From: Xylogone sp. PMI_703
Lineage: Eukaryota; Ascomycota; Leotiomycetes
Direction of reading: 5' to 3'
NCBI GenBank assembly: GCA_021399445.1
Contig: JAJTUQ010000003.1
Coordinates: 7,254,001-7,318,000 of the forward strand
Length of the DNA: 64,000 nt
The translations under genes were made by a program, and so were the position numbers. The notes under the pieces were generated by a model, which saw only the letters and a program-made list of their open reading frames with translations, was not told where the DNA came from and ran no database searches. This document shows, in pieces, positions 1-64,000 of the stretch (positions are counted from its first letter, which is position 1; each line of letters starts with the position of its first letter).

Positions 1-1186
1 AAGATATATTCAAACTTTTATCCCTTGGGGCGTACTAAATTCACCTTCTGTGCTCCGTTGCAGCTTATCCGGGGGTTACCTGCCATATCTTGAAAGAGAA
101 TCTCTTTCATATATAATATTCACCTTACATCAACTTTGCCTAAAGGTTGTTGCTCTTTGTGATTTTACTCCCACAAAGGCATGAATTTGGATATTGGTTC
201 TGATTTCTCAATGTTACTCAACATTAGAGTGAATGCCATGCATAAGTGAATAATGGAAGAAATGGAAGATGAAATAGCGAGTTATATGTATGTATTTCTT
301 GAGCTTTTCACAATATCCACAATCTACAATGGTAAATATTGAATTCAATCTACATTGGAACAATTACAGCAGCTTTGGGTGATCCCAGCTCTGATTTATC
401 ATACAATACGGGATAACAACATGACCAGTGGAAAAGCACAAGGTTCGAATACCTTTGAGCAGATTTATAATCTTATTCAGTTCACGACAGCAGGGAAGTT
501 TATACAACTTTTGACAGCTAAAAGCATTCCACCACTTCAGCCGTTGTCGTCTTTGTAACTTCGGTAACAACTGTACCTGCTCTTCACTTCCTCCTGTAAT
601 AGATTTCATTTGACTTATGAGTGTTAAAAGGATAAATCTTGTCGAGTTCGCTACGATAAAGAAGCCGATACAGCTCTTGAGTCTTCTTACTAGCTCAAAC
701 CTCTTATATCCGGTTCGAAACGTTCAAAGTGGATCGCTTCTATTTAGACCATAGTCGTCGTAGCTTGCACGTACGTCTGCGAGATATTAACTTGCTGTAC
801 TCTCCGAACCAGGCCATACCTATGAACAACTGTTTAGTCGATCGTAGTTTAAACCAAGGTCATCTGGGATCTAAGCTGGCTCGATTGCGATTTCCAATAT
901 TGGCTCAGCTATGTCTCGAGAGTTGGCCTTCCAAGGCCAGGATCAATGCCTGGCCCAGAGTACTTACCACTTCTGTCCATCTTTTTCAGCAGAATTGATC
1001 ATACCTTCCCATATTGGTCCAACTTGTCCGACACTCTGGTAGAACCACACAAGCACTCTAAGCACTCGAAAGATGCTATTATCAGAAGCAAAGAACGGGG
1101 TTCCAGTTGTTCGGAATGAACAGTGAGATCGATGGCCCCACCATAACGGATGGTGCCTACTCCCCGGCGGCGGAGGGCCTTCACTC
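1..1186. other. Gene-free, AT-rich decayed sequence
   Basis: I see no convincing gene here. Open frames are short, start mostly at non-ATG codons, overlap on both strands and show no domain I recognise. The stretch lies next to a copia remnant and may itself be decayed transposon sequence, but I could not match it to a retroelement domain. Confidence 0.5.
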
Positions 1187-1415
1187 CCTTCATAGGAGCA
1201 ATACACAGAATAACTCTTTAGCTCACTCTCTGTAAGCTCGGTGCTCTGTCATAACTGTCTTGCTTCCGTTGTCGTTATAAGCTTGGACGATTAGTCTAGA
1301 TTTCCTGAAAGCCTTGCGTTATTAGGGTGTTTATCTCATCGACGAAACGAGCTTCAAATATTCTGGCTCCCTTCGGCACATCTTCTATCCGTACGGCAAG
1401 AGCATCTTTGTAGTT
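1187..1415 (-). mobile_element. Ty1/copia reverse-transcriptase fragment, inactive
   Basis: Read on the minus strand in three frames, this stretch gives pieces in the order seen at the start of fungal Ty1/copia reverse transcriptases: EDVPKGARIFEARFVDEI, then SRLIVQAYND after a frameshift, then APSLQRVS followed by a stop and RVILCIAPMKG after a second frameshift. The stop stands where copia proteins usually read Gln (QRVSQRLIL), so a CAA-to-TAA change explains it. The downstream catalytic part (TQAY, YVDD) and the integrase and RNase H regions are not visible, so this is a scrap and not a whole element. The family assignment rests on recalled motif order and was not checked by a search. Confidence 0.7.
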
Positions 1416-3480
1416 GCCCAGTTATCTGTTACCCCAACTCTAATAGGACTTAAAGTATTCAGCAGCTTCGGCCCACTTGTAAGGGATAGATCATAAGCTG
1501 GACTGAAACCTCCAAATATTATCCACCGATGGAATTTTAGACTCTAGCACCGTAATAACATAGCTTGTTGATTTCAGCAGCCATAGCGCTGTGTCCCATT
1601 TCGTCTAAGCCACTCTTCTCCTGATTTAGTTATTAAAATCATCATCAAACTCGTCGCATTATCTCCTGTTTCTCTCCATTCATAAGCTGTACGAGCGGCA
1701 CATTTTCAAAAGAATCTAATGTCCCATGCGAAGTTGTCCGTTACCATTATGAACAGTAATGATGTTTTCGAAAAGGTCTACCTGTGATATCTCTCTAAAC
1801 CCTTTCCATTCCTTGAAACCGTAGTGTGCGTTCCATATTTTCATAGCTGTTCCGTTATGATAAGGCATAAAATCCAAATCACTATTTGGTCCGGATATAA
1901 ACTTTGTTGGAATGCCGAAAAGGATAATTGTATGTCCAAACACCTCCTTTAGAGAAACATCCAGAGCTTGACCCTAATATATACCTCACTGAGGTACTCC
2001 AGAGTTATTTCTGGCTTGTTCTGGCCATCGATTGTCTGCTCCGCTCCATTGTTAATTGGTTTCTACGCCCCATTGTCGAGCTCATACATACCTTTCTGTT
2101 CTGCACCGTTCCCGGGTTGGTATGAAATATGACGTATCCTGCGACACGGCCATTTTGGCGGCTTGACTTCGATACTAAGTACTACTCCGTGTGCTGTTCC
2201 ATTCAACGACAGGGTGATATTCCTATCAAGGGATGGCTTGCTCTCTGCCCAGCCGCACTCACACGCCCACAAAGGACACTAAGCCGGAACTCCAGGTATA
2301 TTTCTGTTATCCAGCAGTAACACAGAATCCGGCTGTTTAATAGTACCATTAAATGGTGCAATGAAGTCGTTAAGGTGAAGATGGCCGTCATTGTAGAGAC
2401 TGAGTGCTTGGACAATATCTCCATATGCCTCCTCTTGAAAGCCGGAATATGGGAGCTATAACGCATAAAATCGCCGTAGTCTATATGCTGATTGTAAGAT
2501 CGTGAATTTGGAGTAAATGGTGTTTCTACACCCCTCGTGTTAGCCAGTACAGCTTGTCTATAGTATCTCGGCACTCCATCTGGTACTTTGAGATCCATGG
2601 TCCATATCGGATGAACCTGGACCTTTGATGAGACCTGCCATCCAAGAAGATGATCAATAACTCAGATGTTATCGAGAGCAAGTAAGCATGGGGAAAAGAG
2701 GTTGATGTAGAAATTTAACAATAGATCCTTCTTCTAGTGAATCCTATGCCATATGATTCACTTGTGTTGCGGAGGGGCGGCTGTCGAATGTTGCGAGGTA
2801 ATTTTGCACGAGGCGGAATTGTGAAGCCTTTTTCTCTACTTCAGCGAGATTTTCCATTCGAAATTTATCGGGTTCAAACCGATTTGGAGGAATAGCGGGA
2901 GGCTACAATGCGTGAAGTAGAAGGAATTGCTGGTATGTTTCCCATACATAAGCGCCAATGTTTCTACTGCTGGTCCGCAGTCCGAAGAGCAAGTGACAAA
3001 AGGAGTGCCCTGAAATGTTGGTAATCTTCGTCCCGGATACAAACTCTACCTTCGTCGTATGAACAATCTCATTCCAAATTCCTTCAACAGCGCGAGGCTA
3101 CCCCTGGGACAGTAGTATTCGGGAAGTGAACCAATGCCCCGTCACCACCTGCAAATCCTTGGCTCTGAGAAAGTGGTGCTTCCCATGGCTCCCTCCAGTA
3201 GTCCTCCAGTTATTCCTGCAGACCACGCAGATATCCCCAACAATTGATTTCCCCAGTTGTCGGATATCTTCGTCATTATCATAAAAACTTTCTGTAGCAG
3301 TTGTGGTAGCAGTGGCTATTCCGGTTAGCAGCGATTCAGAGCCAAATTTGTAAAATGACTTACCAGGCCACAGAGTAGTAGGGCCTCGCTCCATTACTAG
3401 CTCATTAATTCCCCAAAGTCGTAGCTTAATCAGTGCAAATCGTATGAAGGCGCCAAACTTCTTAACGTCTTCAGAGTTGG

Positions 3481-3586
3481 ATTTCAAATGCTCAACATCT
3501 TTATACGAAATCTGGCCATGAGAAGAATATTCTGTAACGGTTATAATCGGCGTGATTGACCATTTTGTGATCCACTTGCATGCCAT
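3481..3586 (-). repeat. Segment A, copy 1 of a diverged tandem duplication
   Basis: This segment aligns over about 105 bp with 3701-3804, with only small gaps and roughly 70 percent identity by eye. This copy is open on the minus strand and reads KWITKWSITPIITVTEYS. The two Trp codons occupy 3572-3574 and 3560-3562. Confidence 0.7.
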
Positions 3587-3700
3587 AACAGCATGTTCTA
3601 TCTCAATTAACTCCCGTGCAGTCGCAGATTTGAGTTCATCATCATGGGTGAGCGAGAACGCTTCAGCAAGTTTCGAAAATGGGTGGGAATAATCCTCCTG

Positions 3701-3804
3701 GATTCAAATGTCCAAGCATCTTCTTGCGAAATTCTCGACAAGGAGAATATTTCGTCACCGCTATGATTGGCATGATTGACTATTTGGTGATCTACTGCTC
3801 ATAC
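3701..3804 (-). repeat. Segment A, copy 2, with two TGG-to-TAG stops
   Basis: This is the second copy of segment A. On the minus strand it reads Q-stop-ITK-stop-SIMPIIAVTKYS. Both stops (3792-3794 and 3780-3782) sit exactly where copy 1 has Trp. On the plus strand each change is CCA to CTA, a CpA-to-TpA transition. Confidence 0.65.
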
Positions 3805-3825
3805 TTTTGCTCTTTGAAGAAACGG

Positions 3826-3938
3826 AGATCGTTCATCCTCAATCATGAAAACTTTCTGAAGTAATGTGATAGTGTCTATCCTAGTTAGTAACTAAACAAA
3901 TCAAAGCGTATGAAATGATATAGCAAGTCTTACCACAT
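3826..3938 (-). repeat. Segment B, diverged copy of about 3260-3370
   Basis: The stretch shares AAAACTTTCTG, a tatccTaGTTAGnaa-like block and a splice-donor-like end (GTAAGA at 3933 here, GTAAGT at 3363 in the partner). Going down the minus strand the order is B', A', A, B, so this is not a simple two-unit tandem repeat. Identity is lower than for segment A, and the limits are approximate. Confidence 0.45.
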
Positions 3939-4306
3939 CGGTAAGGAATTCATACCTTCTATCTTTTGGAGATCCTCACAAGTAAGTAGTTTCCCACAAT
4001 CTTCCAACTTCATTATTCCACTGGCGTTTCTTCGAAGTAGAGGTTTCCGAAATGGTTGTCGGGTAACCACATGAGTCTGAGATGAAACTAGCCGCTGGTT
4101 CCTCAATTTCTGAATCCTGTCCATCTAATTGCCTCATTATTCTCATCGAAGGTGATGGCGAGAGTGCGCTTGTCAATCTCTTCTACCTTCTTGAGTTACC
4201 CATGTTGGACTGCACTTGTGCTTGTTGAACATCCGGAGGATTGTATTTAGGGGATGTGTGGTTGTTGTTGTAGAAAAAAAGGGAGAGAGAGGGTGAGAGG
4301 CCAGAA

Positions 4307-4315
4307 GTATTTATA
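4307..4315 (-). promoter_or_regulatory. TATA-like box upstream of the decayed gene
   Basis: TATAAATAC lies on the minus strand 104 nt before the ATG at 4203. It is followed by a CT-rich tract (about 4266-4300) and an A/C-rich leader. This is a common fungal core-promoter layout and suggests that the pseudogene once had its own promoter. Confidence 0.5.
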
Positions 4316-4480
4316 GGCGTGCCTCCTCGACTCACAAGATATTCAATATTGTAGTTGTATCGTAAGTTGGGCAATTCACGTACCTAGACAAGCACCAATT
4401 TGAGCAAATATGAGTATTCACTAGGTATATTATTGGTTTATTCTCTTTTCATACATACATTCACTCATGGTCCTAAGCTG

Positions 4481-6202
4481 CTAATGCACATTCTCCCTCA
4501 TCCCCCTCGTCTTTAAGCTTTGCATCTGATCCATTGCAAACGGCAGTGCCACTACTGGCGTCTTCTGCGGCTCCAAGCCATGTCCATTCCCCGTATGGTG
4601 TTCCAATGCTTTCCTCGCAGCGTCGCCATGTCCTATTGCACTATCCTCACTGCCCCTCCTTGATCCTAGAGGGGTGGTTCCCCTCCCTGAAAGCAATCCT
4701 CGTACACCGCCAGCCTTCCTAGCAGGCAGCTCACTTGTACCTGCACTAGCAACATACAGTACGTACTTGAGATTCGGCAATGTATGTCTAATATCAATCA
4801 CTTTGAGCCCCTGACTCTCTGCCAGGGCTTCGATATTTTTATTGAGTAAGAACACTGCGTAATCAAACCGAAATCTTATAGCCCCTTTCATATAGAGCGG
4901 AAATAGCCTCTGGTTATCCGCAAGAGTAGAAATTGGATCCCGGATAGTGCTACGAGATCCAAACGAGTAAACAGGATAAGGGATTGGCACTGACAAGTAA
5001 TACTGCAACATGTCGACCAGCCGCGCTACATAACCTAAGGCAGCAGAAATGACGTCTTCGTCGATATCGTTATCATTAAATGATGTGTTTGGGAGAGGCA
5101 GTCCACATATTGTAAAGAGAAGTGGTGTGTGTGGCGTAGGGTCGATACGAAAGATCTGCGTGAGCTCCTCACATATCCTCCTTCTCTGACCGTGGATGTT
5201 CTCAGATGTAGACTTAAGCAGTTTCTTACTCTCTTCAAGCTTCTCCCTCGCGGCTGAAACATCTTCTTGGGCGCGGGATTGGACCTCTCGACCCTTTATA
5301 ATAGCTTCATGTCGCGCTAGAATAGAAGCTTTGAGCTCCGCCCTTCGCCGGATAGAAACCTTTAGTAGCCTGCGTTCAGCAGACGTGTAGCTAGATGCCA
5401 AGGCAGCTTCTTCCTGAGCCTGAGGGGCTCTGTCGATTGGTGTATCACGAAGAAGGGAGTTTATTTGGTTCACAAGCTCTTCTCTTGTTGCCAATGCGTC
5501 CTGGATTGATTCATCAAGATTTGACAAGCGCATGAGTGCATTGTAAGAGGATGTTGGTAGGGTAGGACCATGACGAGGTTGCAATGGTCGTGAGGTAAGT
5601 TTTGCAGTATATATCCCATCAACTAAGTGGAAGAGAATGCAATTTGGTGGGAAAGGATGACCCTCCAATGTGCCGATGAATTGGAGCGCCTGGAGATTAA
5701 CTTTCTCCTCAATGAGAGGGATATAGTCACTCCGTTTCACCCAGATCCGAATCGTGAAGCTGTCCAGTCTCGTAATCGCTGGAGCAAAATCGCTTAGATC
5801 AAAAAGCCGAAATGTCGCATTGATTGTCCTTTCTGCAACTTCGCTGATATATACCGGTTGTTCCTGGCCTTCAATGTGTAGAGAAAAGAAAGTGTCCACC
5901 ATCTTGTTATCAATCACATCTTCGAGCTTCTTTTGCCGGTAGTCCGGACTTGCACCCGCCCAGTGTGTGCTTTGCCTTCGTGTTCCCTGAGGACGGCTTC
6001 GAAGGTCGGTCGATGAGTGCGAATGCTGTAGCTGTGGTTCTCGTAGAGCTTCGAGCTTCTGCGGCGATTTATTAAGGCCGGCATCGTCGATTGTTTTGCC
6101 CCGTGGTCGGGAAAGGGTTATATTTCGGATATAAATACCTTGGAGATGTCGGAGCCTACGATTTTGAGGTAGCAGGAGAGGACGGACGGGTTCGGCGGTC
6201 AT
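4481..6202 (-). CDS. VPS38: UVRAG/Vps38-type subunit of PI3-kinase complex II
   Basis: This is a single open frame of 573 residues. The middle matches the UVRAG/Atg14 family: a region with FPPNCILFHLVDGIY (about 190), a long helical coiled coil with ARHEAIIKGREVQSRAQEDV (about 285-345), then a globular C-terminal part with LPLPNTSF, ALGYVARLVDMLQYYLSVP and FLLNKNIEALAESQGL. In this family the protein binds Atg6/Beclin and Vps34 and directs PI3P synthesis to endosomes and vacuoles. Atg14 is the alternative, but Atg14 carries N-terminal CxxC motifs that are absent here. The N-terminal 90 residues and the Gly/Arg-rich tail look disordered. Atg6, its expected partner, is encoded in the same window at 59663-61213. 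Confidence 0.85.
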   Translation of the reverse strand: MTAEPVRPLLLPQNRRLRHLQGIYIRNITLSRPRGKTIDDAGLNKSPQKLEALREPQLQHSHSSTDLRSRPQGTRRQSTHWAGASPDYRQKKLEDVIDNKMVDTFFSLHIEGQEQPVYISEVAERTINATFRLFDLSDFAPAITRLDSFTIRIWVKRSDYIPLIEEKVNLQALQFIGTLEGHPFPPNCILFHLVDGIYTAKLTSRPLQPRHGPTLPTSSYNALMRLSNLDESIQDALATREELVNQINSLLRDTPIDRAPQAQEEAALASSYTSAERRLLKVSIRRRAELKASILARHEAIIKGREVQSRAQEDVSAAREKLEESKKLLKSTSENIHGQRRRICEELTQIFRIDPTPHTPLLFTICGLPLPNTSFNDNDIDEDVISAALGYVARLVDMLQYYLSVPIPYPVYSFGSRSTIRDPISTLADNQRLFPLYMKGAIRFRFDYAVFLLNKNIEALAESQGLKVIDIRHTLPNLKYVLYVASAGTSELPARKAGGVRGLLSGRGTTPLGSRRGSEDSAIGHGDAARKALEHHTGNGHGLEPQKTPVVALPFAMDQMQSLKTRGMRENVH

Positions 6203-6682
6203 CGTGTGAATAGTTGATGTGGAGGGAGCTCAAGGGTTGAGGTCGTGGAGTTGCCGAATTGGTGTAGCTTCGTATCACATGATTATCAGCCTCGTTGTTC
6301 ACTATCAGCCTCGTCTCTTTTATTACATCACACTTAAGAGTAATAGACTTCTCTTGTAGATTGCTGCGATATAGGGTCTACCGTAATATGATATATTATT
6401 TCCTGAGAGAAGGCTGGATAAATAGCTAAATACCATCAGTCTACAATAGTGGTACTATGGCACAGTTTGACCTTCGACAGCACCCATCTGCATGTAGATG
6501 ACTACTACAGCTTCCAGAATAATAATTGGTCTAAGCTTGGGTTGAACCAAATAGTAATCATTAATCTGCATTGTTCTCTGAATCATACACTCGCTCGAGA
6601 CTAGGTATAAAATACATAAACCACCCAAAATTTTGTTCGTCACCCAAAGTCTCATCTACCAACAAGCAGGCACTGCCACGAT
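6203..6682. other. Intergenic spacer between two minus-strand genes
   Basis: This spacer is the promoter region of the Vps38 gene and the 3' flank of the adenylate kinase gene. It is AT-rich with short meaningless frames, and I see no RNA gene or repeat. Confidence 0.6.
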
Positions 6683-7550
6683 TTAGTGGGCCATCGTAAA
6701 TCTCTTTTCAAACTCTTTGAAAAGGACTGGTGTAATTTCGTCACTACTATTGCCCTTAACCTCCCAGAGTACACCCTTCGCTTTGTAATGCTCAAGCAGA
6801 GGTTCGCTCGTTTCATCGAATTTCCTTAATCGCTCCTTCCATACATCCTCATTGTCATCATCTCTCTTCGTCAATGGCTCTCCCGTCACATCGTCTCGGC
6901 CCGGCACTTTTGGTGGATTGAAGGTTGTGTTATAAACTCGACCGGAAGGTTGATGTACCCAGCGATTCCTGATGCGATCGAGAATTACTGACGGAGGAGT
7001 TTTAAGGGAGACAACGAGGTTTATGGGAACGATGGCGTCAAGGCTAGTAGCCTGGGAGGCAGTACGGGGGAACCCATCAAGGATATATGATGCGGAAGGG
7101 GATTCGGAGGCGATGAGAGGGATATGGGAGGTTGCGAGAGCGGGATCCAAGAATATATCGGCGTCAGAGGATATTTCGTCAGGCGTCGCAAACCCGGAAG
7201 TAGAGGCAAGCGTGAAGGGTGGGGGAGACGTAGCTGGGTATAACCAGCCGCGAGACTTGAGTTCATGGAGGATAAGACGTAAAATCATGGAATCCGGGAC
7301 TAGGGAACCCGATTTGATTGCGGCCTCGGCTTTTATACCTGGATTTGATATTAGCTAGAGCTCAAGTGATTCTTCGGATGGGAAGAAGCATACCGAGAGG
7401 AGTCTGATTCCTGACATTGTCTCGTAACAAATCTCCGGAGCTAATTGTTGAGAGTTGAGGGAACCGCTGGAGCAATCGCTTTGCTTGTGTGCCTTTACCA
7501 ACACCAGGAGCACCAACCAGAATAACTCGTGCGGCTCTTGCGAGTTGCAT
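6683..7550 (-). CDS. ADK2: Mitochondrial GTP:AMP phosphotransferase (adenylate kinase 3)
   Basis: Two exons (7550-7394 and 7338-6683) join across a 55-nt GTATGC...CAG intron in phase 1 to give 270 residues. The P-loop [15 protein letters not shown] is at 12-26, the AMP-binding [10 protein letters not shown] follows at about 37, the LID region [16 protein letters not shown] has an NP segment with no zinc-binding cysteines, and the C-terminal half has the usual long-form core. This arrangement fits AK3/Adk2, which recycles AMP with GTP in the mitochondrial matrix. There is no long presequence, which is normal for AK3, whose N-terminus acts as an uncleaved signal. I chose the ATG at 7550 because it directly precedes the P-loop strand; no in-frame ATG lies close upstream. 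A cytosolic AK2 is less likely because the spacing after the P-loop and the LID fit AK3 better. Confidence 0.88.
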
Positions 7551-9377
7551 TGTTTTCCTTTTTCTCTCTCTTGAAAAGTAGCAAACCAAAAATCCTCAAA
7601 AAAATAATGTTTTGGAATGCCTTGAAATATATATACAGATCAATTTCTACCCAACTTGGAATCACCCGAGTTGCGCCCGCGCGCTCTCTAATAGGGTGGA
7701 TGATGGAACAGTAAAAACTGCTACAGAACAGTACAGACACACGACCACTATTCTTTAGGATATATCCATATTGAAAGAGCGATGAAGATGATATAGGAAA
7801 TAAAAGTTCGGGGAAAGAGGGATGGAAATAGGACTGGAACGTGTGGTAGTACAACGGTGCGCGTACCGAGCACGAGCGGGGAGGAAGGAGGAAGATTGAT
7901 AAGATGCAAGAGGGTCGCAATCAGAGGCAGGCGATATGGGCAATATGGGCTCGGTCGGCTATCGGAGATAGCTCGTCAGGAACGGCTCAACAGTGATCCC
8001 GGCACTCGCGGGGCCCTCAACAACTTTATTGCAACTCACCGGAAATCATACGATGACTGATGGCATCGGTTATCGGACCGCGCTTGCAGGACATAAAAGA
8101 AGCTTCTTCACGATTGTGCTTTGCTCTTTATGAGAGTGTAGAATGGTATTATGAATACAATTATATTCAACGCATGCATACGCCGATGAATTCGTGAAAT
8201 CGAGCGGGGTATTTTACCTTCAACTTCCCACCTATGTCTTTCGCCATTCATGTGAAAGACGGGTTTCATTATTGTTAACCGGTGCCGCAGCTTGGTACAA
8301 CACGTGCAAAGCAGTGATAAAGCAGTGCTTCCAAATCCCTCGTGTGTGTCGGGTTTAAGCCCATGGATTGATTAATTATCAAAAACCAGCCATTCCAGCA
8401 ATTTTCCAGCACTTTTCGTGATCATGCTCCAACCAAAACAGAAAAGGTTATCTCACAGCCAACCGCAATGCTACTTCTGAAGAATTTGAGCAACGATGGC
8501 GAATAAATGCTAAACAAGTAGTGGCAGAAAGAGTCCTTGAGTCCTTGTGCGAGAAGAAAGGTCCATTAGGAGGGACCGTCCAACTGTCTAGTGCATGTAC
8601 GTAACGTGCTGAAGAACTACTGGTGAGGTGGTGTGGATTGTCCAGTTGTCTAGACTTTCTTCACTAGATGCGCACACTTGTTATGTACAAGGTACAACTT
8701 CCAGCAATTCCCGCAATGCAGAAAGATATTCCAATGCCGTCCACATACTCAATAACAATGGTGCACAATTGATGCACAGGAGATATGTAATTGCTGGAGA
8801 ACCATCATACGGTACTCCATGATACCCCGTAGTTTGGAGAGATTTGGATCAACGGCCAGGGCAATCCGGACCCCGAGCAAGTTTGATGCTGTAACTCTGT
8901 GGCCCTGTGGGAGGAACCCCAGGGGCTCCAGCAAACCCGTGCATATCCCGGCTGACTCAGCAGGCTGCCTAGATCTGACCAGGGGAGAACGGAGCCACTG
9001 CCCTGGCCTCAGCGGGTGTAGAGGCGCGACCGGGGATTGGCAAGGGCAAACTCCATGCTCGGACTTTACGTGGCCATCTGTTGTCGTGGTCGCTCTCGAT
9101 GTGGAAGGACTCGGGAGTGACGTTTTGCAGCACCAGTTTTCCACGTGATTTCTCGTTATCCCTGACCTGCAACATTCAACTGCCCCCCAAGTTCATGAAA
9201 ATCAACGCCCCAGACTTTCAGATCCCTTTTCATCCATTTAAATTTCGCCTCAATTCAGCTGTGCCATCTCGATTCCGTGGGCTTGATAAGAATAGCTGTT
9301 ACTGTTACACCACTGCGAGCGTCAACCGTGACCTCACTTTGCGCCTAGCAAAGAACATAGTCATATACTTTCTTGCA
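7551..9377. other. Divergent intergenic region, ADK2 / LETM1
   Basis: This 1.8-kb spacer sits between divergent genes for two mitochondrial proteins. It contains a locally GC-rich patch (about 8880-9100) with overlapping frames on both strands, none with recognisable domains, codon bias or splice structure. I see no RNA gene or repeat. Confidence 0.6.
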
Positions 9378-11133
9378 ATGAGTGCCTCCTCCAGACTCGT
9401 CCGCAGTGCGGCCCAGTCTCCATTCCTGGGTGCAAGTAAGTTGACACTCTTCCCATCAGTGATACCTGGATGATAGTAGAGATTAACGGTGTTGTCCAGC
9501 TCGGGTGCTCCCCCGTTCAAGCGGTACTGCTTCCTCTGCTTACACAGCATATCTTCGTCGCAATGCCCGACACCTACCATCGCAGATACCAGCATTGGCC
9601 ATATTAGTTCCCTATAGATCCGTCAGCACTGAGACACATCATTCTGGCGGCCCTCCCAATATTCCACCGCCAGGATTCAACGCTGAAGAGGCGAAAAAGC
9701 CCCTTCCAAAAGAGAATGCCCAAGCAAATGCACGAGCAAAGGAAACAATGAAGGCGGCCGAAAAGCTGGAATCTGAAGTAGTTCACAGCCATGAACTGAA
9801 AGCTGCCAAAGCGGATGCTCTTGAGGCACAGAGTGTGACTGAGCTTGCTGCATTGAAGCAAAAAGAAATCGAGAAGACAGAAGGAAAAAAGGAGGAAAAG
9901 AAGTTGACCATCGTGCAAAAGATCAAGAAGGAAGTGATGCACTACTGGGATGGCACCAAGTTGCTGGCAACAGAGGTCAAAATCAGTACTCGCCTGGCAC
10001 TTAAAATGGCTGCCGGGTATGAACTCAGCCGTAGAGAGCATAGGCAGTTGCGAAGGACAGTCCAGGATTTGGGCCGGCTGGTACCATTTTCTGTTTTTGT
10101 CATTGTTCCATTCGCCGAACTTCTTCTTCCTGTTGCGTTGAGACTATTCCCAAACCTCCTCCCAAGCACATATGAAGGACAGAAATCAAAGGACAAAAAA
10201 GTCATGGATCTCCGAGCAACACGCAAGGAGGTGAGCAACTTCCTGCGGGAAACGCTAAAGGAGACTGGGTTACCCCTCAGTCCCGCTACTGCACAAAAGG
10301 AGGAGTTCACCAATTTCTTCCGGAAACTACGATCCACTGGAGAGGCCCCTACCACCGAGGATGTTATCAAAGTATGCAGAATCTTTAAAGATGATCTGAC
10401 TTTGGACAACCTTTCGCGGCCTCAACTGGTTGGTATGTGCAGATACATGAATCTCAATACCTTCGGCACAGATATGATGCTCAGATATCAGATCCGTCAC
10501 CGAATGAGACAAATCAAGAGAGATGATAAGGCAATCAGCTTCGAGGGTGTTGATAGTCTATCGGTACCAGAACTGCAAGTAGCATGCCTCAGTCGTGGTA
10601 TTCGTACCCATGGTGTCTCTCCAGCACGGCTCCGGGACGATCTGCAAACCTGGTTGGATCTCAGACTTAAGTATGGCGTTCCATCCACACTGTTAGTTCT
10701 GAGCAACGCATTTATGTATGCTCAAGGCAAAGAATCGGAGTTTTCTACTCAGATTGAAGCTCTCACCGGAGTATTATCCTCAATTCCTGAGGAGCTCTTC
10801 CATGAAATTGAGCTCGAGGTTCATAATGCTGAGGGTGCCGCGACCAACAAACAGCGTCTTGAAGTTCTTAAGGAGCAACAGGAGCTCATCGAGGAGGAAA
10901 ATGAGCAAGATGTGGAGAACAAGGAGTCTGGACGAGCTACACCACGCGATACCGAAGATATCGACGAAAAAGAGGAGCGCAAAGTGGAGGCTTCCTCTGA
11001 TGCACCAAAGGAACAGATCAATGAGGCTATCAGCGCCGAGAAGGATCAAGCAAAGGCCAAGCAGCAGGAGAAGGAAGAAGGAACTGCCGCGAAAGCCGAG
11101 AAAGAAGTTTCTGAGCCTAAAAGCAAGGCATGA
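9378..11133 (+). CDS. MDM38: LETM1/Mdm38-family mitochondrial inner-membrane protein
   Basis: The ATG at 9378 opens a 58-nt exon (9378-9435). A 64-nt intron joins it in phase 1 to 9500-11133, giving 563 residues. The first exon supplies MSASSRLVRSAAQSPFLGA, an Arg/Ser-rich mitochondrial presequence. Then come a charged coiled coil, the LETM1 core (VMHYWDGTKLLATEVK at about 150), one strong membrane segment (VPFSVFVIVPFAELLLPVAL, about 210-230), the ribosome-binding-like domain (LSRPQLVGMCRYMNL, SVPELQVACLSRGIR) and a Glu/Lys-rich tail. Family members act in K+/H+ exchange across the inner membrane and bind mitoribosomes. LETM1 and Mdm38/Ylh47 are the same fungal group. The tail is long and low in complexity. 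Confidence 0.92.
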
Positions 11134-11708
11134 TATTTCCATACGGAATTACAAAACTGGGAAGGTTTTCTTTTGTCGAATGTACTATGGCATTACAACT
11201 GGGATCAGCATTAAATGTAGATAAACGGGATGGGAAATTACCATAAACACTATCAGATTTGTTGAAAGGTCTTCTATACTTTCAACTGTGTATTCAAGAT
11301 GAAAATCTTACTCTTACACTCATTCATAAGTGGAATATCAAATTATTTTAATAATTTAATATGGTTTCTCTTCTTAGTAAACGGCCTGGGCGAGCTGGGC
11401 TACTGGAGTGGCTGGTTGGGAACGAAATGCACTTTGCCCGTGCCTGGCGTGATTGGAGCTTCCCACTGGCTTACATCGTGACGTCCGCTTGGTCCGCTAC
11501 CGCCAGCCAACCTTAAACAGCAATCCTTCCTCCCATCTGCAAGTAACTTACAAACAAGACTAACTCTTCGAATTGAGCAAGCAGAACCTAAAGCTCCCGA
11601 TCGAGAATTCATAATATCAGCGACATCAATTTATTCGCACCGAGCTTCTTTGCAAGGGCCAGCTTAGACTGAAGCTCGAGCTTCCCACATTGCCCCGCGC
11701 TCGAAACC
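11134..11708. other. Intergenic spacer, LETM1 to SNX4
   Basis: This spacer is the 3' flank of LETM1 and the promoter/leader of the sorting nexin gene, both on the plus strand. The first half is AT-rich and the second half (from about 11400) is more GC-rich with a TGACGT element near 11480. No gene seen. Confidence 0.6.
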
Positions 11709-13157
11709 ATGGTCAGTATGGAGCAGGACGATTTCGCCAATGTAGCCTGGCAAAACAATCAAGGCAGCCCACCTGTTATTACGAGCGCCGAGAGTGAAGG
11801 CGAAGGCAAGGCTGAGAGTGGGAGTCGACCGCGGCCGGGAAGAGGTGATAGTGTAGACGACGGCAGTGTGCTGGAGTGTACAGTAACAGCTCCGATCAAA
11901 GAGGGCGATGGGACAAAAGATGCTTACATATCCTACTTAATAACGACTCATGTAAGTTTGTACATGTTGTTTCTATGCTCATCTGCGACCACATGCTGAC
12001 TGTGGCCGGTTCAGACCAACTTTCCTACCTTCCAAAAGCCTGTAACATCAGTACGGCGACGCTTCACGGATTTTGTGTTTCTCTATAAGGCACTCTGCAA
12101 AGAATATCCAGCTTCTGCGGTACCTCCTCTGCCGGATAAGCACAAGATGGAATATGTGCGGGGTGACCGGTTCGGATCAGACTTCACATCGCGACGAGCA
12201 AACTCTCTGTATCGATTCCTCGCGCGGCTAACACTACATCCAAGGCTTCGAAGAAGCCCACTGCTCATTATCTTCCTAGAGAGCAGCGACTGGAATGCGA
12301 CTATGAGGGCGCGAACGCAGCGCGCATCCTCCGTTTCGGACCCATCAGGTGCGAGTGGTGTATTTGACAATTTCACGGATACATTTATCAATGCGTTTAC
12401 CAAGATTCACAAGCCAGACAAGCGATTCATTGAAGTAAGAGAGAAGAGCGACAAACTAGACGAGGATTTGGGCCACATCGAGAAGATCGTGGCAAGAGTA
12501 GCAAGGCGCGAGGGGGATCTTGAGACGGATTACAAAGACCTAGCTGAACAATTCCAAAAACTAATCAATCTCGAGCCGGGCGTCGAATCGGCCGTCCATG
12601 CATTCGCTGCCACGGTCGAAGATACGTCGGCGGGGATCAAGACACTGAAGGATCATACCGATCAGGACTATCTCGGTAGCTTACGGGATATGCAAGCCTA
12701 CAGTCTGGCGCTGAAGAACCTCCTCAAGGCGCGCGACCAGAAACAACTCGACTTCGAGCAACTAACCGAATACCTCAACAAGTCCACATCCGATCGTGAA
12801 ACCCTAGCCAACACGCATGGATCCAGCGGTCTTACTGGAGCAGGTGGCTTCATCCGGTCCAAGATCGAAGACGTGCGTGGAGTCGACCACGAACAATCCC
12901 GTCGCGAGCGCCTCCGGAGACTGGAAATACGAATCGACGAGCTGACTCGAGAAGTGGAGGACGCAAAGAAGACGAGCGAGGCATTCGACGAGGAAGTCGT
13001 GAAGGAAGTCCAGGACTTCGAGCGCATCAAGCGAATCGAATTCAAGAGCCAGTTCGGGGCGCTGGCCGATGCGCATGTAGAGTTTTATGGAAACGTGATT
13101 GACAACTGGGAGAAGTATCTGAAGGTCATGGAGGCGGAAGGGACGCCTATTTCATGA
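11709..13157 (+). CDS. SNX4: Sorting nexin 4 (PX-BAR; Snx4/Atg24)
   Basis: Exons 11709-11951 and 12015-13157 join in phase 0 across a 63-nt GTAAGT...CAG intron to give 461 residues. After an acidic, disordered N-terminus, the PX domain (about 50-180) has the PI3P-binding Arg in VRRRFTDFVFLYKAL, a Pro loop (AVPPLPDK), and RRANSLYRFLARLTLHP. The rest (about 205-461) is a BAR-type helical region, for example RVARREGDLETDYKDLAEQF. Snx4 dimerises with other PX-BAR proteins, binds PI3P on endosomes, retrieves SNAREs to the Golgi and supports selective autophagy. Its lipid ligand is made by the Vps34 complex whose Atg6 and Vps38 subunits are also encoded here. Snx41/Atg20 is less likely because that protein has a longer N-terminus and an interrupted BAR. 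Confidence 0.88.
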
Positions 13158-13870
13158 AAGAACAATGTTTTTTATGTAAAATAAGAAGCTGAGTTTTATA
13201 TAACACCCTCTTTCAGCTGGAAAAGATGGGGAGCATCCGCTTCAGGGAGGAAAAAAGAGCGACTAATATTCCTTTTACATGTGTTGCAGGCTGGCTGGCT
13301 GGTAGTGGCTCTGCTTGCTAACTAACCATCGCTGTGCTTTTTTTTTTACCGTGTCCCGGTAATAATGAAAGATCCCTTTTTTTGGGCGTGTCTACTGGTT
13401 AGATACATACCAACTGGCGTTATTTCCCAATCATGTCATTGTCATTGCCATGTCTGTCTGTCTGTCTATCGTTATGTCTGCATGCTTTATGTACCTAATG
13501 ACGAGGCCCCTTTGGTCCTTGATATCTTCTATAGAGAAAATAAAACGTCATGAGACTATCTGTTGCATAGCCCTGATATCTAACCAAAGGAGATGAGATT
13601 ATCCACTTAAGCATAGGTCATTCATATACTGAAAAGCGGGACAGTTTCAAGCAAAAAAGAAGAGAAATACTCATTTCGTTACGATTCAATGCTCTGCTAC
13701 AAGAGTAAAACTATATATCGACTCTCTGGATAATGCCTTTGAACCTTTGAAGAAACACCCACTCCATGACAGAAGAACCCTTTTAAAAAACGCCTTGAAG
13801 AATATATGATGAGTCCAAAAAAAGGCTTATCTGCAAAAAAAAATCTCTTATATGTATGCCATGCCCGAAA
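13158..13870. other. Convergent 3' flanks of SNX4 and KEX2
   Basis: The spacer separates convergent genes. It has an 11-T tract near 13340, a short TGTC microsatellite at about 13449-13467, and several A-rich tracts. I see no gene or RNA. Confidence 0.6.
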
Positions 13871-16534
13871 TTACTTTTTTAGTGCCTTTTTCTCATCTGC
13901 TTCGTCATCATCTTCATCATCGCCAATCACATGCTGGTCATCGTCGCTTCCGCTGCGATCCTTATATCTCTTCTCTCCGTGCCCTTCTGCGTCGTTTTCT
14001 ACATCGTCTTCGTCGTCATCACTGAACTCTTCGTCGCTTCCTGCAGCAAAGGCGTCATACAGCTCTCCCGCTCTGCGCTTTGTCCTTTGGCCTCTCTTTC
14101 TAGTGCCGCTATTCAAACCTTCTGCCTCGTCCTCTTGGATCAAATCGAACTCCCATTCATCTCTTGGATTATTCCTTAGTCGCTTGCGACGTGCGAGGTA
14201 GAGGTAGATTCCTAATCCAATACAGAACACAAGAATAAGAGCGGCAGAACCGTAAATCCAAATTTGAGTCTTGGAACTGACGCCAAAAGTGGGGAAGAAA
14301 GAAGGTAGCCAACTGGAGTTTGTCTTCTCCTTTTCTGAATCTGCAGGAGTGGCAGGTCCGCTTGGGCTTGGGCTGGGACTTGGATTCGGATTTGGCTGTG
14401 AGACTTCTCCTGTTGGTTTGGAGTTTGTGGGGCGTGTAGGATGGTCTGATGGATGGGCAAGGACTTCCGTTTTAGTTGGTTCGGGGGCTACGCTTGTTGT
14501 GGTCCCGGAGATAGTAGTTGTAGAAATAATATCGGCATGGTTATCATCATCATGCTCACTTGGCATCGGTAGAAGGGTAGCTTTATCGGCGTCAATAGCT
14601 TCACCCCATAGTTTGAGGTGCCAGTCGATGAATGTGCCGTTAAATTCATTTTCAACAGTATCTTTGACGTAAACAGTCCATGTTCCGACACCAGATTCAC
14701 CCCTGGCATATGTTAGAGCAATCAGGATGGATATGATGGGAACACCTACCAATGAACAACGGACATGAAGGTCCAATCATTGTATCCTTCGGTGCTCATA
14801 TCAAATCTTCGCGTAGCAGAAAGATGACTAGTTACCTTATCCGGGCTGACGAGGTCAACGCTTAAATCGCCTCTCTTACCGTGTGCAACATTCATTGTAA
14901 CTGTGACATGTTCTACGCGCGCAAGGTTGGCAGCTTTCAGATCTTCCTCGTAGATTAGGAAAGAGACGGCAATGCCATTCTGGCCTTGCGGAATTGCTTG
15001 GTTGACGTGAATCCAGGGAGAAAAGAACCAGGCTTGAGGTTTCACTTTCTGGTGCGTCTTGGCCGCTTCAACTATAGCCCAGGAGTCCAGCTTACCATAC
15101 CCATAAGTATGGCTAAATTTCTTCCCAATAGAAGTCGTTTGCCACTCGCCATCTTCCAAGTTAACTGGAACAGCAGTGTCTACGGTTAGGTACTGCATAT
15201 CTCGCCATGTCAAGTCAGGGCGGATTTGCAAGACTAGTGCGAAGATACCAGCAGCAAGAGGGGCCGCAGCAGATGTGCCTCCGTGCTTAGTATAGCATTG
15301 GTTGGTACCAACATCTGTGGTGTGCTAGAAAGCCTTAGCTAGTTTGGTCATAAACAAGATCATGTCAACTCACGATAGCATCTCCACTCCCACTGCTATA
15401 AGTCACCACCAAGTTTGCCGAGCACTTCTCAGAATAATAAGGATGAGCCCCCTTTCGATCAATAGCACCAACAGTAATACTGTAGATGCTGTTGGTATAT
15501 CCATCAAAATTACAGTTATCTTCGGACGCAGCACCATTTCCGGATGCGAACACATAGATAGAACCTAATCCTCCACGTCCCTTCTGAACCGCATTAAGCA
15601 TTGCTCTTTTGATAAGAATACCTGGTGCATCCATAGTTCTTCCATCATCAGGAGGGCCCCATGAACATGAGTATATCTGATTTTGCTGATATGCATAATT
15701 CAAGGCAATAGCCTCATCGGCATCCGTAATCTCCTTCGAAAGGATTCGGAGTCCCGAAATCCTTGAATTATATGCGACGCCAACGCCGCATACATTGTTC
15801 TTGACTGCAGCAATCTCACCAGCACATCGTGTACCATGGCGATCATCAGACAGCCTTGGTTTTGGTTCCAAGGTATTGTCATTGAAATCGTATGACCCTT
15901 CAGCAAAATAATTGTCCTTCAAATCATCGCTGTACATGTCCAATCCGTCATCTACCATGGCAACGGTCGAGTTCTGCCCTGTAATGCCTTCCAACCATAC
16001 GCCAGTAACATTGACATCGTGTCCGAGCTCTACAGTGTTCATCAAGTGCCACTGTTCTTTAAATATAGGATCGCTAATTTGCAGTGCCGTCGCGATGGCC
16101 TCTTGCTTGGAGACGGCCGCTGGATCGGGAGGATCGTCCTGTCTCTCAATTATAGCTGGAGAAACGCCTTCGGGAGCTGGAGGTATGATTCCTCTCTTTG
16201 CCAGCCGCGGTTTCAACTTTTGTTTTTCGGCGAATTTCACTCCGTCGAGAATATCCCTCCCTCCTACCGAACGCTTCCGCATTTTCCTCTCTTTCAAGGC
16301 CGTCCGTACAACATCGTGGTCTTGTTTGCCACTAGAAAAGATGTGGTGATCCTCCAGCTCGCCCAACTGCCCCTCATGCGTCAGACCAAGCGATGAAGCT
16401 ATCTGCGCTGGACTGGTCGTTGAGTCAAGCTGCAAAACATAGTAGTCTTGAGCGCTGTAGTCGCGCGCTTGAATCTTGGTGGCGGTAGCAAGCCAGCCCA
16501 GTCCAAGGAGGCCGATCGCAGCGTGCAACTTCAT
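13871..16534 (-). CDS. KEX2: Kexin (Kex2-type proprotein convertase)
   Basis: Three exons (16534-15374, 15324-14750, 14702-13871) join in phases 0 and 2 to give 855 residues. There is a signal peptide (about 1-23), a propeptide ending at the dibasic LAKRG (Lys113-Arg114), and an S8 catalytic domain with Asp195 (VDDGLD), His233 (DRHGTRCAGE), oxyanion Asn333 (ASGNGAASEDN) and Ser405 (HGGTSAAAP). A P domain follows (to HWGESGVGTWTV), then a Ser/Thr/Pro stalk, one membrane segment (IWIYGSAALILVFCIGLGIY, about 724-745) and a very acidic cytosolic tail. Kexin cleaves secretory proproteins after Lys-Arg in the late Golgi. ELYDAF in the tail resembles the Tyr-based retention signal of yeast Kex2. I chose the ATG at 16534 because it starts the signal peptide. 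Confidence 0.95.
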
Positions 16535-17663
16535 TTTATGAGGTGAATGGTAAGGTTCCCGCGGAACCTCGAGATTGGTGAAGAGTTTGCGAGGTCTAGA
16601 GGACACGCATTGATAAAGATCGAGTGTGTCGAAGGAGGAAGGTGTCAGCCCGCAGTGAGTGAGCCACTAGGAGGAAAGATTGCGAGTTGCCTCGCAATTA
16701 ATTGCCGACCGAACCCCTAACTATGGTGGCCTGGAGCCGAAGAGATGCGGTTCGTTTGGCCCGCTGTGAACTTTCTGAGTGATCGATGCCTAAAGGAAGA
16801 AGACGTGCAGTAATGGAATGGCTGGACTGATCAACAGCGTCAATAGCCTTCTTCTTTTGGATCTTTTTGGTCCCCAAGTCTAGCGATCTGGCCCTCTGGT
16901 GTTTCAGCAAGCCTCCTGTACGCTTCCGGTATGGGGCAGGTGCACTCAGCAACCAACTGTGGCTAGGCGGAGGTGGCGGCAACTCCTTTTCTGGACTAGC
17001 ACCGCCGTCCGCTTGTCCAACCGGAGCAACACCACTAGCCACACTTGGTCCGCCACGTCCCGCCCACGCGAGCCACGCTAAGATTTTTGTGCCGTACCGT
17101 GTGCGTACCAAGTAGACCGCCGCCGCGGCTGCAAGAGCCCTGGAAAGCGTCACATTTTCCCACCGCCTTGGATGGGCACCATTGGGTCGATTATTCCTTG
17201 CTGCTTGTGCCGTGCTGTGCTGGACAAGAATAGCCTCAAAGCTCCAACCTCCTTCATTTTCCTTCCCATCTTCAAATTCTCCTCTGCACGCTCCTGCAGC
17301 GGCCCTGCAGATGTCAGAAGTGTCATTTATGTATGTGCACAGCGAGTAGTCACAACCCACTCGCTCCATCACATTTTCTCTGCTCTTCCTGCATCTGGTG
17401 GGACCTACAAGCTCTTTAAGCTTCATTTAGTCGCGCGCAAACCACCCGCTCGGCTTTTATACCACTTAATCATACATATTCTTCATGATTCAGTCCCATT
17501 CATAAAATCGCGGGGCGAATTGGGTTGATATATTCAGGTATTGCAGCTTTCTGCATCTAAGCCTGACCTCAAATATCATTTCACATAACCTTTGCGCCCA
17601 ATTTGACCCTGCGACAGTGCCCCTCAAGGCAAATCTTTCAAATCTTCTCGCCTGCTATTAACC
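16535..17663. other. Divergent promoter region, KEX2 / PhoD gene
   Basis: This 1.1-kb spacer is GC-richer than its neighbours and has CT-rich stretches on the plus strand towards 17660, typical of a fungal promoter/leader. A 242-codon minus-strand open frame (17426-16698) lacks recognisable domains and is probably chance. Confidence 0.6.
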
Positions 17664-20600
17664 ATGGCAGGGGCGTACTGGGGGGATTTACCTCCTCCAA
17701 ATATTGTTCGACAGGACTCGGTACGGCGTGGATCAGACGTTGGTCTTAACGTCCAAGGCCTATCTATAGATCCGAATGCAGACCGCACCTCTTTCCAATC
17801 AATCCCCCAATCAGCCCGACAGAACAGGGCATCGACTCAGACAGAAGCGCCAACAATGTCTACACAAAGCCCGTTTGCATCGCCAATAGCAAACAGCTTT
17901 CGAGGAGATGGGTTAGCTCCTCGCCCACCTTCATTTCCCTATGGCGCCGACATGATTCTTAATAAGGACCGAGAATTCGAAGACAGACGGAAAAGACGAG
18001 AAAGCCGAAATCGAGATTTCTATGACGAGTCGGCACCTCTACCGCCTGAAGCTCCAGATCCTCCCAGAGGTCTGCCAATGAACTATAAACTTCCATTCGG
18101 TCTTGCCGGATCTGCTGTCGATTATCAAGACGGTTCGGGACCTTCAAAACCGACCCGTGCATCTGACGCCGGCCTTATCAGTCCAACTACTACAAATCCC
18201 CCCGAAGACTTCTATCGTCGAAGTACAGAAGCTCAATCTCGCCGAGATTCCCTAGCAGAATCCTTACAACGGAGGATGAGTAATGGTAAACCTCTCACAC
18301 GAAGCAACACCGTTGATAGTAAACATGAGAGGCACGATAGTCACACTACGTTCGATTCTGAAAGCAGGAAAGGGTCCTTGATGTCTGAAACAGATCGACG
18401 AAAAGATTGGGCTCCTGATAAATCTCCTCTCCAGAGATTAGAGCGCCGACTTACTAGCATCACAAAGGAGGAGAAACGCGCCCGCATGGAGGAAGCCGAA
18501 CGTCGGTTGAGAGAAGAAAAAGCAGCAAGAGGTGAGGGCCCAGCTGCTCAGACTACTGCTCGGTCCCAGAATCAACCTGTTGCAAAAGGCCAAGAAAATA
18601 TTGCCATAACTACGGTACGAGATATACCAGAATCAGCCTCCGTACAAAAACAGAGCTATATGCCCAATGAGCAATTCCAAAGAAGTGGCTCCATAGATAA
18701 GAGACGGTCTATCCCGGTTGAAAACCAGCCTTTTACAGAAAGCAGCTTCAATGATCCTCCAGGAGTACAGGAAGTAGCCCCGGTTCCAAAGCAGGAAAAG
18801 TCATCTCTTCCTCAACGCTCAGTCAGCTTCCGTGATAGGGTCAGCCCAGACACCATTGCTGCTGTTCCTGCCGGATTAGCAGCTGGTGGCCTTGCCCGTA
18901 GTGGAAGTAACAAGCTGAGGAAAGACCCTCCAGCGGATTACTGGGTTAATCGAGGGCTATCGACTCGGTTTCCTGGGAACGGACAGCAATCAATACCGCC
19001 GCCAAGCTCCTTGCACCCAATAAACCGTTCCCAGACTGATTCTGAACTGAAGCCTGCCATAAATGTGAATGCTCCCGCTGTGCGTAGACCATCAATTCGT
19101 ATGGTGGAACAATCTCCTCCTACTTCAAGCCAGCAAAGTGCGGACGTCGCTCCCAGTCAACAATGGACAAACCTTAGTAAAGTCAGTCGAGTAGCAGAGA
19201 TCAGCCGCCAGTTGAGCCAGCGACATGCAGAAAGAGCAAATGCTCCTGCTATTCCACCGGTGCCTACTCAGCACCCTGTACCTCAAGACGAGAATAGAGC
19301 TCCGGTCCCCATTCCTGGTCCACCTCATCCTGGTGAACCGCAGAATCATCATCATCACCACCCCCTAGCTGATCTCCTACACCAGGGGAGGGACCACGTC
19401 TCAAATGACGGTGTCTACATGGCAGGTAAACGCCTCGATGAATGGAAAACAGGTGGTGTCGCATTACTTGTGGGAAAGCTACTCGACCTTGAGCCTGAAG
19501 TTGAAAGTGAGCCTTCTGCCGAGAAGTATGCCCCTTGGTGGGAGTCGCCACCGAGGAATAGGCAGCGACAGGATTCTATAAGTTCTATCCCGGCTCGCAA
19601 AGCCGAAGCTTACGAAGGAGAATATGACGGTAAGCATCTTCTCCGGAAGATAAATTTCTTCTTAACCCAGAACTTTTACTGACAGTATTTTTTAGGGCCT
19701 ACAAGGTTCAAGCCGCCACTGTTTCTCAGGTGCGGTCCACTGCTTAGATATTGTGGTATCCGCCGTGAAAGGCATCGCAACCGTACCACCAACCAGGACA
19801 TCGAGAGAGATGTGTGGAGAGGCAGTATTATGATAGTGACAGATGATAAAATCTCCTCATATGAACTTGCACCAACCTTACGATTGTTCCTACAACCGAT
19901 GGAATTATCGCCTCCGCCATCAGGCCAGGTCCCTGGCGATGATGGGTACGTTGATCCTCTTGCAGGATTGACAAAGCTCGGACGAGATGGTAGAACTCTT
20001 TACATTAGACCTGTGGAAGAACTAGAAGAAGAGAAAGATATATCCAGGGAAGAGTCGGACGACGGGCTCTTTGAGATGCGAAGATCTGGCGCGCCAAAGC
20101 CAAGTTCTGCAGCTGGGTCTAATGGCAGTGGAAGCGGAGGCCCACGACAAATCCCATATGATGGAGAGAAAGCCAACAAGTACACAGAAGTGCGTGGTTT
20201 CCGGCTTCACCAAGAGAGGGGAAAGACATTTTGGAGGTTCAACATTAAGGTAGAACTTCGGGACAAGCAACAACGAATTGCCTATCGGATCAATCGCGGG
20301 CCTGCATATGCATTTTGGGTCCCTGCTAGAGACCAAGCCATGAATATCATGTTTCACAGCTGCAATGGATTCAGTCTTAGCGTTGAGCCAGACCTCTTCA
20401 CCGGACCCGACCCTCTGTGGCGAGATGTTCTGAATTCCCATCAGAGTCAACCTTTCCACGTCATGATTGGCGGAGGAGACCAAATCTATAATGATGCTGT
20501 TATGAACCACACCACGATCTTCCGAGAGTGGCTTAGTATTAAGAACCCTCTCCACAAGGAAAAGGCACCACTCACCCCAGAGATGCAGGACGAACTAGAG

Positions 20601-22533
20601 TCATTCTACCTTGAGCGTTATTGCATGTGGTTCTCTCAGGGTCTTTTCTCTGTTGCTAACGCTCAGATCCCTATGATCAACATATATGATGACCATGATA
20701 TAATTGACGGCTTTGGTTCTTACCCAGATCACTATATGTCTTGTCCGGTGATGTCTGGTGTCGGAGCTATAGCCTTCAAATATTACATGCTATTCCAGCA
20801 CCAAAGCAGTATTGATGAGGGGGAAGAGAATGAGCCCAGTTGGTTGCTTGGCATGCGACCAGGACCTTACATTCCCGAGCTCAGCAGAAGTATATTCACT
20901 TCTCTCGGACAGGGCGTCGCGTTCTTGGGTCTAGACTGTCGAACGGAGCGGATGAACGACGAGGTTGTTAGTGCTGAAACTTATCATAAGGTTTTTGACA
21001 AGCTTGAAGCAGAGCTCGTTAAAGGAGAGCACAAACATCTCATCGTACTATTAGGTGTGCCAATTGCCTATCCTAGAATGGTTTGGCTGGAGAACTTGCT
21101 CTCTTCTCGATTATTTGGGCCTGTTAAGGCCATGGGAAGAGTAGGTCTTCTAGGAAAGGGATTTTTGAACAGGTTTGATGGTGGGGTCGAGATCCTAGAT
21201 GATATTGATGATCATTGGACTGCAAGGCATCATAAAGAAGAGAGGAACTGGTTGATTCAGGAGCTTCAAGATCTGGCAGCGGAGAAATCTATTCGAGTCA
21301 CAATTCTTGGGTACGTGTGCAACGAGTTGATTCATTATCGTCTTTATCAAGCGCTAACATATGAATAGTGGTGATGTCCATCTAGCAGCCATTGGTCAAT
21401 TCTATTCGAATCCAAAGCTCAATATCCCTAAACATGAGGATTTCCGCTATATGCCAAATATCATTTCTTCCGCAATTGTTAATACACCTCCGCCAGACAT
21501 GCTTGCGGATGTTCTCAACAAACGCAACAAAGTCCATAAACTGGATCACAATACTCTGGAGGACATGATCCCTATTTTCACCCATGATGTTAATGGAAAA
21601 CCAAGGAACAACAAACGTCTTCTCAACCGCCGGAATTGGTGCTCTATCCGTCCGTATGATCCAGAATTGACTCCACCATCCACACCACCAACTGCATCCA
21701 ATGAACCGAGCGCACCCAGACGAGGTCTACTCCGTCGCTTGTCCACTTCTTCGCGTCGGTCTAGTTCCCAAGGACCATACCAAGAAGGTAGCCCGATTTT
21801 CAGTCCTCCGAAACGTGGTCTCCTCCGCCGATTCTCTACTTCAAGAGCACCAACGTACCGCACCGAGGCACCACCTCTATCAAACTCAGCCTTTTTCGGT
21901 CGTCGAACATCGTTCTCAGGGGGGCCACGAGCTTCGATGGACTCTACTCGAAGTGCGCCATTAACTCGTACATTGTCCTTATCAAGGAAGGATTTCTTAC
22001 CAAAGAGTCTCTTCCGAAAGAAGAAATCTGATTCCGGTGGTATAAATGGATATGGTTCCGATACTGACGAAGATGATGAGTACATGGGACAGCAGGAGAA
22101 CCCACAGCTAGGATTACGAGGTGGTGGCGGCGAGGAAGACGGCTACTTCCTGGCCAGGGCGCAGACTCAAGGAAACGCACCTCCTCCATTTCCAGCAAGA
22201 GTCGGATCCTTTGGAGCTCCTTCTCGTACAGCTGTCACTGATAGCACCCCAACTATTGGACCTGCATCAACTACCGGAGCTGGAGCTGCATTCAGCAGAT
22301 CACAGTTCCATCGTACGCCAACCGGGTTGACGGAAAAGGAAATCCGTCAAGGAAGGGGCCATGAGGTAAATCTGGAGAATGGCCTTGATATCCGTCTTCA
22401 TGTCGAGGTCAGCCAGAAAGACCCGGCAGGAATCACTGCGCCGTATAGATTACTCGTACCAGCATTGTGGTATGAAGATCCGCCTTATCAAGGAGAACAA
22501 TCATCAGATCAGTCCCACGACGAACCTAATTGA
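17664..22533 (+). CDS. PhoD-like phosphatase with long disordered N-terminus
   Basis: Exons 17664-19629, 19696-21310 and 21369-22533 join in phases 1 and 2 across 66- and 58-nt introns to give 1581 residues. Residues 1 to about 640 are Ser/Pro/Arg-rich and disordered, with a charged helix (RLTSITKEEKRARMEEAERR) near 270. The phosphatase core follows: FHSCNGFS (about 870), IGGGDQIYND (about 913), ISIYDDHDIIDGFG-type metal site (INIYDDHDIIDGFGSYPDHY, about 984) and the C-terminal GGDVHLAAIG (about 1195), all typical of the metal-dependent PhoD superfamily. The last 350 residues contain three near-repeats of RGLLRRLSTS / RGLLRRFSTS / RTLSLSRKDF, which look like basophilic kinase sites. The physiological substrate is unknown. 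The core is split over two exons, but no catalytic motif is missing. Confidence 0.85.
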
Positions 22534-23577
22534 ACGGCCACTCAGGGAGAAAAAGTAAGAGGAGAGAAAACGAAGCAGAAAAGACGTGATGATCAATAAT
22601 GACGGACGATAATGATGATAATGACAGCAATGATTATATGACTTTCTATTTTCGGCTGCGAAGCAGGGGCATTTTTCTTGTTTTCGTTTTGGTTCGTGGC
22701 TTTATTTTTTTAGACTTGAGAAACATACGGGCGCTCACGCACACTTATCAAGCGCAATTCGCATGCTATGTACTTTAAATACCAGGATGGTTCCGGAAGG
22801 AGATATGGGGCCAAAATCAACATAATTTGGCGGAATTTTTGTTAGGTATCTCAGCAACGGTTGTTAATACAGCAGGAAAGGCATCATATCACTTTCAGCT
22901 ATATATTGTAATGGAAGATATACGACGTGATATATTACCACATATCCCGACTATGGTCTGCTATATTATACTATATTATTCTTTCAGATTAATTACAGAC
23001 GTACCACATTGTCTCGGATCTGGTTTGAGGGGTATATGGAGTATTCGAATATGTATGGTTCGTCGATTCATGTTCTTGCTCTCGTGTTTGGGCTGGCTAA
23101 CGGTCCGGTCTGGACGGGACCACAGTTTGTTGCAACGGCCCGGCCAGTCTGCCTGTGTTGCTGGTGAGACGGGAGCTAGCATATAAATAGGAAAGCAAAG
23201 GTTATGTTGGACAAGGAAATGGCGCGAGTATTCATAATTGTTTTCACTAGTGTAAGTTGCCAAATATTTTACTAGTCTGTGTTTATATCCCATACTTCTA
23301 TTGATTTAATGTTGTGTCCTACTCTCTTTCTTTCTACTGTATCTACTCTCATACTACCACATTTGTTCCTTGATATGCCCTCCCGATAAGAGAATTTGAG
23401 CGAATTGACGTTTACTAAAAACTTGTGTTTCTGTGTTCAAGTTTCGACGTCACCATGATCCTCTCCGTTTGTTTGCTAGATCTCTACGTAGCACAATATT
23501 CAGTCTATTTCATGTCGACTACTGCCATTGTTCCTACCTTCAATAATGATTGAAAACCCTCGTTTGCTATTGCTGTA
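22534..23577. other. Intergenic spacer before the GT25-type gene
   Basis: This is AT-rich plus-strand sequence. It includes a GATAATGA-like low-complexity stretch (about 22590-22640) in the 3' flank of the PhoD gene and a 119-codon frame (22827-23186) with no features. No gene supported. Confidence 0.6.
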
Positions 23578-24876
23578 ATGGCAAGGCCACGGAAATTAGC
23601 TGTAGCATTGTCATGTGCTTTTATTCTCTTCACTATTTTCTTGATCATCCTAATAAATCACCTTGATGGTGGGAATAGCTTAAGTACTACCTTCTCGCCT
23701 ATTAGCAGTGTTGGTCGTGGGTGGGCTCCGCGCAGCCGGGAGAGGGAGATTGGTAGAGCAACGAATGAGACTTTGGGCGTAAGAATCTTAACTTTTCTAT
23801 TCTTATTTCGACATGTTCTAAAGAAGCTAGAAGCATTAGTCCTATTTAAGATGAACAGAATTACTAATCATTTATTTAATGGAGATGTGTAGTTCCAGAA
23901 GATTATAGTGGTAGGGCTCAAAGAAAGATCAGATCGTCGTGATGCAATTGCATTACAGAGTTCATTAACAGGAATTCATGTCGAGTTTATTGATGGCAGC
24001 AATGGATCGAGCATATCTATGAAAGCTTTACCGCCGGTATGATCATGAGACTATTTTGAAGAATTGAAACTAGTGCAGTTAACTGGGATTAGGGAATGGA
24101 TCCTAAAAGACTAAGTACGGCAAGCATAGGTTCCTGGAGAGGCCATATGGATGCTGTAAGGAGGTATGTAGAAAGCCATAGACAATTCAAAATACATTTA
24201 ACCTTACTTTGTACTCAAAAGAATCCTTGACAATAACCTCTCATCCGCCTTGATAATGGAGGATGATGTTGACTGGGATATTCGCATCAAAGAGCAAATG
24301 CTTGACTTCGCTCGTGGCTCACGAGCTCTTTTTGACATCCCCATCACTCTGCCACAGAATTCACCATACGGAGATGACTGGGACATCCTCTGGCCGGGGC
24401 ACTGCGGAGAGGTCCTCCCCAAAAACGACGACAGAGTCTATGTTAAATATGATGATGAGACCGTGCCCCCTAAAGCCCACCAGCCATGGCTGAAAGCATT
24501 GAAGGAATACCCTGAAGGTACTCGAATTATGCATAAAACAGGAGCGCCGATCTGCACATTTGCATATGCCGTGAGCTACAAGGGGGCCCAGAAGATCATG
24601 GCAAGATTAGGAATATTAGGGGGAAGTCTAGCCTATGACAACGAGCTTGCGTTCTTCTGCCAAGGTGAAGTTCTTGGGGTCAAATGTGTCTCAGTACAGC
24701 CCTGGTTATTTGTACACCATAGAGGAGCTGGTAGAGTCGACAAGGACAGTGATATTCAGAACGGAGATGAAAATGAGGTTAGAGAAAAAGGATTCAGCGA
24801 CCAGATTGTTTTGAGTACTAGGTTGAATATTGAGAAGCTGATAACGGGAGAAACGGATTGGGTTATGCAATGGTAG
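23578..24876 (+). CDS. Glycosyltransferase family 25-type Golgi protein
   Basis: Four exons (23578-23778, 23893-24036, 24093-24163, 24222-24876) join in phases 0, 0 and 2 to give 356 residues. Residues 8-27 form a signal anchor (type II membrane protein), followed by a short stem. The luminal part has the GT25 pattern: FQKIIVVGLKERSDRRDAI, then FIDGSNGSS, TASIGSWRGHMDAVRRI, the Asp-rich LIMEDDVDWDIRIKEQM (about 149) that should hold the metal and nucleotide sugar, and a C-terminal SVQPWLFVHHRGAGRVDKDS. The family transfers sugars, often galactose, onto proteins or glycans. The acceptor here is unknown. The introns are AT-rich, and the acceptor at 24091-24092 (TTAG) was chosen because an acceptor at 24077-24078 would put a stop in frame. 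Confidence 0.78.
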
Positions 24877-25861
24877 AGGGGGAAACGGGTTGGAGTCACT
24901 TTGGATTGCTGCTATGGGAAAAGATACCAAGTGGGATACAATTAACTATTTTGTGATAAGCTTTCCCCTATGTCCGGATATTATATCAGTAGCTTGATTT
25001 AGGAGTGGGTAGAGTTCGGAATCCGGATTGAATGAAGTACCTTAATACAGAACTTACAATTCCATTCTTACAGCTTGACAGCTATTTGTTACGGATGCAA
25101 GTCTCGCGAATGAATGCACCTTAAGTTACATCTGTATCCCATTTATGCATCAACTATCGAGAGCCGTGCTCATTAACAAATACCAATAAGGTGATCGGCC
25201 CAAGCTATGCCGAAGGTTCGTATAATTAGCTGTTAGAAACTTGTAGCTAATTAATCGATTTTAATACGTAGTGTAATTTCCTTATTAACAGCCAATGGGC
25301 TCGATTGCAGCAGTACGGATGCAACCCCGCCCAGCCTCGCGGATCCTTCCCATACAAGGCTGAACCCCATCTTTCATCTGAAGAAAGTGCACGAATTACA
25401 AGAATTCAACCTCCACTCCTGGCTATCTCAAGCATTTTTACCGGCGGGTACAGGTTTCGGTACTCTACTATATCCCCCAACAGGGTCAGATGCAGTAGTC
25501 TAAGGATACTCCTCTCTACATACAGGCAACAAACACCGATGCCGAACTCTCTCTCTCTCGGGGTTGCCTCAACACCGGCAACGATGGCGTATGATATCAA
25601 CGGCCACTTGCCACGGTGATCCACCTGGAAGAGGCGAAGAGTTAACTCATGTAACGTTGAGTATGCAGGGGAACCAAGTGGAGTCATTTGTTGTTCTTCA
25701 GGTACTGTGTGAGGAGAAACCCATCACTGACGCAATTGAATAGGAAAGCCGGACAGCTATAAAAGAGCTAGCTATGCTCGAGAGAAGAAAATGTAGATTG
25801 TGTTGATTTGCTATAGCGTGGCAATTGGCCGCCCTAAAGCAAGATCATTGCCACCAACGCC
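24877..25861. other. Intergenic spacer before the fucosidase gene
   Basis: AT-rich at first, then a more balanced block (25300-25690) with frames on both strands but no recognisable domain. A pyrimidine-poor leader precedes the ATG at 25862. No gene supported. Confidence 0.55.
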
Positions 25862-28627
25862 ATGTTTTGGCTCGGTATATTCATAGTAGCGGCTCAAGCC
25901 CAATACGTCTTCAACCCAAAAAATGTAGATGTGGGCACTTCGGGGAGTAATCCCTCTATCCCAATTGACATCTCCGGTCTTGTCAATAATCGGGGTTTTG
26001 CTATGACCCCTGGCGACGCCGACTTTGATGGACTTGGAAATGCATATCCAGCTGAACATCTGCCGCCCTCCAGCTTTGTCTACAACGGAATCAACTTTGA
26101 CTTTCCACAGTACAATGCCTCCGGAAATGACAATGTACTTGCCCTGGGTCAGACAATCCAGGTTCCTAAGGGAAGATATTTCAGCGCGCATATGTTTGCG
26201 TCCTGCGAGAATGGACTAGTCGAAGGCATCGTCAATGCCACCTATGCTGATGGGAGCACCAGTTCGAGCTCAATCCTGGTACCCGCCATCTTTAGTTGGC
26301 CATATCCATCTGGAGGTGATATCGTCTTGCCCTACTACCTCACAAGCGAGGAGATCAACTATAACCGCTCTATGTTCTTTGAAACGATCAATTGGCTTGA
26401 TTCTACGAAAGAATTGGTCTCGATAACGCTTCCCAATATCACTGAGGGGTCCAATAGTGGTCCAGGGGGTGCTGCAATTTCGACTAGACTGCATCTCTTC
26501 TCGCTCTCTCTCCTGCCTGCTACTGGTACTTCACTGGATCTTGATATTCAGTATGCAAGATCTACCAAGATGTGGTTCCCTGAGACGAATAAGACCCAGA
26601 TCATCGAAGTTCTTGTCAATAATGTTGGTGAGGATTGGGTACTCGCAAATAACAGCGTGCAGGTTACTATCTCTTCACCTGGCTATAAGACTGTAACTCC
26701 TGGGTATATCAGGAGACTAAGGCCGGGCGATCAAGCTAAGGTGCAAGTCGGTGTTGTGAATACAGACGGAACGCCAGTTGGCTCTACAGGGAATGCTACT
26801 GTTATGATTACTGGTGCTGGTGTTAGCGCATCATACACTTTCAATGCAACATTTGGCATTCCGCCATATGAAGCGACATTCGAGTCTGTTTATACACATG
26901 AGAGCCCTCCGTGGTATAACGATGCGAAGTTTGGAATTTTCATCCACTGGGTAAGCTCTCGTATTCCTATTGAAGAGTATCAGAATTGACGTTGGAATCA
27001 ATAGGGAGTTTATTCCGTTCCAGGCTGGGGCAATGTAGGCAAGAATGAAAGTTATGCGGAATGGTGAGTTTACCACACTTTTTAGTTAGAGCTACAATGC
27101 TTACAATGAACAGGTACTGGTGGGATATGAATGAAGGCCCAGGTACTAAAGATCAGACATATCAATACAACTTGGCAACATATGGACGCGATCATGTATA
27201 CGATGATTTCATCCAGAACTTTACCGCGGACGCCTTCAACCCCAAAGACTGGGTTGATCTCTTTGCTGATGCCGGTGCGAACTATTTCGTCCAAGTTAGC
27301 AAGCACCATGATGGCTATGCAATATTTGACCTACCTTCGAACGTGACTTTGAGAACATCAGTGGCTCAATTCCCGCATAAAAACTTATTACAGGTAAGAA
27401 CAGGATACTATTACAATAATTGCCAACAATTGGTGTACTCATATCTCTCTCTAGGAGCTCTTCGATGCAGCCGCTCAGTACCAACCACAACTCCACCGTG
27501 CAACATACTTCTCCCTTCCAGAGTGGTTCAGTCCAGCGTATAAAGAGTATGGATTTGGGCAGTGGCCAGGCGGAAATGCCACGAACCCTTACACAAACGA
27601 AACACTTCCTTATACCGGATTTGTACCAGTAGACGACTACATCACTGATGTTATCCTACCGGAAATGAATACACTTGCGACCATGGGCACAGAAATCATG
27701 TGGTGTGATATCGGAGGACCAAACCTTACTGCGGAGTTCGCAAGTAGTTGGTTCAACACTGCCGCAGAGCAGGGCAAGCAAGTTCTCTTGGACAACAGAT
27801 GTGGCCTCCCAGGAGACTTCGACACTCCAGAGTACGCAAGATTTGGAGCAGTGCAAGTGAGAAAGTGGGAATCCAATCTTGGAATGGATCCGTTTTCCTA
27901 TGGCTATAACCGTGCCACTCCAGCTTCTGCTTATATGACAGCCGTCCAAATCGTGACATCTCTGATCGATATCGTCTCCAAGAACGGCAACTTCCTCCTT
28001 GATATCGGTCCACAAGCCAACGGAACCATCCTTGAAATTGAGCAACAGAATCTTCGTGAAGCGGGCGTCTGGATTAAATCCCACGCCGAAGCCATCTACA
28101 ATACGACATACTGGTTCGTTACACCTGAAGAAGGCGATAACATCCGCTTCACACAGACGCCAGATGCGTTCTACATCTTAACACTGACTCAACCCAATGA
28201 TACACTCGTATTAAATTCCCCTATCCCATGGGTGCAAGGGGATAAGGTTACAGTTGTTGGAGGAAATCTAAGCGGAACCGTCGTGCCATCAAGCAAGCTC
28301 GACAACGGGGCTGTCTCCTTGAGCATATCGAGTGATGTCCAAAATGCTGATCAATACGCGTGGGTATTCAAGATCAGCTACGGAGGAATGGCAGGTTCTG
28401 GTGGGGGTAGCAGTGGCGGCAGTGGAGGTGGTAATGGTACTAGTACCGGGTCAGGCTCCGGGGGAGGTACAGGAACCGGAGGGGGCAGTGGTAACTTCAC
28501 CGCTACTCCTACCCCGACAGCGAGTGGAGGGGGTCTAGCAACGCCATCAAATTCCGGTGCCTCGATGGTGGAATACTCTAGAGGAGTGTGGTTGGCTCTT
28601 GCAGTTATGTGGATAGCGTTCTGGTAA
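25862..28627 (+). CDS. Secreted, probably GPI-anchored GH29 alpha-L-fucosidase
   Basis: Exons 25862-26950, 27005-27063, 27114-27393 and 27455-28627 join in phases 0, 2 and 0 to give 866 residues. A short signal peptide (MFWLGIFIVAAQAQ) leads to an N-terminal beta-rich module of about 325 residues. The GH29 catalytic domain follows: WYNDAKFGIFIHWG, NESYAEWYWWDMN, VSKHHDGYAIFD, and TEIMWCDIGGP with Asp561 as the likely nucleophile. It continues to NGNFLLDIGPQANGTI. The C-terminus has a Gly/Ser-rich linker and a final hydrophobic stretch (GVWLALAVMWIAFW) after a small-residue patch, as in a GPI signal. The enzyme removes alpha-L-fucose from glycans outside the cell or at the wall. Asn-linked sequons are frequent. 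Confidence 0.9.
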
Positions 28628-31439
28628 TTTGGGAGATGATGACTAGTTCTAGCGTAAATAGTTGAGCTTAATCACTTGATATAATAAGTACTCATCGAAT
28701 TTTAGTATAGGAAATAATGTGTCTTATGACGATATACTTCAATATTTTGAAGAGCGGAATGATTGTATACATTCGTGGCTCTTAAATATGGCCATCATCA
28801 GCGTAGTAATAATCAAACAACGTAGTCAATCGGTCAATTCACTCTCTTTAGGCAAGCAGGGAATTATCTGATAAGCACAGCATGTGCTAGCTGCGAAAGC
28901 TACCCCCGGCCCTGAGCTCCGCAGATTTACCCCATATCTGCATAAGCTCTACTTTAGGATTTAGTTACTGTATGTATATTGACTACTCGTCTCCTTAAGT
29001 TAATGACCAAGGACTACTAGGGCATTTCCTTATGCTAGAGTTTCAAAGCTCAATGCCGAAATGAAACTCAATCACTATAGATGATAATGTGCAAAGTATG
29101 TCATCATTGTCAATATATTCTGCATGAGATTTCTGGTGGCTATGATGCACTGGAAAGTACCTCTGCACTATTCCAAGGTCAAACGTGCTTTCACAGGGAG
29201 AGCTGCACGCCAGTGAAATCCCCCTTAATTGCCCGCGGATGAGATATTTTGGTCGAGATGTCAGAAGTAACTCTAGCTTTCCTTGTTTTCCGCTTCCCCT
29301 TTCCAAAATAGAAGCACAAGTAGGTGGAGTAATGCAAGAGGTCTGATGCAAGGCTGAGACGGGGTCTCGGAAGAGAGGAGGGGGACGTGGGAGGGTATGC
29401 AAGTAGCTTTTCGGCCCCAACCACTGGAAGCAAGCCGTGCCAGCTTATCCCCACGGCCCACATGAAGGAAGGATCTCTCCTCTCTCTCCCTACCATTCTC
29501 CAATGGCAGCATCGCCTTGTGCCCTTGCCTTGCATATCGAGCAATATCTCTCAATGCCCTGACATCTTTCATTCTCCGCACGGCTTCCGTTGGATTGTTG
29601 TGCTGCTGCAGCTGCGACTTTGTCACTTGAAAAAGCAAGATTTGCATCATATGAAGATCACTATCCCCAAGCCCACTAAGGCCCGCGGTATGGTGGGGGA
29701 AGCCTTGGGGAGAAGATCTCCTCCCACATGGTGTAGCTTGACGTTTCACTCTATTTCGCATCTATTCACGCCCTCTTGTGAACTATCTTCGCATCTTCAT
29801 GAGGTCTGCTATTAGAAACACTCAATCTCAAGCATAGAAGAATCATAAAATCGGTTTGAAAGAATTCTAGTATTGTCTTTTTTGTTTCGGTTTTTCTGTT
29901 TTCCTCGAGGAAATATCAAGTTAGAGAGAGCAAATGAGATGATGTGTTTCGAGTCCGCTGAGAACATAGGGAAAGTTAGTCTGGAACTTGGATACAGTAG
30001 TACGTGACCCTGACGCCAGTGGTCCTATCACGACAAGATTAGAGGCCTAGCTAGAAAGCATGATTGCCTCATTGCCCGAGATCGACGGTGTCTCCGGCAA
30101 GAAGGAGGTGTTCCTGGACCATAGAGTAGGGATTAAATCACAGACGGTCTTGCGCTGCTTTGGCGCTTGCTTGGGGCAGTGATGCCCTATGACATTCCCA
30201 GCCTCGGGGATGACGTCAACTTGCTGCGTCCCTCCGACGTCTTCTGAGCGTTGGTAAGCAAAAACATTGCGCAAGTCATTTGTATCTACTTATGCGTTCC
30301 CAAATCCAAAATAAGACAATGCGTAAATAGCTGGTAGATGTTTATGCTGGTTGTGCATATCTTTATTGCTTTGTTTTGGTTGTGCCTCGGGAAAGGCTTG
30401 TTGTTGCTTTTGGGTCGAGAAATACCACAGTACATCCGCAGATTTTCTGCAGTCCCGATACATTGTTACGCATAGACCTCCACAGGCCACTTCTTGCTCC
30501 TTGTAAATGCCGTAATCCTGTCTTGGATTTCTCTTTTTTTTTGCGATCTGTGAGAGAGTGAGATCACGGATTGATTATTGTACAGTAGTATTGGTGAGCA
30601 CAGTTTGACGAGCATGGAGAGCTCCCGCCTGTCCGTTGGAACTGCAGCAGCTGCCGTTGCATCGCAAATCTCGTAGTGGAAGAACCAAGGGTATTCTGCA
30701 CCGCTGGCTGAATCATCTCGCATGACAAGAGACGCCACAGATTACCAGAGCGTTTACGTGCTCCAGTTGCCCGCCATCAATTGGCCTGAAAATTCAATAG
30801 TCGCTCGTCGTCTATCGCCAAAACTGGGCTGCTGATGGGGATGTAACACAGGTCTGTTGTTACCAGAAGAGAAGGAACGTACATTCCGTAGCTTCCATCT
30901 AGATTGCTGCATATCTGCGCAAAGTGATGACTGAATTTGCAGAGCAGATGTATGATGATATTGGCTGCGCTGATGTAACTGAACGGGCTGCTTTGTATAG
31001 GCACACTCGACACAGCGCCAGGCGAAATGGGAATGACAGACCGTGACGAGTGGGAGGATCACTTAGCGGCCACTCACAACGTCATCGCCCTCCGTGCAGC
31101 CACAACCTGATTCATAATAACTGAAGCAGCACTGAGCTTCTGTCGTGCGGGCAGCCACAATATCTGCTGTACAGAACGTTAAAACCCATACATAATCCTC
31201 CTCCAACCATATTTCTGCTTCCCTCACGTATTTTGTCGGTTGTCTCTCGTGGTTTCGGTATCTTTTTTCCCCTCTACATCCCCAAGTGGTGACCAACTTG
31301 GAGGAGCTGGTTCGCTTACATACTGCTCTTGCATCTTTCGTCCCGCCATTTGCCTCAAGAATCTTCTCTTCACTCCTCATTTTCTTCCTTCCCGTCGCTT
31401 GCCTCGTCCTTCTTACGTCTTGAATATCTCTAGTAGCCC
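28628..31439. other. 2.8-kb spacer upstream of the kinase gene
   Basis: Frames of up to 160 codons occur on both strands (for example 29761-29273), but none shows a domain, splice structure or signal. The last 200 bases (31240-31439) are CT-rich and look like a fungal 5' leader for the kinase gene. I see no RNA gene or repeat. Confidence 0.55.
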
Positions 31440-33609
31440 ATGATGGATCACATTAAGAACATGCTGCGGCATGGTAAGGCTCTCATCCACGGCGCTTGAG
31501 ATCTTCTATACAAGGTGCTAACTTTGCATCTAGGGAAGCAGGCACGGGCGAATCAATTCCAGGACGATCCCACAACAAAGCTGACTCCAGTCAATGTCCA
31601 TCAGCAGGCTAACAAGGCAGGCAACTACAATAATGTTGCAGCGCCAGCAGTGAAGTCGCAAAATCAGCATGCACATTCGGATTACGGCGTGAGCCAAGTT
31701 CCAAAGACCGATGGGAAAGAGAAGGCTGCGGCCAAGTCAAAAAAGATCGACCCTGAAGATTTAGCTCGCATCGTTGCGGAAGAAAATGAGAGCAAAGGCA
31801 AGCTCCCGAGGTATCCAGGCTTGGAGCGATGGCAGCTGCTCAACAAGATGGGAGATGGTGCCTTCAGCAATGTATATAGGGCCCGGGATTTAGAAGGCAA
31901 TGCGGGTGAAGTCGCTATTAAGGTCGTTCGTAAATTTGAAATGAACTCCAGTCAGGTAAGTCGGGGCCAAGGTTCTGCCCAGCGTTTTCGTTGGTGTGAT
32001 TTCTTTTTTGATTTCTTTTTTCTCTTTAAGGAAAGTTTTACCAACCGGGTTGTTAATCCTAGGGCGATGCTCACCTTCACCCGGAGTTCAAGAAACAGCC
32101 TAAAGTTGTAGAGGTGCGCCCCATCCAGTCCCTACCGTCAATTTCTGTTTGCTTCCTTTTCTGCTTCCCGTTTTCTTATTTTCCTTCTTTATTTCGCGCC
32201 CTACGCATACGCGAGAGAACAGGTACTTACGGTTCTTCTCATTGCAGAGAGCGAATATTTTGAAAGAGGTCCAGATTATGCGCCAAATAGATCACGAAAA
32301 TATCATAAAACTGGTGGACTTTTTGGAATCGCGACAGTACTATTACATTATCCTAGAGTTGGCACCTGGAGGAGAACTCTTCCACCAGATTGTCCGCCTT
32401 ACTTATTTCAGCGAAGATCTATCGCGGCATGTCATCACCCAGGTTGCTAGAGCATTAGAATACCTTCATGAGGAAAGAGGCGTTGTACACAGGTTGGCTC
32501 TCCATCCCCAGAATTATCTTCTTAATAATATTACTGACGTCATAACCAGAGATATCAAACCAGAAAACATCTTATTTGTCCCTATTCCCTTTGTTCCATC
32601 GAAGAATCCAAAGCCAAAGGCCCCAGGAGATGAAGACAAGGTCGATGAGGGAGAATTCATTCCCGGCGTTGGCGCCGGTGGCATCGGAAAGATCAAGATT
32701 GCCGACTTTGGCTTGAGTAAAGTGGTCTGGGATACGCAAACAATGACGCCCTGTGGCACCGTTGGATATACTGCACCAGAAATAGTCAAGGATGAGCGTT
32801 ATTCGAAGAGCGTTGATATGTGGGCACTAGGCTGCGTGCTCTACACTTTACTCTGTGGCTTCCCTCCATTTTATGATGAGAGCATTCAAGTTCTAACGGA
32901 CAAGGTTGCCCGTGGTCAATACACTTTCCTCTCGCCTTGGTGGGATGATATCTCCAAATCAGCACAAGACCTTGTTTCACATCTTCTGACTGTTGATCCA
33001 ACCAAGCGATACACTATCAAAGAGTTCCTTAACCATCCCTGGATTAAGCAGAGCCAAGAACCAACATATGCTGCTCTTGACGCTCCACCACTTGCCACCC
33101 CAGCTGCCGACAGATTAAAACAAACGGATCCATTGAAAGCATTCAATCCAGATCTTATCGAAACGCCAGGTTCAAGGCGAATGGATTTCCGAAGTCCAGG
33201 TGCCATTAACCTACGAGAAGTATTCGATGTCGGTTATGCAGTTCACAGACAGGAAGAAGAGGTTAAGAGACGCAAGAACTTCAAACAAGGATACCAAGGG
33301 GGTCTCAATCCTATCGATGACGATGAATATGAAGAGGAAGACACCAATCCCACCAAAGTCCCAAAGGCGACGGATTCCGATGTCCATAGTGTAGAGCAAA
33401 GTCTCAAGAATACAAACCTCAATAATACGACCAAGGCAGCACCGACTTCAAAGGGGTATGGGATGCATTCCGCAAATGTATCAGCGGCAGCAAGGAGAGA
33501 GGTCAGGAAGAAGCAGAACTTCGAATTAAACCTGGATGGTGCCACATTGCTGGGCAGGAGAGGACGAAAAGGGCCAAGCAGCCTTCGAGAGGCCACCACG
33601 GTCCAGTGA
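31440..33609 (+). CDS. Srk1/Rck2-type MAPK-activated Ser/Thr kinase
   Basis: Five exons (31440-31473, 31534-31955, 32063-32113, 32248-32492, 32550-33609) join exactly to give 603 residues. The kinase domain has MGDGAFSNVYRA (P-loop), Lys141 in AIKVVRKF, HRDIKPEN with Asp252, IADFGLSK with Asp303, and CGTVGYTAPEIVKDERYSKS, a CAMK-group signature close to yeast Rck2 and fission yeast Srk1. A 25-residue insert follows HRDIKPENILF. The tail holds RREVRKKQNFELNLDGATLL, which resembles a basic-hydrophobic MAPK docking site. Family members act downstream of Hog1/Sty1 stress MAPK on translation and cell-cycle targets. A plain Ca2+/calmodulin kinase is the main alternative. The fourth intron is 57 nt, in frame and without a stop (see findings). 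Confidence 0.87.
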
Positions 33610-34297
33610 TATGCGCAAAGAAATTAAACATAACGAGAGAAAACGTAGCAGTATGGGTGGACTGGCGTACACTTCTGTCTTTATCTGATTGATTTTTATC
33701 AGCATCGGGGCGCTCTACAGCAGATATTTACGGATCTAATGGGGCATGGGATGTTTTCTTTCTTCTACTTCTGTGGTGTGGCTGCAGGGGTCATATGGAA
33801 ACGGGGAAATTACATGGTAACTAGGTCTGCGCTGCATGGTACAGCATGATATATGAACCGTTTGTGGTATATGGGATATGAGAGGAGGTTCTTCGTTGTT
33901 ATGTTTTTTTTAACAATCCGGACGCCCGAGTCTGGATTTGCAATGTGCCATGAGAAAAGGGATGCATATCCATATAGATATAACTCTGGGCTAACCAATT
34001 TCCATACTGCAATGTCATACGTATGCATATTGCTTATCCGTGCATCGCATTCCCTGTAACACTAGCAAAGTAGTATGCGGCTAAAGTTCATCGGAGACAG
34101 CGGAGTTGAACCACGGACGAGACAACAGGCACAGATGGTGACGCAGTGGTACTCGGGCCCGCAACGGCGGAACTGCGGCCGCAGCGCATTGTACGTTGGC
34201 TCCGGTAGCTCGTTTCTCTATATAATGAAAACAAATGGTTCGACTTTCTTTGAAAAATCTTTGAAATACACATATAGCATTTGTTATTGAAAAAACC
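33610..34297. other. Intergenic spacer, kinase to SDR gene
   Basis: The spacer is AT-rich with a small GC-rich patch at about 34130-34200. Short overlapping frames on both strands have no support. No RNA gene or repeat recognised. Confidence 0.6.
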
Positions 34298-35601
34298 ATG
34301 GTGGGCTATACATTATCACAGGTCCTCGGCTTCAACACCAAGCTGAAGGACCCGAACAATATCAGGTTCGGTGCTGGACTTGTAGGGCTCTTTGGTATGT
34401 TTACTTTCAAGATTTTCCGACTATATTTATTTAGCATTTAGTTTTGATTTCATCATGATTGTAAAATTACGTTTCAATTTTCCATACCATACGAAAAGAG
34501 CTAAGCTAACATCATCTCATGACAGTCGGAGGAACGTCTGGCATAGGCGAAACCACTCTGAAAGCCTTCGCGCGTCACGCGATCTCACCTCGAATCTACG
34601 TCGTAGGCCGGTCCCAGGAATCTTATGATCGGATTGCAACTGAAGTCAAGAACATCAATTCGGATGCCAAATTGACGTTTTTGCCTGCCGACTGCTCTGA
34701 GCTTAAGGAGGTCGATAGAGTCTGCAAGGAGGTTATCAAGCTGGAGGAGGGCCAAGCAAAGGGAGGACCGCAGATTAATTTTCTGGTGCTCACTGCTGGG
34801 TTCATGAGCCTCAAGGGAAGGAATGGTGAGTTCTCTTTTTGGTCCTTTGTGGTTGGCGCCTCAGAGCGTGCTCCTATTACAAAAGATATTTATTATAACC
34901 AAGCACGCTCTGTATACATCTACTAATACGGTCAACCAGAATCTCCGGAAGGCCTAGACCGTAAAATGGCCTGCCACTATTACGGCCGCATCCGTTTCAT
35001 TGACCGTCTCCAACCGCTCCTCGACGCCGCTTCCGCAGCAAACAAGCCATCCCGTGTTATTTCTGTGCTTGGAGGCGGGATGCACGAAGGGGAACTCGAT
35101 GCAAACGACCTGGGCCTCAGGAAAAACTTCAGTGTCTCTAACTGCGCCAAATACTCGGTCAACATGACGACACTTGCGTTCGAAGATCTAGCAAAGAAGC
35201 ATCCTGGAACAGCTTACGTGCATTCTGCACCAGGTGCTGTGAAGACAGGGTATATGAGATCGGTCGAATCATGGTATACGAAACCACTCCTTGGTGCTTT
35301 CATGTTTCTGGCAAAGCCATGGGTCGTTGAATTTGAGGAGTCTGGTGAGAGACATGTGTTCGCCGGTCTGAGCGGGATGGAGAAATGGGTTGCGAGAAAG
35401 GACGCGGAGCTATCTAAGGACTGCGAGAAAGGGAGTGATGGGGAGAATGGAAGTGGGTTTTACTGTGTTGGGCCCAAGAGTGAGAATGTTGTGAATGGGC
35501 CTGCTATGAAGAAATTGAGAGAGGAAGGATTTGTGCAGAAGGTTGCCGAGCATACGCGGGAGGAATTTGAACGGATTGAGAAGCTTAATGCTGCGAAATA
35601 G
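34298..35601 (+). CDS. Short-chain dehydrogenase/reductase, atypical active site
   Basis: Exons 34298-34394, 34526-34825 and 34940-35601 join in phase 1 twice to give 352 residues. The nucleotide-binding loop reads VGGTSGIGE (33-41), followed by VVGRSQES and a LTAGFMSL segment in place of NNAG. The Ser that usually precedes the catalytic Tyr aligns with VISVLGGGMHEG, and the usual YxxxK aligns with YSVNMTTLAFEDLA, in which Lys is not at the canonical spacing. Many fungal SDRs of this branch show the same departures, so the reaction cannot be named. The N-terminal 30 residues (MVGYTLSQVLGFN) precede the fold and are encoded by their own exon. The gene runs towards RidA (convergent, 228 bp apart). 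Confidence 0.8.
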
Positions 35602-35829
35602 GTCAGGGGTGTGTGATGGATTATTTGATTTCTGCAAAATAAGATACCTCAGTTTGCTTTGTAGTTTTTTCTTCAATATACATTCACTTTTATGACACTT
35701 TTGCAAATCCAGATGACTTGGCTAGATTGATTGCTTCTTTCTTCTTGCTACGGGGATATAAATCATTCGATTCCCCATTCCTCTATTTACACACACTCAC
35801 ATTTTCCCCCTTTCACCCACCACAACCCT

Positions 35830-36362
35830 CTAAGCCAACGCAACACACTCAATCTCAATCGGCACCCCCTTCGGCAACTGATAAACCGCAACGCAGCTCC
35901 TCGCCGGCTTATGCGTAAAGAACTTCTCATACGTAGCATTCATCTCCACGAAGTTATCCATCGTCGTCAAGAACACATTGACTTTCACGACCTTGCTGAG
36001 GCTGGACCCCGCAGCTTCGAGAACGGCTGTCAGGTTCTTGATGCAGAGCTCCGTCATCTCGGAGATGCTGTTGGTGGGCTGGGTGAGGATGGTTCCTTCT
36101 GCGGTGCAGGGGATTTGGCCGGAGCAGTAGATCGTTTGCGGGGTGGCTATGGCTTGGGACTGTGATAGTGTATATGGTTAGTTTATGGGAATCAAAATTG
36201 CAGGGCTCTCTCTCTCTCTCTCTGCTGAGGAAAGACTTACGTATGGGCCGGCAGCTGTTGTTCAATTGGGTGTCAGTTCTTATCGTGGATCCGAATTGCG
36301 GGGGAGGAGGGAAGCATACGGAAAGCTGCATCTTTGGTGAACACTGGTTTGAAATCGGCCAT
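35830..36362 (-). CDS. RidA/YjgF-family enamine/imine deaminase
   Basis: Three exons (36362-36320, 36254-36241, 36159-35830) give 128 residues, the usual length. The middle exon is only 14 nt. It completes Pro15 and encodes Ala-Gly-Pro-Tyr, the conserved start of the PAGPYSQAI signature, so it cannot be omitted without losing frame. Downstream are YCSGQIPCTAEG, LTAVLEAAGSSLSKVVKVNVFL, and the C-terminal ARSCVAVYQLPKGVPIEIECVA with the Arg that contacts ligand carboxylates in this family. RidA hydrolyses reactive enamines from PLP enzymes such as threonine dehydratase. Mitochondrial or cytosolic location cannot be told; no presequence is seen. The second intron has a GA/CT microsatellite at about 36206-36223. 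Confidence 0.9.
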
Positions 36363-36782
36363 TGTGGGGGATTTTATATTATAGTACTATTTGAATGAAT
36401 TGGGATTTCGGACGGCTTCAATATCAAAACGTTTCTATCCGTTGAATTGAAAGGTGTTGAAGGTTTTATAGCTCGTTACTCGCTACGCCCTGCAGGAGGG
36501 GTAGTTACTACACACTCCGTAGGGCCACTTGCTTAGCTGATTCAAGCTCCATCACTGCTACACTATTTAGCGTTACCAACTTACAGTTATTTCAATTATA
36601 CAGTCTTGGTTGGTTTTCTTAAATTACATTCTCGGCCTTATTATTAACCTATACACAATCAAGAGGTGGAACCATGTTAATGTTTCCTCCGATAACCGGA
36701 GAAGCTGAGGCTTACGGAAGTAAATGTATCATCAGTACTTGACTCGTAAATTGCTGGGTTATATCATTTGGCTTAAGCGACC

Positions 36783-36834
36783 ACATCCTTCACGCTACGA
36801 ATCAAGACTGCAGGTTCGATCCCTGCGTCAGTCA
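36783..36834 (+). pseudogene. tRNA-Arg-like 3' half (relic copy)
   Basis: The stretch matches the last 53 nt of the tRNA gene at 37257-37378 (on the opposite strand), including the last intron bases, CTACGAATCA, the box B core GGTTCGATCCC and a T-arm stem GCAGG/CCTGC. A T-rich tract follows (from 36836). The 5' half is not a cloverleaf: the expected partner of the 3' acceptor strand GTCAGTC is missing. Upstream, 36716-36734 weakly resembles the start of the insertion in the intact copy. I take this as a decayed duplicate. Confidence 0.6.
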
Positions 36835-37241
36835 TTTTATTTTTTTTACAGTAAAATGCTTATTTTTAGTGAAAGTACATATTTTGAAAAGAGAAGTAAC
36901 TAGCCTAGGCTAGTGAATTACCTTCAAAAATGCTTAAGTGCATGTAGCAATAAGAACAAAACCGATACATAAGATGTTGGTTTTATTACTTTATTGATTT
37001 GTTTGAAGTGTTAGCAGTTTCACTGTAGGTAAACAAGCAAGGTAGAATCATGATGAGTGAGAATGTTGAAAAACTTCGCTTTTTCATCTATTCGGCTGAA
37101 TTTTCAGGCACTTGATTTCATACATTATTTAAGGTGTTTTAGTATTATCACAGTCAAGAATATTGGGCGATCATGTCAGAAATAGCTATTTTAGGCCTTC
37201 AATTATTGCAAGAGTGATAAAAAAAATAGGCATTCTACTAT

Positions 37242-37248
37242 AAAAAAA
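37242..37248 (-). terminator. RNA polymerase III terminator (T7)
   Basis: A run of seven T on the minus strand lies 8 nt past the tRNA 3' end, the expected place and form for Pol III termination. Confidence 0.65.
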
Positions 37249-37256
37249 TCATTTAA

Positions 37257-37378
37257 TGACCAACGCAGGGATCGAACCTGCAATCTCCTGATTCGTAGCT
37301 GAAGGATGTTAATATATTAGGAAAACTGTTTAGACATGATAGACTTACTCAGGCGCCTTGCCATTGGGCCAGTTGGCC
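37257..37378 (-). tRNA. tRNA-Arg(ACG) split by a 50-nt insertion
   Basis: Removing 37348-37299 joins 37378-37349 (30 nt) to 37298-37257 (42 nt) into a perfect 72-nt cloverleaf. It has acceptor stem GGCCAAC/GTTGGTC with one G-U pair, box A TGGCCCAATGG, anticodon stem CCTGA/TCAGG with loop CTACGAA (anticodon ACG, Arg), variable loop AGATT, T-arm GCAGG/CCTGC with box B GGTTCGATCCC, and discriminator A. The body resembles yeast tRNA-Arg(ACG). The insertion lies between positions 31 and 32, not at the universal eukaryotic 37/38 site, and begins GTAAGT and ends CAG. A T7 terminator follows after 8 nt. It may be functional if the insertion is removed, or a pseudogene if not. Confidence 0.75.
37299..37348 (-). 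other. 50-nt intron-like insertion in the tRNA-Arg gene
   Basis: Read on the minus strand, the insert starts GTAAGT, ends CTTCAG and has ATATTAAC (a TTAAC branch-like site) 10 nt before the end. These are the marks of a small spliceosomal intron. Its length equals that of the smallest mRNA introns in this window (for example 50 nt at 27064-27113). It does not form the usual position-37/38 tRNA intron. Confidence 0.6.
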
Positions 37379-38992
37379 ATTGGAGTTGTGCGGAGTCGCT
37401 TAATTAAATATAATCATCTGTTGACAACTACCAATCTTCTCGACCAGTCGCGGTGACCACCAAACATTTCACGCTTGTCGAAACGCAAGAGCAACATAAA
37501 GGCGCAATACTAATAAGTTGATTTCTCCGTGTTTTGACGCCAGAGTCGGACTGAGAATAAAGCCTGCACGTGTATCTCGATCCCGGCACTACGGGATTGT
37601 AAGCCTCTCCACGTACAAGGGTTGAGTTTCAGGGCTTGTGCCTAGTCAACAAGATATCGTATCACAGATTTCTTGTAGTGCTTTGAACGTGTTGACTAAT
37701 AAATAAAGTGGACATGAGCGTAAAGTTTAATTCTTATCCTAAACAAAATGACACCAAATGATGTGAAAACAGTGGATGGATAATACACAGATTTCAGTAT
37801 TTTATTTGATGTCACACAAAGCATGCTTACAGAAATCGCAATATTCACATGGCTTCTCAATCCCTGTTGCCATAAACGGACTTGATCTGAAGAGTAAGCT
37901 TTCAGGTTCGCTTCCCCAGATCATGGTCACTGCCGCCAAAGTCGTACAAGGGACTGCTGGTTCCATCCGGAACAACAAAATAAATACGAAAGGCCCAATG
38001 GTATCATATTGACAGATGTACATTGAGCCTTCAGTGTTGGTGAAGACAGCTAAAAAGGTAGAATATCATTTGCCTGATCGAGCATGTTTATTTTCGCATC
38101 TAGAATTCAACGCCTTCTTTGCTTGTCTGGATGTATGACACAGCTCGGCTATGGCTTTGCACAAGCTGGCTGCGCAAAACAGCAGCCAAACCCACTGGAA
38201 CAGCTACTAATTTGCTTATACAGTGATACTTTCTTTATAAGTATTACTAGTTGATGTGTTATCTAATTAATCTGTGATCATTAATAAGATACTCAAGCTT
38301 GAAGTTATGTTCGACGACGCCAAAGTGGTCGCGCTATCATGATCACGTGCACCGAAGCTAAGACTAAAAGCGAATTTCAACGACATCTCATTACATGAAC
38401 ATCACCTATTTCCCTCAACATGCCAATTCCAAGATTTAAACTGGGTTATTTGTCTTGTTTGTTTAATATTAGTCAAGGGTACCCGGTCGGCAGACTTTTT
38501 TTCTGAAAGTTCAGCACCAAAATCTGATTGCTCCTCCCTGATACGCCTATCCTACTATGGACAACCACACTACGGGACCCGGCGACTGATAAGATTAGTA
38601 CAATAGGAACTTTTCAATCATCACTGCTTTTATTATTCAACTGAAAGCGACTATATCGATTCCTAGAGATAAACGGATATGACTTGAGATCCCAAAATAC
38701 AACTCCCTTACTATTAGTCCAGAACTGCAACGCATCACACTTGGAACCTAGACAACTACCCAAACGCCAGAATACCCTCGCTTCAGCTTCATAATCATCA
38801 ACACTGCAGAACCTACATGGAAGAACAAAAGCTTCCGCAAAAAAAGGAACACAATCATGCATTCATTACAAATAAATTATGTCACGTGATGGATACTCCA
38901 ACAGAGGGAGTGATTTGGTGCTCTTTGAAGCAGCAATATATTCAGCTGCGGCAGCCACTTTTTTCGTCAGCACTGATTGAGGGAATCACAAA
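37379..38992. other. 1.6-kb spacer without a supported gene
   Basis: This is upstream of the tRNA gene on one side and the 3' flank of the 38993-39808 gene on the other. Short frames (37776-38012 plus, 38023-37802 minus, 38862-38614 minus) have no recognised domain. A hairpin-capable stretch at 37577-37604 (GATCCCGGCACTACGGGATT) is present but is not a tRNA T-arm. Confidence 0.5.
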
Positions 38993-39808
38993 TTAGGATA
39001 TCATACAGTGGGATCTCATCTTACGGGTAGCTCGTCTCTGCTTCTTGCAGGACTCATTATGTTCACCCCAATGAGCATCTGGGCACCCACAGGATCCACC
39101 AATAGCGATTTCATTCACTTGAGCACTGCAACATTCAGGCTCATAAGAGTTGAATACATCGTCGCAACAGTTGCAAAATCCATTACCAGGGAGTGGTGAC
39201 AACTCTGGAGTTGGCAGCCGCGGAGGTCTTGGAGCCGGCGGTGGTTCTAATGTTCTATGGGAGAGTGGCGGGAGAGACTTGACGTGGTATTTGGAATCCA
39301 GCTCAGCCGTTCGGCTAAGCATTGTGTTGATCTTTTGCGTTGCTGCCTTGGCTTTGGAAGAGCGATTTTGGACTTCCCGACGATATCTCGTTGGCAAGTT
39401 TGGATCCATGTCAGGTGAGTAGTCACCGGAAAAAAGTTCAGTAGATTGCGACAAATTCTTTTTAGTTGATTTCTTTTGTCTGCCCTCATAATCTTTCATG
39501 GTTAAATTTCTTCCCGTCACTGAATGCGTCAAAGTTCGCATTGGCTGCACAAAGGCGCGATTCCGTTTTATCAGAAGTCGCTGTTGAGATGTCATTTCTC
39601 CTGAGTGCTTTTCATTGTCTATAACTCCAGAAGCCCAGTGCACTCTTTTGGAAGTTTCCTTGAGAGCCTGTGCTGTCCCCAGAGAGTGAAGTTGTAGGAA
39701 GTCAACTTCATCATCTGAGAAAGGAGTCAATGAGGCACTGGAAGTGTATCCCAAGTGCTTGGAAGTCATAATGGAAATGTTTGTTGAAGTGCAGTAGTCT
39801 GGAGTCAT
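38993..39808 (-). CDS. Hypothetical protein with Cys-rich C-terminus
   Basis: This is a single 271-residue frame with ATG at 39808. I do not recognise it. The first 160 residues are charged, polar and probably disordered (RRLLIKRNRAFVQ-like, KKSTKKNLSQS). A Pro-rich stretch (LEPPPAPRPPRLPTPELSPL) leads to a C-terminal segment with ten Cys and two His (CNCCDD, ECCSAQ, GSCGCPDAHWGEHNESC) that could bind zinc. There is no signal peptide, so a secreted effector is unlikely. Codon use looks coding and no better frame overlaps it. The call is based on length and composition only. Confidence 0.55.
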   Translation of the reverse strand: MTPDYCTSTNISIMTSKHLGYTSSASLTPFSDDEVDFLQLHSLGTAQALKETSKRVHWASGVIDNEKHSGEMTSQQRLLIKRNRAFVQPMRTLTHSVTGRNLTMKDYEGRQKKSTKKNLSQSTELFSGDYSPDMDPNLPTRYRREVQNRSSKAKAATQKINTMLSRTAELDSKYHVKSLPPLSHRTLEPPPAPRPPRLPTPELSPLPGNGFCNCCDDVFNSYEPECCSAQVNEIAIGGSCGCPDAHWGEHNESCKKQRRATRKMRSHCMIS

Positions 39809-40866
39809 CCTGCGCTCACAAGTGGGGAAACTAGCAGTGAGCGAGGTTGAGTAAGTTGACCAAGGGAGTATGAAGATTTATTAAGTCAAAGGTACTTGTG
39901 ATACTCTGGGCCGACGGTAGCGATTGTTGGATGAGATGGAAAGTCTTTGCAACGATGGAATGTTGATAAAGAACCTCCTGGTGAGCGATGACAAGCAGGT
40001 GGGTTGGCTAACTCCCTCAGGAAGCAAGCGATAGCAGGTCAAGGAGGGATATGTCACGTGTGCATGCCCCTATCTAGGCCCAGGGTTGATGGAAACTAAT
40101 GCGAAAAAGTTTATTGATAAATGCCAGCGAGTTATGGGATGGATTAAAGGGATAAGTAAGTAGGAAGAAGAAGGTTGGCAATGAGGGGGGAGGTGCTCAC
40201 CTTTTATGGGGTGGGAATGGACTATGTCAACGGCAGGGGCCAATCAAGCGACGCAGCTGAGCGGCGACCCATGCAGGTAAAGCCCCCTTCTCACATCGAA
40301 GATGGCTAAGCGATATCCCTCACCACTTCACAAGTCTGGGAACACAGTTTATTATATATTTGAGTAGGTTTGGGAGTTTTCAGCAGTTTGGACTGCTCCT
40401 CTCGGTGACCAGAAATGATAGGACTGATGGTCCGTGCACACGCTCTCAGAGAGTGAGAGAAGCTGTGGTTCCATAAGGTCCACAACAAGTCTTGGAATTG
40501 AAATTGGAACCCGTTCAAGCGGTGAATTTCTATCTTATGAATATGGAGAAGACATTGATGCCGCTTGCACGGTTCTCCGGGCCTACTTTGCTTTGTTTGT
40601 GGATTGCTTGACGTTGGACCAATCACGTGATTATATAACTTCTTAGATGAGTAATTTATTACATAAGCCAAGCGATCCTTACGTGATTATATAAGCATGA
40701 CGGCGCGTATGATTGGCTTAGAGCGCAAACTAACACCCCCCCTTAAGGCGCAGTGGGCCCCTAAGCCATGAGAGTATCCATTAAAAAGTGAGAATATATC
40801 TCTGAGCAATAACTGTCATCTGCACAGCCCCTCTTCTATATCATGTTTAAAAGATAAAAAATCCAG
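39809..40866. other. Spacer with LTR remnant
   Basis: This is the promoter side of the preceding gene, then a GC-moderate stretch, then the copia-like LTR remnant at 40613-40747. The frames at 40306-40671 (minus) and 40434-40646 (plus) overlap each other and have no domain. Confidence 0.5.
40613..40747 (-). mobile_element. Copia-type 3' LTR remnant with polypurine tract
   Basis: On the minus strand a purine tract (CTTAAGGGGGGG, 40747-40736) is followed directly by TGTTAG at 40735, the order of polypurine tract and 3' LTR in Ty1/copia elements. The LTR-like stretch runs 123 bp to ...CCAAC at 40613. Inside it ACGTGATTATATA occurs twice (40625-40637 and 40681-40693), and CCAATCA / TGATTGG stand near its ends. 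The element body is not seen on the high-coordinate side, and the last bases are CG and not CA, so this is at best a remnant. Confidence 0.4.
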
Positions 40867-41708
40867 CTAAGCGTAATGCAAACGATATGCATCGGGTGCT
40901 TTGAAAGACAAATCCAATATCCCCATCACCTTGCGCACCGCTTCCAGGCCCCCGTCGTAAAATACCGCACCAATAATGGCCCTCATAGCCCTCGCTACAG
41001 TTCTTGACCTGTCCTCCGTTTGAACGTCCTCCTTCAGTAACGCAAGGATATTCCTCCGCTTAGATGGCTGCAGTGGCTTCCTTGGTCTAATATATTTCTC
41101 AATCTTGGTTTTCCGGCCTATTTGATCTAGATGTCTCCTAGAAAGTATCTTGTCCATGAATTTTGATGCGTCGCCTCCAGAAAAGAGAGTCAGTGATTTC
41201 TTGTTTATTTCAAGTGTACAGGAGGGGAATTGTTAGACAACGAACCATTTGAAACATGAAAAAGGTAACACTGGTCTTTCAGCACCAGCTTCATCGCTGC
41301 TTCGCCTATGATTGAAAATCCCCTATTCCCATCGTCCAAGTGCCGATGTGAGAGTCCTACGCACGTGATTCCGGACCCAGGAGATTCCAACGCTTCCTCC
41401 AGGAGATCTGGGTCTTGGAAGTGGTACTGGATAATCGTTTCGATGGCCGGGAGCCACTGTGAGGCCCCTGTTCCAGCAGATGAATAGATTCCTCTTGGGA
41501 GAACTAATCCGGTTCGTTGGCCGCGGGAAGACTGTTCAATTCTCACGCTTGTTGATTCGTTGTTGCAGTGAGGAAGTGGCTCTCGTGAGGTGGACATACT
41601 CCGAGATTGAGAGATACCTCGCGCGCCTCCAGGTTGCTTTGGTGATGCTTTAGATTCTTGGGAGTAGAGGCTTGAAGGTGAGCTTCGGTTCGAACCAGAC
41701 TGGCTCAT
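40867..41708 (-). CDS. RNase III-like fold protein, probably non-catalytic
   Basis: Exons 41708-41246 and 41174-40867 join in phase 1 to give 256 residues. After a Ser-rich N-terminus of about 75 residues, the region IETIIQYHFQDPDLLEEALESPGSG, then GNRGFSIIGEAAMKLVLKDQCYL, then a C-terminal helix bundle (SRTVARAMRAIIGAVFYDGG) has the order of an RNase III domain. The signature ERLEFLGDAVL becomes NRGFSIIGEAAM, so the first acidic residue is lost and the Asp is Glu. The second acidic cluster (usually AxFEALIGAxYLD) reads ARAMRAIIGAVFYDGG, without its Glu. No dsRNA-binding domain is present. The donor (GTTCGT) is weak but is the only one that fits phase. It is probably a pseudoenzyme of a fungal RNase III-like group. 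Confidence 0.65.
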
Positions 41709-42353
41709 GTTTGTTGGGTTGTTTGCTTCCTGTTTAGTTGTTTGATAAATATATAGCGCGGCTTCAAAGCTGACATTTAGCTGCTATTACCGCTGCCAGC
41801 GCAGTAGATCTATCCTTGAATCACCTCAGTCTCCTTTTTGTTCACAGAATTATACTGCAGCTACTGCCTCTGGATTAGCAGTCAAATTTGCTGCGTGCAT
41901 ATAAATTATCCTCGCTGAGAATCATCCATCATCTCCTTTGATGCTTAAATAATATTATATATAACCAAATTCTGACGGGAACACAAGAAGCAAGGCAAAA
42001 GTGACAGTCTTCTTTTGGTCTGAACTTTGTGTTGCACCATCGATTGGTCTGGGGAGACTACAAGTGTAACACCCCTGCCTAAAACTTACATGAGCGAGAA
42101 TTCACCACCGAAAGGACCACTCCAAAACAGACCACTTTCGATATCATAATCGATATATTTATATATCCCAAAGTTAAATATCCAAGTATGTATGCTAATT
42201 TTCCTTCAATATTCAGTCCTTTAGTATCTCAACCAAACCTCCGCTCTCTTTCTCACGCCCAACGCCAACGCCAACTCCATTCAACACAATCGAGGAAGGA
42301 AAACAAAGATACCATGAGAACAAAGATGCAATCAGAACTCCGCATTCACAAAC
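41709..42353. other. Intergenic spacer
   Basis: AT-rich upstream region of the RNase III-like gene and 3' flank of the next. I see nothing distinctive in it. Confidence 0.55.
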
Positions 42354-42830
42354 CTAGACATCCTCTCCCACCATAGCCCTCTCCCTCTTCTCCCTCCTCT
42401 CCCCCTTCCTCTCCAGCGTCTCCTCCCTCTCGTCTCCCTTCCTCCAAATCCTCTCACTAGTCCGCTCCGCAAACTCACTACAAGCGTTCCTTTTCTTGAG
42501 AAGGCCTCTCTCCGCGCGAATTCGTGCCTTGTTCTTACGGTTCCAATTTATGAATCTGCGCGTTCGGAAGAAACTCGTTGATATTTGCTCCTCCTCCTCC
42601 TCCTCCTCCTGCTGCTGCTGCTGCTGCTCCAGCTGTTCCAAGGACGAATCGTGCGTCTCGTTATTAGGAGCCTGATCATCGCAGTCATAGCTAAGCTCGA
42701 GATTGTGATTCCAGTCATTCCTCCCCAGGAAGAAAAATATGCTCTCGTTGACGAATTCTTCTTCCTCTTGTGTGAATTCCACAGCTACCGTAACGGCAGA
42801 TTCGTCCTCAAAAAAAGATGCTGACCACAT
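42354..42830 (-). CDS. Hypothetical acidic/polyQ-polyE protein
   Basis: This is a single frame of 158 residues from the ATG at 42830. I do not recognise it. The N-terminal half is acidic and contains aromatic residues, the middle is a run of seven Gln (one block of LEQLEQQQQQQ) followed by seven Glu, and the C-terminal half is strongly basic (RRFINWNRKNKARIRAERG). The repeat tract at 42583-42632 is a CTC/CTG microsatellite, so tract length may vary between strains. A short nuclear or RNA-binding protein would fit the composition, but nothing proves that it is made. Confidence 0.4.
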   Translation of the reverse strand: MWSASFFEDESAVTVAVEFTQEEEEFVNESIFFFLGRNDWNHNLELSYDCDDQAPNNETHDSSLEQLEQQQQQQEEEEEEEQISTSFFRTRRFINWNRKNKARIRAERGLLKKRNACSEFAERTSERIWRKGDEREETLERKGERREKRERAMVGEDV

Positions 42831-43818
42831 GTTGGTGCTATTCCCTTCTCTTTCCAATGCAAAACTTTCTTATAAGACAGGTATCCAAGTATTAACAGCG
42901 AGGGAGTTATAAGTTTTATAGATATGCAGGTTTCTTATCTTCAGATAGAAAACCACGATGGTGTTCTGATCATGACCGTTCCAAAATACGTAGAGATAAC
43001 CTCACATTTTATATTTCATATTCCATTGATACTGAGAATAGCACAAGAAGTTTACACAAGCACAGAATTCTCGAGAGTATGAGACATTCTCTTCGACTCT
43101 AAGAGCACAAGTCTTCATCCAGTGATGCGATTCCAAGAAGACTAGTAATGATGAAAGATCACTGGGAAGATTGTTCATACCCCATATCATAAGTCTTCCT
43201 TGAGAAGAGTCTCATCCCTGTCTCACACATGAATCTAAAGAAGACCACAAATCGGCCTTTCCCCCTATTTTATTATCCTCCATTGAGTTCAACAAGAGAG
43301 GAGATTTACCCTCTGAACAAGAAGTGAAAAACAAAGCTTTGTCATTTCGACACAAGCTACCTATCGTATTGTTCCTTGACAAAATAATTGTTGCAATATC
43401 ATAGAGATGTATATGTACTTTCTGAGACATGGTCCGGACTCCGATTTATCATGTGTGAAACATGTACATGTCATGTTTGTAAGAGAGATACAAAAGAAGC
43501 TATAGTCGAGGAGACGGAATCAAAGGACGAGAGACACTTTTCTAAATATAACGAGATCAATATTTGAAAGATTAAAAGTTGTGTGAAATTTATAACGCAA
43601 ATATATTAAATCCGTTGTTTATATCGCGTATACTCAAAAAAACAACAATTCTGAAAAGGCTACAAAGATAGAGCTCCACAAACAATCATTAATCGTTACA
43701 CTCGTAAAAGAGACCATCTCATTACATTCATCAGCCGTGAAGCTAGATCCCTCTCTTCCTCATCCGGCGCGAAAAACCATCAATCTCGCGATTAGCATTG
43801 ACCCAAGATGTCGTATTT
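42831..43818. other. AT-rich intergenic spacer
   Basis: The spacer contains short frames only (for example 43212-43430 minus) with no domain. It includes the 3' flank of the DUF7514 gene. No RNA gene or repeat recognised. Confidence 0.55.
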
Positions 43819-46556
43819 CTACCTGTAATCATACCTCCTAGGATCAACACTTCTAACAATAGGGATAGGGATACCCCTTCCCATATCCCTCTCTCTAGAA
43901 CTCCTCAGATCCCTATCCGAGTATCCTCTATCCCTCTCCCTCCATTCTCTATCCCTCCTCTCCCTGTCGCGTCGTCTCTCATTCATGGTCCCGTCGTCGA
44001 TGCTCGTTCGTCTTTCACGGAGGGGAATGATTGGCACGGGTTCACTTCGAGGGGTACGCATACGATCCAAGAATCTTTCTCGATCACGCTCTCGTTCGCG
44101 GTCTCTTTCTCTCTCCCGATCTCTCCACCGAGGTTCATCATATACATCACGGTCACGTTCACGTTCACGGTCTCGATCTCTATCTCGATCTCGATCTCTT
44201 TCCCGTTCCCGCTCTCGTTCTCGTTCGCGCTCTCTATCACGAGCATCCCGACTAGTTCTCCTAATCTTCTCACCGTCCCTATCTCTACCCCTCATATCTC
44301 CTCCCCGACTTCCAGCAGAAGTAGAAAAGAATTCCTTGCCATCAGGCAAATCTCTCCACGTGACATTGTTCGCAGCACCCGAGTGGCCACCTCTAGCATG
44401 TACATCCTGGAAGAATTGAGCCGATAGATTTCCATTTGGATCCACTGGTACAGCTCCAAATGTAGGGTTACTTCTCCTTCGACTACGACTGCGATCATCC
44501 GTCTCTCGGGAATGGTACCGTGAATCAGGTGGCGTGTGTATTGTTGGATTTGGGGGAGTAGTACCTGGAACAATTGGAGGTGTAGGAGCGTGAGGAATCT
44601 CGCCAAATAGAGGTGCAGATGTGGATGTATTTAGTGACGGCTTGCGATGATGTTGTCGAGGTTTCCTGGAATGGGTTGCCGGACTGGTATCTTCGTCATC
44701 AGCATCCGATTGCTCTGACGACGATGACGAGTCGGTATTAAAGCTCGATCTCCGTCTATGACGAGGATGGCTATGTCTCCTAGTTTGTGGCTCTGTATCG
44801 GGGAAGGCTTCTGGTGACGGACCTGCATCAGGTGATGGCACAGGAGATGGAGAGCTAAGGTTTTCTGGGACACTTCGGCGTCTTGAACGAGACATCCGGG
44901 GCGTGGTATCGAATTCAGGAGCCAAGAATTGATGGGAGCGGTGAGTTGGAGAACGACTCATTTTCGGTCGTGAAGGGCGACTGCTGCTGCCCACAGAAAC
45001 ATGCTGGAATGGTATAGGTCGACTTCTAGACTTTGTTGACTCAAAGTAGTCATCATTGACATTAACGGGCCGAACTGGGGGAGGTGATCGACTTCTCGAA
45101 GCTGGTCTTCGACTACGCACATGAGTATAGAAAGGCTGGACCTTGGGACGTCGAGGCAAATCTGGATATGGCGAAGATGATCCAGCAGCGTCACGACGAA
45201 GTTGCTCAGCACATTGATTATGCCACCTTTCGATTTCAGTATCTGCAGTGAGTGGAAAGGCTTCCGTTGGGAGGTCTGGTGGGAACGGCAGTCCCGTCTC
45301 TGGATTCTTAATGGCGAAGTTCTTGACGGCATACTGCATAAATGGAACGTGTTCTTCTGGACCCAGTAGAATCTCTATGGACTGCCATCGTACAAACCCC
45401 CGCGTCGTCAAGGCCGGTACAGAAGGTCTCTCGAAATCATCGCTCGTCGGCTGGAGCGTGTGCTGGCAGCCTATGGAGGCATAAATCCATGATATAGAAG
45501 GATGAGGGACATCAACGAAGAGAGCTAAAGTATCAGAATCACAACTAGTCAGCCTGATATAATCTCCCAAAATCAAACCAATGTCCACATAATGTGCCAT
45601 CAAAACGTACAGTCATAGTTCCCCCCAACAGCTTTATAAAAACTCGCCAACTTCGACGGCGTAAGGTACTTATCGTTCGTATCTCCAATGAAGCGAATCT
45701 ATCAACAGGTCGATAAGCTATTAGCTCCAGCTCACAAGCCCAATGAGTTAAACTTCCTAGGAAAAGAGACAAGACAGGAAAAGTGGCTCACAATATGATA
45801 CGCAATCCCCCTCAGCAACAAATCTAACACCTTTGTAGGCTTCTTATCAGGCTCAAACAAGTATCCATAGAAAGTCTTCCCATCCACTGGCGGCGGTGGC
45901 TGCTTCTCCTTTTGCTTCTCCTTCTGTTTCTGCTTCTGCGGCGGCGGCCCTCCTGGTTGGTTCTGCGCAGAAGAGGAAGAGGCACCAGCACCAGCACCAG
46001 CACCAGCACCAGCGGGAGTACCAGTAGGAGTACCAGCCTTAACACCAGCACCCGAAGCAGAAACGCCAGGAGCTGCCTTCGAGAGTGAAGGAGCTCCCTT
46101 CGAAGAGGTCGGAGCTGGGCTTGGCCCTGGACCTGGAGCTGCAGTCGGCGTGGTCGTACTCGCACTGTTCGTCCCCTCATCATTCGTCGGCGCAGGCATG
46201 ATAGCCAACGGATGCACAGAATCCAGATCAGATTCAGAGGAGTCAGACTCGGAGGAAGAGCTCAAGTCATGATCAGGCTCCGGGTGGTCAAGCTTTGGCT
46301 GAGGCTTAGGTTCAGGCTCCGGCTCACGTTGACGCTGACGTCCTCGTTCACGCTCACGATCATTCGCGCGATCAGGTCCGAGTGGATGCTGATGATGATG
46401 ATGATGTCGATGTCGTTCACGAGCATCAGGCTCAAGCTCCGGCGGTGGTTGGTCAGGTTGAGGCTGAGACTGCTGCTGCTGCTGCTGCTGTTGTTTCTGC
46501 TGCGGCTTCTTCTGCGACGATAGAGGCGTCGGCGTCGAGGTCGACGGATCGGACAT
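43819..46556 (-). CDS. DUF7514 protein with RS/RD/RE-rich tail
   Basis: Exons 46556-45792, 45698-45611 and 45524-43819 join in phases 0 and 1 to give 852 residues. Residues 1 to about 215 are low complexity: polyQ, a His run (RHRHHHHHQHPLG), Arg-Glu and Glu-Pro runs, and a (Ala-Gly)n tract. The folded part (about 225-390) has KTFYGYLFEPDKKPTKVLDLLLRGIAYHIIRFIGD, DKYLTPSKLASFYKAVGGNYD, SLFVDVPHPSISWIYASIGCQHTLQPT, and RWQSIEILLGPEEHVPFMQYAVKNF, matching the fungal domain I know as DUF7514. The C-terminus is Ser/Arg-rich and then has alternating RE/RD runs of over 40 residues, like SR-type or nuclear speckle proteins. Function is unknown. The introns both fall inside the conserved domain. Confidence 0.8.
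44145..44240. repeat. Coding minisatellite for Arg-Glu/Arg-Asp repeats
   Basis: On the plus strand the sequence is a degenerate run of 6-bp units (TCGTTC, TCACGG, TCTCGA, TCTCTA) that encodes alternating Arg-Asp and Arg-Glu in the DUF7514 protein on the minus strand. Its regularity also opens all other frames here, which explains the long antisense frames. Confidence 0.7.
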
Positions 46557-48395
46557 TTAAAAGGAAAGAAGAAAAGAAAATCAAGCAGAAGTTAGTAGTA
46601 GATGTAGAAGCAGAAGCAGAAGCAAGAAGAACTAGGCTGATCTGCTTTGCCAGAAGAATCCCAGCACGGCGGCCGTTGCAGTAATAGCGGGGCACACGAA
46701 CCCAGGGTGTGAAGGCGGGGGTTAATTGTTGTTGTTGTCGGAGTTTTGTACTTGGTGTTTGCTGTACATACATACATACGCAGGTGCAATGCAGTAACAG
46801 TAATAGTACTCTCTCTAACCATAAGCAATGAACGCAACAGCAACGACAACGAACAACACAATAAGTAGTACAGTAGAGGGTGGTTTGTATGTATGCAGAT
46901 ATTGCGCGGTTGCTGTGCTGGGCAAATAAGCGGCGCGGAAACGCCCTGCAAGCGCGCGGGTCCTGGTTTGGGGCGGCGGGGCAGCAGGGCTGGAGCCAGA
47001 GCCCAGAGTCAAGCAGAGAGCAAAGCAAGCAAGCAGTGCCTTCTTTCTCGTTCACCCCCTTCTCACCATTACAGTATTGGGTTACAGTTACAATTAACAG
47101 TTACAGTTAGATGGGGCAAAAAAAAGGTACAAGTCTACTTCATCCCAGTGTAAAAGAAAGGGTGTTGGTCCTGTTTCTTGTTCCTTGGTGATCCCCACTC
47201 GTGATACAAAGAAGCCAATGTCGTACGGTGTGAGTTGGCAGCAAGTTAGGTGGTTCTTTTAGCACGGGGTTTTGGCTGGTTGACTGGTTGGGTGCAAGTT
47301 TGGAATGCTGCTTGTGGAAGGCGGTGAGGCTGCTTTCGGGAGGGAGGGGATGCGGGGTGCAAGTATGAGCTCACTCGTCTCATCTCACTTTCATGCTGAG
47401 TGAGAGTTTCGGTGTAGATGTACGTTTCTTCTCAGTAAGGGAAGATTAGGAGAGATTTTTCAAGGTTATGAGATGGTAATTTGCATGAATATGGGTGATG
47501 TGATTGTTGCATAACTTAGCATCCAGGGGGGGCTTGCTTATATAACGGCATTATTAAGAACGAAGCTGTTGGAAGCTGTAGTGGGGTCGACGCTTCCCGC
47601 TGCGTCATCGTCAGAAGCTGTCGGAAGGCGACATAAAATTCCTAAGAATATTCAATCAGCACGATATGTTACGATAAATGACATGTGTAAAATGTGTTTG
47701 AAAGGTACAACATAATGTGTAAACACAAATACTGTCCGCCTCATGTTAATGTCCAAGCCATTACATCACTACCTAGGCTCTGGATAATTGATGTACGACA
47801 TTCATATATACTTGCTTGTTCCCTCAGAATATGGAAGCACTCGTCAGCTGATCTCATGTCCAAGCTCTTTATGCTGGATTTCTTCCTGCATAAACCCTCC
47901 TCGCAAGATGCTTGCCTAGAACGCTGAATACCCCGGATTCTCCGGACATATAATTAAAGCTCCCCTTCCAGATAACCCGTAACATCCTCTATTCTTTCAC
48001 ATTATCAAGAATTATGAGACATACACATTAATATAAAATTAAAATATCCATTATAATTAAAATATCCAAGTAAACATATTTTGTTCTTTGCTGCAAGGGT
48101 ATCGTCATCTCATCACATATCCAACAATTTTGGTGCCTCGAAGGACGCCCCTTTTCCCCTTCTTTTGCAGAAACTCCATGAATGAAAAAAAAAGGTCTAT
48201 CCAGAAAGAGAAGCCCCGAAAAGATAAAAAAGAAGATATCCAAAATAAATCCAAAGTAGTGAAGAAAAGAAGTGTCCCAAAATCACGCTCTCGTTTTCAT
48301 AACTCATATTCCTCAGTGACCCCATAAAGCCCATAACGCCAGAACCCTTTCGCCCATTTAACTATCAACCCTCTTCTCCCAAAGATGCGTCCCAG
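46557..48395. other. 1.8-kb spacer upstream of the DUF7514 gene
   Basis: It contains a CATA microsatellite (about 46767-46780), a GC-rich patch (46915-47000) and AT-rich sequence beyond 47600. Frames seen here are extensions of repeat-driven antisense frames or chance. It probably holds the promoter and a long 5' leader of the DUF7514 gene and the 3' end of the arrestin gene. Confidence 0.55.
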
Positions 48396-49949
48396 TTAAC
48401 ATTTTCCGGGCTCGATGAACCGTCTCTCGCCAGTTTGCTGCGAGGACCCAATGTCCTCATAGCTGGGAGGCAGAGCCCCGTTGTTGGTTCGACTTGGCGT
48501 TGTCCTCAATACCGAAGTTCCAATCAGCTCTTCCCTAGGAATTTCGATCACTCGGGGCCTTAGGTGCTCTTCTGCATCGGCAATCACCTGGGCTTGCTCC
48601 ACTGCACTTAATGTCTCGGTTTCTCGTCCCTCGGAGGCAATCTGCACGGGAATCTTCAGCACCACATTCGAAGAAGGCACACCGGTTCCTGGAGTGTGGA
48701 TCGAGAGGTTGAGATCGAGGGCATAGATCCTCGATGCAGTGCAGGAGTGGAAAGTGGGAATCCAGCTCTTGGAACTCGGCAGCGTCAGTGGGACGACGAT
48801 TGAAGCGGTATAATATGTCCCCTCCGTCACCTCAGTATCCGATCTCTCGGACGAGGAGGAAGAACTGGTGGAGACTGCAGAAGGTCGACGTCCGAAATCA
48901 GGTAGCTGAGACTCATGCTTCGTCCAGGCGACGGATTCCATGCATCGAGAAGACAGCGGAACTGTAGTGCTGTATACACCTCGCATGGCTTCATAGTCGG
49001 TGATCATATATGCACGGGCTGCAAGACACCCTGCAGGTCGTACGGAGTAGAATGTCAACACCTTGATTTTAGATGTCAGACCACCTAGACGAGGTGGCTG
49101 GCATGTAGAATCACGCGGTTCAAATCGAAGGTCCAATTTAGTCATCGTCGTCACTGGAGTTGCGCTCCCTGCGGTGGAGGTAGCTGGAGGCAGAACGAAG
49201 GCAGCAGGTTGAGCAGCTGAAACGGTGATCTTTCCTAGCTTGCCAGAGAAAACGCCCTTCTTGAGCGTCTTCGATCGGGAAAGGCTGTAATCACTGTCGT
49301 TGGGACCAATGCTCATGGGTGGGGCTGCTGGAAGTGTCGGGAGGACATTTATCCTCGTGGTGTTCTCAGCCAGAACAACTTCCTTTCCATCTTGATCTCG
49401 GCTTCGCACAACTCGTGCCTTGATGACATATCGAACCTTGGCCATATCTGGAGCGAAGTCATCTGGACTGTGTTCTCGATCTCCCATGCTCGGTGGAAGC
49501 TGGAGATGAGCATGATGGACGTGCTCGGCCTCTACATTATGGGTGCAGGCAGATGGAAGCAGATGCTGAGGGATGACAAAGTTGAATGGGAAAGTGTAAG
49601 TTCGCCCGGCTTCAGCAATTCGCGGATGAGGATACTCTGATTCTGGGATTGGCATGACCAGTTTAAGAAAGTTATGTCGTGCAGTTGTGCGAGAGCCTCC
49701 TGTGGTGGGAGACAAGCTCTCTACAAAAGTCTTGGTCGACCCTTCCAGAGTGATTTCAACAACGTCGAATCGCGAATTGTTGGCGGCAGTGATTTGTACT
49801 CGGCCAGAAAGTGGATCGGCATTGGTGTAGATTTTATCCTTACTATGGTTATCGAGGATTATCTCCATTCCAGGCTTGCTCGCGTGCGCCATCTTCCTGG
49901 CGTAGGTCGAGAGAACTGAGGTGGTGCTGTAGATGGAACTCGCAGACAT
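48396..49949 (-). CDS. Alpha-arrestin (ART-type ubiquitin-ligase adaptor)
   Basis: This is a single frame of 517 residues. The arrestin N-domain begins after about 25 residues (MEIILDNHSKDKIYTNADPL, GRVQITAANNSRFDVVEITL, EGSTKTFVE), with the GRTYTFPFNFVIPQHLLPSAC strand pair, and the C-domain ends near KIPVQIASEG. The tail has ALPPSYEDI, a PPxY motif that binds the WW domains of Rsp5/NEDD4 ligases. Such adaptors bring the ligase to plasma-membrane transporters so that they are ubiquitinated and internalised. A Ser-rich loop (SAVSTSSSSSSERSD, about 360) may be regulated by phosphorylation. There is no second PPxY. Which transporter it serves cannot be told. Confidence 0.85.
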   Translation of the reverse strand: MSASSIYSTTSVLSTYARKMAHASKPGMEIILDNHSKDKIYTNADPLSGRVQITAANNSRFDVVEITLEGSTKTFVESLSPTTGGSRTTARHNFLKLVMPIPESEYPHPRIAEAGRTYTFPFNFVIPQHLLPSACTHNVEAEHVHHAHLQLPPSMGDREHSPDDFAPDMAKVRYVIKARVVRSRDQDGKEVVLAENTTRINVLPTLPAAPPMSIGPNDSDYSLSRSKTLKKGVFSGKLGKITVSAAQPAAFVLPPATSTAGSATPVTTMTKLDLRFEPRDSTCQPPRLGGLTSKIKVLTFYSVRPAGCLAARAYMITDYEAMRGVYSTTVPLSSRCMESVAWTKHESQLPDFGRRPSAVSTSSSSSSERSDTEVTEGTYYTASIVVPLTLPSSKSWIPTFHSCTASRIYALDLNLSIHTPGTGVPSSNVVLKIPVQIASEGRETETLSAVEQAQVIADAEEHLRPRVIEIPREELIGTSVLRTTPSRTNNGALPPSYEDIGSSQQTGERRFIEPGKC

Positions 49950-52900
49950 ATCAAAGTTGGGCCAGGAAAGCAGATGCCAGGCAGGAAAACTGCTGAATGC
50001 TGCAAATACTTTATCAATGTGTTATTATCGATTTTATCGAGAGATGGAACTCGAGCGTCAGACAAGCTTATATCGAGGGCGCGTGGACAGTCCCCAACGC
50101 GGGGTTGGAGGTTACCAAGATTTCGCAATTGGCCAGGGTCCAGATAACGAAGCCGTGGCGCTCAGCAACAGAGGTACCGATGTATATAGCTGTATATATC
50201 TCCCGTACCTCAGGGTAGTACTGGAGAAATGAAAGATGGAACCGATGCTTGAAGCACTATGAAATAAAAAAAGGGATAACAAAAAGCGTCCCTACCATTA
50301 TATATATAAAAAGGAGCAGCAGGCGGGTAGATTCTCCACAAGAGCTTACCACCCACACCCCCCTTAACCTTGACCGCAGAATGAATGGAGGCGGTCCACC
50401 TGGCTAAGGTTGATGGTTAATTGTGCTCGACGACACGCAAGGGCGTGGAATAGCAGCTTCGAGGCCTGAGTCATTTGGCACGCAATCCCATCATGGTTGA
50501 CCCAGGCCTTCCGCAGACCGGCTGCACGCTCCACTTGAGCAGGCTACGCCCTGGGACCCCAGCAGTGGGTTCGGCCGGATTGGATGTTTAGGTTGCAGTC
50601 ATACCTAATAATGTACCAGTACCGGCAATGTGCCGCAAATGCTCACGGAGTTGGGTTGGGGTTGGCCTCGGAATAGAGATACGGAGGTACCTGGACCGTT
50701 GCGGTGTCTCTGAGCCCACGGGAAAGTTCCCACTGAGCGCCCCGGGAAAGCTCTCTGCTAGCCGGCGTGCACAGGCCGCATGTCGTTTCTTGTCACAGGG
50801 CGCAGCAGGGGGACAGCGACAGAGCGGATCGCGTATGTGGCTGATTACCGCATTCCAGGCTGCGCGCCCGCAACCAAACAAAGAGTCCATCTGAAAGCCT
50901 TTTGGTCTTCGGCAGCCAGATCAATCCTCGACCGTAGTTCCCTCTGGATGACTGAGCTTGCGACTTCGCACTGCACGCCTTTCGCATGTAAAAAGAAGAT
51001 CCTGTGGCGTCTGCCCAAAGAAGACGTCACCCAAAGAGGTATCAACCGGTGTTAGTTAGTGTTGATTCTGGCCCTCTTGACGATGCTGTGTCTCTGACGT
51101 GTTGCATCGAAGATGTGTTTTGCCATACATAGAAATATTGTTGCTGAATCATGCGGTAAACTTACCCATCCAACTAGACTATTGTACTGGCCAGACTTCA
51201 ACAGCGCTGGGTCTGCTTGTACAGTAGTACTTGTTCAGTGTTGTGTGCAGTACAGTCAGGGCAGGATTAGGTCATCCCAGACGCGGCCCCGTCAGCCCAA
51301 GTGGATTGCTCCCTTCCCCCTTTCTTCCCCTTCTCCAGGGCCCATGACCCATCTTCGGCTCTCCTGGGCTTCTAGACTTTTGGATGAAGGCACTGGTACC
51401 ATTATTACTCAATTGCTGTCAACGGCGTGACGGCTACCTGTGGTTTTGCCTTGTGCGTAGCCGCGCAGTGGTTTCAGTTTGTGTACTCCGGCAATCGCTC
51501 AGGCGGGATCCACCCTTACCCGGAATCTCGCCATCGAAAATTTCAAGATCCCTTCTTTTGTTTTTCTGGAGCAAGCTTACGAAATAAAACTATTGGACTA
51601 GCTGAGAACATCAATTGTCTTCTAGAAGTCGTTGGAACGGTGAGATCTTTGTCCGATGTTTACTGTGGTGCCTATTGATATGCAAGGTGATGTTGCACGG
51701 AGTACGCAATCGCTTCTTCTTCTCCCGCAGCCTTGCAGATTGCGCATGGTATCACAAACTGCGTAGGCACAAGGAAATGTACTCTCCCTGGTTGTACCAT
51801 CTCCTTGCATGTTCATCAGAGACTTTTATGGATATCCACGTACTTCATCCGTTTCTTAAACCTCGTTGCCTGTCCCCCTTCATCCATTGGATCACCTCTC
51901 CTAACCGCCGTCCTGCATTCCACGGTGTGTCTGAAACGCCCTCAACCTCGACCGTCAAGGTATCCTATCTGGTGCCAGGGTCACTTATAACTGACAAGGA
52001 GGAAGATTGGACTCGAGAAAATACAAGCATGTGCAGAAAAGCTGGTGGTCAGTGGTGTGAGCAGAGAACTGTCGTCGAGCTGCTGGTCCTCTGCGATCCA
52101 TTCAATGGCAGCCGTGGCCTTGCTCGCCCTATCCACCGAGTGGAAACGTGATGTCAAAACCTCGCGGCGATGACCACGCCTCAACCCAGGATCTCACAAT
52201 GCAATGCATTCATATGCAATAAAAGACACACGAAGCAAGTTGGTAAGTGGATCCTCTCAATTGTTTCAATTACCTGCCAATTCAGCCATTCTCCCGAAAA
52301 AATTTTCTCGTGGGCGAAGAATGGGTGGTGTTGTCTCCTAATAGAAAGTTCAGCCTTGGGCATGACACATCGTCAACCGTGTACGTTAAGTAGACACGAG
52401 GTTGAATTAGGACTTGGTTTTGCTTCTCGCGCTGCAGGGCGGCGGTCCGCTTTTCAGTGGGTCACCTCCTACCCCCGTCCCAGCCCTAGCCCACGCCCAA
52501 GCCCAGCACGCTGCCGCATCTCCAGAAGCCGGTTGGTGGTTTTCCCTTTTCTCGGCTTTCAAACCCGACTCTGCATGAGGTCTCATTATTTGCGCCTTTG
52601 GAGGACACGCTGAGTGGGCCCCGGGATGGTCCAAAGCCCTAGTACGGGTAGATGTTTTGAAAATTTTAGGGGCCGGCGGTTCTAAAAGAGCTGTACTGTG
52701 GTGTGGTAAATGATTTCTATGGGACTTTTCTTCCTCGCGGATATATGTGGAGCTGCGGTTACTGAAGGCTGAGGAACCTTTGTACGTGGTGGTTATGCCC
52801 TTCAATAACGGTGTAATTGAGGTCCCCATTCGTATGTTTGTTACGTACCAAATATCCTCAGGGTAACATGTTGGAGAGGTGATGGCGAGGAAAAAAACAG

Positions 52901-54843
52901 ATGGGAAAATGAAGAGATCCAGGTACCTTCGTACCTTCCGTGCATGTGCTGTTTTTTCTCCGTTTTGAGCCAATGAGCTCTCGATCAGGGGGGTCTTCCA
53001 CGTGGCGCAAAGCTAACTCGCGAATGGGAAAGGCGCAAGCGGCAGCAAATGCGCAAAAAGCCTTTCGAGACACTTGAAGGGCGCGTGGTGCACTTATTTT
53101 TGACACGGGCACAGCATCACCGTACAGGTACATCAAGTACCTCCGTATCGGATAGCGTTAAACTCCGCCATTTCAGCCAGGCGCACGAGGCTTAAAGAGA
53201 GTCACAACGAAAAGGCGTGGAATTGGGATTGGCTATCGTAACTACGAATACGACTAAGCTGTTTCCTTCGTATCGACCTGCGTGTGACTTACTCCTGGAT
53301 GGTTTGTGGCTACGGCAGATGGAAATAGTAGCAACTGTTGTAGCTCACCGCGGAAAGTCCTCCTTTTGCTTAACAAGCAAGCAAATTAATCAATTAACCC
53401 AATCTTTTACCAACCACTAGCTAAATCACTGATTTATGGAAAGCTAGTGCTACTACAGTATAGCGTATGTGGTTGATTGACGACAACAGTGACCACACGC
53501 CTTCTGGTTGACACAGCGCTACTTGCCTTTTAAAATTACCCATACTTCCAGAAAATGGTGTCAAAGTTAACTAACTAAATGGCATCACGCAATTCCCGTA
53601 GTTGTTGCTACTATACGCGTTTACACACCGCGCAAAAGCCCCATAATTGCATTATGTCTAATAAGTTATGTTATGCTATGCTCCTCGTTGTCATCGTTTG
53701 TACGTTGACGATATGAATCATACGAGGAATTATCAATAATAATACGATTTGCAGGAACATGCTATTCAGATCACAGTACTAGTTTTTGGCCTCACCCTGA
53801 CTACTTCCCAGTGCAAAATAATCATTAATAATCACTACTATTATCCATAAGGGGATTGAACCTCGATTCGCATTTGGTGGCTCTTAAACAAGAGAGTCCA
53901 CATACCAGATGATTTCCGCATAGAGGTAGACATCAAGGTTGGTTATATGATCCGTACTGCTACAGAGGTACAACAACTCTGGGGATTATTCCGAGGCCCT
54001 CTCGAACTCCGCCGCTGAACTCCAATTGGGTGCGAGTTCGGAGTACTCATAAGTGCATAAGGTAAGCAACCTAGGCAACTCACGACAAGATGATCATGTA
54101 AGCATTTGCCCGCAGCTCATGCTCAATTTAGGTTTACGACGCAATGGGTGTTCGCTCATATTTCTTCTTCAAGGTTGTAAATTACCTGGTACAACGCAAT
54201 CAGGCAACAGGTCAATTTTTTGTTTCGAAAATTCTAGTACGAGGCGTTGATTGGAGAGATTCCTTGAAGTTGAGAAGCTTGACATAAAATACTACTGTAC
54301 AATCCCAGGCCAGACCTTCAACATCAACCAGCCCCAGTCACAAAGCACAACTCCCCTACAAATACCACTCTAAATGCAACATATGTATTTCCGTCTGATT
54401 AGTTCAAATCTCCTCTACAAACTGATTGGATTGCACAAACATAAAAACGTACCCTACAGTCACATCCACAACAAAGAAATGTAAGAGTAAAACTCACACG
54501 CCGGCACGCATCAGGCACACCGAACAAAATTGCGCGGCAAGCCCACATCATCACAAGGCTACAGTACCACAATAGAACTCCCATCCCCATCCCCATCTCC
54601 ATCATCCCCGTTACCCAACAACGGGGACTTTTCCCGGGGCCGAGATTGCTAAATCCACATTACTCCTCAAACCCGAGAAAAATAAAGTAAACTTTAATGA
54701 AAAGGGAAATAACTGGCTGTAATTACGACTCTGTGGTAAACAAGGTGAACGTTCTCGATCGCTGTCAGCAACGCTGAATCAATGCCCCGACGCCGATGTC
54801 GGATGTCTGATTACGTTTATGGTACTGTACTGTTACTGTGTAA
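49950..54843. other. 4.9-kb gene-poor stretch
   Basis: I find no gene I can support. Frames of up to 188 codons occur (50890-50588, 51615-52151, 52973-52407), but they overlap others, lack domains and have no consistent splice sites. It has GC-rich parts (50400-52700) and AT-rich parts (53400-54700), a CCCAAGCCC-like repeat near 52480-52510 and a CCCCAT repeat near 54580. A tRNA-like fragment is noted at 53850-53935. The part next to 49950 is the promoter of the arrestin gene. Confidence 0.5.
53850..53935 (-). pseudogene. Possible tRNA relic
   Basis: On the minus strand GGTTCAATCCCC resembles a box B and lies 9-13 nt before a TTATGGA stretch. Upstream is a CTCTT...AAGAG hairpin. The T-stem does not pair well and the anticodon loop is too short, so at best this is a decayed tRNA or tRNA-derived repeat. 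Confidence 0.25.
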
Positions 54844-55302
54844 CTAGCATGGATGCACGAGGCTGGCGCGAATGGTTGCTTGATTCGGCAGTTGAGGAAC
54901 ACGAAAGAGTTTAATACAATACTCCATAAAGGGGGATGGCTTGAGACGAGGTGAGGTGAGAAGAGTCATACGGCAGTTACCTGTAAAACACTGGGCTTGG
55001 CTCTGCTGTGGCTTTTTTGGTTTACCATGTGCGTCTGGCCTTAGTTTCTCAGATTTGACACATCCCCATTTATAAGCATCGAGCTTTCGTAATTGCTTGG
55101 GTGGTTTATTCCGTGGAGAAAGAGGTAGGGGGAGCACGTCAGCTGTGGTGGTGCAGTGCAGATCGGATCTGGAGCCAAGAGAATAGGCTAAGACTTGTGG
55201 CACTGAGATAACTTGGTGGTTTGTTATATTGGTATCAATGGTCATATCATAATTCGTTTCTGTATCGTATACATAGTATAGCTCAGAATCTATCTCAGCC
55301 AT
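54844..55302 (-). CDS. Doubtful small hypothetical protein
   Basis: A 152-codon frame starts at the ATG at 55302 (MAEIDSELYYVYDTETNYDM). No domain, signal peptide or membrane segment is visible. The sequence turns Lys/Pro-rich in the middle (SPRNKPPKQLRKL). It lies in the 3' flank of the Scm3 gene on the same strand. It may be a lineage-specific gene or chance. Confidence 0.25.
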   Translation of the reverse strand: MAEIDSELYYVYDTETNYDMTIDTNITNHQVISVPQVLAYSLGSRSDLHCTTTADVLPLPLSPRNKPPKQLRKLDAYKWGCVKSEKLRPDAHGKPKKPQQSQAQCFTGNCRMTLLTSPRLKPSPFMEYCIKLFRVPQLPNQATIRASLVHPC

Positions 55303-55649
55303 ATCCACTGTACCAGTCCATCCTAATTGCGCACAATAGGTGACTCACGATACTAGTCCTCCTGCAATGTTTCGGTTGCTGACACGACTGGCTCGTTGCT
55401 TCGTCTTCTAGTGCCTCACTATGTAAACTAGCTTGACAGACTCCTTCCAGGCACATAGTATTACTAACTCGCGATTACAGCGATCAGCTTACGTCCATCG
55501 ATCTAGGACTCCCCCGTGCGCAGACTGACTGCCAAAAGTTATTCAAATGGGACCTCCAGATTCTATTCAATTGAACACGGCTTTAAGAAGCCGCAATGAT
55601 TCTACACTCTGAGCTAGATACGGGCTGACATGGACGGTGCCAACGATGA
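55303..55649. other. Short spacer downstream of SCM3
   Basis: 347 bp on the 3' side of the Scm3 gene. I see nothing in it. Confidence 0.5.
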
Positions 55650-58600
55650 TCATCTGACATCTGAGTGTCGTTTGGGAGCAATTTTAGATGTTCGCCTTGA
55701 ACCCATTAAGGCCTTGTCATTAGGATGGAACCCCAGCTCGTCTTCGGAATCCTCCATCTCAATGCGTCGACGCTTGAGCGGTTTGGTTTCCGTAGAAGGT
55801 GCCTCCGGGAGGTTATGCTGCTTATGGATAGATTCCTTGCTCGATTCTTTCTTATCACTCGATACTGTTTTGGCTGTAGAGGGCGTGCTAAGTTTGCCGG
55901 TAGGTTTCGAAGATGGTGATTCTCTCTGTAACATGCTTATACTTTGAGACTCGATATCGTCCGGCCGTGGTTTATTAGTGATGAATGGCTCGCGTATGGA
56001 AGCATTCTTGACTGCTGGGTCATTAGAAATTGGCGTCATCGTTTTCTCGCTATCGGAGATGATTGAATTATGGTTACTGCCTGGCAGCTCATTGACAGGT
56101 TTAGAAGTATCACAAGTCCCAGTAGCACTGAGTTGCCTCGTACTCGTTGATAGACTGGCGTCTTTCCCAACAATCAAAATATTTTGTTTTAGTGACGGTG
56201 CCTCTAATTTCTCACAAAGAACAATCTCTTGTGAAATGTTTCCACCCTGATCCTCGGGATTGTTCATCGATTTATCCTCCTTGGCTCTTTGGCAGTCTTC
56301 GGATGGCACGCTTGCAATCTCCGGTAGTGTAGGAATCATTTGGTTCGAAGGTGGTTCCGATTTCGATGATTCCTGAAGAGTGATACCCTGATAGTTATCC
56401 TCTTCATCAGAAAACATATAGCTTTTATCAACTGAATATCCAAGACCTGCTTGGTGGAGAGGAAGCATTGGAATATTTGCAGGTGGTAAGGGATGGTTTC
56501 TAGGCGAAGTTTTGTCTCTCTGGCTAGGGACTGCTTCTTCCTCTGATAAAGGCCCCTCGTTTGTGATTATTCCCTGAAAGGCGTCCTCATCAGACGACTC
56601 CTGACTTCTGTCCACAGAATCCGGAATCTCAGTCCTGATACATTTATTTAATATCGGCGTTGTGAGCAGTGTGGATAAGTCTCCTGGAGACTCATTGTTC
56701 GTATGCTGAGACGACATCTGTGATCGAGGCAATGTCTGATTTTCAGGCGGCAGCTCCCTTCTAGAAGAGTCGTTGACTGCATTGGAAGCATTAAGATTTT
56801 GTGGCCAATAGTTAGACCACACGCCCTCCGTTGGACTGTTGGCGGATTCGTCAAGCCCAGTTGCTTCTTCACCTAAAGGAAATTGGAGATCACTCGTATT
56901 ATCCAGCACGGGATGGCCGGTGACGAAGGAAGACGTATCCCCCCTATCAATAGCCCTTTCCGTTCTTTGAAGACTGTCGTGAATCTTAACATGATCCTGA
57001 AGGTGAGATTGGTGATAAAAGCTTTTTCGACATCCAGAGTATGAACATAATAGCGGCTTCCCTTTACCGTGAGTCTTTGCATGACGATATGCCTCTGGAG
57101 GCCAGGCGAACGTCAAATCGCAGTCAACAGAATCTCTAAGTGGGCAAGGGTATCTTCCACTTGGGTGAGCCTCTAATGACTTGACTCTATTCCGGTCTGG
57201 GGATTCTAATCCGGTATGACCAGAGTTCTCTTCTCTACCAGGGACAGTATTTGACTTCTCATCTACTGACACAACTTTACTTGCTTTCTTACGCATTGAG
57301 CTGTTCCCAGCTATCGCTTTTTCATCTAATGCGGACTTCTCTAGTTGGCCATCCTTATGCTCAATCAACTCGGAACTAATGCGATCTTGTAGTCGGCGTA
57401 GTGCGTGGCCTCCAGGATGGTCCACTTTTACATGAGTGACTAGATCGGCTAGATTAAAATAGCCGTCATTGCCAATATGTTTGCAGCCTTCTTCAAAACA
57501 GGGGAACGGCGTCGTGGAATGTTGCCGAAGAAGATGCATGTATATCTCAGGCTGTTGTTCGTTGTGTAACCGAATCACTCTGTATTTTATGGTAGAAAAT
57601 GATCGGCAGTCGGTATGAGGACATGCCACTGGTAGAGTAGTTGAGTTATTGTGATCTTCAAGTTCAAGTGATTGCAATACCCCTAGGTCTGACTCCTCAC
57701 CATCGGCCAAATCGGGAGATGCAGCTCGAAAGTTAGCGGAATGAAGACTCCTCTTAGTTGATCGCCTGCTATGGTCGTGACTTGTGTCATCAAATACTGG
57801 ATCCGAGGAATCAGAAGAGTCGGACAAATTGTGTTGGAAAAAACGCTGCTCTCGTCTCGTATCCTTTAACAATTCAGCATGAAGTTCGGGATCAACCTGC
57901 TCTAAAGATGCCATCGCCTCAGACCAATCAACGTAGGTATCATCTACTGATTTCTTAGCCCGCCTTTTTGGCCTTGCTGGCTTTGAGATAGGTTGCGGAT
58001 GAGTAGTGTCTATAGGCACGCTTTTTGCAACTTTTGCTCCTCGTGAAGCTTTTCTATGTCGTTTCGGCGATTTCTGAGTGACAGTTGTTATCTCAACAGA
58101 ATCATTATCCGAATCCTGTTCATCTGGTAAATGGCCGTGATACCTATCTCTGAACCTATTCCGCCAGGATACCCAGGTATGCTGTGGGTGCTTCTTGTAG
58201 TTAGTAAAAGCTTCCCCAAAAAAGGATGATATTTACCTTTAATTCAAGCTCGGTCCATGCAGGCTCTGCAAGTCCACGGCCTTCTTTTCGTAATTTGCGT
58301 ATCCATTTAAGAAGAATCTTATCATCTTCGACAGTAAAAGGCGTCCTCGTCTTGCGTCTACGGGACAGAGAAGACGATACCAGGAAAGTGTGGCGAACTT
58401 CAATGTCTTCATGATATTCAATCTGCTGGCTCTCTTCCTCTAGAGTGGTGTGGCTATTTTGAATGTTGCGTCTTCGTCTTCTAGGTGGAGGCTCCGGAGC
58501 CCAGAGAGAAGGGCCTGACGGGGGAGAAGGTGGGTGGTTGACTTCTTGCCATGTCATTTTCTTCTTTTCTCTACGCAAGGTAGATATGCCCGAGGTATTC

Positions 58601-59223
58601 ATAGGCGCATGCCAGGCAGGCTCAATGAGCCCTTCGCTGGCTTTCTTATTCTGAATCGGGCGCTTCAAGGGTGATCCCTTTTTATATTTGCGTTCCGGCC
58701 AGTTAAAGGAGGCAGCATAATCAATCGGAGGTCTGAAGCCACGTAAAATCATATCATCCTCTTCCATTGCATAATCGCCATCAGCCATGGAGCTTTCTTC
58801 TTGATTAAACTCGTCATCCTCCACAGAATCTATCACAACCTGATCCGGTTCAACAGTCAGTGCTCGTAACATTTGCCTTCCACGGAAGCTATCCCCAGCA
58901 TCTGTTTCACCTTCCATTCTAAGTAAGTGGCCATTGTCAACCACTACCTCTCCTGTATATAAATCTATCTCGTCGCCGATACCGTCAAATTCTCGTCCAT
59001 ACTTCTCGAAAATGTTTTCGAATGCGGACTTCAGTTTATTATTAAGTTCCGCCCGTTTCTTTTCCAGTTCCTCTCCAGAGTTATATTCAACTAGGTCATA
59101 GTCATCTGCTTCATCCTCTCCACTAGAACTGGCCTCCGAATAATCCCCAGTGACAGTAGAGTTGTGCTGAAGCTCCGTTTCCAATAGATTAACCAAACGT
59201 TGCCGCTTTGGAAATGGTTCCAT
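55650..59223 (-). CDS. SCM3: Scm3/HJURP-type CENP-A chaperone with Myb and C2H2 domains
   Basis: Two exons (59223-58237 and 58193-55650) join in phase 0 to give 1176 residues. Near the N-terminus RRAEL-type EKKRAELNNKLKSAFENIFE and YGREFDGIGDEIDLYTGEVV (about 54-92) match the Scm3 domain that binds CENP-A/H4. A Myb-like segment spans the splice junction (FTVEDDKILLKWIRKLRKEG, then HTWVSWRNRFRDRYHG, about 295-350). C2H2-like fingers occur near 515-590 (CPHTDCRSF, CFEEGCKHIG) and 660-720 (CSYSGCRKSFYHQSHLQDHV). Filamentous fungi are known to have Scm3 proteins enlarged by such DNA-binding domains. The chaperone loads CENP-A at centromeres. The C-terminal 450 residues look disordered and end in basic motifs (KPLKRRRIEMED, KIAPKRHSDVR). 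The acceptor is a tandem AAGAAG, so one Lys is uncertain. Confidence 0.85.
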
Positions 59224-59662
59224 TGAGATCAAATGCAATTCTACCCATAGATAATGATACTAATTGGGTTGGGAAGGAACGCTATTTGGAGGTAATTGGC
59301 GTCATTCAATATGCGCTCCAACGCCGAAATTGATATCGTGCAGCGAGACGCGTAAAGTCGCGTTGTCACTTAAAGTGACTGCACAGTCAGCATAATTTGC
59401 ATTAATTTGCATAAGCCTTGTGGCGCGGCTGTAGGTGCTACGGTGTCCGACATTTCCTGAGCCGTAGTTAGAGCCCATACTACATCATTCCATGTCAGCC
59501 TCGTTGACCTCAATGTCTACATAGTCCTGTGAGAGCGCCTATCTAATCTACAGATCCAATAAATATTGATCATGTATTGATAGCGATCATTATCTAGCGA
59601 GATGAAATAAGACGTATTACAGCTACGAAAATCGCTAACTTCTCATTGAGCATTTTCACAAC
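59224..59662. promoter_or_regulatory. Shared divergent promoter, SCM3 / ATG6
   Basis: The 439 bp between two divergent start codons must hold both promoters. It contains ACGCGT (59348-59353), the sequence of the MluI cell-cycle box, 125 bp upstream of the Scm3 ATG, with a second CGCG core at 59359-59362, and a perfect tandem of TAATTTGCAT (59393-59402, 59403-59412). Whether these are used cannot be told from sequence. Confidence 0.55.
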
Positions 59663-61213
59663 ATGCTTTGTCAGAAGTGTCGTACTCCATTGAGACTTGA
59701 TAGCTCCTTAGAGGGACTTAACCCTGCAGCCTTTGATCTCTTAATTGGTACAGTATTTTCACAATATCTACTAACTGCTATGTCTGACTTCTGAAAAGGC
59801 GGAACTTCTCAACCACATAGTAAGATCATTCCACCATCGCGGCCTGCATTTCCGGCAGAAAGGCAACAGTTGTACGACCGCGTTTCAAAAAATGCGGGCG
59901 CGCCAGTCTTCAAAAGAAATATTTCAAGTATCAGCCGAAATGATTCGACGGAGTCCGATGGGGGCAAGGCAGGAATCAGAGATAACCCGGCGATGTCGTT
60001 TGTGATGCTCACGGAATCTCAAGTCGTGCCTCCGGCCTTGACTAAAGGCCAAGAATTTATGAGCACGAAAAGCCAACGAGATGTGGATCAATCTACAAGC
60101 AGTACAGAACTCGAGGAGAACACTGTATCACAGCATATGGAAAGAGTCTCTCGACTCTTCGAAATACTCTCCTCTCGCTCAGATATTGATCACCCAATCT
60201 GTGTTGAATGTACGGAACTTCTGGTAGATGGTCTTCAAAAGCGCCTAGAAGCGGCCACAAGGGAAAGGGATGCATACATTGGATTTTTAAAACAAGTTCA
60301 TGCAGACGCGCCTACTGAAGAAGAGATCAAAGAATCAGAACAACTCCTAGAAACGGCAAAGGAAACTGAGGCAGCCGCCAAAGAGGAACTTAGAAAGTTG
60401 GAAGCGGAGAAGGCAGAAATCGATAAAGAGATTGCCTCACTGGAAGAGGAAGCGCGGCTTCTGGATATTGAGGAGGAACAATTCTGGAGATCTCGAAACG
60501 AATTCGCAATGAAACTAGCAGAGTTTCAGAACGTGCGCGATAGTGTCAATTCCCAGTATGATCATGACTCCCATCAACTTGAAAAGCTACAAAGGACCAA
60601 CGTGTACAATGATACGTTTTGTATCAGTCACGATGGTAAGTTTGGGACTATCAATGGACTTCGTTTAGGAAGGCTCCCAAACGTACCGGTCGACTGGCCG
60701 GAGATCAATGCAGCTTGGGGGCATACAGTTCTTCTGCTTGCTACTGTAGCAGATCGCCTTGGATTCAAATTCCAAGGATATGAGCTACAACCCATGGGTT
60801 CTACATCGAGGATCATTAAGTACGACTATCCAGCATCTTCTTCGGGACGGCCTCAACGAGCCAGCACCAGACCCCCCAAAAAATCCGTCCTTGAATTATA
60901 CTCTTCAGGAGATATGCCTCTTGGCCTTACATTTATGCATCGCAAGTTTGATTTTGCAATGGAGGCTTTTCTCGAGTGTATGCGACAACTTGGTGCATAT
61001 GTTGAGCAAGAGACGGCTAGGACCTCTGACACCGGAAGGGGCCTTACCTTGCCGTATAGAATTGAAGGCGAGAGAATTGGAGAAGTCAGTATCAAGCTCG
61101 GAATAGCACAGAATGACGATGCTTGGAGTCGTGCTTGTAAATATACTCTTACTTGTTGCAAATTCCTCCTGGCGCATGCTAGTAATGTTAACTCGGCGGG
61201 TGCTAGGAGGTAA
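59663..61213 (+). CDS. ATG6: Beclin 1 / Atg6 (Vps30)
   Basis: Exons 59663-59747 and 59799-61213 join in phase 1 across a 51-nt GTACAG...AAG intron with a CTAAC branch site to give 499 residues. The protein begins MLCQKCRTPLRLDSSLEGLN with the CxxC pair typical of fungal Atg6. A linker with EFMSTKSQRD follows, then a long coiled coil (about 150-260, EELRKLEAEKAEIDKEIASL) and the conserved C-terminal domain (RTNVYNDTFCISHDGKFGTI, GRLPNVPVDWPEINAAWGHT, KYTLTCCKFLLAHAS). Atg6 is a core subunit of both Vps34 complexes, pairing with Atg14 for autophagy or Vps38/UVRAG for endosomes; the latter is encoded at 4481-6202. It is transcribed divergently from Scm3. Confidence 0.93.
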
Positions 61214-61883
61214 TGGAAGTTCAGGGTTCGGTGTTGGCTAATTTGATATTACTCAATGCATAGCGTTTGGAGTTACAGGCGGCTTCGGAGTTCCAGATAT
61301 GTCCTAGGAGTTATGCAACCTCTGATGTCGAGATTCTAGATTTTGGTATAAAGCCATGTACATCATGTTTGATTCAATATAATTTTTCTATCCTGTTGTC
61401 ATTGACAAAAAGGTATATCTGTACGAATTTGTGATGTAGTCATGTCTCGAGCATGGAGCTAGTGAAACTATTTTGCCTCACTATGAAAGTTTCCTTCGCC
61501 TCCTTCTCAACATCGATAGACAGCATCTGTAATGGGTAGACCGTAGTAATCGCTTCTGAAGCGAGCAAAGCTTGTCCCTCTTCAGAGGCATACTAGTGTG
61601 CCTTCGGAAGATTTGGCTTCTATACAAACCCAAATAAACAACCACTTTGCAACACAGCAAGGAGTGCCGTGATGGTATAATCCTCAGGTCGACTTGCTGT
61701 TGGGCGAGGAAGTAAATGCCCCCAATCGTACTCGTAGTTCCGTACGATTGGAAGAGACGTAGAGCATACAGCACAACCGCTGTATGGCCCGAACTCTTTT
61801 GTCATTTCGAGCTTTATTTATTGTCTACTTTATTTTTTGCAACGTTATAACATCTTGTCTATGTGTGTTTATATTTAAGATTC
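61214..61883. other. Convergent 3' flanks of ATG6 and the Zn2Cys6 gene
   Basis: This is AT-rich 3' sequence. A 97-codon minus-strand frame (61774-61481) has no domain and is probably chance. I see no RNA gene or repeat. Confidence 0.55.
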
Positions 61884-63953
61884 TTAAACCATCATATTAT
61901 CATGATAATGTCCATCCCACCATGGTGTCATGCCGGGCAACCACCAAGAGTCGTCATCCCAGACCTCATATTCTTGGGAAGTATATAATGTTTCGTCCAC
62001 TGCTGGCGCATTAGTGGCATCTGTCACCGACGTTTGCTCCGGTAACTGAGGAACAGCGTCCCATCCTGTTTGCTGTATCCCGCTCTCAACTGCTTGTACA
62101 CTGGGCACATCCTTTCCTGCCGAGCCCGCTTCTTCAATGACAGGAAATTTTGCTTTCAGCCTATTAACATACATATTGACGATCATTCTCATCTTTTTTG
62201 CATATTTATCAAGGCTATCGGTATATCCTTTGCTATCGTCCATACTGGTGATCTCGGGACCCAGACTCTGCTTCGCTTCCTCGAATCGAGTTGCGAAAGT
62301 TTCCAGTACTGTAACATAATCCAGAACGTCTTTCACGAATGTTAAATTCCTGATTGGACAAGAAAGTCGGGCCAGTGTCGTTATAGCAAAGCTCAACTGG
62401 GACCAAGTAATGAATGAGATAGATAGATAACTACTAGACGGAATTGTTAAAAGAGTGTTGATAAATGAATTTACTCCCAATAGAAGTGCGTATAATGCAT
62501 CTATCTGAGAGAGATCGTTCAAAGCAATTTCATGCAGATGGATCGATGCAATGTGATAGTGCATTAAAAGGAATTCTTGTGTGATGTTAGTTAAGCAAAG
62601 TATATTTGGCAAAGTAGGGGAGGTGTGCCTACTGTTCTCCTGTAGTTCGCTAGGCAAGGCAGAATGGAGGCGAGATAGCTCATCCTCAAACATCTTCATA
62701 TGAAGGTCTAATGGAGCCTTTATTGTAGTTTTACCCTCCCACTGGTGGTGAAGGACACTCTTCGTTATTCGCTCTACAGTGCGTTGAAGTTGAACGAGAT
62801 GAACCAGATATATATCGGTAGGGTATTCGGGATTCTCCGATAAAAATCGAGCACACTCGTCCATATGAGATGTAAATCGTAAGCTATCAATTTTCTGAAA
62901 ACAGCTCGATACCCTGAATGTATTTAGTCTCCCAACGGCTTTAAGGGAATTTCTTCTTATGTCACATACACTGAAGTCAAGTAAAAGCATCCAAGCACTG
63001 CCCTCCTTTCTTCACTCGTCCGTATTTTTATTGTACTATCCCTGGTGATTCTAACTGATGAGAATCGAGCTCTATCAATCACATTAGGGGACTTGTTAAG
63101 CCCAAGGTCTGCTACTATGCCCACAGCTAGTTGTATGAAAGTAGTCAACTGTGAATGGTACAAACAATGATAGTGGTACCTGTATAAATAGTTAGAAATT
63201 TCATCACCCTTCAAAATTATTCGAATACTCACCATGAACAGAAGACCAGAAGTCCTTGAACTAAGTCTAGGGTCTTCAACCCCCTCAGAAGTAGATGATC
63301 ACTCAAATACTCAACAATCTTCTTTTCAAATAACGTTTGTCTTGGTAAGTTATAATGAGAAGCTGCCATGACTACTGTCATGTAAAGGAAGGGTTTCGAT
63401 TGTCTAAGCGTAGCAGCTTTGAGTCCCGGCGGTAGTATGACAAAAGGAAACTGAGTGGTTAGCTCCTCTTGATACACACGGATCAGCCGATCTACTTCAT
63501 CATCATCTGGCTCACTAGATGGATAGTTGAGCAAACAATGATGAGTGCTTCGTCTCTGAGAAGGAGCCGCATGTGAAAGGTAGGTAAAAGGTAATTCGGA
63601 TATGCTTTTATTTCCGACATCTTCATTTTCCTGGGGCTGAATGACATCTGGCCCCGGTCCATGTTGATCAAGCTGTTGTCCAATACTAGTAGAAGCAGTA
63701 GGTGACTTTTCTGGAGTCAGTGGCTCCGGCTGGCTATCAGGGGGTGTTAAGGACGAGTGGTTCCCAGCATTTTGAGAAGCTTGAAGCAAAGAAACTATCC
63801 CATCTAGTTTCTTTTCTAGCTGAGCAACACGTCTACTTTGTAGTTAGTATGTGCAGCGAACACTATGGTTTTAGCACCCACGTTGTTCTCCTTGGTTTGC
63901 GTTGCCTCACAACTGGTTGCACAATAGTACAGTCCTTATTCAGACGATGGCAT
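61884..63953 (-). CDS. Zn2Cys6 fungal transcription factor (5' end outside window)
   Basis: Four exons are visible (63953-63882, 63835-63233, 63179-62970, 62913-61884), joining in phases 2, 2 and 2. The first begins at A of a codon followed by CHRLNKDC, the second half of a Zn2Cys6 cluster, and a basic linker (VVRQRKPRRTTTRRVAQLEKKLDGIV). The first half of the zinc cluster must lie upstream of an intron that starts beyond base 64000. Downstream are a fungal transcription-factor middle region (RRAVLGCFYLTSVVSSCFQKID; RFTSHMDECARFLSENPEY) and a Trp-rich tail (VWDDDSWWLPGMTPWWDG). Some 637 residues are visible, with no stop or frameshift in the joined frame. Targets are unknown and no pathway cluster adjoins in the window. 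Confidence 0.85.
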
Positions 63954-64000
63954 CTATTAATATTATATAAGCTTCTTTCACGCAACAATATAAAACATAC

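What the first reader, a model, noticed from the sequence alone, without database searches (positions are those of the whole stretch)
37257..37378. tRNA-Arg(ACG) gene interrupted at position 31/32 by an mRNA-type intron
Seen: excising exactly 50 nt restores a cloverleaf with perfect anticodon and T stems, intact boxes A and B and a T7 terminator. The 50 nt begin GTAAGT, end CAG and carry a TTAAC branch-like site at a normal distance, all marks of spliceosomal introns. Known: nuclear tRNA introns sit at 37/38 and are cut by the tRNA splicing endonuclease; a spliceosomal intron in a Pol III gene has a precedent in the U6 snRNA gene of fission yeast. Inference: either the spliceosome processes this Pol III transcript, or an mRNA intron moved into a tRNA gene and silenced it.
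Basis: partly seen in the sequence, partly recalled or inferred. Interest (0 to 1): 0.85.

Follow-up and report, generated by a model that had tools for sequence, protein, structure and literature searches.

The report
mRNA-type introns inside fungal tRNA genes
In this fungus several transfer-RNA genes, including the one in this window, are interrupted by introns that look like those of protein-coding genes, which suggests that the mRNA splicing machinery also helps to make tRNAs.

Summary
The window's tRNA-Arg(ACG) gene (minus strand, exons 37378-37349 and 37298-37257) is split at 31/32 by exactly 50 nt with a GTAAGT donor, TTAAC branch-like site and CAG acceptor. The same 50-Mb ascomycete genome holds at least 15 tRNA genes (9 anticodons: Arg ACG, TCT; Pro AGG, TGG; Thr AGT, TGT, CGT; Ile AAT; Leu TAA) with 16 such inserts of 50-58 nt at seven positions, none 37/38. 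Removing them (and four classical 37/38 introns) gives a regular tRNA in 15 of 15. All 16 start GT and have a TAAC/TAAT 10-15 nt from the end; 14 of 16 end YAG. Of 29 classical introns listed in this genome, none is GT-AG. Uninterrupted Thr(AGT) genes equal the joined exons of interrupted ones; one Pro(AGG) gene carries two mRNA-type introns plus a classical one, yet its exons spell the same tRNA as its paralogues. I infer that the spliceosome processes these Pol III transcripts. Two Arg(ACG) copies end TG and CG, which is unexplained. No RNA data were available. Precedents: fission yeast U6, lichen rDNA; ten literature searches showed no report for tRNA.

The parts
37349..37378 (-). exon 1 of tRNA-Arg(ACG), 30 nt (positions 1-31): acceptor 5' strand, D arm, 5' strand of the anticodon stem
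37361..37371 (-). box A (TGGCCCAATGG), intact against the recalled consensus
   Evidence: read from the sequence
37299..37348 (-). 50-nt mRNA-type intron at position 31/32
37343..37348 (-). 5' splice site GTAAGT
37308..37312 (-). branch-like site TTAAC, branch A 10 nt from the intron end
37299..37301 (-). 3' splice site CAG; the corresponding ends of the two other complete copies are CTG and CCG
37257..37298 (-). exon 2 of tRNA-Arg(ACG): anticodon loop CTACGAA, T arm, acceptor 3' strand and discriminator A
37269..37278 (-). box B (GGTTCGATCC), intact against the recalled consensus
   Evidence: read from the sequence
37242..37248 (-). T7 run, likely Pol III terminator
36784..36833 (+). relic of a fourth Arg(ACG) copy: intron end CATCCTTCACG plus the 3' exon, followed by a T8 run; no recognisable 5' half
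   Evidence: fourth hit, 89%; 20.9 bits

Best explanation
The window holds a working nuclear tRNA-Arg(ACG) gene interrupted at 31/32 by a spliceosomal (U2-type, GT-AG) intron, one of a set of such introns that have entered tRNA genes of this fungus. Shown: the anatomy; the recurrence in at least 15 genes with 16 introns at seven positions; exons that join to regular tRNAs; filled and empty paralogues with the same exons. Inferred: Pol III transcribes the gene from its intact A and B boxes; the major spliceosome recognises donor, branch site and acceptor by intron definition, as for the similarly short predicted mRNA introns of the window, and removes the intron as a lariat; the RNA then folds and matures. 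In the four genes that also carry a classical 37/38 intron (Pro AGG copy 3, Pro TGG, Ile AAT, Leu TAA), the spliceosome would act before the tRNA endonuclease, which measures a folded tRNA body (recalled). At least some introns were gained separately, since paralogous Pro(AGG) genes carry them at different sites.
For: Arg(ACG): three complete copies found, all with the insert at the same place; exons of window copy and copy 2 differ by one compensatory pair (C28-G42 to T-A), while 43 of 50 aligned insert positions match; no uninterrupted ACG 3' half. Arg(TCT): two genes with inserts at 25/26 and identical exons, and two degenerate copies joined at that junction. Pro(AGG): three genes with one and the same 72-nt exon sum but inserts at 19/20, 19/20, and 14/15 plus 32/33 plus a 19-nt intron at 37/38. 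Thr: four genes with inserts at 21/22; two uninterrupted Thr(AGT) genes equal the joined AGT exons. Pro(TGG), Ile(AAT), Leu(TAA): one gene each; an Ile paralogue lacks the 26/27 insert. Signals over 16 inserts: 12 GTAAGT, 16 with NTAAC/T 10-15 nt from the end, 14 YAG. Control: 0 of 29 classical introns are GT-AG. All 15 genes have a run of five or more T starting within 14 nt of the 3' end.
Against: No RNA evidence. Two of three complete Arg(ACG) copies end CTG and CCG, although GT-AG averages 98.7% in annotated fungal genomes (PMC7072748, passages). Ascertainment: the four Thr genes and one Pro(AGG) gene were found with GTAAGT patterns and Leu with a CTAAC pattern; Pro(TGG) and the 32/33 intron of the third Pro(AGG) gene were in the GTAAGT list. 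Raw pattern counts do not exceed the reversed control (18 v 42, 33 v 57, 64 v 112); only the individually checked genes count. Minimum-energy folds of the joined Arg(TCT) and Pro(AGG) exons are not clean cloverleaves, though those of Arg(ACG) nearly are and ARAGORN accepts all. The mRNA introns used for comparison were predicted by the same consensus, so they are no independent test. The tRNA census is incomplete (63 of 1824 candidates scored), so uninterrupted genes may be missed.
Confidence: 0.85

Rival explanations
1. The interrupted genes are dead: mRNA introns landed in tRNA genes and silenced them, and other, uninterrupted genes supply the cell.
For: Uninterrupted Thr(AGT) genes exist (L055), as do uninterrupted Thr(TGT) genes of another sequence (L057, L062) and an Ile(AAT) gene without the 26/27 insert. 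Two Arg(ACG) copies lack a terminal AG, and the window also holds a relic. No expression data.
Against: No uninterrupted Arg(ACG) 3' half was found, and similarity searches with Arg(TCT) and Pro(AGG) found no intact uninterrupted gene. Exon sums are identical between paralogues whose introns have diverged (Pro AGG three of three, Thr AGT two of two plus two uninterrupted genes, Arg TCT two of two). Donor, branch and acceptor motifs are kept within Thr and Pro introns that drift elsewhere.
Confidence: 0.08
2. The inserts are ectopic tRNA introns cut by the tRNA-splicing endonuclease, as in Cyanidioschyzon and nucleomorphs; the GT-AG look is incidental.
For: Ectopic tRNA introns exist in a red alga and in nucleomorphs (PMC4090602 and PMC3978253, passages), and many of those of Guillardia form no defined BHB motif, so its absence is not decisive. 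The fungus has many introns in the anticodon loop, so the endonuclease pathway is presumably present. Two Arg(ACG) copies have no AG.
Against: The inserts share splice-site sequences across unrelated positions while 0 of 29 classical introns do. Minimum-energy folds of six precursors show no shared helix across the junctions (by eye). Lengths of 50-58 nt differ from the 3-24 nt given for Guillardia.
Confidence: 0.05
3. The Arg(ACG) gene is cut at 37/38 after all, giving an anticodon loop GUAAGUA (anticodon AAG) instead of CUACGAA.
For: The intron start supplies a U at position 33, and both cuts leave 72 nt (sequence).
Against: An AAG (Leu) tRNA should have a long variable arm (recalled); this one has five variable nucleotides. 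The ACG loop is kept in all three copies. The reading cannot explain inserts in the D arm of other tRNAs.
Confidence: 0.01

Closest known systems
U6 snRNA gene of Schizosaccharomyces pombe (PMC8917221, one passage; original papers by Tani and Ohshima seen only as citations there)
   Different: An snRNA, not a tRNA; no overlap with the tRNA-splicing pathway.
Spliceosomal introns in rDNA of lichen fungi (PMC8527467, passages; Bhattacharya et al. 2000 seen only as a citation)
   Same: Spliceosomal introns outside protein-coding genes in ascomycetes; yeast removed them from Pol I transcripts.
   Different: rRNA and Pol I, not tRNA and Pol III.
Ectopic tRNA introns of Cyanidioschyzon merolae and of nucleomorphs (PMC3978253, PMC4090602, passages)
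   Same: tRNA genes interrupted at positions other than 37/38, sometimes several times.
   Different: Attributed to the splicing endonuclease; 3-24 nt in Guillardia; no GT-AG signals are mentioned in the passages read.
Classical nuclear tRNA introns at 37/38
   Same: Present in the same genome, in four cases in the same gene.
   Different: Position and signals; 0 of 29 are GT-AG here.

Membership tests
spliceosomal (U2-type) intron | GT donor in the GTRAGT consensus (consensus recalled) | tested here: met
   16 of 16 start GT; 12 GTAAGT, one each GTAAGC, GTGAGT, GTAAGA, GTTAGT; partly ascertained by GTAAGT
spliceosomal (U2-type) intron | branch site of the fungal type (YTRAY, recalled) near the 3' end | tested here: met
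   16 of 16 have NTAAC or NTAAT with the branch A 10-15 nt from the end, one of them GTAAC; window insert TTAAC at 10; the Leu one was found by CTAAC
spliceosomal (U2-type) intron | AG at the 3' end | tested here: inconclusive
   met in the window and in 14 of 16 inserts; not met in two of three complete Arg(ACG) copies (TG, CG)
spliceosomal (U2-type) intron | exact exon joining restores the product | tested here: met
   15 of 15 exon sums are called as the expected tRNA by ARAGORN (12, 2, 1); four genes need a classical 37/38 intron removed too; uninterrupted Thr(AGT) genes equal the joined exons
spliceosomal (U2-type) intron | excision as a lariat by the spliceosome | not testable with these tools
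   no RNA data
classical nuclear tRNA intron (endonuclease type) | position 37/38 | tested here: not met
   positions 14/15, 19/20, 21/22, 25/26, 26/27, 31/32, 32/33, numbered by hand from the exon lengths
ectopic BHB-type tRNA intron | bulge-helix-bulge at the junctions | tested here: inconclusive
   folds of six precursors show no shared motif by eye; no dedicated BHB model was run
functional nuclear tRNA gene | tRNA fold, boxes A and B, T-run terminator | tested here: met
   window gene; all 15 genes have a run of five or more T within 14 nt. Boxes of the other 14 were not scored, and box A of the third Pro(AGG) gene is interrupted
functional nuclear tRNA gene | expression as charged tRNA | not testable with these tools
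   no RNA data

The most novel reading that the evidence does not exclude
Nuclear tRNA genes of this fungus have been invaded repeatedly by spliceosomal introns, and essential tRNAs (all Arg(ACG) found, apparently Arg(TCT) and Pro(AGG) too) now depend on the mRNA spliceosome. Some genes need two unrelated splicing machineries in sequence, spliceosome then tRNA endonuclease, to make one tRNA, and the anticodon loop itself can be built by the spliceosome. In the tRNA setting the 3' splice site may even be relaxed to TG and CG.
Probability: 0.75. Interest if true: 0.95.

Novelty: new variant of a known kind. Interest (0 to 1): 0.9.

Why it matters
Textbook separation: the spliceosome works on Pol II transcripts, while nuclear tRNA introns sit at 37/38 and are cut by a protein endonuclease. 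Here both kinds of intron occur in one genome and even in one gene, with filled and empty paralogues. That makes two open questions directly testable: whether the spliceosome can act on an uncapped, fast-folding Pol III transcript, and how new spliceosomal introns arise, since a 72-nt RNA with a known product shows every gain precisely. In practice such genes are poorly seen by standard annotation: Rfam at gathering score reports 5 of the 14 interrupted genes in the 13 loci given to it and none in the window, so the phenomenon may be overlooked in other fungi.

Tried and rejected
Rejected: the 37/38 (AAG) reading of the Arg(ACG) gene; a single degenerate gene; the idea that the isotypes missing from the Rfam list are missing because of mRNA-type introns. 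Asp(GTC) and Glu(CTC), which I first suspected, carry classical introns. Gly(GCC) was not found and stays open. Loci from the pattern lists that were read and show no tRNA gene of this kind: L108, L117, L122, L123, L110, L133, L134, L143. Most other places in the lists were judged only by eye from the printed match (those also by the model search), so further interrupted genes may be among them. Folding of precursors gave no common structure. The protein search (one query) gives named relatives mostly in Pezizomycotina, none close; nothing more precise is claimed about the organism. No related species could be compared: the genome tool holds no relatives for this assembly, and I ran no search of the viral, prokaryotic or plasmid collections. 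The script printed the intron of one Pro(AGG) gene for another, because both lie in one 3-kb locus; searches have them right. The permissive Rfam run on 36000-39000 gave only three sub-threshold hits, E 5.6 to 9.4.

Not in print, as far as searched: ten full-text searches of the open-access library; the listings and passages of eight papers were seen, no paper was read whole; no report of spliceosomal introns in nuclear tRNA genes was seen. Most subscription journals are not covered.

Full report
What was checked. The window belongs to a 50.1-Mb assembly in 25 contigs. A PhoD-like protein of the window has its named relatives mostly in Pezizomycotina, none close (best 120 of 2127 hits listed). 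On the minus strand, 37378-37257 reads as two exons of 30 and 42 nt around a 50-nt insert. Joined, they form a tRNA with anticodon ACG, with boxes A and B by eye and a T7 run. The insert starts GTAAGT, has TTAAC with the A 10 nt before its end and ends CAG. The scans (ARAGORN; Rfam at gathering score) report no tRNA in 64 kb; ARAGORN with introns allowed finds the gene.

Copies of the same gene. A search of the whole assembly with the gene finds three complete copies and one 3' piece. All three complete copies carry the insert at 31/32. The exons of copy 2 differ from the window copy only in a compensatory pair (C28-G42 to T-A); copy 3 also has a changed D loop, one nucleotide shorter. Of 50 aligned insert positions, 43 match between window copy and copy 2, but GTAAGT and ATTAACATCCTTC are unchanged in all three. 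The insert ends differ: CAG, CTG, CCG. A pattern for an ACG anticodon followed at tRNA distance by a standard box B gives 12 places against 20 for the reversed control; three are these copies. Of the other nine, all scanned with a tRNA 3'-half model, one matches, and it is an Ile(AAT) gene. A variant anticodon loop or box B would escape this pattern. So Arg(ACG), the only expected reader of CGU and CGC in a eukaryote (recalled), seems to be encoded only by interrupted genes. Those codons occur: 53 and 52 of 5968 codons in twelve stop-to-stop frames of the window.

The same thing in other tRNA genes. Two Arg(TCT) genes have inserts of 55 and 57 nt at 25/26; two degenerate relatives (L126, L127) are joined at that junction. 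Three Pro(AGG) genes share one 72-nt exon sum: two carry an insert at 19/20 (56 and 57 nt); the third carries inserts at 14/15 (55 nt) and 32/33 (58 nt) and a 19-nt classical intron at 37/38. Four Thr genes, anticodons AGT twice, CGT and TGT, have inserts of 52-56 nt at 21/22. Two uninterrupted Thr(AGT) genes in one locus (L055) have exactly the exon sum of the interrupted AGT genes, a filled and empty site in one genome; uninterrupted Thr(TGT) genes of another sequence exist too (L057, L062). Pro(TGG) has a 56-nt insert at 21/22 plus a 14-nt classical intron; Ile(AAT) a 52-nt insert at 26/27 plus an 11-nt classical intron; Leu(TAA) a 52-nt insert at 26/27 plus a 13-nt classical intron. An Ile paralogue (L092) lacks the 26/27 insert. 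In all this is 15 genes, 9 anticodons, 16 mRNA-type inserts and seven positions (counts; positions numbered by hand).

Signals and controls. Of 16 inserts, 12 start GTAAGT and one each GTAAGC, GTGAGT, GTAAGA and GTTAGT; all 16 have NTAAC or NTAAT with the A 10-15 nt from the end; 14 end YAG; lengths are 50-58 nt. Eight predicted mRNA introns of the window, chosen by these very signals from 17 candidate pairs, are 47-66 nt (seven) and 94 nt (one); they show what the genome's introns may look like but are no independent test. Of 29 introns that ARAGORN places in the anticodon loop of other tRNA genes, 5 start GT, 2 end AG, none is GT-AG within a shift of 2 nt. A random 53-mer has a GTRAGY start with probability 0.0009. 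Ascertainment matters: the four Thr genes and one Pro(AGG) gene were found with GTAAGT patterns and Leu(TAA) with a CTAAC pattern; Pro(TGG) and the third Pro(AGG) gene were also in the GTAAGT list. The inserts that came in by similarity, by the tRNA family or by an anticodon pattern, without use of splice signals, are Arg(ACG) three, Arg(TCT) two, the second Pro(AGG) gene, the 14/15 insert of the third, and Ile: 8 of 8 start GTRAG and 6 of 8 end YAG (sequences). The raw hit counts of the patterns do not exceed their reversed controls (18 v 42, 33 v 57, 64 v 112), so only the genes checked one by one are evidence.

How it most likely works. Inferred: Pol III transcribes through the insert, since box A, box B and terminator are present and only their spacing grows (in the third Pro(AGG) gene box A itself is interrupted, its end partly re-made by the intron start). 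The spliceosome recognises the short intron and joins the exons; the tRNA then folds. In four genes the classical 37/38 intron would be removed afterwards by the tRNA endonuclease. [quoted passage not shown] Ectopic tRNA introns of a red alga and of nucleomorphs are attributed to the splicing endonuclease (PMC3978253, PMC4090602, passages), which does not fit the shared splice-site sequences here.

What does not fit. Copies 2 and 3 of Arg(ACG) end CTG and CCG, while GT-AG averages 98.7% in annotated fungal genomes (PMC7072748, passages). Either these copies use a rare 3' splice site, or they are recently dead, or removal in this gene does not need AG. Their exons are conserved, which argues for function until recently. 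If they are dead, the window copy may be the only working Arg(ACG) gene found. Energy folding gives the joined Arg(ACG) exons a near-cloverleaf, but not the joined Arg(TCT) and Pro(AGG) exons, although ARAGORN accepts all. Gly(GCC) was not found by its pattern. The tRNA census is incomplete (63 of 1824 candidates scored), so uninterrupted genes could have been missed; an Ala(AGC) gene absent from the Rfam list turned up by chance.

Verdict. By anatomy these are spliceosomal introns in a new kind of host gene; excision is not shown. Filed as a new variant of a known kind, with high interest.

Noticed in passing
window 36784-36833 (+): 3' half of a fourth Arg(ACG) copy, preceded by the intron end CATCCTTCACG and followed by a T run; the 5' half is not recognisable. 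It lies tail to tail with the intact gene, 423 bp away.
   Followed up: partly
L126 (G000:C21:5036632-5039698, match at 1501-1567) and L127 (G000:C12:87860-90925, match at 1501-1566): Degenerate Arg(TCT) copies without the 25/26 insert; by eye the 3' flank of L126 resembles that of the interrupted genes, so it looks like a duplicated locus that never had, or exactly lost, the intron.
   Followed up: partly
L010 and L011 (G000:C1:6080983-6081109 and 6083438-6083562): Arg(ACG) copies 2 and 3, about 2.4 kb apart, whose inserts end TG and CG instead of AG.
   Followed up: partly
L136 (G000:C20:4000540-4000900): Pro(AGG) gene with three introns: 14/15, 32/33 (mRNA-type) and 37/38 (classical). The first lies inside box A, and its start GTGAG partly restores the box A sequence.
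   Followed up: yes
L131, L132 (G000:C19:7489900-7490180 and 7490720-7491000): Inverted pair of Glu(TTC)-like genes about 0.8 kb apart, by eye with poorly paired acceptor ends.
   Followed up: no
L141, L142 (Asp GTC) and L138-L140 (Glu CTC): Asp and Glu genes carry introns in the anticodon loop of the classical kind and are absent from the Rfam list, which therefore undercounts.
   Followed up: partly
G000, whole assembly: No Gly(GCC) anticodon loop at tRNA distance from a standard box B was found (3 chance-like places against 7 for the reversed control).
   Followed up: no
window 37864-37925 (+): Stretch that looks tRNA-like by eye (TTTCAGGTTCGCTTCCCCAGATCATGG) near the gene, perhaps another relic; the tRNA 3'-half model did not match it at E 1.
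   Followed up: partly
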